From: Arcobacter sp. CECT 8985
GTDB taxonomy: Bacteria > Campylobacterota > Campylobacteria > Campylobacterales > Arcobacteraceae
DNA length: 43,569 bases
Assembly: GCF_004116495.1 (NCBI RefSeq)
Contig: NZ_PDKC01000024.1
Coordinates: 1 to 43,569 of the forward strand
Direction of reading: 5' to 3'
In this document: piece by piece, positions 1-43,569 of the stretch
Numbering within the stretch: the first letter of the stretch is position 1
Layout: every line of letters starts with the position of its first letter
Notes under the pieces: model-generated
Seen by the model: only the letters and a program-made list of their open reading frames with translations
The model's database searches: none
What the model was told of the DNA's origin: nothing
Position numbers and translations under genes: made by a program

Positions 1-908
1 TTTTTAATCCTTACAATTGAGTCTTTTTCAAAAGATATTCTATTTTTATCAAATTTCTTTTCTAGTGTTTTTTTGATTTTATTTGGTTTTATATTTATTA
101 CTTTGAAGATGATCTCATCTTTTTCATATTTTATAAATTCTAAATGTTGATTAAACTGTTTTATTAGAAAATGTATATTATTTCTTAATTCTTTTTGTTT
201 TAAAAAACTATTTTCATACTTTTTTAAAACAAGTTCTCTTTGTATTGAACTAGATGGAATATTTGTTTTTGAGTATAAAGACTCAATTTTATTATTTAGT
301 AAATTACTCTGATTTGAATAATCAAAATAACTTATAAAATTTGTGAGCAATATTATTAATAGAAAAATAGTTATAGAAATAATAGACTTAAAGCTAAATT
401 TCGAAGAGTTATAAAACTTTAAATCAATACTATTTTTTGAAAGCTTTATCTCATCAATTCTATTTTTTATATTTATTGCTTCTTCAATTTTTACAGGAAC
501 TTTTACTAAAAGTCCTTTTATTTTTTTAAAGTATAAATCTTCAAAATAAAAAGATTCAAAGTCAATTAATTCATTTTGTGCAAAATAGATATTATTTATA
601 TTTGACATAGGAATATCACTATTTTTAATACTATTAAAAATCTCATCATTTATATAAGCAAATGCAATATATCTATTTTGTTCAATTTTTTTAACATTAA
701 AAGCGTAGTTATTGTTTTTATCTAAGTATTCATCAAATAAAGAAGGAACTATTTTTAATGCTTTTTTTTCACTGTGTACTGGAATAGTGAAAATCTTAAC
801 CCAATAAAATTCAGGGGATAAAATAATATCAACTTTAGATGTTATATTATATTTTTTGTTCTTTACTAAATAGAGTTTATCTATTTTTTCATTTGATAGT
901 AAATTCAA
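1..908 (-). CDS. GspL-like inner-membrane protein, partial (runs off left edge)
   Basis: The minus frame is open from a TTG at 908-906 to the window edge, about 302 codons with no stop when translated by hand. It overlaps the end of the upstream gene by 20 bases. The TTG follows AAGG at about 9 bases, and no in-frame ATG is near. The protein has a soluble N-terminal part of about 175 residues, one membrane segment around residues 175-198 (rich in I, L, F, T), then a Lys/Glu/Asn-rich, coiled-coil-prone region and a compact C-terminal part. That order (cytoplasmic domain, single helix, periplasmic domain) is the GspL/PilM-PilN plan. With gspG and gspF just upstream, a type II secretion assembly-platform role is inferred. 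The family is not proven from sequence motifs. Confidence 0.6.
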   Translation of the reverse strand, partial: MNLLSNEKIDKLYLVKNKKYNITSKVDIILSPEFYWVKIFTIPVHSEKKALKIVPSLFDEYLDKNNNYAFNVKKIEQNRYIAFAYINDEIFNSIKNSDIPMSNINNIYFAQNELIDFESFYFEDLYFKKIKGLLVKVPVKIEEAINIKNRIDEIKLSKNSIDLKFYNSSKFSFKSIISITIFLLIILLTNFISYFDYSNQSNLLNNKIESLYSKTNIPSSSIQRELVLKKYENSFLKQKELRNNIHFLIKQFNQHLEFIKYEKDEIIFKVINIKPNKIKKTLEKKFDKNRISFEKDSIVRIK

Positions 909-1548
909 GTAAATCTGCCTTTTTATTTTTTATATCTATTAAAATTTTTGAATATATTTGTGATTTGTTTTGTTTTATATTTATATTGCAAAATAAAAAA
1001 TTATTATCTATTGGTTTATAAGAAAGATAATCTTTTATTTTAAATATATTTTTATCATGGTATTTTTCATAAAAATTATTAATTACTGATTGTACTTGTT
1101 TGTATGAGTTATATTTACTGTTTTTGAAAATAGATTGTTCTATATAGAAACTATTTTCAATATTGAATTTAATAAATAAAAAATCAAGTTTTTGTTTTAC
1201 TTTATAATATAAATCCATTTTGTTTGTATTAAATGAATCTATTAAGAAGTTTAGATTTACACTATTTTTACTTGCTAATTTCAATGCAACATTTATATCA
1301 ATATTCTTAATTTTAAAGGGAAGTTGTTTGTATTCATCTTCATCTAAATTTTTTGAAAACTCATTTAAGTTTTCATGATTTGCCAACTCTTTTGAGATAT
1401 TTTTTATTAAAATCTCTGCTTGTGTAAAATCTAAATCTTTTGTTGTTTTATTTATATATTCATCTGTTTGTTTTAGATTTGTAATAATTAATAAAGATAT
1501 TATTGTTATAAAAAAAATAGTACTTAGTAAAATTATAGCTTTTTTCAT
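889..1548 (-). CDS. Membrane-anchored T2SS-associated protein, GspK-like candidate
   Basis: A 219-residue protein with one N-terminal hydrophobic helix (about residues 3-24) followed by a soluble, Lys/Asn-rich domain that would lie in the periplasm. It starts two bases after the gspF stop and overlaps the following GspL-like gene, so it is translated within the same operon. GspK, the large minor pseudopilin, often sits between the small pseudopilins and GspL, and the repeated Asn/Ile/Lys-rich C-terminal segment could match it. However, the N-terminus lacks the Gly-Phe-Thr-Leu-x-Glu prepilin cleavage motif seen in its neighbours. The GspK label is therefore an inference from position and topology; I do not recognise the family directly. 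Confidence 0.55.
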   Translation of the reverse strand: MKKAIILLSTIFFITIISLLIITNLKQTDEYINKTTKDLDFTQAEILIKNISKELANHENLNEFSKNLDEDEYKQLPFKIKNIDINVALKLASKNSVNLNFLIDSFNTNKMDLYYKVKQKLDFLFIKFNIENSFYIEQSIFKNSKYNSYKQVQSVINNFYEKYHDKNIFKIKDYLSYKPIDNNFLFCNINIKQNKSQIYSKILIDIKNKKADLLEFTIK

Positions 1549-1550
1549 AA

Positions 1551-2762
1551 CTATCCTAAATTCATTGAAAAAATAGGTAAAAGCATCGCAACTACAATAA
1601 ATCCAATAATAGAGCCAACAATTAACATAAAAACTGGTTCAATTAAAGATAAAAAGATAGCGATTTTATCACTATTTGTTTCATTATAAAGTTTTGCTAA
1701 GTTGTTTAAAATTTGGCTTAATTTACTTGTTTGTTCACCTATACTTATTGACTGAATAAATGAGTCTTCTATTTTATAAATTTTACTATTTTTTAAAAAA
1801 CTTGATAGCTTTTGTCCTTCAACAACTGAGTCTGAGGCTTCAATAAATAGTTTTTTGATTACTTCATTTTTTAGAACATTTGCACTTAAATTTATTGATT
1901 GAACTACAGGAACACCTGATTTTATTAGCATAGAGTTCATATAAGAGAATCTACTTAGTTCAGATACTTCTATAAGCTTTGAAAAAAATGGAAGTTTTAA
2001 AACAATAGAATGAATAAAATATCTAAAGTTATAGATTTTTCTTAAACAGTATGAAAATAAAAAAATCATGAAAATCAAACAAAAAAATATCATTTGATAA
2101 TTATTTGAAAAAAAATCACCCATTTGAATTGTTATTTTTGTAATAAGTGGTAGCTCTTGATCTATTTGAGTAAAAATCTGAGTTATTTTTGGAACAATAA
2201 AACTAAGCATAAAACCAACCATAAATATTGAGATTGTTAAAATAAAAGTTGGGTATGCCATTGCTTGGGAAACCTGTTTTTTTATTCTATTTTGTTCTTT
2301 TAAAAAGATTGATAATTCTAATAATACAGAAGATAATAATCCATTTGCTTCGCTAATTTTAATAGATTGCTTATAAAAATTTGGAATATTTATAATCTTT
2401 TGTGAATTTAGTGCATTATAGAAGTTTTTACCTTCATCTAAATAGTTATAAACTGTATCAAAAAAGATAAAATATATTCTGTTTTTTTCATATCTTTTTT
2501 TTAATAATTCAACTGCTTTAATTAAAGATATTCCAGATTCTAAATATATACTCAAATCTCTACTTAAATTACTAAGGGTTAATGTATCAATGCTTTTTTG
2601 TTTATTAAAAAATTTTGAGAAATTAAAATTTGTTGATTCAAGGTTGGTATAGTAAATTGACTTTAGCTTTAATCTTCTTTTAGCTTCAAGTAAATCTTTT
2701 GCTTCAATTTTACCTTTTGTAGAATTTCCTTTTGAATCTACACCTTTATATTTAAATAGCAT
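1551..2762 (-). CDS. gspF: Type II secretion inner-membrane platform protein GspF
   Basis: A 403-residue polytopic protein of the GspF/PilC/PulF family, which forms the inner-membrane base on which pseudopilins are assembled. The first 60 residues carry the usual short cytoplasmic lead (FKYKGVDSKGNSTKGKIEA). Two T2SSF domains follow at about residues 65-190 and 270-395, each with the family signature around GISLIKAVELL and GVPVVQSINLSANVL. Hydrophobic segments lie near residues 165-190, 220-240 and 370-395. Length is normal for the family. Its ATG overlaps the end of the preceding pseudopilin gene by 11 bases, which indicates translational coupling. Confidence 0.9.
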   Translation of the reverse strand: MLFKYKGVDSKGNSTKGKIEAKDLLEAKRRLKLKSIYYTNLESTNFNFSKFFNKQKSIDTLTLSNLSRDLSIYLESGISLIKAVELLKKRYEKNRIYFIFFDTVYNYLDEGKNFYNALNSQKIINIPNFYKQSIKISEANGLLSSVLLELSIFLKEQNRIKKQVSQAMAYPTFILTISIFMVGFMLSFIVPKITQIFTQIDQELPLITKITIQMGDFFSNNYQMIFFCLIFMIFLFSYCLRKIYNFRYFIHSIVLKLPFFSKLIEVSELSRFSYMNSMLIKSGVPVVQSINLSANVLKNEVIKKLFIEASDSVVEGQKLSSFLKNSKIYKIEDSFIQSISIGEQTSKLSQILNNLAKLYNETNSDKIAIFLSLIEPVFMLIVGSIIGFIVVAMLLPIFSMNLG

Positions 2763-3273
2763 TTAATAACCTATTTTTATTATTTTCAAATTTCTTTTTT
2801 ATTTTTTGTAGAGATAAGTATTTTTTTGGTTTTTGATATAAAGAGTTAAAAACAAAGAACTCTTTATCGTTTAAAGCAATGATATTATCACTACTTTTAC
2901 TTTTTGAAATTTTTAATATATAGTTAACTTCTTCATTGAAATAGGTTTTATTGTTAAATGATTCATAATATATTTTTTGAAATTTGTAATTATAAACTTC
3001 AATATCTGGATTATTTTTAAAAAGATTAATTTTATTTTCTTTAAAATTTCCATCTATATTTAAAAGACAATAACCTCTATTTTTTAAGCAAATAAGTTCG
3101 ATAAAGTCATTATAGTCATAATTTTTTAACAGCTGCTCTTTTATATTTTCTATATTATATTTAGTTATGTTACTTTTGTTTTTAAAGTTAAAACTAGGAA
3201 CAACTAAATATGTAACAACTAAAATTATTGATATTATAATAATTAATTCAATTAAACTAAAAGCTTTTTTCAT
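2752..3273 (-). CDS. Type IV pilin-like pseudopilin (GspH/I-like)
   Basis: A 173-residue protein starting MKKAFSLIELIIIISIILV, a class III prepilin signal: cleavage would fall after Ala4, with Phe as the N-methylated residue and Glu at position +5, followed by a hydrophobic helix to about residue 27. The remaining 145 residues are a soluble C-terminal domain of unknown fold, with two cysteines in the stretch LICLKNRGYCL. This domain does not match the conserved GspG end, so it is a minor pseudopilin, H- or I-like by position. It lies 6 bases downstream of gspG and overlaps gspF. Confidence 0.75.
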   Translation of the reverse strand: MKKAFSLIELIIIISIILVVTYLVVPSFNFKNKSNITKYNIENIKEQLLKNYDYNDFIELICLKNRGYCLLNIDGNFKENKINLFKNNPDIEVYNYKFQKIYYESFNNKTYFNEEVNYILKISKSKSSDNIIALNDKEFFVFNSLYQKPKKYLSLQKIKKKFENNKNRLLNAI

Positions 3274-3279
3274 ATTTTA

Positions 3280-3660
3280 TTATTTTTTACACTTTGAGAA
3301 ATAAATATCATCTTTTGTATTCTCTTTTTTATCTTGACCTTTTGAAATTAGATCAAATTTTTTACTATTTTCATCAACAATATAGATAAATTTATTATTC
3401 CATGCATCTTTTGGAAGAATATCGTCTTCAAAATAGTTATTCTTAACTAGTTTTTCTAGCCCTTCTTCAATAGTTGGATAAGAAGAATTCTCTAATTTGT
3501 ATAATTTTAATGTTTGTGAAATATTTTTCATTTGGATACACATTAATTTATTTTTTGCTTCATCACTTTTACCTGTTAAGTTAGGTAAAACAAGAGTAGC
3601 CAGTAGTCCTAATATAATAATTACAACCATTAATTCCATTAAAGAGAACGCCTTTTTCAA
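3280..3660 (-). CDS. gspG: Major pseudopilin GspG
   Basis: A 126-residue major pseudopilin. It opens with MKKAFSLMELMVVIIILGLL, the prepilin peptidase site plus Glu5 and hydrophobic spine. The GspG-typical stretch SYPTIEEGLEKLVKN comes next, then PKDAWNNKFIY, and a C-terminal Asp-rich end (GQDKKENTKDD) resembling the calcium-binding loop of the family. The start codon is TTG (3660-3658), preceded by AAAGG at about 8 bases. It is the first gene of the minus-strand secretion operon; the roughly 90 bases upstream, up to the terminator of the copper operon, should hold its promoter. Confidence 0.9.
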   Translation of the reverse strand: MKKAFSLMELMVVIIILGLLATLVLPNLTGKSDEAKNKLMCIQMKNISQTLKLYKLENSSYPTIEEGLEKLVKNNYFEDDILPKDAWNNKFIYIVDENSKKFDLISKGQDKKENTKDDIYFSKCKK

Positions 3661-3752
3661 TATTTAGCCTTTATTAATATTAATTTTGATAAACAGAATC
3701 AAAATAATACTAAAAAAATTATTAGTTTTATATTAGCCGATATTTAAAAGAT

Positions 3753-3777
3753 AAAAGCCTCAATATTTGAGGCTTTT
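3753..3777 (-). terminator. Rho-independent terminator of the copper efflux operon
   Basis: A perfect 11-base inverted repeat (AAAAGCCTCAA, 3-base loop, TTGAGGCTTTT) overlaps the cusA stop codon. On the minus strand the stem is followed by TATCTTTT, giving the U-rich tail. It separates the efflux operon from the gspG operon. Confidence 0.85.
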
Positions 3778-6700
3778 AATGAGAAGTTTTTGCTTCTAAT
3801 ATTTTGTCAGTTTTTTTAAGTGCTAATATATAAAATATTGCAGGTATAATTATTAAAGTTAAAAATGCAGAAGATATTATCCCTCCAATCATTGGTGCAG
3901 CTATTCTTTGCATTACTTCACTTCCTACTCCATTAATATACATAATTGGAACTAATCCTCCTAGAATTGCAAACAGTGTCATAAGTTTAGGTCTTAGTCT
4001 TAAAACAGCACCTTTATAAATATAGTGAAAAATATGCTCTTTTGTAAAGTCTAATCCTTTTTCTTTTAATTCATTCATTGCTTCATGTAAATAAACAAGC
4101 ATTACAATTGATGTTTCAGATGCAACACCAAGAAGTGCTAAGAAACCAACTATAACTGCAATAGAAATATTAAAGTTCAAATAATCTAAATAAAATATTC
4201 CTCCTGTTAGTGCAAATGGTAATGTAAAGAAAATAATCACAGTATAAGTGATATTTTTCAATGCAAAATATATTAATATAAATATAATCATTAAAGTAAA
4301 AGGAATAATATATAAAAGCTTTTGCATAGCAGCTTCTAGATATTCACTTTGTCCCGCCCACTCAAAAAAATAACCAGTAGGTAATTTGATTTCATCTAAT
4401 AATTTTTTTGCACTATCTTTATACTCTTTTGCACTAATACCATCTTTTGGTGTAATATATATAAAGTTAACATTTAAAGCTTTTTCTGATTTAATAACAG
4501 ATGGTCCCTCTTCATATTCTATATTTGCAAATAGTTTTAATGGTTGAAATCCAAGTTTTGTTTTAATCTGTAAATTTCTTAAACTATTTATATCTTCTCT
4601 TTGTGTTGTTTCATATCTTAAACTTATTGGGTATCTTTCCAAGCCTTTAAAGAATGTAGATATTTGTGTTCCTGAAACTCCTAATGAAATTGTATTTAAA
4701 ATATCATCTTTAGTAATATCGTATCTTGATAACATTTGTTCATTTATATCTATATTTAAGTAATATCCAGAGTTTATTTTATCTGATGAAACAGTAAGTG
4801 TTTTATCAAATTTTTTTAATTTTTGTTCTATTTTTAATGCAACACTTTCAAGTTTTTCATGGTCATTTCCATAAAGTTTTATACCTAAAGGAGTTCTAAT
4901 CCCAGTCAAAAGCATATCAATTCTTCCTCTAATTGGATATGTCCATGAGTTAATCAATCCTGCAACTCTTAGTTTTTCATCCATTTGTTTCATCAACTCT
5001 TTATATGTCATTCCTTCTGGCCATTTTGATTGGGGTTTTAGAGTAACTATTGTCTCAATCATTGCAAGTGGTGCAGGATCTGTTGCACTGTCTGCTCGTC
5101 CAGCTTTTCCAAAAACAGTTTCAACTTCAGGAAATGATTTTAGAATTTTATCTGTTTTTTGAGTTATCTCTTTTGATAAATCAATTCCTAATCCATAAGG
5201 AGTTACAGGCATATACATAAAAGTTTGTTCATTCATCATTGGCATAAATTCCCAATTTTGTTTTTTATATATTGGGTATGCTAAGACTAATGTAGTTAAA
5301 AATATTGCAACAATTACATATCTAAATCTTAAAGATAATTTCAATAGTGGAGAGTATATTTTTATAAAAAATCTATTTAAAAGATTTTTTTCTTCACTTA
5401 AAATTTTCCCTTTTATTAAAAATATCATTAAAATAGGAACTACAGTAATTGATAAAATGGCTCCACTTACCATTGCAAATGTTTTTGTAAATGCAAGGGG
5501 AGTAAATAATCTTCCTTCTTGACCTGTTAATGCAAAAATAGGTAAGAAAGATACTACAACCAAAATAAGTGCAAAGAATATTGGTCTTCCAACTTGTTTT
5601 GCTGATTTGATAATAATATTAATTCTTTCTTTGTTTGAAATATCTTCTTTTCCTTGAAGATGTTTATGGGCATTTTCTACCATTACAATTGTTGCATCAA
5701 CCATCGCTCCAATTGCAATAGCAATACCACCTAAACTCATTATATTTGAGCCCATTCCAAATGCTTTCATAAATAAAAATGTAAATAAAACAGTGATAGG
5801 CAAAGTTAATATAATTATAAGAGCTGAACGTGCATGAAATAAAAATAGTGCTGTTATAATCATTACAATTATTGATTCTTCTACAAGCGTTGATTTTAAT
5901 GTATCAATTGCCTTATCAATCAAAGAACTTCTATCATAAGTTTCTACAACTTTTACTCCATCAACTTTAAGTGATTCAAGTTTCTTTTTTACATTTTTTA
6001 TTACTTTATATGGATTTTCTCCATATCTTACAATAACAATGCCACCGACGGTTTCACCTTGACCATCTAAATCAGCCATACCTCTTCTATTTGTTGAGGT
6101 TACATTAATATTAGCAATATCTTTTATTTTTAAAGGTGTATTATTTACGGTTTTTATTGTAATGTTTTCTATATCATATACACTTTTTAAATAACCTCTT
6201 GCAGTAATAATGTGTTCATAACCATTCTCAAGGATAATTCTTCCACCTTTATCATCATTGCTTTCTTGAAGTGCTTTTTTTACCTCTTTTATTCCTATAT
6301 TATATTGAACCATTTTATTTTGGTTTAGAGTAATTTCATAATTTTTTATAAAACCCCCAATAGAGGCAATTTCACTTACTCCATCTACACCTAAAAGTGC
6401 ATATTTATAGTAATAATCTTGTAATGTTCTTAATTCATCTAAACTTTTAGTATCAGATTTTAGTGCATATTCATAAGCCCAACCAACACCAGTTGCATCT
6501 GGACCAATTGTAATTTTTGCATTTTGGGGAAATTCACCTTGAAGTTGAGATAATTGCTCTAAAATTCTATTTCTTGATTCATATAAATCAGTTCCATCTT
6601 TAAAAATTATATAAATTAATGCATTAGAAAAAGAACTCATTGCTCTTACTGTTTCAATATTTGGCAAACTCATCAAATTTGAAATAAGAGGGTATGAAAC

Positions 6701-6892
6701 TTGCTCTTCTATTGTTTTTGGACTTTGCCCAGCCCATTTTACTTGCACAATTACTTGTGGAGGTGAAAGATCAGGAAGGGCATCTAAACTTGTATTTTTA
6801 ACTGCCCAAATAGAACCTAAAGTTAGAATAATTACTGAAAATAAGACTAAAAATTTATTTTTTATACTATATGATATTATATTTTCAACCAT
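3776..6892 (-). CDS. cusA: Heavy-metal RND efflux pump, CusA-type (Cu+/Ag+)
   Basis: A 1038-residue inner-membrane proton antiporter of the HME-RND family, the normal length. Twelve membrane helices are expected: one at the N-terminus, blocks at about 335-535 and 870-1025, and large periplasmic loops between. The fourth-helix signature GAMVDATIVMVENAHKHLQ near residue 400 is that of the monovalent-ion (CusA) branch rather than CzcA. Conserved Glu in GVASETSIVML and Lys in VLRLRPKLMT fit the proton relay. Methionines in the periplasmic pore region (RIDMLLTGI, PAPLAMIET) are retained. It lies 8 bases after cusB and ends in a terminator. It should export copper or silver through CusC. Confidence 0.93.
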   Translation of the reverse strand: MVENIISYSIKNKFLVLFSVIILTLGSIWAVKNTSLDALPDLSPPQVIVQVKWAGQSPKTIEEQVSYPLISNLMSLPNIETVRAMSSFSNALIYIIFKDGTDLYESRNRILEQLSQLQGEFPQNAKITIGPDATGVGWAYEYALKSDTKSLDELRTLQDYYYKYALLGVDGVSEIASIGGFIKNYEITLNQNKMVQYNIGIKEVKKALQESNDDKGGRIILENGYEHIITARGYLKSVYDIENITIKTVNNTPLKIKDIANINVTSTNRRGMADLDGQGETVGGIVIVRYGENPYKVIKNVKKKLESLKVDGVKVVETYDRSSLIDKAIDTLKSTLVEESIIVMIITALFLFHARSALIIILTLPITVLFTFLFMKAFGMGSNIMSLGGIAIAIGAMVDATIVMVENAHKHLQGKEDISNKERINIIIKSAKQVGRPIFFALILVVVSFLPIFALTGQEGRLFTPLAFTKTFAMVSGAILSITVVPILMIFLIKGKILSEEKNLLNRFFIKIYSPLLKLSLRFRYVIVAIFLTTLVLAYPIYKKQNWEFMPMMNEQTFMYMPVTPYGLGIDLSKEITQKTDKILKSFPEVETVFGKAGRADSATDPAPLAMIETIVTLKPQSKWPEGMTYKELMKQMDEKLRVAGLINSWTYPIRGRIDMLLTGIRTPLGIKLYGNDHEKLESVALKIEQKLKKFDKTLTVSSDKINSGYYLNIDINEQMLSRYDITKDDILNTISLGVSGTQISTFFKGLERYPISLRYETTQREDINSLRNLQIKTKLGFQPLKLFANIEYEEGPSVIKSEKALNVNFIYITPKDGISAKEYKDSAKKLLDEIKLPTGYFFEWAGQSEYLEAAMQKLLYIIPFTLMIIFILIYFALKNITYTVIIFFTLPFALTGGIFYLDYLNFNISIAVIVGFLALLGVASETSIVMLVYLHEAMNELKEKGLDFTKEHIFHYIYKGAVLRLRPKLMTLFAILGGLVPIMYINGVGSEVMQRIAAPMIGGIISSAFLTLIIIPAIFYILALKKTDKILEAKTSH

Positions 6893-6900
6893 TTTTTATC

Positions 6901-7908
6901 CTACCAATCTTCGTCATCATCGTTATCATAAAGAGCATTTGTCACTGCATCACTATCAAGTAAAAATAGTGAGTTATTTATAACTTTTTGTCCTTGTGAA
7001 AGACCATCTAAAATTTCATATTTATTTGATGAAATTCTTTTTACTGTTACTTTAATTGGTTTAAATTCACTTTTTGAAATTGGTTCAAAAACATAATATT
7101 TGTTTGCTTTATTTAATACAGCTGTTTTAGGAAGAGTAAGCATAGTTTCACTCTTGATTTGAACTTTAACTTTAGCAAACATATTTGGGTATATTTTTCT
7201 ATCTTTATTATCTACTGTTATTCTTATATCTATTGTTTTATCTTTTTTATTAGTATTTGGATATATAAAATCTATTTTTGATTTTATAGGCTTTTGTATT
7301 CCATCAAAAAATATCTTTACATTTTGACCTACTTTTATATCTTTTAAATCACTTTCATATATTTTTGCAATAACCCACAATTTATCTATATTTGCAAGTT
7401 GTAAAAGTAGTTTACCTTTTTTTACAAATGATTTATCATTTATATTCTTTTGTAAAATAAGAGCATTGTATGGTGAATAAACTGTAACATCTTTAAAATC
7501 AGTTTTTAGATTTTTTAATCTATCTATCTCTTTTTTATTAATATCTAGAACTTGAAGTTTATTTAATGTACTTTCATAAAGTTGTTTATCTAAATCTTTT
7601 GCAATTTGTAAATCTTTGATAATATTATAAATAGTATCTGAATAGATAGAAAAAAGAGGTTCTCCTTTTTTTACATCTATAAATACTCTATTTGCATTTA
7701 GTTTTGTGATGTACCCATCATATCTTGTTACAATATCTGTAATTTTATCATCCATAATAGTGCTATTTGCATAGAAATCTTTTGTGATTGATACTTTTTC
7801 TTTTTTTACAGTAGTTACTTTTTTATTAAATAGTTGTTCTACTTCTATTACTTTTGCATTTAAAATAGTTATACTAATTAAAAATATTGGTATAAAAAAT
7901 TTTTTCAT
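6901..7908 (-). CDS. cusB: Periplasmic adaptor subunit, CusB-type
   Basis: A 335-residue membrane-fusion (HlyD/CusB) protein with an N-terminal signal peptide ending near Asn-Ala-Lys. A lipoyl/barrel-sandwich half follows (GYITKLNANRVFIDVKKGEPLFSIYS), then a short helical hairpin (about 90-140), the second lipoyl half (VYSPYNALILQKNINDKSFV), and the beta-barrel (KVGQNVKIFFDG). It is shorter than E. coli CusB and lacks its long Met-rich N-terminus. The C-terminus is a very acidic tail, DNDDDEDW, that could bind metal; this is a guess. Its ATG overlaps the cusC stop by one base, so the two are coupled. Confidence 0.88.
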   Translation of the reverse strand: MKKFFIPIFLISITILNAKVIEVEQLFNKKVTTVKKEKVSITKDFYANSTIMDDKITDIVTRYDGYITKLNANRVFIDVKKGEPLFSIYSDTIYNIIKDLQIAKDLDKQLYESTLNKLQVLDINKKEIDRLKNLKTDFKDVTVYSPYNALILQKNINDKSFVKKGKLLLQLANIDKLWVIAKIYESDLKDIKVGQNVKIFFDGIQKPIKSKIDFIYPNTNKKDKTIDIRITVDNKDRKIYPNMFAKVKVQIKSETMLTLPKTAVLNKANKYYVFEPISKSEFKPIKVTVKRISSNKYEILDGLSQGQKVINNSLFLLDSDAVTNALYDNDDDEDW

Positions 7909-9092
7909 TAATTCCCTCCATAATATATGGCTTTAGATAGTGTTGTAAAATATCTTGTTTTTTCATTTAGTGCAGAAATTTTTAAATTTATTGTTTTGTT
8001 TAGATTTTTTATAATTTTTGATGCAACATCTTTAAAATTATTATTTATACTTAGAGTTTTTTCAATATTTTTTTGAAGTTTCATAATATCTTTTTCTATT
8101 ATTTCATAATTTTTATAACTATTGTTTAACTCTTGTTGTAATATCTTTGAGTCTATTTTTAGATTTTGTCTTTCATTTTCTAAATCATCTTTTGTTTTTA
8201 AATAGGCAAATTGTGCCTTTCTTACTTTTATATTTTCTCTATCATAAATAGAAAGAGGAATAGCAACTGAAATATTTACATAGTCTTCAAATTCATTTCT
8301 ACTATAATAAGTTGCATTAAGTTTAATATCTGATGTTTTTGATGCTTCTTCATAAGCTTCTTGTTGTTTATTAAGTTTCAAATTTTGATTTAATATTTTG
8401 ATTCTTGGATGTTCATCAAAGTTAAAATGTAATATCTTTCTTTTTATATCTGTGTTTATATCTATATCATTTGTAGAAGTATATGTGATTTTTTCAAGAT
8501 TTAATTTTAATGTCTTTATATTTGTATCTAAATTATTTAATGCAACATCAAAATTTTTTATACCTATTTTTGTATCAAATATTGAGTTGATATCAACTTT
8601 TGATGTTTGATATTTTGTATTTTGTAAAGTCACTAATCTTTGTAAATTTTGTTTTTGTTTTTGTATAAAAGCTCTTTTTTCTTTTAAAATTGCAATTTTA
8701 TACACCAGTTCGTAAATTTTTGATTTTAATAGTAGTTTTTTATCTTCTAATTTAAGTGATAAAATAGTTTTATTTGTAATTTGTATAGATTGGTTTATAT
8801 CTAGTTTATCAGTTATCGGGATAACTTGAGTAATCCCGATAAACTGTGTTTGCATCGCTTCTAAATCTCTTTTATCATAATCCGAATTTGTATGAATATC
8901 AGCTATTCCAAGAGATAAAGAAGGGTTTTGATATTTTGTAGCAAGTGAAATATTTTCATTTGCTATTTTGATAGATTTTTCTATACTTTTTAATTCACTA
9001 TTTTTTGATATAGCACTATTTACAAGATTATTAATACTATTTGCACTTAAGTTTATGATAAAAAGGCCGATTAAAAATAGTGTTTTTTTCAT
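7908..9092 (-). CDS. cusC: Outer-membrane efflux channel, TolC/CusC family
   Basis: A 394-residue TolC-family (OEP) protein with a signal peptide (about residues 1-17) and long alpha-helical stretches. The two-fold OEP repeat is visible: NKNSELKSIEKSIKIANENI early and EHPRIKILNQNLKLNKQQEA in the middle. The segment NPSLSLGIAD in the first half and VNISVAIPLSIYDRENIKVR in the second are typical beta-barrel strand regions of the family. It is shorter than E. coli CusC, as in many epsilon-group members. It overlaps the adjacent genes by one base at each end, so it is translated as part of the operon. Confidence 0.87.
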   Translation of the reverse strand: MKKTLFLIGLFIINLSANSINNLVNSAISKNSELKSIEKSIKIANENISLATKYQNPSLSLGIADIHTNSDYDKRDLEAMQTQFIGITQVIPITDKLDINQSIQITNKTILSLKLEDKKLLLKSKIYELVYKIAILKEKRAFIQKQKQNLQRLVTLQNTKYQTSKVDINSIFDTKIGIKNFDVALNNLDTNIKTLKLNLEKITYTSTNDIDINTDIKRKILHFNFDEHPRIKILNQNLKLNKQQEAYEEASKTSDIKLNATYYSRNEFEDYVNISVAIPLSIYDRENIKVRKAQFAYLKTKDDLENERQNLKIDSKILQQELNNSYKNYEIIEKDIMKLQKNIEKTLSINNNFKDVASKIIKNLNKTINLKISALNEKTRYFTTLSKAIYYGGN

Positions 9093-9475
9093 TATAGATT
9101 TACACTACCTCTAATTTTATGGATTTTCCCATCTGAAGTTTTAACTTTTAATTGATATTGCCAAGTTCCTCCCATAGAGAAATTTACATCAAGTTTATAT
9201 TTGTCACCAACTAATTTTGCTTTGTCTTCAAATTCCATATAAGGCATACCTGGCATTTTAGGCATAAAGAATTTTATTTTTGCTTTAGCATCAGTTACAG
9301 ATTTATTATCTTTTGTTACTTTTACATAAAGAACATTACTTCCCATTACAAGTGATTTTTCTGATGTAAGATTTACATCATAACCATTTTTATTAACCGA
9401 TTGTGAAATAGGGTCTGCATTTGCAATACCAAATGCTAAGATTAAGATTGAAAAAAGTTTAAAAAAACTTTTCAT
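9092..9475 (-). CDS. Exported YtkA/FixH-like protein with Met-rich motif, copper operon accessory
   Basis: A 127-residue protein with a signal peptide (cleavage near Ala-Asn-Ala-Asp, residues 17-22) and a small immunoglobulin-like YtkA domain. The central motif MPKMPGMPYM holds four methionines in ten residues and suits Cu(I)/Ag(I) binding. The end MGGTWQYQLKVKT is the characteristic YtkA/FixH strand. Its ATG follows AAGGAG. It overlaps cusC by one base and lies 39 bases after the sensor kinase. A role as periplasmic metal chaperone feeding the pump is inferred from motif and context. Confidence 0.75.
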   Translation of the reverse strand: MKSFFKLFSILILAFGIANADPISQSVNKNGYDVNLTSEKSLVMGSNVLYVKVTKDNKSVTDAKAKIKFFMPKMPGMPYMEFEDKAKLVGDKYKLDVNFSMGGTWQYQLKVKTSDGKIHKIRGSVNL

Positions 9476-9514
9476 AAGAACTCCTTGTTGTTATTTTAAG
9501 GAATTCTTACATAA

Positions 9515-10720
9515 TTAGTGTGAATTTTTTGTGTATTTTAAAGTTAAGGTAAAAGTAGTTCCTATTTTAAGTTTAGATTCCACATCGACTTTTATGTTGT
9601 ACTGTTTACAAATAGTGTAAACGATATTTAAACCAATACCAAAACCACCTTGTACACTATTTGCTCTATAAAATCTTTTGAAGATATCTTTTTTATTTTT
9701 TCTATTAATTCCTACGCCGGTATCTTTTACTATTAATTGATTATTTTTTAAGATGACTTCAACTGAACCATTGATTTTATTATATTTAATTGCATTTGAT
9801 ATTAAGTTATTTGTCAATCTTATAAAACTCTCTTTATCAATAAATAAGTTTGTTGGTTCAATATTAGTTGTGATATGAATTTTCTTTTTTGCTGCTAAAG
9901 TTTTGAAATATTCAATTTGTTCATTTAATATTTCATCAATTCTTTGATCTTTTGGTTCTTCTTTTCTTTTATCTTCTAAAAATAAAAAAATTAAATCTTT
10001 ATATATTTCAGATATTCTTTTTGCACTTAGATTAATTCTTTGGAGATTTTTTTCATTTAATGATGAGCCTTTACTTGTGCACATTAAAATAGCAGTAATT
10101 GGAGTATTTAATTCATGGGTTGTATCTTTGATAAAGTTATTTAGTTTAATTCTTTCATTTGTAATTGGTTTTATAAACATTTTTGCAAGATAGTATCCAA
10201 TTATTGAAATAAGTATAAAAATTAAAAAAAATGATATTAATATTTTCTTTTCAAGTTTTATTACCTTTTTATGAAGAATATTCTCTTTTATAACTACATA
10301 ATTTACACCAAGATGACCTAATGCAGAGTCATCAATCAAAATATAACTATTATCGATTTTTTGGATTTTTTTTGAAAAATCAATTTTTACTTTAATATTA
10401 CCTACTATTTTTTTTTGATCTAAATTATACAATGCAAAATCAAAATCTATATTTTTTTTAATTCTTTCAGGACTTATTTTTTGATTTGTCATTTGTGCAT
10501 AAATAATAGTTGATGATATTTTTGATGCTACACTTTTCATATTTGATGTAATCAAATCATAATACAGATTTGACTCCATTCTAAAAAATAGCCATGCACT
10601 AAGGGATAATAGTATAAATGATGAGCCAAGATATAGACTCAAGAACCTAACTAAGGCACTTTTTTCACTTCTTGTTAAAACTATAGCCAACTCCTTTTTT
10701 TGTCTGGATATAATCTTCAC
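9515..10720 (-). CDS. Sensor histidine kinase, CrdS/CusS-like
   Basis: A roughly 400-residue membrane sensor kinase. Helices lie at about 26-46 and 160-180, bounding a periplasmic sensor of about 110 residues. The H-box is DTTHELNTPITAI with the phospho-acceptor His near 202, then the N-box NLISNAIKYN, G1 VKDTGVGI, F-box and G2 (GGFGIGLNIV). The longest reading begins with GTG at 10720, which overlaps the regulator gene by 56 bases and has no clear ribosome site. A strong AAAGGAG within the overlap has no normal start after it, so the true start is uncertain; a TTG about 27 codons in is another candidate. Its place before the Cus genes makes copper or silver sensing likely. Confidence 0.85.
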   Translation of the reverse strand: MKIISRQKKELAIVLTRSEKSALVRFLSLYLGSSFILLSLSAWLFFRMESNLYYDLITSNMKSVASKISSTIIYAQMTNQKISPERIKKNIDFDFALYNLDQKKIVGNIKVKIDFSKKIQKIDNSYILIDDSALGHLGVNYVVIKENILHKKVIKLEKKILISFFLIFILISIIGYYLAKMFIKPITNERIKLNNFIKDTTHELNTPITAILMCTSKGSSLNEKNLQRINLSAKRISEIYKDLIFLFLEDKRKEEPKDQRIDEILNEQIEYFKTLAAKKKIHITTNIEPTNLFIDKESFIRLTNNLISNAIKYNKINGSVEVILKNNQLIVKDTGVGINRKNKKDIFKRFYRANSVQGGFGIGLNIVYTICKQYNIKVDVESKLKIGTTFTLTLKYTKNSH

Positions 10721-11324
10721 TTAGTATTTTTCTAAGATTTTTTATATATGTTCTTAGTGTTGAAGCATTTGGTGTTTCTTCGTAGCTCCAAATATTTGAT
10801 ATTAACTCTTCGTGAGTTACAATTTTATTGGCATTATTTACTAAATATATCAATATTTTTGCTTCTTTTTGTGGTAAATTATGAGTTATGCCTTCATTAT
10901 TGAGAATAAAATCTCTAGTATTTAAAATAATATTTTCATCAATTTTAATAATATTTGCATCAATATTAAAAGTTTTTTTGAGATTATCTATCCTTAATCC
11001 TAGTTCTTCTAGTTCAAAGGGTTTTTTTAAATAGTCATTACAGCCTACATCAAAACCTTTTTTTAAATCATCAATTTGATTTAATGAGGTAATAAAAATT
11101 GAAGGAGTTGTAATGCCTTCTTCTCTTAATCTTTGTAAAATTTCAAAACCATTAATATTTGGTACATTCACATCTAATAATAAAATATCATAAATTGACG
11201 AGAAAAGCTTAGTTAGGGCATCTTCTCCATCATAAGTGGAAGTTACTTCAAAATTTTTTGATTCTAAATATTCTGTAATAATCTCGTTTAATATAAGATC
11301 ATCTTCTAATAAAAGTATTTTCAT
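10665..11324 (-). CDS. OmpR/PhoB-family response regulator, CrdR/CusR-like
   Basis: A 219-residue regulator with a receiver domain (acidic pair ED at 7-8, phospho-acceptor Asp51 in LLLDVNVP, Thr/Ser in FITS, Lys in YLKKPF). A winged-helix DNA-binding domain follows at about 125-217, ending in RTYIKNLRKIL and KKGVGYSF, which are OmpR-family signatures. It is the first gene of the copper operon and lies divergent from yceI, so it may control both directions. Autoregulation is inferred, not seen. Confidence 0.88.
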   Translation of the reverse strand: MKILLLEDDLILNEIITEYLESKNFEVTSTYDGEDALTKLFSSIYDILLLDVNVPNINGFEILQRLREEGITTPSIFITSLNQIDDLKKGFDVGCNDYLKKPFELEELGLRIDNLKKTFNIDANIIKIDENIILNTRDFILNNEGITHNLPQKEAKILIYLVNNANKIVTHEELISNIWSYEETPNASTLRTYIKNLRKILSEDYIQTKKGVGYSFNKK

Positions 11325-11391
11325 AATTATTCCTAAAGCAAAAGTATATCATAATCTAAAAGAATATTTCTACACAAACAGTACACACTAG

Positions 11392-11426
11392 TACAATAGA
11401 ATATTTTAATTCAAATAAGGAGAGGA
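11392..11426 (+). promoter_or_regulatory. Candidate promoter -10 and ribosome site for yceI
   Basis: TACAAT at 11392-11397 lies 30 bases before the yceI ATG, and AAGGAG sits about 6 bases before the ATG. On the other strand TATGAT near 11345-11355 could serve the copper regulator. A small imperfect repeat (GTACACACTAGTAC, 11381-11394) overlaps this region and could be an operator. All are eye-called. Confidence 0.4.
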
Positions 11427-11427
11427 A

Positions 11428-12009
11428 ATGAGGAATTTAGTTAAAGTAGTTGGGGTAATAGTACTATTTTTTGGGGTGTTAAATGCAACAGAATTTAAAG
11501 TTGACAAGAGTCACTCTAATGTAGGTTTTTCAGTGAAGCATATGATGATATCAAATGTAAAAGGTAAGTTTAATACTTATGATTCAAAAATAGACTTTGA
11601 TGCAAAAACTAAAAAGTTTTATGCTTTAAGTGCAACTATAAAAACTAACTCAGTTGATACTGCAAATGAAAAAAGAGATAATCATTTAAGAAGTGCAGAT
11701 TTCTTTTATGCTAGTAAATTTCCTGATATGAAATTTGTTATGAAATCTTTTAAATTAGAAGATGATAATGAAGGCATAATGATTGGTGATTTAACAATTA
11801 GAGGGGTTACTAAAGAAGTTAAATTAGAAGTTGAATTAAATGGTGTTATAAAAGATTTTAGAGGAGAGACTAGATTAGGGTTCACATTAGAAGGCGAAAT
11901 CAATAGAAAAGATTTTGGACTTAAATGGAATAAAGCTTTAGAATTAGGTGGTGTAGTAGTAGGTGAAAAAGTAGAAATAGAAGTTGAAGTTGAAGCTATA
12001 AAAAAATAG
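11428..12009 (+). CDS. YceI-family periplasmic protein
   Basis: A 193-residue protein with a signal peptide (about residues 1-20, ending LNAT) and a full YceI domain. Family hallmarks are FKVDKSHSNVGFSVKHMMISNVKGKF at the start (a stretch centred on HSNVGFSVKH), NEKRDNHLRSADFF in the middle, GDLTIRGVTKEVKLEVE, and RKDFGLKWNKALELGGVVVG near the end. YceI proteins are lipocalin-like barrels that bind polyisoprenoid-type lipids, and members in this phylum are often linked to stress or respiratory lipids. It is divergent from the copper regulator and closed by a terminator. Confidence 0.92.
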   Translation: MRNLVKVVGVIVLFFGVLNATEFKVDKSHSNVGFSVKHMMISNVKGKFNTYDSKIDFDAKTKKFYALSATIKTNSVDTANEKRDNHLRSADFFYASKFPDMKFVMKSFKLEDDNEGIMIGDLTIRGVTKEVKLEVELNGVIKDFRGETRLGFTLEGEINRKDFGLKWNKALELGGVVVGEKVEIEVEVEAIKK

Positions 12010-12017
12010 TATAAATT

Positions 12018-12042
12018 AAAGAAAAGAGATTCTCTTTTCTTT
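12018..12042. terminator. Bidirectional terminator between yceI and the MATE gene
   Basis: A perfect 12-base inverted repeat (AAAGAAAAGAGA, one-base gap, TCTCTTTTCTTT) lies between convergent genes and includes part of the MATE stop codon. T-rich tails occur on both strands. Confidence 0.75.
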
Positions 12043-13396
12043 AAATATCTGGGATATTTAATTTTTTTAATTCATTTCTTGTGTAAAAAAATGTAAATAT
12101 AGCAGCAGAATAAATCATAACTAAAACACCAATCCAAAAATATTTTATCTCTAAATTTAAATAAATTACAATAACAAATCCAACTAAATACTTTGCTACA
12201 ATTTGTCTATATAAACCAATCCAGAATATCATTTTAGGTTTTTTAATTGCTTGCAGAGTTGAAACACAAATAAATAGTGTAACAAAGGCATAAAAAATCC
12301 AAACTTCTATTGCTAAATATCCTGTTGCATAAGCTATTACTTCTACATCTTTATCAAATTGTGATACTATAAACTCTCCAAAAACATATAAAAATATAAG
12401 TCCAAATGTACAGATAAAAAAGCCATATTTTAATGCTTTGTATATACTTTGGGATACTCTTTCATATTTTTTTGCACCAAAGTTGTTTGATACTAAGGTT
12501 AAAACAGCAGTACTTAATCCAAGTGCAGGAAGAAGCATAAGTTGTTCTACTCTAAATCCAATTCCATATCCTGCAACTGCTTTATATCCATATGTTGTTA
12601 CAAAATATGTTAATATAATAGAACCAATCCCCATAGTAAGCATATTTAAACTAGAAGGAAAGCCATGAATAAAAAAATCATTGTAGATTCTTTTTTGAGG
12701 TAAAAAGTATTGAGGTTTCGCAAAATGCACCATTTTAGTTTCTAAAACTTTTCTAAAAATATATAACATATTTATAACTTGTATTAAAACAGTTGCAAGT
12801 GCAATACCAGAAATTCCCATGGCTGGAATAAATAAAAATCCATGTATAAATAAGGGATTTAATACTAAGTTTGCAAAAAAACCAAAAATCAATGTATTTC
12901 TATATGTTTTAGTATCTCCTGTTGCAACTAAGATTGCATTTAAAGAGAAATTGAGCATAAAAAATGGAATACCACCTAGTAAAACATAAATGTAGTCTAA
13001 GCATATTTGTAAGTAGTCTTGTTTTGCACCTAAAAGTAAAAACATCTGTTTTGAAAATATAAAACCAAGAACCATTAAAATCATACCAACAAAAGGAATA
13101 AAAAGTATTCCTTTATGAGCATAAATAGAGGCTAATAGATGTTTTTTCTTTCCTAAAGCATTTCCTATTAATGCAGTAATTGCAGATGAAAAACCATATC
13201 CCAGTCCAATTATCATAAAAAAGAGCATAAAACTAAGGGACAATGCAGCAACTGCTTTTGTTGAAATAACTCCTGCATAGAAAGTATCTACTACATTGTA
13301 CATAGTATTAAAAAACATACCTGTGCTTGCAGGAATTGCTAATTGTTTTAGTAATTTTGGAATATCATCAGTTGTTAAATTTTGAGATTTGTTCAC
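12041..13396 (-). CDS. MATE-family multidrug/metabolite exporter
   Basis: A 451-residue polytopic membrane protein with twelve predicted helices in two halves, the usual MATE length. Diagnostic stretches are IPKLLKQLAIPASTGMFFNTMYNVVDTFY near the N-terminus (centred on PASTGMFFN and NVVDTFYAG), GAKQDYLQICLDYIYVLLGG, and GYGIGFRVEQLMLLPALGLSTAV in the second half. MATE transporters export cationic drugs or metabolites with Na+ or H+. The start is GTG at 13396 with only a weak AAAGAAA ahead. The gene stands alone; its substrate cannot be told from sequence. Confidence 0.88.
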   Translation of the reverse strand: MNKSQNLTTDDIPKLLKQLAIPASTGMFFNTMYNVVDTFYAGVISTKAVAALSLSFMLFFMIIGLGYGFSSAITALIGNALGKKKHLLASIYAHKGILFIPFVGMILMVLGFIFSKQMFLLLGAKQDYLQICLDYIYVLLGGIPFFMLNFSLNAILVATGDTKTYRNTLIFGFFANLVLNPLFIHGFLFIPAMGISGIALATVLIQVINMLYIFRKVLETKMVHFAKPQYFLPQKRIYNDFFIHGFPSSLNMLTMGIGSIILTYFVTTYGYKAVAGYGIGFRVEQLMLLPALGLSTAVLTLVSNNFGAKKYERVSQSIYKALKYGFFICTFGLIFLYVFGEFIVSQFDKDVEVIAYATGYLAIEVWIFYAFVTLFICVSTLQAIKKPKMIFWIGLYRQIVAKYLVGFVIVIYLNLEIKYFWIGVLVMIYSAAIFTFFYTRNELKKLNIPDI

Positions 13397-13485
13397 ATTA
13401 TTTCTTTATAAGTTAGTTTTGATTGAATAATAAAGCTTAATTGCTTAAAAGGATATTTAAAAATTATTTTGGTTTTTATATATAA

Positions 13486-13507
13486 AATAGAAGCTTATGC
13501 TTCTATT
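13486..13507 (-). terminator. Terminator of the rlmB-hom operon
   Basis: A perfect 9-base stem (AATAGAAGC / GCTTCTATT) with a 4-base loop contains the hom stop codon. Downstream on the minus strand comes TTTTATATAT, a moderately U-rich tail. Confidence 0.6.
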
Positions 13508-14757
13508 CTAATCATCGCAGGTTTATGAGTTACTACTTTAGTTTTTTCAATTTCTGCAATTGCTTTTAATATGTCTTTTTCAATTGAAGTGTGTGTTGCC
13601 AATAAAATATTTGCTTTTTCATTATCTAATGGTTTTTGAAGCATCTTTTCTATTGAAATACCACAATCTCCAAGTATTGTTGAGATTTTTGCTAATACGC
13701 CAGTTTTATCTGTAACTTCAAGTCTTAGATAATATTTTGTTTTAATCTCATCTTTTGGAAGTAATGATAGTTTTTCTCCATAATCTTGTTCAAATCCAAG
13801 CATAGGAGAACCTTTGCCTCTTCTTGCAATATCAACAAGATTTGCAATTACTGCACTTGCAGTTGCATCTCCACCTGCACCTGGTCCATAATACATTGTT
13901 TCACCAACTTTATCACCAATTACAGAAATACCATTCATCACACCATCAACTTTAGCAATCATCTCATCTTTTGGTACAAAAGCAGGGTGAACTCTAAGTT
14001 CAATATTATTCCCTTCTCTTTTTGCAATACCAAGAAGTTTTATTGAGTAGTTGAACTCTTTTGCAAATTCTATATCATGCTTAGTAATATTTTGAATACC
14101 TTCAATTAAAATATCTTCAGGTTTTGCATCAATTCCATAAGCAATAGAACCAAGAATTAGAAGTTTGTGTGCAGCATCAAAACCACCAACATCAAAAGTA
14201 GGATCAGATTCTGCATATCCTAAATCTTGAGCTTCTTTTAGAATTTCATCGTATTGTACACCTTCATTTATCATTTTTGTTAGCATATAATTACAAGTTC
14301 CATTCATAATACCTTGAATTGAAACAATATTATTTGCAGTTAATCCTTCTCTTAGGGCATTAATAATAGGAATACCACCTGCAACAGCTGCTTCATATTC
14401 AAAAGGTATATCTTGTGCAAATTCTTCTAATTCATATCTATGATATGCTAAAAGTGCTTTATTTGCTGTAACAACTGCTTTTTTATTTGTCAAGGCTTTC
14501 TTTACAATCTCATAAGGTTTTTCAACCCCACCCATTAATTCAACAACAATATCTATTGAGTCATCATTTAAAACTTTTTCTAAATTATCAGTTAACTCAA
14601 TTGATACATTTCTTTTTTTATCTAAATTATTAACAACTCCAATTGTTGGCACTAGTTCAACTCCAGCTCTAGCTGTAATAATTTCTTTATTATTTTTTAA
14701 AATATTTGCTACGCTTGAACCTACAGTTCCTACACCAATAATTGCTATTTTTAACAT
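13495..14757 (-). CDS. hom: Homoserine dehydrogenase
   Basis: A 420-residue monofunctional homoserine dehydrogenase, which reduces aspartate semialdehyde to homoserine for threonine and methionine synthesis. The N-terminal Rossmann motif is IGVGTVGSSVA (residues 6-16). The catalytic region contains ANKALLA, GIPIINALREGL, GIMNGTCNYML and the signature DPTFDVGGFDAAHKL with the catalytic Lys. A C-terminal ACT domain (about 345-420, RLEVTDKTGVLAKIS) is the usual site of feedback regulation. It lies 13 bases after the aminotransferase and ends the operon. Confidence 0.96.
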   Translation of the reverse strand: MLKIAIIGVGTVGSSVANILKNNKEIITARAGVELVPTIGVVNNLDKKRNVSIELTDNLEKVLNDDSIDIVVELMGGVEKPYEIVKKALTNKKAVVTANKALLAYHRYELEEFAQDIPFEYEAAVAGGIPIINALREGLTANNIVSIQGIMNGTCNYMLTKMINEGVQYDEILKEAQDLGYAESDPTFDVGGFDAAHKLLILGSIAYGIDAKPEDILIEGIQNITKHDIEFAKEFNYSIKLLGIAKREGNNIELRVHPAFVPKDEMIAKVDGVMNGISVIGDKVGETMYYGPGAGGDATASAVIANLVDIARRGKGSPMLGFEQDYGEKLSLLPKDEIKTKYYLRLEVTDKTGVLAKISTILGDCGISIEKMLQKPLDNEKANILLATHTSIEKDILKAIAEIEKTKVVTHKPAMIRIEA

Positions 14758-14770
14758 TTTTTGTCCTATA

Positions 14771-15979
14771 TTATAAAGTTTTTAAATATTTTTTTATATT
14801 TTTTGCTGCTTGTCTTATTCTTTTTTCATTTTCAATTAGGGCAATTCTTACATATTTATCACCATATTTACCAAAACCAATACCTGGACTTACTGCAACT
14901 TTTGCTTCAGTTAGAAGTTGTTTTGAAAACTCCATACTTCCAAGATGTTGAGCTTTTTGCGGAATTTTTGCCCAGATGAACATTGAAGCATTTGGTGTTC
15001 CCATTTCCCAACCAGCATCTTTAAATGCTTCAATCATAATATCTCGTCTATGATAATATTTATCTATATGCTCTTGAACACAATCTTGTGGACCATCAAG
15101 TGCAATTGTTGCAGCAACTTGAATTGGTGTAAACATACCATAATCAAGCCATGACTTGATTCTTTTTAATGCCCCTACAAGTTTTTCATTACCTACAATA
15201 AAACCAACTCTCCATCCTGCCATATTATATGATTTTGATAGAGTAAAGCTTTCAACTGCAACATCAATTGCGCCTTTTGCTTGGAATATTGATGGTGTTT
15301 TGTATCCATCAAAAGTAATATCCGCATATGCAATATCAGAGATAATATAAAATCTCTCTTTTTTAGCCATATCAACTAATCTTTGATAAAACTCAGGTCT
15401 TACAGTTGCACAAGTTGGATTGTGAGGAAAGTTTACAACTACATATTTAACTTTTGGGATTGATTCATCAACAGTTTTTTGTAATCTTTGAAAAAATAAC
15501 TCTTCATCTACTTTATACTCTTCATCAAATGAAAGTTCAAATTTATGAATTGCTGCACCTGCAAGCATAAACGCATATGAATGAATTGGATAAGTTGGGT
15601 CTGGAACAACTGCCACATCACCAACATTAACAATTGCTTGAACTAAGTGAACATATCCTTCTTTACTACCCATTGTTGCACAAGCATGTTTATTTGGGTC
15701 AAGTCCTTCAACTCCAAATTTTCTTTTATACCAGTTACAAATAGCAAGTCTTAATTTATAAATACCCGCACTTGCACTGTATCCATGGTTTTTAGGTTTA
15801 TCTGCAGTCTCTTTTAATTTATCAATAATATGTTGAGGCGCTGGTCCATCTGGATTACCCATTGAAAAATCTATTATATCTTCGCCTCTTCTTCTAGCTT
15901 CCATTTTTATGTTATTTACTTCTGCAAACACATAGTTTGGAAGTCTTTTCATTCTTTCAAATTCAATTTCAGGAAACAC
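14771..15979 (-). CDS. PLP-dependent aminotransferase, AlaC-like (class I/II)
   Basis: A 402-residue fold-type I aminotransferase. The N-terminus RLPNYVFAEVNNIKMEARRRG followed by DIIDFSMGNPDGP closely recalls E. coli AlaC (YfdZ). The Schiff-base lysine lies in FTLSKSYNMAGWRVGF, with NPT in FPHNPTCATV and the carboxylate-binding Arg in YVRIALIEN. Homologues are labelled alanine aminotransferase or LL-diaminopimelate aminotransferase, and the exact substrate is not decidable here. The start is GTG with a strong AAGGAG ahead. Its coupling to hom suggests an amino-acid role. Confidence 0.88.
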   Translation of the reverse strand: MFPEIEFERMKRLPNYVFAEVNNIKMEARRRGEDIIDFSMGNPDGPAPQHIIDKLKETADKPKNHGYSASAGIYKLRLAICNWYKRKFGVEGLDPNKHACATMGSKEGYVHLVQAIVNVGDVAVVPDPTYPIHSYAFMLAGAAIHKFELSFDEEYKVDEELFFQRLQKTVDESIPKVKYVVVNFPHNPTCATVRPEFYQRLVDMAKKERFYIISDIAYADITFDGYKTPSIFQAKGAIDVAVESFTLSKSYNMAGWRVGFIVGNEKLVGALKRIKSWLDYGMFTPIQVAATIALDGPQDCVQEHIDKYYHRRDIMIEAFKDAGWEMGTPNASMFIWAKIPQKAQHLGSMEFSKQLLTEAKVAVSPGIGFGKYGDKYVRIALIENEKRIRQAAKNIKKYLKTL

Positions 15980-15983
15980 TTTA

Positions 15984-16802
15984 TTACTCCTTAGTAATTA
16001 TTGTCAACCCACGTTTTATATTTATTAGTGTGTATAGGTCGTCAATTTTTATATATTTAGTATTAACTGGCACTTCAAGGTTTAACTTTTTATGCAACTT
16101 ATTCTGTTTTACGATATCAAGAATATTTAAATCTTTATCATAAAAAACTACTTTTGGAAACCAGTTATTTAATACTTTCGAAATAATTATTAATTTGCTG
16201 ATATTCTCATCTAATTTAATCAAATAAGGTTTAAGTGGCTTTGTTAGGTACTTTTTCTCATTTGATGTCATTAAAATAGAATTATTCAGTTTTGAAAATG
16301 TTGTATCAATACTGTATTCCCATCTATCCTCTCCCTCTCTATTAATATTAGCAACTCTACAATTTTGTTTGTATAATTCGTTTGCTAAAATGAGAGGGTC
16401 GATGGCGGCTGCAGTTTTGAGTTTTATTTCCCAGTTTAGATTTTGAGTGTCATATTTGAGTGTTTGCGTGAAGTAATAATAAAAACCTAAAGATTTTAAT
16501 GTATCTTTTAAAATCTTTAATGATTTTATTGGAGCACTATTTGTGTTAAATCTGATATAAATATTTTCTGGCTTATTAAGCTTCAGCTTTAAAAGGCCAT
16601 TTTCTTGAAGCTTTTTTATAACTTTTATATAATCAATACTTTTACCAATAAAATAATCTGATTCATTTTTGAAAATGTAATTTATTAGGTTTTTATGTTT
16701 TAAATACTCATATTTACCCATTAAATTTTCAATTTTATCATTTAAAGTATTTGCATATAGTGTTAAAGTAAATAAGCTTAAAAGAAATATTTTTTTTATC
16801 AT
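15984..16802 (-). CDS. Exported protein of unknown function, rlmB-alaC operon
   Basis: A 272-residue protein with a clear signal peptide (IKKIFLLSLFTLTLYANT, cleavage near Ala-Asn). I prefer the ATG at 16802, with AGAAG six bases ahead, to the TTG two codons upstream. The mature part is basic and mixed alpha/beta, with SAPIKSLKILKDTLKSLGFYYYF in the middle and a Trp-containing stretch (LNWEIKLKTAAAIDPLIL). There are no catalytic motifs that I recognise. It sits 14 bases after rlmB and just before the aminotransferase, so it shares their transcript. It is probably a lineage-conserved periplasmic protein; function is unknown. Confidence 0.75.
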   Translation of the reverse strand: MIKKIFLLSLFTLTLYANTLNDKIENLMGKYEYLKHKNLINYIFKNESDYFIGKSIDYIKVIKKLQENGLLKLKLNKPENIYIRFNTNSAPIKSLKILKDTLKSLGFYYYFTQTLKYDTQNLNWEIKLKTAAAIDPLILANELYKQNCRVANINREGEDRWEYSIDTTFSKLNNSILMTSNEKKYLTKPLKPYLIKLDENISKLIIISKVLNNWFPKVVFYDKDLNILDIVKQNKLHKKLNLEVPVNTKYIKIDDLYTLINIKRGLTIITKE

Positions 16803-16816
16803 GACCAACTTCTATT

Positions 16817-17506
16817 TTATTTTTTTAGATTGTATATTAAAATTCCTGCTGCAACTGAAACATTTAATGAATCAAATTCATGCTCCATTCCAATTGAAAC
16901 TTTCAAGTCAAGTTTTTTAATCACTTTTTTTGAAAGACCTTCTCCTTCACTACCTAGATATAAAGCAACTTTATCACTTTTATCAATAGTGCCATATTTT
17001 TTTAGGTCAGTTCCATCCATTGTTGCACCAATTAATGCAAATCCACACTGTTTTAGTTCATTTGCTAAATCAATACTACTTGGATAAAGACCAAATGGTA
17101 TATCAAGCATCGCACCTGCACTTGTTCTTATTAAGCCTGAATTATTCAATGTCTTAACATTTGATGCAACTATTGCATCTACTCCTAAAGAGTAAGCAGA
17201 TCGTGCTATTGCACCTATATTTCCTACATCCGTTAAACCATCAAGAACTAAGATAAAATTCATATCTTTTATATCTTTAATTGGAGTGTATTCAAACTCT
17301 TTCAATCTTAGAAAAAAACCTTGATGATTACCACTTTGTGCTAGTCCTTGAGCTTTTTTATTATCAATTTTGATGATTTTTTTTCCAAGTTTTAGGAATT
17401 TAGAAAATAATTTTTGATCTATCTCTTTAGAAAAAATTACCTCTTCTATTAAATGAGGGTGTTTTTCAAGTACATAAAGTACAATTTGTTTTCCATAAAT
17501 TATCAT
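16817..17506 (-). CDS. rlmB: TrmH-family (SPOUT) RNA 2'-O-methyltransferase, RlmB-like
   Basis: A 229-residue SPOUT methyltransferase. The N-terminal roughly 70 residues form the L30e-like RNA-binding domain (YGKQIVLYVLEKHPHLIEEV). Motif 1 is DGLTDVGNIGAIARSA, motif 2 YLGSEGEGLSKKV, and motif 3 SIGMEHEFDSLNVSVAAGI, the SAM-binding trefoil knot. RlmB methylates the ribose of G2251 in 23S rRNA; other TrmH-type targets cannot be excluded. It is the first gene of a four-gene minus-strand operon. Confidence 0.88.
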   Translation of the reverse strand: MIIYGKQIVLYVLEKHPHLIEEVIFSKEIDQKLFSKFLKLGKKIIKIDNKKAQGLAQSGNHQGFFLRLKEFEYTPIKDIKDMNFILVLDGLTDVGNIGAIARSAYSLGVDAIVASNVKTLNNSGLIRTSAGAMLDIPFGLYPSSIDLANELKQCGFALIGATMDGTDLKKYGTIDKSDKVALYLGSEGEGLSKKVIKKLDLKVSIGMEHEFDSLNVSVAAGILIYNLKK

Positions 17507-17609
17507 GGCTAGATTTTATCTAAAAGTAGTTAATAATCCTCTTTAAACATACCTTGATTATTCCATTAAATTGTATTATAATATTTTGACATTATTTAAA
17601 GGCAAGAAA

Positions 17610-19589
17610 TTGGAAAATATATCACAAGATTATATTAAAGTAGTAAATGCAAGTGAATCTAGTTTAAATGAAGAACTGATTAATAGTTTAAACTTCCAAA
17701 GTTTGCCACCAAAGTTAATTATTGGGTTCGTTTCTCCTCATCTTGATTTTGCCTCAATTGTAAATAAACTAAAATCAAATTTATCAGATTCTACAAAGTT
17801 GATTTTAACATCAACTGCAGGTGAATTATGTACATTTAATTTTGATGAAAAAAGAAATAAACTTTACAATGATGCAAGTTCAACATGGGATAATATAGTT
17901 CTTCAAAGTTTTAGTAATGAAGTCATTGAAGAGCTTAAAATAGAGTCAGTTGAGTTATTTAGTGAAAATATAAAAGAACAAACAATTTCACATAATAATA
18001 GAATTGAAAAGATAAAAGATGAGATAAATAAAATAAATTTACCTTTTAAAATAAGACATGAAAATACAATAGCTTTAACATTTATTGATGGTTTGTCAAA
18101 TAGTGAAAGTTTCTTCACTGAAGCAGTATATAAAAGTGGCAAAATACCTTGCCTTTTAATAGGTGGTTCATCTGGTGGAAAGTTAGATTTTAAAAATACT
18201 TTTATATATAATGATGAAACTATTGTCAAGAATAAAGCAATTGTTACGTTCATAAAATTTAAACCACAAATTAAGTTTGGTGTATTTAAATCGCAAAGTT
18301 GTGAAGATACTAAACTATCATTTCTAGTAGCACAAGCTAACTTATTAGATAGAACAGTTACAAGTGTATTAAGTACTAAAACAAATGAAATTGTTAATAT
18401 TGTGAAAGCTTTATGTCAAAGTTTTTCTTGTTCAAAGGATAGATTACCTGAACTTTTAAAAGAGTACACTTTTGCAATAAAAATAAATGGTGAAAATTAT
18501 ATACGTTCAGTTGCAAATGTGGATATTGAAAATGACAAAATATCCTTTTTCTGTGATGTAGCATTTGGTGATGTGTTATATTTAGTAAAAAGTAAAGAGT
18601 TTACTCAAATAACACAAAATGATTATAAAAAATTTACTTCAACAAAAAAACAAAAACCTCTAGGTGCATTATTTAATGATTGTATTTTAAGAAGATTATT
18701 AAATCAAGATAAGTTAGACTCTTTAAATACTTTCAATGATATTCCAGTTGCTGGTTGTTCAACATTTGGAGAACTTCTTGGTTTAAATATAAATCAAACA
18801 TTAACTGCACTATTTTTATATAAAGTAGAAGAAAATGAAGATTTCTATGATGAATATACAGAAAATTTTATAAATCATTACTCTTCATATGTAGCTTATT
18901 ATAAACAAAGAGAAATATATCAATATCAACTTTTATCAAGAGTTAGAACAACACTATTAAATAGTCTTAAAGATGCCTTTCCTTTAATTCAAGAGATGGT
19001 AACGATTATAAATTTTGTATATAAAAATACAAAAGAAGGAAATGAAATTATTCAAAATGTAATCAAAAAATTTGAGTCATTTTCAAATGACATAATGAAT
19101 AATGTTCAAACAAATGAAAGATTAGTTGAAGAGACTAAAGAGTTAACTAAAAATGCAGATGATATTAAAAAAGTAATGTCATCAATTTCTGAAATTGCAA
19201 TTCAAACAAATTTATTGGCATTAAATGCAGCAATTGAGGCTTCAAGAGCAGGCGAGTATGGTAATGGATTTAAAGTAGTTGCCGATGAAGTAAAAAAACT
19301 AGCAAAAAAGACACAAACAAGTTTAACTCATAGTAATAAGTCAGTTGATGTTGCTACAGTAGGAATAAATGAAATATCAAAGACAATAAATACAGCTAGT
19401 GACAAGTTACATGCAGTATCTTCTGAAGTAACTACAATAAATGAGTCTTTTTCAACAATTCAAAATAATTCAGATGAGACAAACAATCTAATTAGTGAGA
19501 AAATGAATCAATTTGAAAGATTAGTTGATAGTTTAAATACATTAGAACAGATTCAAAAAAATCTAGAAAAATTAGAGGAAAACGTATAA
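17610..19589 (+). CDS. Soluble FIST-domain methyl-accepting chemotaxis protein
   Basis: A protein of about 659 residues with FIST-N and FIST-C sensory domains over roughly its first 430 residues ([17 protein letters not shown] and [12 protein letters not shown] are typical). A chemoreceptor signalling domain follows, with the highly conserved hairpin tip [21 protein letters not shown] and [15 protein letters not shown]. There is no transmembrane segment, so it is a cytoplasmic receptor; FIST domains are thought to bind small ligands such as amino acids. No methylation-pentapeptide tail is seen at the end. I place the start at the TTG at 17610, seven bases after AAAGG; a TTG at 17571 is in frame but lacks a ribosome site. 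A decayed paralogue follows directly. Confidence 0.88.
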
Positions 19590-19721
19590 AATAATGAAGC
19601 TATTGTCAAAAATAAAGCAATCATCACATTTATAAAATTTAAACCACAAATTAGGTTTGATATTTTTAATATTATAGCTACATTATGTAATAATTTTTTT
19701 TGTTGCATATTTCCCAGATAG
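19590..19721 (+). pseudogene. Relic of a second FIST-domain gene
   Basis: Immediately after the chemoreceptor stop, in the same frame, 27 codons align without gaps to codons of the intact gene beginning at 18210 (20 of 27 residues identical by hand, e.g. IVKNKAI and TFIKFKPQI). A shorter block then matches the intact gene near 18390 (NIIATLCNNFFC against [12 protein letters not shown]), so about 100 bases between them are missing. The reading ends at TAG 19719-19721. The differences (V/I, K/R, G/D) suggest a diverged paralogue rather than a recent copy. Confidence 0.75.
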
Positions 19722-19741
19722 GAGATATAAAATTATAAAAG

Positions 19742-19766
19742 GATAAAGTATAATAAATACTTTATC
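19742..19766. terminator. Stem-loop downstream of the FIST gene and relic
   Basis: A perfect 9-base stem (GATAAAGTA / TACTTTATC) with a 7-base loop. Only a short A-run follows on the plus strand, so termination of the FIST transcript is possible but weakly supported. Confidence 0.4.
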
Positions 19767-19767
19767 A

Positions 19768-19800
19768 AAAAGAGAATATTATCTTAATATATTCTCTTTT
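19768..19800 (-). terminator. Terminator of poxB
   Basis: A 12-base inverted repeat (AAAAGAGAATAT / ATATTCTCTTTT) with a 9-base loop spans the end of poxB. On the minus strand the stem ends in a T-run, giving a good Rho-independent form. Confidence 0.7.
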
Positions 19801-21503
19801 GCTACTTCTATTAGTTCATCACCTTTACCATTTATAATAGCTCTTATCATATATATTCCAAATCCTTTTGCATTCTCAAAATCGATTTTTGGAGGCATTG
19901 TTAACTCTTGTTTTGCTGTTGTCACATCTAATAAAGCTGCTCCGTCATATTGTAAAAACTCTTTTATTGTATTTTCTAATTCTTCTGGTTCTTCAACTCT
20001 AAAACTTTTTACTCCAACTGCTTTTGCAATTGCTGAGAAATCAGGGTTTTCTAGTTCTGTGTTATCATATAAGTAACCACCAGCTTTCATCTCAATAGCC
20101 ACAAATCCCAATGAGCTATTATCATAAATAACAATTTTTGCTTTTATTTTGTGCTGAATAAGTGTTAGAAAATCTCCCATTAACATAGCAAAACCACCAT
20201 CTCCACATAAAGCAATAACCTCTTTATTGGGAGAACTTACTTTTGCCCCAATTGCTTGTGGAAGAGCACTTGCCATTGAACCATGGTTAAAAGAACCTAT
20301 AAGTTTTCTTTTTCCATTCATATTTATATATCTTGCGGCCCAAACAGTAGGAGTACCTACATCACAAGTAAATATTGCATCTTCACTTGCATGTTTATCT
20401 ATAAGTTTTGTTAAGTATTGAGGATGAATTAATCCACTTTTACTATTCCCACTTGCTAATTTATCAAAATTTTCAACTGTATTTCTATAATGTTTTAATG
20501 CACTTTTTAAAAATGAATTATTATCTTTTTTATTAATTCTTGGTATTAGCATTTCCAAACTTGATTTTATATCACCAACCATACCTAAATCAATTTGAGT
20601 ATGTCTTCCCAAGGCTTCAGGCTTAATATCAATTTGAACTATTTTTGCATTTTCAGGATAAAAAGCTTTATATGGAAATCCAGAACCTAAAACAAGTACT
20701 ACATCAGAATTTTCCATAGCATAATACCCTGATTCGTATCCTATAAGTCCTGTCATTCCTACACTATTTGGGTTATTACCTTCGATGTACTCTTTTCCTC
20801 CAAGAGCATGAACAACTGGTGCATTTAAAAGATGTGCTAATTTAACTATTTCATCATGTGAATCAATACAGCCTGCTCCACACATAAAAGTTACTTTTTC
20901 ATTTTCATTTAAAATTTTTGCAAGCTCAATTATATCACCTTCATCTGGTAGTACTTTTGGTAAATGAGGTTCATTCCATATTAATTTTGAACTCTCTGGC
21001 ATTGGTGAGAGCATTGTATCACCTGGAATAACGATTACACTCACACCTTTTTTTAAAATAGCTTGTCTAATTGCTGTTTCCAAGATATGTGGCATTTGTT
21101 CTGGATTTGTAACTAATTCACAAAAAACGCTACACTCTTTAAATAACTCTTGTGGATGTGTTTCTTGAAAATAACCACTTCCTATTTCAGTTGAAGGAAT
21201 GTGAGAAGCAATTGCTAAAACAGGAACACCTTTTCTCTGGCAATCAAAAAGACCATTTATAAGATGTAAGTTTCCTGGACCAGAAGAACCTGCACAAACT
21301 GCAATCTTACCACTAACTTTTGCATCAGCTCCTGCTGCAAAAGCTGCTGTTTCTTCGTGTCTTGTTCCTATCCACTCAATATCTCCTAATTTTTTTAAAC
21401 TATCACTTAATCCATTTAAAGAATCACCTGTGATTCCCCATATTCTTTTTATTCCAACTTTTTTTAAAAGTTTTGCGAAATACATTGCAATGTTATCATT
21501 CAT
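19779..21503 (-). CDS. poxB: Pyruvate:quinone oxidoreductase (pyruvate oxidase), PoxB-type
   Basis: A 574-residue thiamine-diphosphate/FAD enzyme that oxidises pyruvate to acetate and CO2 and passes electrons to quinone. It follows E. coli PoxB closely along its length: WGITGDSLNGLSDSL, the catalytic Glu in RHEETAAFAAGA, SGYFQETHPQELF, DVGTPTVWAARY, and the ThDP motif GDGGFAMLMGDFL with DNSSLGF. The C-terminal end (YMIRAIINGKGDELIEVA) resembles the membrane-binding tail of PoxB. A minus-strand -10 box (TATAAT, 21541-21536) and AAAGG precede the ATG. It is monocistronic. Confidence 0.93.
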   Translation of the reverse strand: MNDNIAMYFAKLLKKVGIKRIWGITGDSLNGLSDSLKKLGDIEWIGTRHEETAAFAAGADAKVSGKIAVCAGSSGPGNLHLINGLFDCQRKGVPVLAIASHIPSTEIGSGYFQETHPQELFKECSVFCELVTNPEQMPHILETAIRQAILKKGVSVIVIPGDTMLSPMPESSKLIWNEPHLPKVLPDEGDIIELAKILNENEKVTFMCGAGCIDSHDEIVKLAHLLNAPVVHALGGKEYIEGNNPNSVGMTGLIGYESGYYAMENSDVVLVLGSGFPYKAFYPENAKIVQIDIKPEALGRHTQIDLGMVGDIKSSLEMLIPRINKKDNNSFLKSALKHYRNTVENFDKLASGNSKSGLIHPQYLTKLIDKHASEDAIFTCDVGTPTVWAARYINMNGKRKLIGSFNHGSMASALPQAIGAKVSSPNKEVIALCGDGGFAMLMGDFLTLIQHKIKAKIVIYDNSSLGFVAIEMKAGGYLYDNTELENPDFSAIAKAVGVKSFRVEEPEELENTIKEFLQYDGAALLDVTTAKQELTMPPKIDFENAKGFGIYMIRAIINGKGDELIEVAKENILR

Positions 21504-21535
21504 AAAAAATCCTTTATAATAATTGACATATGCTC

Positions 21536-21541
21536 ATTATA
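21536..21541 (-). promoter_or_regulatory. Candidate -10 box of poxB
   Basis: TATAAT on the minus strand lies about 33 bases upstream of the poxB ATG, with an A-rich region ahead of it. The rest of the gap to rsmI (21504-21692) shows only a terminator-like hairpin at 21685-21699. Confidence 0.5.
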
Positions 21542-21684
21542 ATCTTTTTCTTTTTATTTTTTATTAACTCTGTTTTGTAATTTTAGAATTTATTTTTTAA
21601 CTGTAAAAGTTATTTTATTAACTTTAATAAAATTTGAAAGAATTGTTTAATAGTAGCTTTTAATAAGAAAATATACAAAAATAT

Positions 21685-21699
21685 AGCATATTCTATGCT
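21685..21699 (-). terminator. Terminator of the rpmE-rsmI operon
   Basis: A short 6-base stem (AGCATA / TATGCT, 3-base loop) overlaps the rsmI stop codon and is followed on the minus strand by TATATTTTTG. The stem is small, so strength is uncertain. Confidence 0.5.
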
Positions 21700-22508
21700 T
21701 TTTGTAGTAATTCTTGATAGATATCTTTAGTTTTTCTTCCTGTAAGTTTTGATAATAGTTTTGCTTTTACTTTAGGTGCTAAATCAAGTGCTTCAATATC
21801 TGTAACATCAATTGCTTCACCTTCATATGTTACTGGCTCAATTATTACAACCCATTCACCTTTTATATTTGTATCTTTAAATTCTTCAAATATATTTTTT
21901 GCACTATTTTTAAAATATTTTTGATGAAGTTTAGTTATTTCTTTTACGATAAAAATCGTTCTATTTTCATCTATCTTAGTAACCTCTTCAAGAAGTTTTA
22001 GTAACCTATGTGGTGACTCATAAAGGATACCAAGTTTTTCACTTTGCATTATAGTTTTTAATTTATTGGTTCTATCTGCACCTTTGTGTGGTAAAAAGCC
22101 ATGAAAAGTAAATGTATTATAAGTAAAACCACTCATTGCATATGCTGTTAAAACTGCATTTGCTCCTGGAATCACATCATATTTAATATCATTTTTTATA
22201 CAAAAATCTACAAGTGTTGCACCAGGATCACTTACACAAGGCATTCCTGCATCACTTACATAAACAACATTTTTTTCAAATATATCTGGATCAAGATTTT
22301 TTAAAATTTGATTCTCATTATGTGAATGGTATGATTTGTACTCTTTGTTTTCAAAATTTAGATTATGTTTTTGAGCAAATAGGCTAAGAAGTTTTTTTGT
22401 TACTCTTGTATCTTCACAAAAAATTAGTTCCGACTCCTCTAAGGCTTTTAGCGCTCTTAAAGAGATGTCTTCAAGATTCCCTATTGGAGTTGGAACTAAA
22501 GTTAACAA
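21693..22508 (-). CDS. rsmI: 16S rRNA 2'-O-ribose methyltransferase RsmI
   Basis: A 271-residue tetrapyrrole-methylase-fold enzyme that methylates the ribose of C1402 in 16S rRNA. The N-terminus LVPTPIGNLEDISLRALKAL and the motif VSDAGMPCVSDPGATLV are RsmI signatures, with GANAVLTAYAMSG and FHGFLPHKG following. The start is TTG at 22508, shortly after the rpmE stop, with only a weak ribosome site. It is translated downstream of rpmE, an arrangement usual in this group. Confidence 0.93.
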   Translation of the reverse strand: MLTLVPTPIGNLEDISLRALKALEESELIFCEDTRVTKKLLSLFAQKHNLNFENKEYKSYHSHNENQILKNLDPDIFEKNVVYVSDAGMPCVSDPGATLVDFCIKNDIKYDVIPGANAVLTAYAMSGFTYNTFTFHGFLPHKGADRTNKLKTIMQSEKLGILYESPHRLLKLLEEVTKIDENRTIFIVKEITKLHQKYFKNSAKNIFEEFKDTNIKGEWVVIIEPVTYEGEAIDVTDIEALDLAPKVKAKLLSKLTGRKTKDIYQELLQKA

Positions 22509-22518
22509 GACATTTGTC

Positions 22519-22722
22519 TTATTTGTTTAAGTTGTATTTAGCTTTGAATTTCTCTACTCTACCAGCAGCATCAACAATTTTTTGCTCTCCAGTAAAGAAA
22601 GGGTGACAAGCTGAACAAATATCAACTCTTAATGTTTCTACATTTGATTTTGTTTCAAATGTGTTTCCGCATGCACAAGTAACAGTACAAGCTTTATAAT
22701 CTGGGTGAATATCTTTTTTCAC
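22519..22722 (-). CDS. rpmE: 50S ribosomal protein L31
   Basis: A 67-residue bL31 of the zinc-binding type. The cysteines in [12 protein letters not shown] and in [13 protein letters not shown] form the zinc site, and [12 protein letters not shown] with [10 protein letters not shown] is the family signature. The start is GTG at 22722, preceded by AAGGAAG. A long stem-loop lies in its leader (22747-22786). Confidence 0.97.
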
Positions 22723-22746
22723 TTTATCTTCCTTAAGGTTTCTAAT

Positions 22747-22786
22747 GTTTAATAAAAGGTCAAGTCTTTGTTGCCCTTTATTAAAC
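22747..22786 (-). promoter_or_regulatory. Stem-loop in the rpmE leader
   Basis: A 13-base inverted repeat (GTTTAATAAAAGG against CCCTTTATTAAAC, one mismatch) with a 14-base loop lies 24 bases upstream of the rpmE start, between miaA and rpmE. No U-tract follows on the minus strand, so it is not a classic terminator of miaA. A leader structure controlling L31 is an alternative, since bL31 is known to regulate its own mRNA in E. coli. Confidence 0.5.
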
Positions 22787-22808
22787 TCTTTTCTTTTAAA
22801 GTTTGTGA

Positions 22809-23687
22809 TTATATCGAAAAATACTTAAAAATATCTGAATTTAAGTTTTCTATAATATTGGAAGTTTTATTTTCTAAAAATTGAGAATTATTAAATGTAT
22901 TTTGTCTTTTTGCAAGTTTAGCAGTATTTATTGAGATTTTTTCTTCTAGTTGTTGTTTTGTTAGTTTCCCATCAAGATACTCTAAAGTCTCTACAATTCC
23001 TATGGAACTCATACAGTTTGGAAGTCTTGTGTATGTTTTCTCTAAAAAAATCACTTCATCAATCACTCCATCTTTTATCATTTGCTTAGTTCTTAATGCT
23101 ATTCTTTTTCTAAGTTCATCCCTTGGCCAAGTAATTTCAAATATTTTTAAATCTTTTGCAATAGGCTCTTTTTTATTTTTTTTAAAAAATTCTGTTGGTG
23201 TCATACCTGTTTGATTATAAATAGCATAAGCTTTTTCTATTCGATATGCATCATTAGATGCAATTTTTTGCATATAATCTTTATCTAAATTATATAAAAA
23301 ATCGTATGCTTCTTTTTTATCAATATCAAGTTTTTGTTTTGTGTCAACTCCTAAAGATATTCCTTCAACTAACGCTTTTAGATAAAATCCAGTTCCCCCT
23401 ACAATAATAAGGTTTTTATTTTGCTCTTTTGCAAAGTTAACAGCTTTTTTATAACAATCAATAAATTGAATTACATCAAAGTTCTCATTTGGATAGACTT
23501 CATCTATTCCAAAGTGAATTATCTCTCCTCTTTCTTTAATAGTTGGTTTTGCAGAAGCTATATCTATTTGTTTATAAACAGATAAAGAATCAAGAGATAA
23601 AATAATAGAGTTCGTTTTATTTGCAATATCTAATGCAAGAGCAGTCTTTCCAGAAGCTGTAGAACCTATTATTGCAATTTGTTTCAT
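22809..23687 (-). CDS. miaA: tRNA dimethylallyltransferase MiaA
   Basis: A 292-residue enzyme that isopentenylates A37 of tRNAs reading UNN codons. The P-loop [11 protein letters not shown] lies at residues 7-17, followed by [21 protein letters not shown] (core [11 protein letters not shown]), the motif [14 protein letters not shown], and a C-terminal [10 protein letters not shown] region where most members have RQxTWFR. Its ATG overlaps the stop of the lipoprotein gene by four bases (ATGA), so the two are coupled. Confidence 0.94.
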
Positions 23688-23878
23688 TTTTTTTCTGCTT
23701 TTAGTTTTTCAATTTCAGATTGTAGTTTTTCAATTTTTGCATCTTTTTTTTGAATTTCATCTAATAATTCTGAAATTTGTTGGTTATTTGATTTTTCAAT
23801 ATTAGCTTGATTTGTCGTTGTACATGCATTAAATGTAATAGTAATGAATATAATTAATAGTATTTTTGTGTATTTCAT
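23684..23878 (-). CDS. Small lipoprotein with coiled coil
   Basis: A 64-residue protein with a lipoprotein signal (LIIFITITFNAC, lipobox FNAC, Cys at about residue 19). After a short linker comes a coiled coil to the end (ISELLDEIQKKDAKIEKLQ and repeats of Glu-Lys-Leu). The Lpp-like size and helix suggest an envelope-structural or trimeric role, but no function can be assigned. It is the first gene before miaA. Confidence 0.75.
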   Translation of the reverse strand: MKYTKILLIIFITITFNACTTTNQANIEKSNNQQISELLDEIQKKDAKIEKLQSEIEKLKAEKK

Positions 23879-23981
23879 AAAAGTCCTTTATGTGCGCAAT
23901 TGTAGTTAAATTTGAATAAAGAAAAGTTAAAAAACCAACTATATAAATAACTTTATATATAAGATTGGATAAAATCCTGCT

Positions 23982-24836
23982 ATGGAAAAAATAAACAAAC
24001 TTTTAAATAATTTTAGTGAACTAGTAATGTTCAAACACTCTATCTTTTCATTGCCATTTATTTTTATAGCAATGGTAGTAGGAGCAAAAGGTTGGTTTGG
24101 ATTTAAACTTCTAATTCTTGGAGTTTTGGCAGCTTTAACAGCAAGAAATTTTGCGATGGCTGTAAATAGATATTTAGATAGAGATATTGATGCTTTAAAT
24201 CCAAGAACAGTAAATAGACCAAATGTAGATGGACGAATTAGCCCATCTCAAATGCTGACATTTATTATTGCAAATGCAATTGGATTTGTTATTGTTGCAT
24301 ATTTTGTAAATGATTTAGCTTTTAAAATATCAATACCGATTTTAATTGTAATTGGTTCTTATTCGTATTTTAAAAGATTTTCATTTTTAGCACACTTAAT
24401 ACTTGGTATATCTTTAGGACTTGCACCAATTGCAGGAGTAGTTGCAGTAACTGAAACTATTCCTTTATGGACAGTTTTATTAAGTATTGGGGTTATGTTT
24501 TGGGTAGCTGGATTTGATCTGTTATATTCTCTTCAAGATATTGATGTAGATAAAAAATTAGGACTACACTCAATCCCAAGTAAATTTGGTGCAAAAAATA
24601 CTATGAATATCTCTAAAGTATTCCACCTTTTAACAGTAATCTTTTGGTTATTATTTGTTATTAAATCAGATAGTTCAATCTTTGGATATATCGCTGTAGC
24701 AGTAAGTGCAATGATGCTTAGTTATGAACACTATTTAGTAAATAAAGACTTTAAAAAAATAGATAGAGCCTTCTTTACAGTAAATGGATACTTAGGAATT
24801 GTATTTTTTATTTTAATAGTAATAGATAATATTTAA
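23982..24836 (+). CDS. mqnP: UbiA-family prenyltransferase, MqnP-like (menaquinone pathway)
   Basis: A 284-residue membrane prenyltransferase with about eight or nine helices. The first Asp-rich motif NRYLDRDIDALNPRT (NxxxDxxxD) lies near residue 62-76, and the second is DLLYSLQDIDVDKKLG near 180-195; these bind Mg-prenyl diphosphate. The order and the group's known use of the futalosine pathway favour MqnP over UbiA of the ubiquinone pathway. It is divergent from the lipoprotein-miaA operon, and the 103 bases between must hold both promoters. Confidence 0.88.
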   Translation: MEKINKLLNNFSELVMFKHSIFSLPFIFIAMVVGAKGWFGFKLLILGVLAALTARNFAMAVNRYLDRDIDALNPRTVNRPNVDGRISPSQMLTFIIANAIGFVIVAYFVNDLAFKISIPILIVIGSYSYFKRFSFLAHLILGISLGLAPIAGVVAVTETIPLWTVLLSIGVMFWVAGFDLLYSLQDIDVDKKLGLHSIPSKFGAKNTMNISKVFHLLTVIFWLLFVIKSDSSIFGYIAVAVSAMMLSYEHYLVNKDFKKIDRAFFTVNGYLGIVFFILIVIDNI

Positions 24837-24891
24837 AAGCAAGTAGAAAAATTTAAGTTTTCTTTTGTTAAAATTCGAACCTATCATAAGC

Positions 24892-24968
24892 GCGTCTGTG
24901 GCTCAACTGGATAGAGCTCCCGGTTTCGGCCCGGGTGGTTGTGGGTTCGAATCCTACCAGGCGTGCCA
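24892..24968 (+). tRNA. tRNA-Arg (anticodon TCG)
   Basis: A 77-base cloverleaf folds by hand. The acceptor GCGTCTG pairs with CAGGCGT (one G-U at the end), the D stem is GCTC/GAGC, the anticodon stem CCCGG/CCGGG carries loop TTTCGGC with anticodon TCG, and the T stem is GTGGG/CCTAC with loop TTCGAAT. The CCA end is encoded. The anticodon reads CGA, so arginine. Confidence 0.93.
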
Positions 24969-25031
24969 TTTTATAATTTAATTTTTATTTTTGATCTTTT
25001 TTGTTCATTCTATTAAAAAAAATAAAGATAT

Positions 25032-26141
25032 TTATATTTTTACTGCTAAAGATTTTATATTAGCAATACGTTTCTTTTTATCAGGATGTTCTTCTATATT
25101 CATATTTAGAATTTCGTTTTTTGACTCCTGTTCATTTTGAATAGTTAAATCTATATTTTTTACTAATTCTTTTATATATTTATTTTTGTTTTTATGATTT
25201 ATATCTGTTAGAATTTTTAAACTGCAAGAATCAGCTTCTAATTCTTGTGATTGTGAATATCTTGAAAATAATTTTAGAATATAATCTTTTCCTGCAAGTG
25301 CAGTAGAAATTTTAGATAAAGTACTATATTCTTTAGTTTGTACATTTTTAATTAAATTTTTAATTTCATCTATTGAATCATAACCATTAATAAGCCTATA
25401 TTGTAGCTCTTTTGTTGTATGTCTTTTAGAAATATGTGTGAGCTCATGAGCTAATGCAGTTTTATATCTATTCTCTTTTATGTAATCTTCACTAATAAAT
25501 ATATATCCACCAGGGATTGCTTCGACTTGATTATTATTGGATGTTATATATATCTTTATATTGAAAGGGAACTTATTATTTTCAAGATATTTATTTTTTT
25601 TCAAATAATTATTATATTTTTTTGTGAATATTTCTAGCTTTTTATACATATTCTTGTATTTGTGATTTTTTGTATTTTTATCTATTACATCACCTTTTTC
25701 TTTTCTTTTATCAAATATATATTTTCCATAAATTTTTTCACTGCTAGTTGGTAACCAAATAGTCTTTTTTGCTATTTGTATAGATAGTTGTTTTATGTCT
25801 TGTGCCATATCTTCTTTATTTGTATTTTTATTAGAAATAAAATTAATTATTTTTGATGATTTAGAACCATAATACATTGAAGCAATCTTAAGTGCTTCAA
25901 TATAATTAAAATTATAATTTTCTATTGGTTTTTTGCATTCTAAATCAGTATTTGTGGTACTAGTAGAATTATTAAGATTGGAAATAGAATCTTTTACAAC
26001 AGAATTAACGCTTTTTGCTGCAGAGTTTATACTTTCTGAGGCAGAATCAATACCTTTTGATAAAGATGATGTGATTGACCCAAAGTCAAATGCAAATAAA
26101 AAGTTTATTAAGGTTAAGTAACAGATAAAAAGTTTTTTCAA
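25032..26141 (-). CDS. Secreted M48-family zinc metalloprotease
   Basis: A 369-residue protein with a signal peptide ending around residue 17 (INFLFAF). A Ser/Asn-rich low-complexity region follows (about 21-65), then the protease domain. The zinc site HELTH lies at residues 232-236, and the third ligand is probably Glu300 in QELEADS, both M48 hallmarks. The stretch AIPGGYIFISEDYIKEN just before fits the substrate-binding strand of periplasmic M48 enzymes such as BepA/LoiP. The start is TTG after AAGGAG, and it lies one base after the preceding gene. It is the last of three coupled genes with an unknown secreted protein and a CHASE2 protein. Confidence 0.85.
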   Translation of the reverse strand: MKKLFICYLTLINFLFAFDFGSITSSLSKGIDSASESINSAAKSVNSVVKDSISNLNNSTSTTNTDLECKKPIENYNFNYIEALKIASMYYGSKSSKIINFISNKNTNKEDMAQDIKQLSIQIAKKTIWLPTSSEKIYGKYIFDKRKEKGDVIDKNTKNHKYKNMYKKLEIFTKKYNNYLKKNKYLENNKFPFNIKIYITSNNNQVEAIPGGYIFISEDYIKENRYKTALAHELTHISKRHTTKELQYRLINGYDSIDEIKNLIKNVQTKEYSTLSKISTALAGKDYILKLFSRYSQSQELEADSCSLKILTDINHKNKNKYIKELVKNIDLTIQNEQESKNEILNMNIEEHPDKKKRIANIKSLAVKI

Positions 26142-26142
26142 T

Positions 26143-26859
26143 TTATTCTCCTTTTAAAATTTTATATCTATCATATTTAAGACCATATTGATCATATAGA
26201 ATACTTATAATTTGATTTTTAATTTCTATATTGTTTATTTTATTTGTAATAGATGAAATTTCTTTATTTATATCTTTCTGGGTAGATTTATCTAATATAT
26301 CAAAACTACCTCTATATATAGTATCTGCAATTTTTAAGTTCCATTTATATGAGTAACTATATTTAAATTTTTGTTTAGGAATAACTATTTGGTTATTTTT
26401 TAAAGAAGAAGTGAAAATTAATTTATTATTAGTATAAAGAGAAAATATATTATTATTACTTTTTGAATTTATATGCAAAATTAAATTAGATTTTGGTTTT
26501 AATATTGTTCCTTTCGGAAGAATATTTACTTTTAAACTTTTATCTCCAAATCTTTTTATTCCAAATGAAATTTGTTCAACTTTATTAAAAGATATTAGCC
26601 TTTTAAAATTAATTGGATTATTATCTGTTTTTGAAATATTAAATTTTTCATTTTTGTTTAAAGATTTACATCCTAAATTCGCATTTTTAAAATAACAAAA
26701 ATTTATTTTGTTAATTGCTTCAATATTTTTGCAATCAATTAATTTAATAGGAGAATAAATTTCTCCATCACATTTAAACTTTTTATGACTATTACCTAAA
26801 AATAATACAGTTGCATTTAGATTTAGGATAAATAAAAATAAAATTAGAATACTTTTCAT
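26143..26859 (-). CDS. Exported protein of unknown function, CHASE2-M48 operon
   Basis: A 238-residue protein with a signal peptide (KSILILFLFILNLNAT). Four cysteines in the first 70 mature residues (KCDGE, DCKN, NFCYF, GCKS) could make two disulfides. The middle is beta-rich (LKVNILPKGTILKPKSNLIL, SYSYKWNLKIADTIYRG), which suggests a beta-sandwich, and a helical end follows. Start ATG follows AAGGAG. I do not recognise the family. It is sandwiched between the CHASE2 gene and the M48 protease gene with gaps of 12 and 1 bases, so the three act from one transcript. Confidence 0.75.
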   Translation of the reverse strand: MKSILILFLFILNLNATVLFLGNSHKKFKCDGEIYSPIKLIDCKNIEAINKINFCYFKNANLGCKSLNKNEKFNISKTDNNPINFKRLISFNKVEQISFGIKRFGDKSLKVNILPKGTILKPKSNLILHINSKSNNNIFSLYTNNKLIFTSSLKNNQIVIPKQKFKYSYSYKWNLKIADTIYRGSFDILDKSTQKDINKEISSITNKINNIEIKNQIISILYDQYGLKYDRYKILKGE

Positions 26860-26871
26860 AAATCTCCTTAT

Positions 26872-28158
26872 TTATAAATTTAATGAAGTTAATAAAATTG
26901 AATAAACTCCCAGTATTATAAAGATTAAAACAAATAGATAGTATAAGATATTCTTCCAATTTAATATATCTTTATTTATGTTTTCTTTTTGAGATAGACC
27001 TATTATAGAGTCTAAAAACATACCAATAATTAAAGGAATAGGATTTAACCATATGTAAAAATTATGGTATATATGACTACTTATGTAACTAGAAATAAAA
27101 ATAAAGAGAATTAAAAAAATAAAAAGTAAAATATTTAAAACTGCTATTATGTTTAAACTCTGTGCTTTTTTTCTAAACTCTAAAATCTTTTCAAGTAATA
27201 AACCAAATGTAAAAGCAAGGAATAAATCTGCAAAAACAGTAATAGAAGTATTAGCATTATTTATTTTATGTGTTTGTGTATAAAATATTGCTTCATGGAT
27301 TTGTGTTCCAACTTTTTCTCCATAAGGCGTTAGATATTTATCAGAATATCCATATTTACCACCTAAAAATATAGTCTTATCTTTTAAACTATAACTATTC
27401 AATTGATTTATAGAAGTTAGAATTATATTACTAGAATTGCTATTTTCAAAATTTATAGGAAATTCTTTTGAGTTTTTAAAATCATTTTTATACTTTTTTA
27501 GTAAAGTGTAAATTCCATTTTTAGAATTTAGAAGGTTTTTACATACAGAATTATTTTTTAAAGTAGTATTGTATAAAGAATTTTTATAATCATAAAAATT
27601 AAGTGAAATTCCCATTTGAGAATGTATAAAAGGTATTGCAAAAGAAATACCATTTTTGCACATATTCTTCATCCAAGTTCTTTTTATGGATTTATTTTCT
27701 TTTGTTTTAGAATATATTGCAAAAGGTAATGTGAAGTTTATATTTTTTGAATGTTTTTTTAGTAGTTTATATAAGCTGTTATTAGTGTTCTTATTATTCT
27801 GAAAGTTATAGTCAGGAGATATATCCAAATCTATTATTATATTTTTAGGTTTTTTTGAAATTATTTTGCTAAGAATAATATATAATTTATCTTTATTTAA
27901 AGGAGAAGTGGATTGAAATTCTTTCTCATATAATTCATCGTCTATCAATATAGATAAAGATTTATTTTCGTCTATATATATTTGTGATTTATTTTCAATT
28001 GAACTAGCAATATTTCGAAGGGATATCGTATTTGCTATATCTAAAAGATTAAATTGTTCCATTGTGAAAATAATACCATTAACAAAAAGTAATGAAGTAA
28101 AAATAGCAATAATTGTATTGAATTTTTTTACAATATATTTTTTAATAATTATCTCCAA
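26872..28158 (-). CDS. CHASE2-domain membrane protein without output domain
   Basis: A 428-residue protein. An N-terminal helix (about 13-33) leads into a periplasmic CHASE2 sensor domain of about 270 residues, with KPKNIIIDLDISPDYNFQNN and a late FLGGKYGYSDKYLTPYG typical of CHASE2. About four C-terminal helices follow. CHASE2 proteins normally continue into a kinase, cyclase or other output domain; here the protein stops after the last helix. The start is doubtful: the longest form begins with TTG whose own next codons are GAG, and GGAG there would instead serve a start a few codons further on. It heads the operon with the secreted protein and M48 protease. Confidence 0.75.
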   Translation of the reverse strand: MEIIIKKYIVKKFNTIIAIFTSLLFVNGIIFTMEQFNLLDIANTISLRNIASSIENKSQIYIDENKSLSILIDDELYEKEFQSTSPLNKDKLYIILSKIISKKPKNIIIDLDISPDYNFQNNKNTNNSLYKLLKKHSKNINFTLPFAIYSKTKENKSIKRTWMKNMCKNGISFAIPFIHSQMGISLNFYDYKNSLYNTTLKNNSVCKNLLNSKNGIYTLLKKYKNDFKNSKEFPINFENSNSSNIILTSINQLNSYSLKDKTIFLGGKYGYSDKYLTPYGEKVGTQIHEAIFYTQTHKINNANTSITVFADLFLAFTFGLLLEKILEFRKKAQSLNIIAVLNILLFIFLILFIFISSYISSHIYHNFYIWLNPIPLIIGMFLDSIIGLSQKENINKDILNWKNILYYLFVLIFIILGVYSILLTSLNL

Positions 28159-28232
28159 TATTAATTATTAAATTTTATAGTTAAACTAATTAATTATTAA
28201 TTAATATCAATAAAATATTGTTTGATATAATT

Positions 28233-28258
28233 TATATTGCTTATTAATAAGCAATATA
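28233..28258. repeat. Perfect 26-bp palindrome upstream of the CHASE2 operon
   Basis: The half TATATTGCTTATT is followed at once by its exact reverse complement, with no spacer, 75 bases upstream of the CHASE2 start. It could be a dimeric repressor operator or a cruciform. The flanks are almost pure A/T. Confidence 0.6.
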
Positions 28259-28336
28259 CTTTAATTTAAAACCATTCAGTCTTGCTAAATACTTATTTTT
28301 GTAAAATATATAATATTACTTACATAAAGAAGACAA

Positions 28337-28753
28337 ATGAATCAATAAAAAAGAGAATTTACAAAAATTCAAGCCCTTGATGAAAATTATGTCATTGCAA
28401 CTTTTGCTTTAGATGGTACACTAATTCAAGCAAATAAATTAGTTTTAGAATTAGTAGAATCAGAAAAAATCACAACTTGTGAACTAATATATAAATTTAT
28501 AGAAAAAGTTAAATCAATTGGATATAAAATTGCGATTGATGACTTTGGAAGTGTTTACAGCAACTTTAAATATCTTGTAAAAATTGATGGTTCTATTATA
28601 AAAAGAATACTAGATGATGAAAGTTCACTTGAAATAGTAAAATCGATGTTAAATTTCAGCAAAAAAGTTGGAATAAAAACAATCGCTGAATTTATATCAA
28701 GTAAAGAACTTCAAGAAAAAGTAAGTAGTTTAGGTATAGATTATTCATTATAA
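28337..28753 (+). pseudogene. Decayed PAS-EAL (c-di-GMP phosphodiesterase) gene
   Basis: One frame reads ATG, two codons, then TAA, then open to 28751. It starts like a PAS or chemoreceptor PAS (KIQALDENYVIATFALDG). It then jumps straight to the second half of an EAL domain: LVLELVESEKIT, IGYKIAIDDFGSVYSNF, and KIDGSIIKRI, TIAEFISSKELQEKV. The EAL motif itself, the first half of the domain and the C-terminal QGY segment are absent, and the piece between NFKYL and KIDGS is shortened. With an early stop and no other start, it is a relic. The 28159-28336 stretch before it holds the palindrome and otherwise only A/T-rich sequence. Confidence 0.75.
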
Positions 28754-28769
28754 ATTTATCTTTTAATAC

Positions 28770-28784
28770 ATTACAATTTGTAAT
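28770..28784. promoter_or_regulatory. 15-bp dyad operator candidate upstream of the 109-residue gene
   Basis: ATTACAA-T-TTGTAAT is a perfect dyad with one central base. A -10-like TATAAT lies at 28812-28817, so the dyad would sit around or just upstream of the -35. No regulator is identified. Confidence 0.4.
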
Positions 28785-28860
28785 AAATATAAGCTTCTTT
28801 TTTTAAACTGCTATAATATTTTAAATAAATATATATAGAATTAATACTTGAGGAAAAAAG

Positions 28861-29190
28861 ATGGATGGAAAGATAATGGTCACATATAAAATAGTATGCA
28901 AAAATGATTTTAATTTAGAGTTGCCAATTGGAAAGTTATTGGAAAATGAAAAAGTAGTAAGAGCTATTAAAAATGAGTTTGCAAAGGGTGTTCGAAATCT
29001 TGATCTTTTTACAAAAGATAGTAGTAGCAAAATAAATATTGAAACGAAAAAAGAGTTATATCAGTTTGAGGTAAATAAAGATGATTTTGCAGATTTGATT
29101 TCTCTTGCTGAAGAGGATGCAAATTCACGAAAACTTATGAAAAAAGATTGTTCATATATTGAACTTGTAGATATTCAAACTATAAGTTAA
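28861..29190 (+). CDS. Small protein of unknown function
   Basis: A 109-residue soluble, Lys/Glu/Asp-rich protein with no signal peptide or membrane helix. The ATG follows GAGG at about seven bases, and a TATAAT lies 44 bases upstream, so it is expressed on its own. No motif is recognised; the middle (KINIETKKELYQFEVNKDDF) looks like alternating strands. It lies between the EAL relic and the DMSO-reductase two-component genes; nothing ties it firmly to either. Confidence 0.7.
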   Translation: MDGKIMVTYKIVCKNDFNLELPIGKLLENEKVVRAIKNEFAKGVRNLDLFTKDSSSKINIETKKELYQFEVNKDDFADLISLAEEDANSRKLMKKDCSYIELVDIQTIS

Positions 29191-29199
29191 TATCTACAA
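29165..29199. terminator. Terminator-like hairpin between convergent genes
   Basis: An 11-base perfect stem (TTGTAGATATT / AATATCTACAA), extended by AAC/GTT in the loop, spans the stop codon of the small gene. CTTTTT follows five bases later on the plus strand. Confidence 0.5.
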
Positions 29200-29215
29200 A
29201 GTCTTTTTGATGGGA

Positions 29216-29863
29216 TTATTTTTTTGTTATTAGTTTGTATCCATAGTTATCTGTTTGAATAAACTCTTTACAAACTTTTGAACGAATTCTTTTTATTAAA
29301 GATCTTATTCCCGAAATCCCAACAATTTCTCCTTCCCAAACATATTGTTCTATTGCGTCTAAAGAGACTGCAATATTTGGTGTTTTACAAAGTAAAGTTA
29401 AAAGTCGTTTTTCTTTTTGTGTTAGTTTTATGGAGTTTTTATTTTTATCATAAAGTATCTCTTCTTTTAAGTTGTATGAAATGTTATTACAAAAAATAAT
29501 CTCTTCTTCTTTATTACATAGAAGATCAACTTTACATTCAAGTTCATAAATATAAAAAGGTTTTTTTAGAAAATCATTACAGCCTGTGTTATATGCTTTT
29601 TTTATTGTTTCAAACTCTATATTTGAACTTATTATAATTGCAGGAGTTGTTTTATCTCTAGATCTTATCTCTTTTAAAAGGTTTAATCCATCTAGTGATG
29701 GAACATTTATATCTAAAATAAAACAATCATATCCATTGGTGATGTTATATAAAGCCTCTTCTCCATCTTCAAACCAATCAACATTTAAACCTTTTTCTTT
29801 AAACATCTCTTTTATTATTTCTGCAAGACTTATATTATCTTCTAATAATAAGATTTTCATCAT
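29216..29863 (-). CDS. OmpR-family response regulator next to the DMSO reductase genes
   Basis: A 215-residue receiver plus winged-helix regulator. The phospho-acceptor is Asp51 in FILDINVP, the acidic pair is ED at 8-9, and the Lys lies in FLKKPFYI. The C-terminal domain ends with IRSLIKRIRSKV and NYGYKLI. The gene overlaps the kinase stop by four bases (ATGA). Its location, with the kinase divergent from dmsABC, makes control of that operon the likely task; no binding site is seen. Confidence 0.87.
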   Translation of the reverse strand: MMKILLLEDNISLAEIIKEMFKEKGLNVDWFEDGEEALYNITNGYDCFILDINVPSLDGLNLLKEIRSRDKTTPAIIISSNIEFETIKKAYNTGCNDFLKKPFYIYELECKVDLLCNKEEEIIFCNNISYNLKEEILYDKNKNSIKLTQKEKRLLTLLCKTPNIAVSLDAIEQYVWEGEIVGISGIRSLIKRIRSKVCKEFIQTDNYGYKLITKK

Positions 29864-32040
29864 TTTTTATTCTTTGAAGTGGGGATTACTATTGATACTC
29901 TTGTACCATTTGGAATTTGTGTTATTTTTATATCTCCATGCATTTTATTTTCTATGATTAATTTTGCCATATACAAACCAAATCCATCACCTTTTGTTTT
30001 TGTAGTAAAGAAAGGATTAAATAGCTGATTAATTATTTCATCTTTTATTCCACATCCGTTATCTTCAATAAATAGTTCAATATCATTACTATTTTTATGA
30101 AGTGATAGTTTAATTTTCCCTTTGAATGTACTATTTGGTGTTTTTGCACTATTTATTGCATCTTTTGCATTATTTATTATACTTACAATTACTTGTTTAA
30201 ATTCATTTGGATATCCATAAGCAAAAGAGTTATCTTTTAAATTATTCTCATAGTCTAATTCTATGTGTGAATATTTTAAAGAGTAAGATAAAAGTGCAAG
30301 TACTTCTTTTAATCCTGTATCTACATCAAAAGCTTTTGGCATATTTGATGGTCTAATAAAATCTCTAAAACCATCAATTGTATCACTCATATATATAGTT
30401 TGTGTCATGATATTATCATAAAAACTTTTTATATCATCACTTGTAAGTCTATTTTTTTTATCATAATACAACATTTTATGTGCAACAGCAGAAAGTTCAA
30501 CTAAAGGGTTTTTCCATTGATGTACAATTGCAGATAGCATCTCTCCTATTTCTGATAGTTTTGATTGTTGAATTATGAATTGTGTATTTACTTCAAGTTG
30601 TCTTTTTTCTGTGATATTTGTCATAATTGATACAATTCCACCATTTTCTCCTTTATTATCTAAAAAGATTTGACTTGTTAATCTAAATATTTTTTCATTT
30701 GAAGTAAACTCTATTTCTTTTAAATCTTTTAAACTTTGTTTGATTGGTAAATCACAAATTTTGAAGAAAATTTTACAAATATCTTTTCCAATAATTTCAT
30801 TTTGAGGTAAATTTAGAAGTTTACTAAACGAGTTATTACAACCTTTGACTCTAAAATGATTATCAATCCAAAATATAGAGTTTTGTATATTGTTAAGTAG
30901 CACTTCTTGCAATTCACTTTGTGCTTTTAGTTTTTGGCTTAATTTATATTTTTGATAATTGTTTATAATTGCAAAGATAAGTGATATTAATAAAAATGGA
31001 AATAGTATAAAAGCATATTCTACTAGTTTTTTATTTTTTTCAAAAAAGCTTTTTGGTTGATTTATAACTATTGAATTTTTAGGTATTTTATTTATATTTA
31101 TATTATATTTTTTAATTATTTTATAATCAAATGCCCATTGAGAAGGTACAACTATTGGATTTTTTTTCATTTTCTTATTTGTTTGTAAAATCCTTATTAC
31201 TTGTTTTGCAGAGGCCACTCCTAAATCATAACCTCTTAATAAATATCCACCAATTACACCTCTTCCAAAATGTGAATCAGAAATAGAAAATAAAGGAACC
31301 TTAGAAGAATTTAGTACATCATTTACATCATAATATGGAACATATTTACCAAACTTATCTCTAAAAAGACTTCCAAATAAAACTGCACTATTTTTTGGTA
31401 GGTTTTGTATATCTTTTTTTATTTTTTTTAAATTCCCATTAAAATTTACAGTTGCTTTTATTCCTTTTTTTTCTAATTTTTTTGCTTGCGCTTTGTATGT
31501 ATGATTAACTAATACAGATGCGCCCGTATAATCATTTATAATATATAGTTGTTTTAAATTTGGAAGTATTTTAGTAATAAAATTTATGTTCTTTTCTATT
31601 TCTTTACTTTCTAAAATTAAAGGGATTTTTTTATTTAATATATTATTTATATCAAGTCCAGGATCTCTTTTATCAATTCCACAAAAAACCAAAGGAATGT
31701 TTTTAAATAGTTCGTTTCTATATTTTAAGACAAATTCAACTGCTTCATTATCAGCAACAATAATTGCATCAAAAGTTTGATTTTCCATCTTTAAAACAAA
31801 TAATTTATATAAAGAATTCATATATTTTTCTGAATTTATCTTTTTTGTATCCATATATTCTGTTGTTATTTCATAATGATCTTTTTGCAAAAGTAAAGTA
31901 TCTTCTATTCCTTTTACTATATTATCAGACCAAACAAGTCCTTTGTTATATGATTGCAAAATAAGAATATGTCTATTTTTAGCATATAAAGAGCCGTAAC
32001 ATGATAAGAAAATGATAAGAAAAGTAAATAAAAATCTCAT
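29860..32040 (-). CDS. Sensor histidine kinase with periplasmic ABC-substrate-binding domain
   Basis: A 726-residue kinase. After a signal-anchor (about 1-20) a large periplasmic domain of about 300 residues follows, of the ABC-substrate-binding (PF04392-like) type: HILILQSYNKGLVWSDNIV, DAIIVADNEAVEFVL, IPLVFCGI. A membrane helix (about 335-357), a PAS domain (about 375-480) and a HisKA/HATPase module complete it, with the acceptor His near 505 in AIVHQWKNPLVEL, the N-box INNAKDAINSAK and DNGCGI. The sensor should bind a small periplasmic ligand. It is divergent from the dms operon, so an S-oxide, N-oxide or related electron acceptor is a plausible ligand (inference). Confidence 0.85.
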   Translation of the reverse strand: MRFLFTFLIIFLSCYGSLYAKNRHILILQSYNKGLVWSDNIVKGIEDTLLLQKDHYEITTEYMDTKKINSEKYMNSLYKLFVLKMENQTFDAIIVADNEAVEFVLKYRNELFKNIPLVFCGIDKRDPGLDINNILNKKIPLILESKEIEKNINFITKILPNLKQLYIINDYTGASVLVNHTYKAQAKKLEKKGIKATVNFNGNLKKIKKDIQNLPKNSAVLFGSLFRDKFGKYVPYYDVNDVLNSSKVPLFSISDSHFGRGVIGGYLLRGYDLGVASAKQVIRILQTNKKMKKNPIVVPSQWAFDYKIIKKYNININKIPKNSIVINQPKSFFEKNKKLVEYAFILFPFLLISLIFAIINNYQKYKLSQKLKAQSELQEVLLNNIQNSIFWIDNHFRVKGCNNSFSKLLNLPQNEIIGKDICKIFFKICDLPIKQSLKDLKEIEFTSNEKIFRLTSQIFLDNKGENGGIVSIMTNITEKRQLEVNTQFIIQQSKLSEIGEMLSAIVHQWKNPLVELSAVAHKMLYYDKKNRLTSDDIKSFYDNIMTQTIYMSDTIDGFRDFIRPSNMPKAFDVDTGLKEVLALLSYSLKYSHIELDYENNLKDNSFAYGYPNEFKQVIVSIINNAKDAINSAKTPNSTFKGKIKLSLHKNSNDIELFIEDNGCGIKDEIINQLFNPFFTTKTKGDGFGLYMAKLIIENKMHGDIKITQIPNGTRVSIVIPTSKNKK

Positions 32041-32176
32041 GAAAAATCCATTTTTCTTTTTATTATATCAATTAATTCTTATAAATATTTTACTACTTAT
32101 TAAAAACTGACAACTTTTTGCTAACTTATTTTTATAAGATTCTTTTTATAAATGAAATTTTTATTAAGGATACATT
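32041..32176. promoter_or_regulatory. Divergent control region of the kinase and dms operons
   Basis: 136 A/T-rich bases separate the two operons. On the plus strand AAGGA precedes the dmsA ATG, and TATAA-type boxes are present near 32130-32150. No convincing dyad was found, so the regulator site is not located. Confidence 0.3.
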
Positions 32177-34582
32177 ATGCATAAAATAAGTCGACGACAA
32201 TTTTTGCAATGGAGTGGAGCATTAAGTGGTAGTGTTGCAGCTACAACTGTTTTGCCTATTCCTTCTTTAGCAGAACAAAAAGTTGAAAAAAAACAGTATG
32301 ATGCTATTAAATGGGCAGGATGTACTATTAACTGTGGTAGTAAATGTCCAGTAAGAGTATTTGTAAATGATGGGAAAATTGATCACATAGAAACAGATAA
32401 TACAGGTGGTGATGAATTTGGAAGTCATCAAGTAAGAGCATGTTTAAGAGGACGATCTAATAGATTTAGAGTATATAATCCAAATAGATTAAGACACCCA
32501 CTAAAAAGAGTTGGAAAAAGAGGTGAGGGTAAATTTGTAAAAATATCATGGGAAGAAGCTATTGATACAATTGCAAATAAACTTAAAGAAGTAAAAGCAA
32601 AATATGGGAATGAAGCTATTTTAATACCTTATGCAACAGGAACAACTGGTGCTATTATGAATAGATGTACAAAAGGTCCTTTTATGAGACTTATGGGAAT
32701 GTTTGGAGGATATATAAATTATCATAATTCATATTCAACTGGTCAAATAGCAAACGGATTAAAATACTTTTATGGAACACATAGAGGTAGTGATATTATG
32801 CAAGTAGAAAATGCAAAACTTGTAGTAATGTTTGGTAATAACCCAGTAGAAACAAGAATGAGTGGTGGAGGAACTGGATATGCTTATAAAACAGCTTTAG
32901 AAAAAAGTGGTGCAAAAATTATTCATATTGACCCAAGATATTCTGATAGTTTAGTTGGTGCATGTGATCAGTGGATACCATTAGAGCCAGGAACAGATGC
33001 TGCACTTGTTGCAGGTATTGCTCATGTATTAATTAGTGAGAATTTACATGATAAAGAGTTCTTAGATAAATATTGTGTAGGATTTTCTTCTAATACACTT
33101 CCAAAAGATGCACCAAAGAATGCTTCATATGAAGATTATATTATGGGAAAAGGTGAAGATAAAGTTGAAAAAACTCCTAAATGGGCTGAAAAAATAACAA
33201 AAGTTCCAGCTGATACAATTATTAAATTAGCTAGAGAAATAGCAAGTGTAAAACCATGCTATATTGCCCAAGGTTGGGGTGCACAAAGACATGCAAATGG
33301 AGAACAATCTTCAAGAGCAATTGCAACACTAAATGTAATGACAGGGAATTTAGGACTTCCTGGTACAAATGCTGGAGGTAGAGAACATACTACAGGTTGG
33401 ATAGAACCAGCTCATTTACCATATAAAAATCCTATAAAAGATTCTATTCCATGTTTTTTATGGACTGATGCTATTACAAGAGGTAAAGAGATGACAGATT
33501 TAACTGATGGTATAAGAAATACTAAACGGTTAAAACAAAATATTAAATTTATTTTAAATACTGGTGGAAATTGTCTTATAAATCAGCATAGTGATACAAA
33601 TAAAACAGCAAAAATTTTAGAAGATGATACTCTTTGTGAATTTATTGTAGATGTAAATGTAACTAGAACATCAAGTAATAAATTTGCAGATATTATTCTT
33701 CCTGATGCAACTCCACTTGAACAAGAAGATTTTGTAAGATCAAGTGCAGGTTACTCAAATGATAGACCATATATTATATATTCACAAAAAGCAATTGAAC
33801 CAGTTGGTGAAGCTATGACAAACTATGATATGTGTATTAAGCTTGCACAAAAACTTGGAGGGAAACAATTAGTTGATAAATTTACTGAAGGTAGAACTCA
33901 AAAGCAATGGTTAGAACATTTATGGAATAAAAAGTTTAAAAATAATGCTGATATGCCAACTTTTAAACAGATGACTGAAATGGGAATTTTGAAACTTCCA
34001 AGATATAAAAAACCTTTTATTGTTCACGAAGAATTTGTAAAAGATCCAATTGCGAATCCATTAAAAACTCCTACAGGGAAAATCGAAATTTTTAGTACAG
34101 TACTAGATACAATGTCAAAAACTTGGATTCTAAAAAAAGGTCAAAAAATCACTCCTTTACCAGAGTTTGAAAATGCTAAAAATGGACCATTAGACCCAAT
34201 TAGAAAAAAATATCCATTACAAATTTTTGGATACCACTATAAAGGAAGAACTCACTCAAGCTTTTGGGAAAGTGCACCAATTAGAGAAATAAATCCAAAT
34301 GAACTTTGGATAAATCCAATAGATGCTAAAAAAAGAGAGTTATCAACAGGAGATAAAGCATTAGTTCACAATAACCATGGGAAAATTCTATTAACTGTAA
34401 AAGTAACATCAAAAATCATGCCAGGAGTTACATCTTGTCCACAAGGTGGATGGTATAAAAATGAAAATGGACTTGATGTAGGAGGATGCATTAATACGTT
34501 GACAGATCATCAACCAACAGCAATAGCAAAAGCAAATCCTCAACACTCTGCATTAGTTGAAATAGAAAAATATAGAGCATAA
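32177..34582 (+). CDS. dmsA: DMSO reductase catalytic subunit, molybdopterin oxidoreductase
   Basis: An 801-residue molybdenum enzyme with a Tat signal (SRRQFLQWSGALSGS). Cysteines at 49, 53, 57 and 89 (CTINCGSKC and RACLRGR) bind a 4Fe-4S cluster. It matches E. coli DmsA closely along its whole length: FGNNPVETRMSGGG, LEPGTDAALVAGIAHV, IAQGWGAQRHANGEQ, and GGCINTLTDHQPTAIAKANP at the end. The Mo-ligating Ser probably lies in NSYSTGQ near residue 187. It reduces S-oxides or N-oxides in the periplasm, with electrons from DmsBC. The start is ATG with AAGGA ahead. Confidence 0.92.
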   Translation: MHKISRRQFLQWSGALSGSVAATTVLPIPSLAEQKVEKKQYDAIKWAGCTINCGSKCPVRVFVNDGKIDHIETDNTGGDEFGSHQVRACLRGRSNRFRVYNPNRLRHPLKRVGKRGEGKFVKISWEEAIDTIANKLKEVKAKYGNEAILIPYATGTTGAIMNRCTKGPFMRLMGMFGGYINYHNSYSTGQIANGLKYFYGTHRGSDIMQVENAKLVVMFGNNPVETRMSGGGTGYAYKTALEKSGAKIIHIDPRYSDSLVGACDQWIPLEPGTDAALVAGIAHVLISENLHDKEFLDKYCVGFSSNTLPKDAPKNASYEDYIMGKGEDKVEKTPKWAEKITKVPADTIIKLAREIASVKPCYIAQGWGAQRHANGEQSSRAIATLNVMTGNLGLPGTNAGGREHTTGWIEPAHLPYKNPIKDSIPCFLWTDAITRGKEMTDLTDGIRNTKRLKQNIKFILNTGGNCLINQHSDTNKTAKILEDDTLCEFIVDVNVTRTSSNKFADIILPDATPLEQEDFVRSSAGYSNDRPYIIYSQKAIEPVGEAMTNYDMCIKLAQKLGGKQLVDKFTEGRTQKQWLEHLWNKKFKNNADMPTFKQMTEMGILKLPRYKKPFIVHEEFVKDPIANPLKTPTGKIEIFSTVLDTMSKTWILKKGQKITPLPEFENAKNGPLDPIRKKYPLQIFGYHYKGRTHSSFWESAPIREINPNELWINPIDAKKRELSTGDKALVHNNHGKILLTVKVTSKIMPGVTSCPQGGWYKNENGLDVGGCINTLTDHQPTAIAKANPQHSALVEIEKYRA

Positions 34583-34593
34583 AAGGAAATATT

Positions 34594-35247
34594 ATGGAAA
34601 AAAATAAACAATTTGGGTTTTTTCTTGACCAAACAAGATGTGTAGGATGTAGAACTTGCCAACTTGCATGTAAAGATTATAAAAAATCACCAGTTGGAAT
34701 AAGTTTTAGAAGAGTTGTTGAATATGAAGGTGGAAATTGGTTTGAACAAAAAAGTGGTGCATTTGAAGCATCAAATGTATTTGCATATTATACATCATTA
34801 TCTTGTAACCACTGTGATGATCCAGCTTGTACAAAAGCTTGTCCAACTGGTGCAATGCACAAAGGTAAATATGGAATTGTAAGTGTAGATGCAAGCAAAT
34901 GTATTGGTTGTAAATCATGTGCAATGGCTTGTCCTTATGGGGCTCCACAATTTGATGAAGATGAAGGGCATATGACTAAATGTAATGGATGTAGTGAAAG
35001 ACTTGATGAAGGTAAAGAACCAATTTGTGTTGAAGCTTGTCCATTTAGAGCAATTGAAGCTGGGCCTATAAAAGAGTTAAGAGCAAAACATGGTGTACTT
35101 GCTGGAGTTGCTCCATTACCAAAATATGAAAAAACTAGACCTAATTTATGTATAAAACCAGAAAAACATGCACAAGCATCAGAAAGTGGTGTAGGTGAAG
35201 CACATCTTCCTCAAAGTTATCAGGAGGTTAGTTATGACATTGTATAA
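34594..35247 (+). CDS. dmsB: DMSO reductase iron-sulfur subunit
   Basis: A 217-residue ferredoxin-type subunit with four Cys clusters: CVGCRTCQLAC (16-26), CNHCDDPACTKACPTGAM, CIGCKSCAMACPYGAP and CNGCSERLDEGKEPICVEAC. This matches the DmsB arrangement that carries electrons from DmsC to DmsA. It follows dmsA by 11 bases with AAGGAA before the ATG, and overlaps dmsC by 14 bases. Confidence 0.94.
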   Translation: MEKNKQFGFFLDQTRCVGCRTCQLACKDYKKSPVGISFRRVVEYEGGNWFEQKSGAFEASNVFAYYTSLSCNHCDDPACTKACPTGAMHKGKYGIVSVDASKCIGCKSCAMACPYGAPQFDEDEGHMTKCNGCSERLDEGKEPICVEACPFRAIEAGPIKELRAKHGVLAGVAPLPKYEKTRPNLCIKPEKHAQASESGVGEAHLPQSYQEVSYDIV

Positions 35248-36067
35248 CTCATTTATAGAGGAACTTCCTCTAATTTTATTTACTGTTATTGCACAAGGTG
35301 CAGTGGGATTTTCATTATTATATTCAATCAATAATGCAAACACTGCTATTAAAGATGAAAGTTATAAAAAATTTGGATTGATATTCCTTATTTTTGTAAT
35401 TATTTCAATGGTTACATCAATATTTCACTTAGGAACGCCATTACACATTCCTTATATGTTAGGAAGAATTTTTGGTTTTTCTCAAGATGGGCATCATATA
35501 GTTTCGTGGCTTCCTTTAGAAATCGTTGGAATTGGATTAATGCTTTTAGTAGGAATAATTGTATTTTTAAAAGGTACTAAATTAGCAATATATGCATTAC
35601 CAATTGTTGGAATAGCAATGCTTTATGCTATGGGAAATATTTATGGATCAATGGCAAGTACTATTCCTACTTGGAATTTAAACCTAACATTATTTTTATT
35701 TTTCTCATCAGCTTTATTATTAGGTTCAGTTATGTATAGTGCATTTATTGCTAAAAGTCAAAAAGAGTATAGTGTATCCAATTTAGCATCTGTTATTGGC
35801 TTTACATTGTTTGTTTTATCTCTTGCTCTTTATACATTTTATTTGGGAAATTTAAAATTAGATGTCATAAATAATGTATTTGATTTAGCAAGTGGAAATT
35901 ATATTTATTTAATGGGTTGGGGGATTGTACTTAGTGGTATTGGTATTTGTTTACTTTTATTAAAAAGAAATTTCTCTAAATTAGCATTTATTGCAGTATT
36001 AGTTGGGATATTATTAACTAGAATATTATTTTATGGACTGATTACATCTCATATATTTTTAGGATAA
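35234..36067 (+). CDS. dmsC: DMSO reductase membrane anchor subunit
   Basis: A 277-residue membrane protein with about eight helices, of the DmsC/NrfD-like anchor type that oxidises menaquinol. It begins at ATG 35234, since AGGAGG lies six bases before it; an in-frame ATG at 35195 lies deeper inside dmsB without a ribosome site. The first helix is LPLILFTVIAQGAVGFSLL and the stretch STIFHLGTPLHIPYMLGR type motif (here FHLGTPLHIPYMLGR) is diagnostic. It overlaps dmsB and lies 10 bases before the chaperone. Confidence 0.9.
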   Translation: MTLYNSFIEELPLILFTVIAQGAVGFSLLYSINNANTAIKDESYKKFGLIFLIFVIISMVTSIFHLGTPLHIPYMLGRIFGFSQDGHHIVSWLPLEIVGIGLMLLVGIIVFLKGTKLAIYALPIVGIAMLYAMGNIYGSMASTIPTWNLNLTLFLFFSSALLLGSVMYSAFIAKSQKEYSVSNLASVIGFTLFVLSLALYTFYLGNLKLDVINNVFDLASGNYIYLMGWGIVLSGIGICLLLLKRNFSKLAFIAVLVGILLTRILFYGLITSHIFLG

Positions 36068-36077
36068 GGAATCTAAT

Positions 36078-36716
36078 ATGGATAATATAATTATATTAGG
36101 AAATGCAGCATCAATCTTTTCACAGTTTTTATATAATCCACCTTCAAAAGAGCAGTGGGATAAAATAAAAGAGCAGAAAGTTTTATTAGAGTGGTTTATC
36201 CACTCTGATGAAAAAGATAATAAAAAAGTTCTTCAATTATGGCAGAAATCTCATAATGAAGAGAGTCATTTAGATATTTCAGTTGATTATACTGATATGT
36301 TTATTTGTGATGAAATGTATTTAAAAGCACCTCCTTTTGCATCATTTTATTTAGATATTTCAGGTGAGTTATATTCAAAAGAAGCAGATAATGCAAAAAA
36401 TATTTATAAAAAATGTTCATTTTTTACAAAATCTTTATTAACTCAACCTGCTGATTTTATTGCAATTGAATTGGAGTTTATAAGTACTTTACTTTTAAAT
36501 ATAAAAAGAGATGAGGTATTTAAAAAAGTATTAATATCTTTTCTACAAGAAAACTTTTTACCTTGGGTTTATAGTTGGACAAATGATGTTAAAACAAATG
36601 CAAAAAGTTCTTTTTATAAAGGTCTAGGGTACCATATAGAAGATTTTTGTGATATGTTAGTAGAAGAATTTTCTATACAAAATTACGAGAAAAAAGTCTA
36701 TAGAACTGCATCTTAA
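36078..36716 (+). CDS. TorD/DmsD-family molybdoenzyme chaperone
   Basis: A 212-residue all-helical cytoplasmic protein of the TorD family, which guards the Tat signal of the catalytic subunit and helps cofactor insertion. Features are a long helical N-terminus, PADFIAIELEFISTLLLN (the family PxDxxxxELEFM-like motif), and LPWVYSWTNDV near the end. It follows dmsC with AAGGA before the ATG, as the last gene of the operon. Confidence 0.85.
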   Translation: MDNIIILGNAASIFSQFLYNPPSKEQWDKIKEQKVLLEWFIHSDEKDNKKVLQLWQKSHNEESHLDISVDYTDMFICDEMYLKAPPFASFYLDISGELYSKEADNAKNIYKKCSFFTKSLLTQPADFIAIELEFISTLLLNIKRDEVFKKVLISFLQENFLPWVYSWTNDVKTNAKSSFYKGLGYHIEDFCDMLVEEFSIQNYEKKVYRTAS

Positions 36717-36717
36717 T

Positions 36718-36746
36718 AATAAAAGGGCAATCTTTACCCTTTTATT
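36718..36746 (+). terminator. Terminator of the dms operon
   Basis: A 10-base perfect stem (AATAAAAGGG / CCCTTTTATT) with a 9-base loop follows the chaperone stop directly. The T-rich right arm forms the tail. Confidence 0.8.
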
Positions 36747-36792
36747 AACTTCTAATTAACTAGAATAAATATTTTATAAATTATTTTTTTGT

Positions 36793-36815
36793 TATGATAT
36801 AGAAAAATAAAAAGG
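36793..36815 (+). promoter_or_regulatory. Candidate -10 and ribosome site for the 182-residue membrane gene
   Basis: TATGAT (36793-36798) and AAAGG (36811-36815) precede the TTG start at 36822. The short leader fits a start made on its own promoter after the dms terminator. Confidence 0.4.
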
Positions 36816-36821
36816 TTATTC

Positions 36822-37370
36822 TTGGAAGATTATTATAATATCAGTTTAGGAATTGTTATTTATTTAGCTATTGCAATTTTTAGTTTAACTCTTTTTATAT
36901 ATGCAAAAGAAATTTTAGTTTATGAAAAAAGAAAAAAAATAATTCGTATTAAAAACTCAATAAAACAAAATTCTTTTTCTATAGCAAAGACTTATGGTTA
37001 TGGTTTTTTATGTGGAGTTTTCATCTTATGTTTGGAAAATAAACAAAAAATTTTAGATTTAGATATATATTTATTATCATTACTTTTCTTTTCAATAATT
37101 ATATTTATTGGGATTTTTTATGAAGAGTCTTTAAATAAAAAAAGAGAGTATAAGTTATTAAATTTTTTGGATAGTTTAGATGCAATATTTTATAATTTTA
37201 TTCCGGCTATTATTATATATATGATAAATCATCAATTTATTGAAAAAGATTTATCAGCCAAAGATTATATCTTTGCATTAATAGTTTTCTCATTTTCATG
37301 TAATTTCTTATCTATTACTCATTTATTAAAAAGTATCTTTTATCAAAAAAGGTTACGACCAAAGTTGTAA
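36822..37370 (+). CDS. Polytopic membrane protein of unknown function
   Basis: A 182-residue protein with about five helices (near 9-28, 60-76, 83-100, 125-140 and 148-165), joined by short Lys-rich loops. The TTG start has AAAGG six bases ahead. No family is recognised, and no catalytic motif stands out. It stands alone after the dms operon. Its last 18 bases overlap the 3' end of the convergent CBS gene, so the two transcripts would be antisense at the end. Confidence 0.65.
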   Translation: MEDYYNISLGIVIYLAIAIFSLTLFIYAKEILVYEKRKKIIRIKNSIKQNSFSIAKTYGYGFLCGVFILCLENKQKILDLDIYLLSLLFFSIIIFIGIFYEESLNKKREYKLLNFLDSLDAIFYNFIPAIIIYMINHQFIEKDLSAKDYIFALIVFSFSCNFLSITHLLKSIFYQKRLRPKL

Positions 37371-38000
37371 TTTTGGAAGATGAGAAACGGCTTTAATAAT
37401 ATCAGTTTTTGAAATAATACCAACAATAACATCCTCTTCATTTACGATAGGAACTGCTCCAAGTTTAAAATCAAGCATTACTTTACATACACTTCTAATA
37501 TCTGCATTTGGATCTGCTGTTATTACTTCTGGAAGATATAAATCTTCAAGTTTTCTATTTAAGATTTGTTCAGAGTTTTCTAAATCTTCAATTATATAGT
37601 TTAATATCAATTTTTTATCAATTAGTCCCATTATCTTTTTTCCAAAAGACACAATAGGAATATGACTTACTTTTTTATCTTTTAGAAGTTCATAGGCATC
37701 ATTTAATGTGGCATCGCTATCAATATGTATTATATTTTTTGTCATAATATCTTCAGCTTGATAAACCTCTTCTGATAAATCGAGATTTGCCATTTTTTTA
37801 TAAGCATTAACTGCTTTTTGATTTTGATGTTCAGCTTGTTTGTCTTTGTTTCCCTCTTCTTTATCTAGATAATTTTGAAATAAACTATCATCATCAGGTT
37901 TTAATCTAGCTTCATTTGGACCTTCAAGATTCTTTAATTCATAAAGATTATCTGCTGTACTTCTAAAACCAACATTACCTTTATTGTATATTGCAAACAT
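37353..38000 (-). CDS. CBS-domain pair protein
   Basis: A 215-residue protein. The first 80 residues are a charged, probably flexible region with a Gln/Asn/Lys-rich linker (NKDKQAEHQNQKAVNAYKK). Two CBS domains follow at about 84-140 (AEDIMTKNIIHIDSDATLN, VSHIPIV) and 152-212 (LPEVITADPNADIR, LGAVPIVNEEDVIVGIISKTDI). Paired CBS modules bind adenosyl ligands. No enzyme domain is attached, so it probably senses nucleotide state for a partner. The GGDEF gene lies 58 bases upstream on the same strand, so they may be cotranscribed. Confidence 0.85.
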   Translation of the reverse strand: MFAIYNKGNVGFRSTADNLYELKNLEGPNEARLKPDDDSLFQNYLDKEEGNKDKQAEHQNQKAVNAYKKMANLDLSEEVYQAEDIMTKNIIHIDSDATLNDAYELLKDKKVSHIPIVSFGKKIMGLIDKKLILNYIIEDLENSEQILNRKLEDLYLPEVITADPNADIRSVCKVMLDFKLGAVPIVNEEDVIVGIISKTDIIKAVSHLPKLQLWS

Positions 38001-38058
38001 ATGAACACCTTTTTTCTAATAGTATAAAAACTTTATTAATAATATTTTAACATAATAA

Positions 38059-39852
38059 TCAATTACTACAGATTCTATTTCTTCCTTCATTTTTGGCTTT
38101 ATATAAATTTTCATCTGCTAATTTGTATATATAGTCAACATTTTTACATTCGTCAGCTTTTAATAATGCTATACCAAAGGATGCTGTCACATATTTTGAT
38201 GAAGTATTTTTAATATGATTAATTTTTAATTGTTCAATTCCTTCTCTAATAGAATCAATATATTTAATTACTTTTTCTTTATTTGATTCTCTTATTACAA
38301 GACCAAACTCTTCACCTCCAAGTCTAAAGCATAAATCTTCAGCACGGTTTAGTTTAGATTTGACATAACATGATACTTTATTTAAAACTTCATCCCCTTT
38401 CAAGTGACCATATGTATCATTATAATACTTGAAGTTATCTATATCATAGATACAAAATATAATATATTCATTTTTTCTTTTTGCTGCATTTATTAATTTT
38501 GGAAAAACTTCATTGAAGTATCTTTTATTATAAAGTGTTGTTAGTTCATCTGTAATAGATATCTCTTCTAATCTTTTTTTATTTGTAATATTTTGACTTA
38601 TAGATGTGTATCCTATTTTTTCTCTATTTTCATTAAACATTGGAGTTACAATTGCATGTATCCAAAAAACAGTTCCATCTTTTGCAACATTTTTTATCTC
38701 ACCTTTCCAAGGTTGATTTGCTTTTAGATTATTCCACATTCTATCAAATAGTTTTACATTCATATCCTCATGTTTTAATATATGATGAGGTTGTTCTAAG
38801 AGCTCTTTTTGTGTATATTTTGAAATTTCACAAAGTGCTTTTGATGCATGAGTAATCTTACCATCTAAATCTATAGTAATAAAAAGAATATTTTCATCAA
38901 CAACTTTTAAATATCTTTTTAATTCAGTTTCGATTTTTTTTCTAATTTTAACTTCATTATTTAATTTTTTATTTGCTTTAAAAATTATATATATTATGAT
39001 ACAAAAAATAAAACAAATACCAAGAACTGATAAGAACATTATAAGATAACTATTCTCTTTCGTATAATTTATTGCAATCCATTTATTAAATATTTTTTGG
39101 TGAGTTTCTTTGGGTATAGAAGCAAGTGCTTTATTTATGATTGGTACTAATTGGGGTTTATCATTTCTTATTGCTATATGTAAATACCAATCATCCTCAA
39201 AATCAGCTGAGATTTTTAATTGACCAAAATATTTCTTTTGGATTATATATCCAGCAGTTGCAACCGTGTCAATGAATCCAAAAATTTGAGATCTTCTTAC
39301 TTTTTTATATCCATCTTCTACAGAATCAACTTCAACAATATTTAGATTAGGAAATTTATTTAATATTCTTTTAGGAAAGGCATAACCTTTCACAATTCCT
39401 AAAGGCTTTTGTATATCAGTAATACTATTTATATAAAGCTTGTCTATTTTTGTCACTATAACAAGAGGAAGTTTTAAATATGGTTTTGAAAAGTTTAAAA
39501 AACTTGCACGCTCTTTTGTTTTTACTGCCAATGGAATAATATCACATTTTCTGTGTTTTATATATTCTAATGTTTCAGACCAGTTTTTTGTTTTTACTAA
39601 AATTATATTTATATTTAAAAACTTTTTGATTTGATATATATAATCAGAACCCACTCCAACATGTTTTCCTTTTTGTATTTTATCCATAGGCATCCAGTCT
39701 GGATCTACACACATATTTAAATTTTTAATATTAGTTAAATATTTTTTTTCTTTTAGAGTTAATTTGGTAGTTTTTTCATTAATGGGCAAATTTTGAATAT
39801 TTTTAGCAAATAAAAAAGTACAAAGACAAATAAATAATAAAATATTTTTCAT
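38059..39852 (-). CDS. Diguanylate cyclase with periplasmic solute-binding and PAS domains
   Basis: A 597-residue signalling enzyme. A signal peptide and family-3 solute-binding domain (about 35-260; NMCVDPDWMPMDKIQKGKHVG type opening, with GSDYIYQI) are followed by a helix (about 273-293), a PAS domain (about 310-430, ending with EKIGYTSISQNITNKK) and a GGDEF domain. The active motif is GGEEF (LGGEEFGLV), with the inhibitory I-site RAED five residues before it, so it should make c-di-GMP and be feedback-inhibited. The ligand may be an amino acid or organic acid. The gene lies between the CHASE4 kinase and CBS genes. Confidence 0.9.
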   Translation of the reverse strand: MKNILLFICLCTFLFAKNIQNLPINEKTTKLTLKEKKYLTNIKNLNMCVDPDWMPMDKIQKGKHVGVGSDYIYQIKKFLNINIILVKTKNWSETLEYIKHRKCDIIPLAVKTKERASFLNFSKPYLKLPLVIVTKIDKLYINSITDIQKPLGIVKGYAFPKRILNKFPNLNIVEVDSVEDGYKKVRRSQIFGFIDTVATAGYIIQKKYFGQLKISADFEDDWYLHIAIRNDKPQLVPIINKALASIPKETHQKIFNKWIAINYTKENSYLIMFLSVLGICFIFCIIIYIIFKANKKLNNEVKIRKKIETELKRYLKVVDENILFITIDLDGKITHASKALCEISKYTQKELLEQPHHILKHEDMNVKLFDRMWNNLKANQPWKGEIKNVAKDGTVFWIHAIVTPMFNENREKIGYTSISQNITNKKRLEEISITDELTTLYNKRYFNEVFPKLINAAKRKNEYIIFCIYDIDNFKYYNDTYGHLKGDEVLNKVSCYVKSKLNRAEDLCFRLGGEEFGLVIRESNKEKVIKYIDSIREGIEQLKINHIKNTSSKYVTASFGIALLKADECKNVDYIYKLADENLYKAKNEGRNRICSN

Positions 39853-39927
39853 AGTGACACCTTTATATTATTTTAACACAAAAACGTAAAAAAAAATATT
39901 TTATTTAAGTATATTTTTTAATATTAG

Positions 39928-41538
39928 TTAATCTTCTAAAATAGGAAGAGTAATTACAAAGCAGATGCCATTAGGCACATCTTTTGTATAAATTTTACCT
40001 TTCATATTATTTTCTATAATAGTTTTTGTCATGTATAAACCAATTCCTGTACCTTTACCTTCTTCTTTTGTTGTAAAGTATGGTTCAAAGATTTTATTTT
40101 TAATATCCTCGTCAATTCCACCTGCATTATCTTCAATTTCAACAATAATATCACTATTTGTTTTGTAACTTCTTATTTTGATTTTTGCATCTTTTATATT
40201 ATTCTCTAAAAGTGCATCTTTTGCATTTGAAAGAATATTTAAAATACTTTGTGAAAACTCATTTTCAAACCCATAAGCAATAATATCATTTTGCATATCT
40301 TTTTCTAGCGTAATTTCATTATTATCAAGTGTTGAATCCATTAGTTTTATGGCTTTTTCTACTGTATGTGTTATTTTAAATTCTTTTTTTTCTTTATTTG
40401 GTTTAAAAAAGTTTCTAAAATCATCAATTGTTTTAGACATATTTTTTGTAAGCATATTAGCTTTATCTACACTATTTTGAAGGTATTTCTCATTTAATTC
40501 ACCAATTTTATATGTAAAATGTATATTTTGTAATATTAAACCTAAAGCATTAAGTGGCTGCCTCCATTGATGAGCAATATTTCCAATCATTTCTCCCATT
40601 GCTGCTAATTTACTTTGTTGAATTAATAGTTGTTCTTGTTTTCTTTGCTTGTCAATTTCTTCTTTTACTTTTTTCTTAAGTTCAATTTTTTGACGTTCTT
40701 GATAAATAATATAAGAGTATATAAGAAATATTAAAATTATAAATAAAACTGAGATTATTGAGTTGAAAATATATATTTGTTCTTTGCTTTTATGAAATAA
40801 GCTTCTTTTAAAATATGATTTTAAAAAAAATTTATTTTTTATATTATTCAATTGGATATTTGAAATTATAAAATCATTAGTATATTTATTATAAATGTCA
40901 AATTCTGGAAGCAACTTAGTCTTTAAAATATAAAAACTATTTGTCTGTTCTTGCTTTGAAATTTCTAATTTTGTAAATAGTGAACCATTTAATTCTTGAA
41001 TATTTAATTCTCTACCTGAAAAAATATATCCTCTTATCTTACCTGTTGCATCACTTTTAAGTATATTAGATTTTACTGTATAGTAAAAGTTATCATTTAT
41101 TTTCAAAATTGTTGGAGTATTATCTTTATTATATTTTTTTATTGTGTCTTTAATAAATTTATTCTTATTATTAATTTGTGATGAAAGTATAGAATAAACA
41201 GTATTATAATTTTTATCCACAAAAATCATAAAATCTAAATTTAAACCTTCTAAAGTAGAACTATTTTCTCTAAAATTTTCAAAAATATATTTTCTATCTT
41301 TTGAAACGATAAAATCATATGTATCATCCCATGCTGCGTAGTCATTAGATGTTCTATATAAATTAGATATTTCATTATCAATCTTTTCTACTAGGGAATA
41401 TATTCTTTTTTTATTCTCAATATTTTCTAATTTTTTAAAATCATTAATAAAGTAATTATATGTTAATAAATTAAATACAATTAAATATAAAATAAAAAGT
41501 GTTAAAATTAAATATTTATTTTTTAAATAATTTTGCAA
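39928..41538 (-). CDS. CHASE4-type sensor histidine kinase
   Basis: A 536-residue kinase. Helices near 9-30 and 255-278 enclose a periplasmic CHASE4 domain, with the hallmark SNDYAAWDDTYDFI. A coiled coil (about 280-310) leads into the HisKA-type domain with acceptor His near 322 in GNIAHQWRQPLNALG, and the ATPase has NILSNAKDALLENN, DNAGGI and GKGTGIGLYM. No response regulator lies adjacent, so its partner must be elsewhere. The GGDEF gene follows 75 bases downstream on the same strand. Confidence 0.88.
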   Translation of the reverse strand: MQNYLKNKYLILTLFILYLIVFNLLTYNYFINDFKKLENIENKKRIYSLVEKIDNEISNLYRTSNDYAAWDDTYDFIVSKDRKYIFENFRENSSTLEGLNLDFMIFVDKNYNTVYSILSSQINNKNKFIKDTIKKYNKDNTPTILKINDNFYYTVKSNILKSDATGKIRGYIFSGRELNIQELNGSLFTKLEISKQEQTNSFYILKTKLLPEFDIYNKYTNDFIISNIQLNNIKNKFFLKSYFKRSLFHKSKEQIYIFNSIISVLFIILIFLIYSYIIYQERQKIELKKKVKEEIDKQRKQEQLLIQQSKLAAMGEMIGNIAHQWRQPLNALGLILQNIHFTYKIGELNEKYLQNSVDKANMLTKNMSKTIDDFRNFFKPNKEKKEFKITHTVEKAIKLMDSTLDNNEITLEKDMQNDIIAYGFENEFSQSILNILSNAKDALLENNIKDAKIKIRSYKTNSDIIVEIEDNAGGIDEDIKNKIFEPYFTTKEEGKGTGIGLYMTKTIIENNMKGKIYTKDVPNGICFVITLPILED

Positions 41539-41875
41539 AGTATTACCTTATTTTTTCCCGAGATTATATCAATAATATTAAAAATTTGCAATTTTTATAA
41601 AAACGAATTAAAATTATAAATTAATTTTAAACAAAAAGAGTATTTTTTTTAAACAGCAAATGCCTTAAATAGCCATTTTTTAATCTACTGTTTATTTTTT
41701 AAGTTTTATTTTATATATTTTTTCTGTTTATTGATTATAATTCGCTAGTAGAATAAGGAATTGGTTTTAAGTACTTTTTTTATTTAAAATAATTAAAGTA
41801 ATGTGGTGTACTCTAGTTCTTAGAGTATATTTGTACTAATAAATTAGACTTATGACAAGTCAAATAGGGGTATGA
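41539..41875. other. 337-base intergenic region, candidate leader elements
   Basis: No gene is seen. A TATAAT (41736-41741) could be a plus-strand promoter for the small Cys-rich gene. Stem-loops are present at 41808-41828 (TACTCTA / TAGAGTA) and 41847-41861 (GACTT / AAGTC). An inverted repeat, TAAACAG (41650-41656) with CTGTTTA (41688-41694), followed by TTTTTT, encloses an inner imperfect hairpin and could end a short RNA. These are eye-called and may be chance in such A/T-rich DNA. Confidence 0.3.
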
Positions 41876-42124
41876 ATGTTAAAAATAGTTCTTTCTATTT
41901 TATTTGCAGTTTCATTATGTATAGCTGCAACTGATATTGAGAATAATGACACTGAACAAATTGAAGAAATTCCTACAATTAGTTTATGCGATAAAGTGTA
42001 TGATGATTGCGCACTTAAGTGTGATGATAGCGAAAGTAAAGAAGATGCAAAATGTTATGCAAATTGCGAAAAACTTTATGATAAATGCTTAGATGAAAAC
42101 GTTACGGAGCAAGAAGAAAAGTAA
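41876..42124 (+). CDS. Small secreted Cys-rich protein, twin CX3C
   Basis: An 82-residue protein with a signal peptide (LKIVLSILFAVSLCIAATD, cleavage near Ala-Ala-Thr). The mature part holds six cysteines at 38, 45, 49, 60, 64 and 71, spaced C-x6-C-x3-C-x10-C-x3-C-x6-C, a mirror-symmetric pattern. Segments DDCALKCDD and AKCYANCEKLYDKC would form two helices joined by disulfides, like CHCH/small-Tim folds, or a metal site. The ends are acidic. An ATG follows GGGG. It has its own leader and no operon partner. No known family is recognised. Confidence 0.75.
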   Translation: MLKIVLSILFAVSLCIAATDIENNDTEQIEEIPTISLCDKVYDDCALKCDDSESKEDAKCYANCEKLYDKCLDENVTEQEEK

Positions 42125-42132
42125 TATTTTTG

Positions 42133-42153
42133 CCTTATTCTACTCAAATAAGG
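42133..42153. repeat. Stem-loop after the Cys-rich gene
   Basis: A 7-base perfect stem (CCTTATT / AATAAGG) with a 7-base loop lies 9 bases after the stop. There is no T-run on the plus strand, so it is only a weak terminator. The following bases up to 42316 show no gene. Confidence 0.4.
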
Positions 42154-42316
42154 ATATGAAAATTCAATTTAATGGATTATTTAATCAATATAAACTTTGA
42201 AAATACCACTATAAAGTTAGAAAATGAAATTTTATTAAGCAATGCATAAATTTGTAATAAATGAAACTTTATGTAGTTGCGAATAAACTTGAAAGAGTTT
42301 ATGAATCGGGGAGAAA

Positions 42317-42736
42317 ATGAAAAAAATTAAAAATGAAGACATTGTAAAAGATTACTATGAGTATTTATGGAATAAACAAAATAAAGAATATATTGATATA
42401 TTGTTTGATGATGATATAGAGTTTCATGGTTCTTTAGGTGTTCAAACTAAAGGTAAAAAAGAGTTTGAAGAGTACATGGATAGTATATTAACTGGTATTC
42501 CAAATCTATATCATGGTGTTGAAATTTTAATAAAAGAAGATGATAGAATTGCAGTAAGAGCAGTATATAATGGTACACATAAAGGTAGATTGTTAAATTT
42601 TGAAGCTACAAATAATAGAATTAAATACAATGGAGCCTCATTTTTTAAATTTAGAGATGGGAAAATTATAGAGGTATGGGTTTTAGGAGACTTAGCAAGT
42701 TTATTAAAACAAATAGAAAATGGCCCAAATAAGTAA
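42317..42736 (+). CDS. NTF2/SnoaL-like fold protein
   Basis: A 139-residue protein with the SnoaL-like ester-cyclase plan: helix (VKDYYEYLWNKQNKEY), Asp-rich strand (DIEFHGSLGVQTKG), IPNLYHGVEILIKEDDRIAVR, and the terminal FFKFRDGKIIEVWVLGD. This fold binds small hydrophobic or oxidised substrates, and enzyme activity is not certain. The ATG follows GGGGAGAA. It overlaps the dioxygenase gene by 17 bases, so the two are translated together. Confidence 0.8.
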   Translation: MKKIKNEDIVKDYYEYLWNKQNKEYIDILFDDDIEFHGSLGVQTKGKKEFEEYMDSILTGIPNLYHGVEILIKEDDRIAVRAVYNGTHKGRLLNFEATNNRIKYNGASFFKFRDGKIIEVWVLGDLASLLKQIENGPNK

Positions 42737-43412
42737 CTATATACATTGTAAAGATAATATTTTACAATTAGAAATGCCAACAAAACTTTTTCCAAATCCA
42801 TATTATGATTATCCATACATGATAATAGATGATTTTTTTTCACAAAATAATATTGAACAATTAAATAAGCTATTAAGAATAGATGATGATATTGAAGATG
42901 CAAAAGTTAGAAAAGTAACAAAAATAAATAGTGTAGATCAAAAATTAGATAAAAAAATTAGAAAAACTAAAATACATAGAATTCCAGATGAGTTTAATAA
43001 TTTGTATGCAAAACAGTTTAAATTTTTTCAAACAAAAATAGAAGATTTTTTTAGACTTGCTCTTACAACATCTACAAATATACAAATTCTTGAATATACA
43101 AAAGGTAGCTTTTATAAAGCTCATAGTGATGATTCAAATATGTTGTTAAAAGATGATAAATTAGTTGGATTTAAAACTGTAGCAAATCAAAGAAAAATAA
43201 CAACTGTACTTTTTTTATCTGATGATTATGAAGGTGGAGAACTTGTTTTTAACTATTTATTAACACAAGATAATAAATCTGTAAAGATTAGAGGGAAAAG
43301 TGGACAAATGATTGTATTTCTTAGTAATCCTATTTTTACTCATGAAGTAAAAGAGGTAACTAGTGGAAATAGATTTACATTGGTTCAATGGCATGATGCA
43401 GTTTTAAATTAA
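42720..43412 (+). CDS. 2-oxoglutarate/Fe(II) dioxygenase, prolyl-4-hydroxylase type
   Basis: A 230-residue P4Hc-type dioxygenase. The iron triad is His135 and Asp137 (KAHSDD) and His208 (FTHEV), with Arg218 (GNRFTL) to bind 2-oxoglutarate. The strand DDYEGGELVFN is typical. It lies in an overlapping pair with the NTF2-like gene. The ATG at 42720 has a weak ribosome site, so a later ATG at 42774 is possible, but the N-terminal domain reads continuously. The substrate is unknown; related enzymes hydroxylate proteins or small metabolites. The gene ends before a bidirectional terminator. Confidence 0.85.
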   Translation: MAQISNYIHCKDNILQLEMPTKLFPNPYYDYPYMIIDDFFSQNNIEQLNKLLRIDDDIEDAKVRKVTKINSVDQKLDKKIRKTKIHRIPDEFNNLYAKQFKFFQTKIEDFFRLALTTSTNIQILEYTKGSFYKAHSDDSNMLLKDDKLVGFKTVANQRKITTVLFLSDDYEGGELVFNYLLTQDNKSVKIRGKSGQMIVFLSNPIFTHEVKEVTSGNRFTLVQWHDAVLN

Positions 43413-43423
43413 CTTAAAACATA

Positions 43424-43453
43424 TTAGGATAAGAAATAACTTTCTTATCCTAA
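43424..43453. terminator. Bidirectional terminator, dioxygenase and trxB
   Basis: A perfect 13-base stem (TTAGGATAAGAAA / TTTCTTATCCTAA) with a 4-base loop lies between convergent genes and includes the trxB stop codon. Confidence 0.8.
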
Positions 43454-43569
43454 AAATTCAATAATATCAACAGCAGCAGTAGCACCGTCACCAGCAGCAC
43501 AAACGACTTGTTTAGCAGCATCAATTCTAACATCACCAGCAGCATATAAACCAGGTAAAGAAGTTCTCA
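43445..43569 (-). CDS. trxB: Thioredoxin reductase, C-terminal part (runs off right edge)
   Basis: The last 41 codons read [20 protein letters not shown], then [20 protein letters not shown] and TAA. The FAD-binding motif GLYAAGDV followed by [13 protein letters not shown] is the TrxB end. The rest of the gene, with the CxxC motif and NADPH domain, lies outside the window. Confidence 0.9.

Follow-up and report, generated by a model that had tools for sequence, protein, structure and literature searches.

The window (the whole stretch of DNA analysed, 43,569 nucleotides [nt] from Arcobacter sp. CECT 8985) carries three tightly coupled genes on its minus strand, running from 28158 to 25032: a CHASE2 gene, then a gene for a secreted partner protein, then an M48 protease gene. 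This triad is a rare cassette of the Campylobacterota that, judging from sequence comparisons, moves as one unit. It is plausible, if short of probable, that CHASE2 and its partner gate the periplasmic M48 protease in a horizontally moving envelope module; the output of such a module would therefore be extracytoplasmic. The genes are as follows:

26872..28158, minus strand: CHASE2-only membrane protein, 428 amino acids (from Pfam and hydropathy; start codon uncertain)
26143..26859, minus strand: secreted partner protein, 238 amino acids, with a signal peptide (from the open reading frame [ORF], signal peptide prediction and alignment)
25032..26141, minus strand: exported M48 zinc metalloprotease, 369 amino acids, TTG start (from Pfam and motifs)

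The intergenic gaps are 12 nt (CHASE2/partner) and 1 nt (partner/M48), and the AGGAG ribosome-binding site of the M48 gene lies within the last codons of the partner gene. An earlier, sequence-only reading of this DNA had described three tightly spaced genes with gaps of 1–12 bases, and the ORFs bear this out. Its operon account stands at these coordinates, with two amendments: the true start of the first gene is in doubt, its TTG at 28158 overlapping the sole Shine-Dalgarno-like sequence (GGAG), and the position of the cassette directly downstream of a tRNA-Arg gene was not mentioned.

The window CHASE2 protein scores 26.0 bits against Pfam PF05226, slightly below the cut-off of 26.3; since its orthologue in a congener (G079) scores 39.9 bits, the assignment probably holds. 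Hydropathy predicts a transmembrane (TM) helix at approximately residues 12–34, a periplasmic domain at approximately 40–303 and then several C-terminal TM helices, of which the final one spans 398–428, so that the periplasmic domain would lie between the N-terminal TM helix and the C-terminal set. No cytoplasmic output domain (kinase, cyclase or GGDEF) was detected by Pfam scan or hydropathy; the C-terminus is a TM helix and other Pfam domains are absent, in keeping with the earlier description of a CHASE2 protein lacking an output domain. The AF2 model of this protein (mean pLDDT 47) is too poor for a fold search and adds no weight to the topology. PDB sequence matches of the CHASE2 profile to phosphodiesterase 1B were taken as chance, and weak profile matches at two other loci (L013 and L014) lie, on reading the sequences, within glucose-6-phosphate-dehydrogenase-like proteins. 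Two periplasmic cysteines are kept in the triads:

27658..27660, minus strand: Cys167, first of the periplasmic Cys pair in the CHASE2 protein
27541..27543, minus strand: Cys206, second of the pair

Two periplasmic Cys residues approximately 40–55 residues apart are found in all six of the M48- or CHAT-linked CHASE2-only proteins, compared with at least two Cys in the corresponding stretch of just 1 of 25 output-type CHASE2 proteins. A CHASE2 tree places the CHASE2-only proteins apart from the output-type proteins (support 99/98), a separation that is only suggestive because long branches meet.

The partner protein matched no Pfam or NCBIfam family. It has a predicted signal peptide and four cysteines (Cys30, Cys43, Cys55 and Cys64) that are invariant in an alignment of the three homologues, and thus agrees with the Cys-containing exported protein reported at this position. 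Conserved blocks include S-x-GIKRF, P-x-G-x-ILKP and a C-terminal Y-[DE]-QYGL-x-YD. A structure model (mean pLDDT 52) has beta-hairpins, an Ig-like sandwich at approximately residues 117–188 and two helices within 191–224; the sandwich is the better-modelled part, the N-terminal part is beta-rich and the middle (residues 74–113) is poorly ordered (pLDDT under 50). When this model was searched with Foldseek, the top two PDB matches (E 2.3e-3, 119 columns) were both chains of entry 4z29, which is the C-terminal domain of MtxA. The VIA-align top 50 consists mostly of generic Ig-like domains and 4z29 is absent from it, and no PDB sequence match linking the partner to MtxA was found up to E 10. Because the structural match is weak and missing from the VIA-align top 50, it is used as a lead only. 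The partner also shares with MtxA a signal peptide and a CHASE2 gene alongside.

The window M48 protein scores 39.7 bits against PF01435 (cut-off 20.3) and its G079 copy 55.1 bits. It has every catalytic motif of peptidase family M48 and is predicted to be a zinc protease:

25434..25448, minus strand: HELTH zinc-binding/catalytic motif, residues 232–236 (alignment)
25230..25244, minus strand: ELEAD motif with the third zinc ligand, residues 300–304 (alignment)
25068..25088, minus strand: HPx4R active-site plug motif, residues 352–358 (alignment; motif defined in PMC7950410)

All three triad M48 proteins keep HELTH/HELSH, ELEAD and HPx4R. One of them (L056) carries a lipobox and the other two have plain signal peptides. 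Score and motifs together fit the periplasmic M48 protease that had been predicted here. Escherichia coli BepA, LoiP and YcaL resemble the window protein in being exported and in having HExxH, a third Glu ligand and an HPx4R plug. The similarity to LoiP is weak: the window protein reaches 31.3 bits against NCBIfam model NF052399, far below the cut-off of 365. None of these three E. coli proteases is known to be encoded alongside a CHASE2 protein or a partner of this kind.

Each triad protein was searched over 104 genomes of the family, and the complete triad was found in two: the window genome and G079, where the gene order is the same. Pairwise identities between these copies are 42–47% (42% for CHASE2), and a further comparison gives 43% for CHASE2, 47% for the partner and 41% for M48. 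A third triad is present on contig JACUTV010000062.1 of the metagenome-assembled genome (MAG) "Campylobacterales bacterium isolate Kmv14". It was found with a fragment around HELTHISKRH in a scan of approximately 85,000 species genomes; an earlier genome-contig scan with the partner as query had returned nothing. Identities of the window proteins to those of the MAG are 40% (CHASE2), 32% (partner) and 40% (M48). The CHASE2-partner and partner-M48 junctions are +12/+1 nt in the window, +24/−8 nt in G079 and +12/−17 nt in the MAG. With a partner profile, 1 of 153 genomes of the MAG's family has the triad (a second, weak match is partial and spans a stop), and with an M48 profile the window's own genome is the only one with the triad among 397 sampled genomes of the phylum, these scans being of a kind that reaches close to moderate relatives and may let distant triads in other phyla escape. 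A tblastn search of plasmids with the CHASE2 and partner proteins gave no match; with M48 it gave two generic M48 genes lacking CHASE2 neighbours. Scans of viral contigs yielded no relative, and a phage origin is thus without support.

Co-occurrence of the three genes in other genomes, which the sequence-only reading had named as its test, is therefore observed: the order recurs in G079 and in the Kmv14 MAG. This repetition in two other genomes at unrelated loci puts the arrangement beyond chance. The genes are translationally coupled and have stayed linked at three unrelated loci, each in a different genome, which supports the single system that had been suggested.

The congeneric triads were not simply inherited within the genus, since they are only 43/47/41% identical (CHASE2/partner/M48), against 40/32/40% to the MAG, whereas the UbiA protein adjoining the triad is 86% identical between the window genome and G079. 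The divergence between the two congeneric copies thus nearly equals that of either from the MAG copy, so the unit moves horizontally. All three copies occupy variable sites, and each has a higher AT content than the DNA flanking it, with GC contents of 20.9% in the window triad (flanks approximately 28%), 21.9% in the G079 triad (25.1% for the locus) and 34.2% in the MAG triad (50.4% on the left). Rarity, horizontal mobility and location at an insertion hotspot were all absent from the earlier account. In the window, the cassette lies directly downstream of a tRNA gene:

24892..24968, plus strand: tRNA-Arg (tcg), marking the left boundary of the variable region with the cassette (from synteny)

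Synteny with five congeners ends at the 3' end of this tRNA. The site is an insertion hotspot of the genus, with different cargo in each of the five congeners, some of it unidentified. This cargo includes integrases (G081 and G082), Dnd-like genes (G079) and, in G080, restriction-modification (R-M) genes together with a DUF2326 defence-type gene. The G080 right flank past the cargo is the same response-regulator/kinase pair that the window has; in G082 (C9:89467-90306), a TGA interrupts a copy of the histidine kinase encoded in the right flank of the window. A search of the window for an att-like repeat of the tRNA-Arg end gave none. A remnant of an EAL-domain protein (84 bits, with stops around it) is located next to the cassette at 28361–28750 on the plus strand. 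The G079 triad is approximately 1.2 kb downstream of a tmRNA gene; just before the triad, 21 bases (L012:8933-8953) nearly repeat the end of the tmRNA. The whole stretch (L012:7562-8953) reads tmRNA, small ORF, near-repeat, then triad, and may be an older integration site. In the Kmv14 MAG, an RHH-PIN-like gene pair and a type I methylase come after the triad.

The CHASE2 receptor domain is widespread and has been studied as the outward-facing half of kinases and cyclases; what it recognises is, as PMC5192318 states, not known. Pfam-level CHASE2 is present in 92 of the 397 Campylobacterota genomes sampled. Nearly all of these matches are in frames of approximately 545–850 residues, a length that leaves room for an output domain; the frames scanned carry a cyclase or GGDEF domain. 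Directly upstream of many output-type CHASE2 genes with a readable neighbour lies a gene for an exported FecR or TPR protein; the window's own genome encodes one FecR-Fn3 and CHASE2-GGDEF pair (L001), and the BiofilmReg operon of Burkholderia pairs a FecR-LysM protein with a CHASE2 kinase (PMC5192318). Operons of FecR or FecR-LysM proteins with CHASE2 kinases, cyclases or GGDEF proteins resemble the triad in placing an exported partner beside a CHASE2 receptor. Unlike the triad, they have a cytoplasmic output domain, no protease and a FecR domain in the partner. In magnetotactic bacteria, the gene for MtxA (PDB 4Z29), a secreted Ig-like and TPR-like protein, is followed by that of a CHASE2-adenylate cyclase (PMC4439547). 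The partner, as modelled, would resemble MtxA in being a secreted beta, Ig-like and helical protein encoded beside a CHASE2 gene; the MtxA pair differs in that its CHASE2 protein has a cyclase output, and the portion of PMC4439547 considered here mentions no protease.

Closer in composition are loci on an Azospirillum plasmid (L054), a Deinococcus plasmid (L055) and a high-GC contig (L047), in which a CHASE2-only protein and an unnamed exported partner accompany a TPR-CHAT protease. They share with the triad the three kinds of neighbour (CHASE2-only protein, secreted partner and protease) and the CHASE2 Cys pair. Export of the CHAT protease, as of the triad M48, is predicted in at least the Azospirillum case, where the protein carries a lipobox. 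The difference is that M48 replaces CHAT in all three triads and that the partner families have no detectable sequence similarity. Comparisons of the partner with the CHAT-linked partners and with FecR by hhalign were not significant, and for this reason common ancestry of the partner families is not claimed. CHASE2 with an exported partner is already known, and CHASE2-only proteins with a CHAT protease exist in databases, the latter loci bearing no name in the literature searched. That literature contained no paper linking CHASE2 with M48, a metalloprotease or a CHAT domain and none on the triad, which agrees with the earlier remark that no named system has this composition.

The mechanism that we tentatively favour is gating of the protease by CHASE2 and its partner. 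The CHASE2 protein would be a periplasmic receptor, anchored in the membrane, whose cytoplasmic output domain has been lost, and the secreted Ig-like/helical partner would bind it, like the exported partners of other CHASE2 proteins. Together they may restrain or set free the periplasmic M48 zinc protease, which would be latent, its own HPx4R plug keeping it shut until it is engaged; in BepA, this plug contributes a fourth zinc ligand and keeps the active site closed, and activity requires its movement (PMC7950410). A change in the periplasm or envelope would then switch the protease on, by displacing the plug, or present its substrate, with the partner bridging CHASE2 to the protease. The conserved Cys residues make redox or outer-membrane damage a possible signal. 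Sensor-controlled envelope proteolysis, as the sequence-only reading put it, fits the predicted topology because all of the soluble domains (CHASE2 domain, partner and protease) are predicted to be outside the cytoplasm, and it also fits the CHASE2-only/partner/CHAT loci. What the sequences show is the gene content and order, the coupling, co-conservation and mobility, the intact catalytic motifs and the predicted export; the physical complex, the gating of the protease, the signal and the substrate are inferred, and the partner may be either adaptor or substrate.

The protease could instead act on its neighbours: its substrate would be the partner or CHASE2, and cleavage would release or mature the partner as a signal or effector. 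Adjoining genes and translational coupling suit such a relationship, and the poorly ordered partner residues 74–113 could be the cleavage region. We consider this unlikely, as the partner is conserved over its full length (Cys residues, IKRF and YGLxYD), as expected of a folded interaction partner, and related CHASE2 systems have a partner but no protease.

A defence role would be compatible with gating by CHASE2 and the partner. Here the triad would act against phages or rival bacteria, killing the cell or disarming its envelope when the CHASE2/partner pair senses damage to the envelope, and the rarity and mobility of the cassette, found at hypervariable sites with R-M, DUF2326 and Dnd-like genes and integrases, point in this direction, as do the tmRNA near the G079 copy and the RHH-PIN-like pair and type I methylase beside the Kmv14 copy. 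Conversely, none of the three proteins matched a PADLOC 2.0 family up to E 0.1, they have no known toxic or abortive activity, and such hotspots hold ordinary cargo too; a defence module is a doubtful explanation. A specific form of it is improbable, namely mobile envelope defence or self-policing in which CHASE2 and a disulfide-type partner would unleash M48 upon attack, as a counterpart of the loci that pair CHASE2 with a caspase-like CHAT protease. If true, it would suggest a class of outside-acting, sensor-gated periplasmic proteases; if the triad is defensive at all, a protease-based envelope branch would be added to the mobile defence repertoire.

It is very unlikely that the M48 protein is an ordinary LoiP/BepA-like protease sharing an operon by chance with two unrelated envelope genes: E. 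coli M48 proteases of this compartment do perform outer-membrane quality control (PMC7950410) and there is the weak resemblance to LoiP, but the score falls far short of the LoiP cut-off, and the genes have remained linked at three loci in three genomes while almost all relatives lack them.

With an exported protease as its apparent effector, the CHASE2-only protein suggests that this domain can act wholly outside the cytoplasm by way of a secreted partner. A compact three-gene system also makes the role of exported CHASE2 partners (FecR, MtxA-like and others) directly testable.

The other CHASE2-only loci vary in content. The L047 locus (G278:C23) encodes a TPR-CHAT protein, a zinc-ribbon membrane protein, a CHASE2-only protein and a partner on a high-GC-looking contig, which may be foreign DNA or a contaminant of its Campylobacterota assembly. 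Within 10 kb, the Deinococcus taeanensis plasmid (L055) encodes CHAT, CHASE2-only and unnamed partner proteins as well as trypsin-like and PrsW-type proteases. At L046:2204-6094 (G301), a CHASE2-only gene overlaps that of an MscS-like channel, possibly a mechanosensing variant. A gene for a secreted partner-like protein lies close by and a protease is absent; a protease is therefore not obligatory for CHASE2-only proteins.
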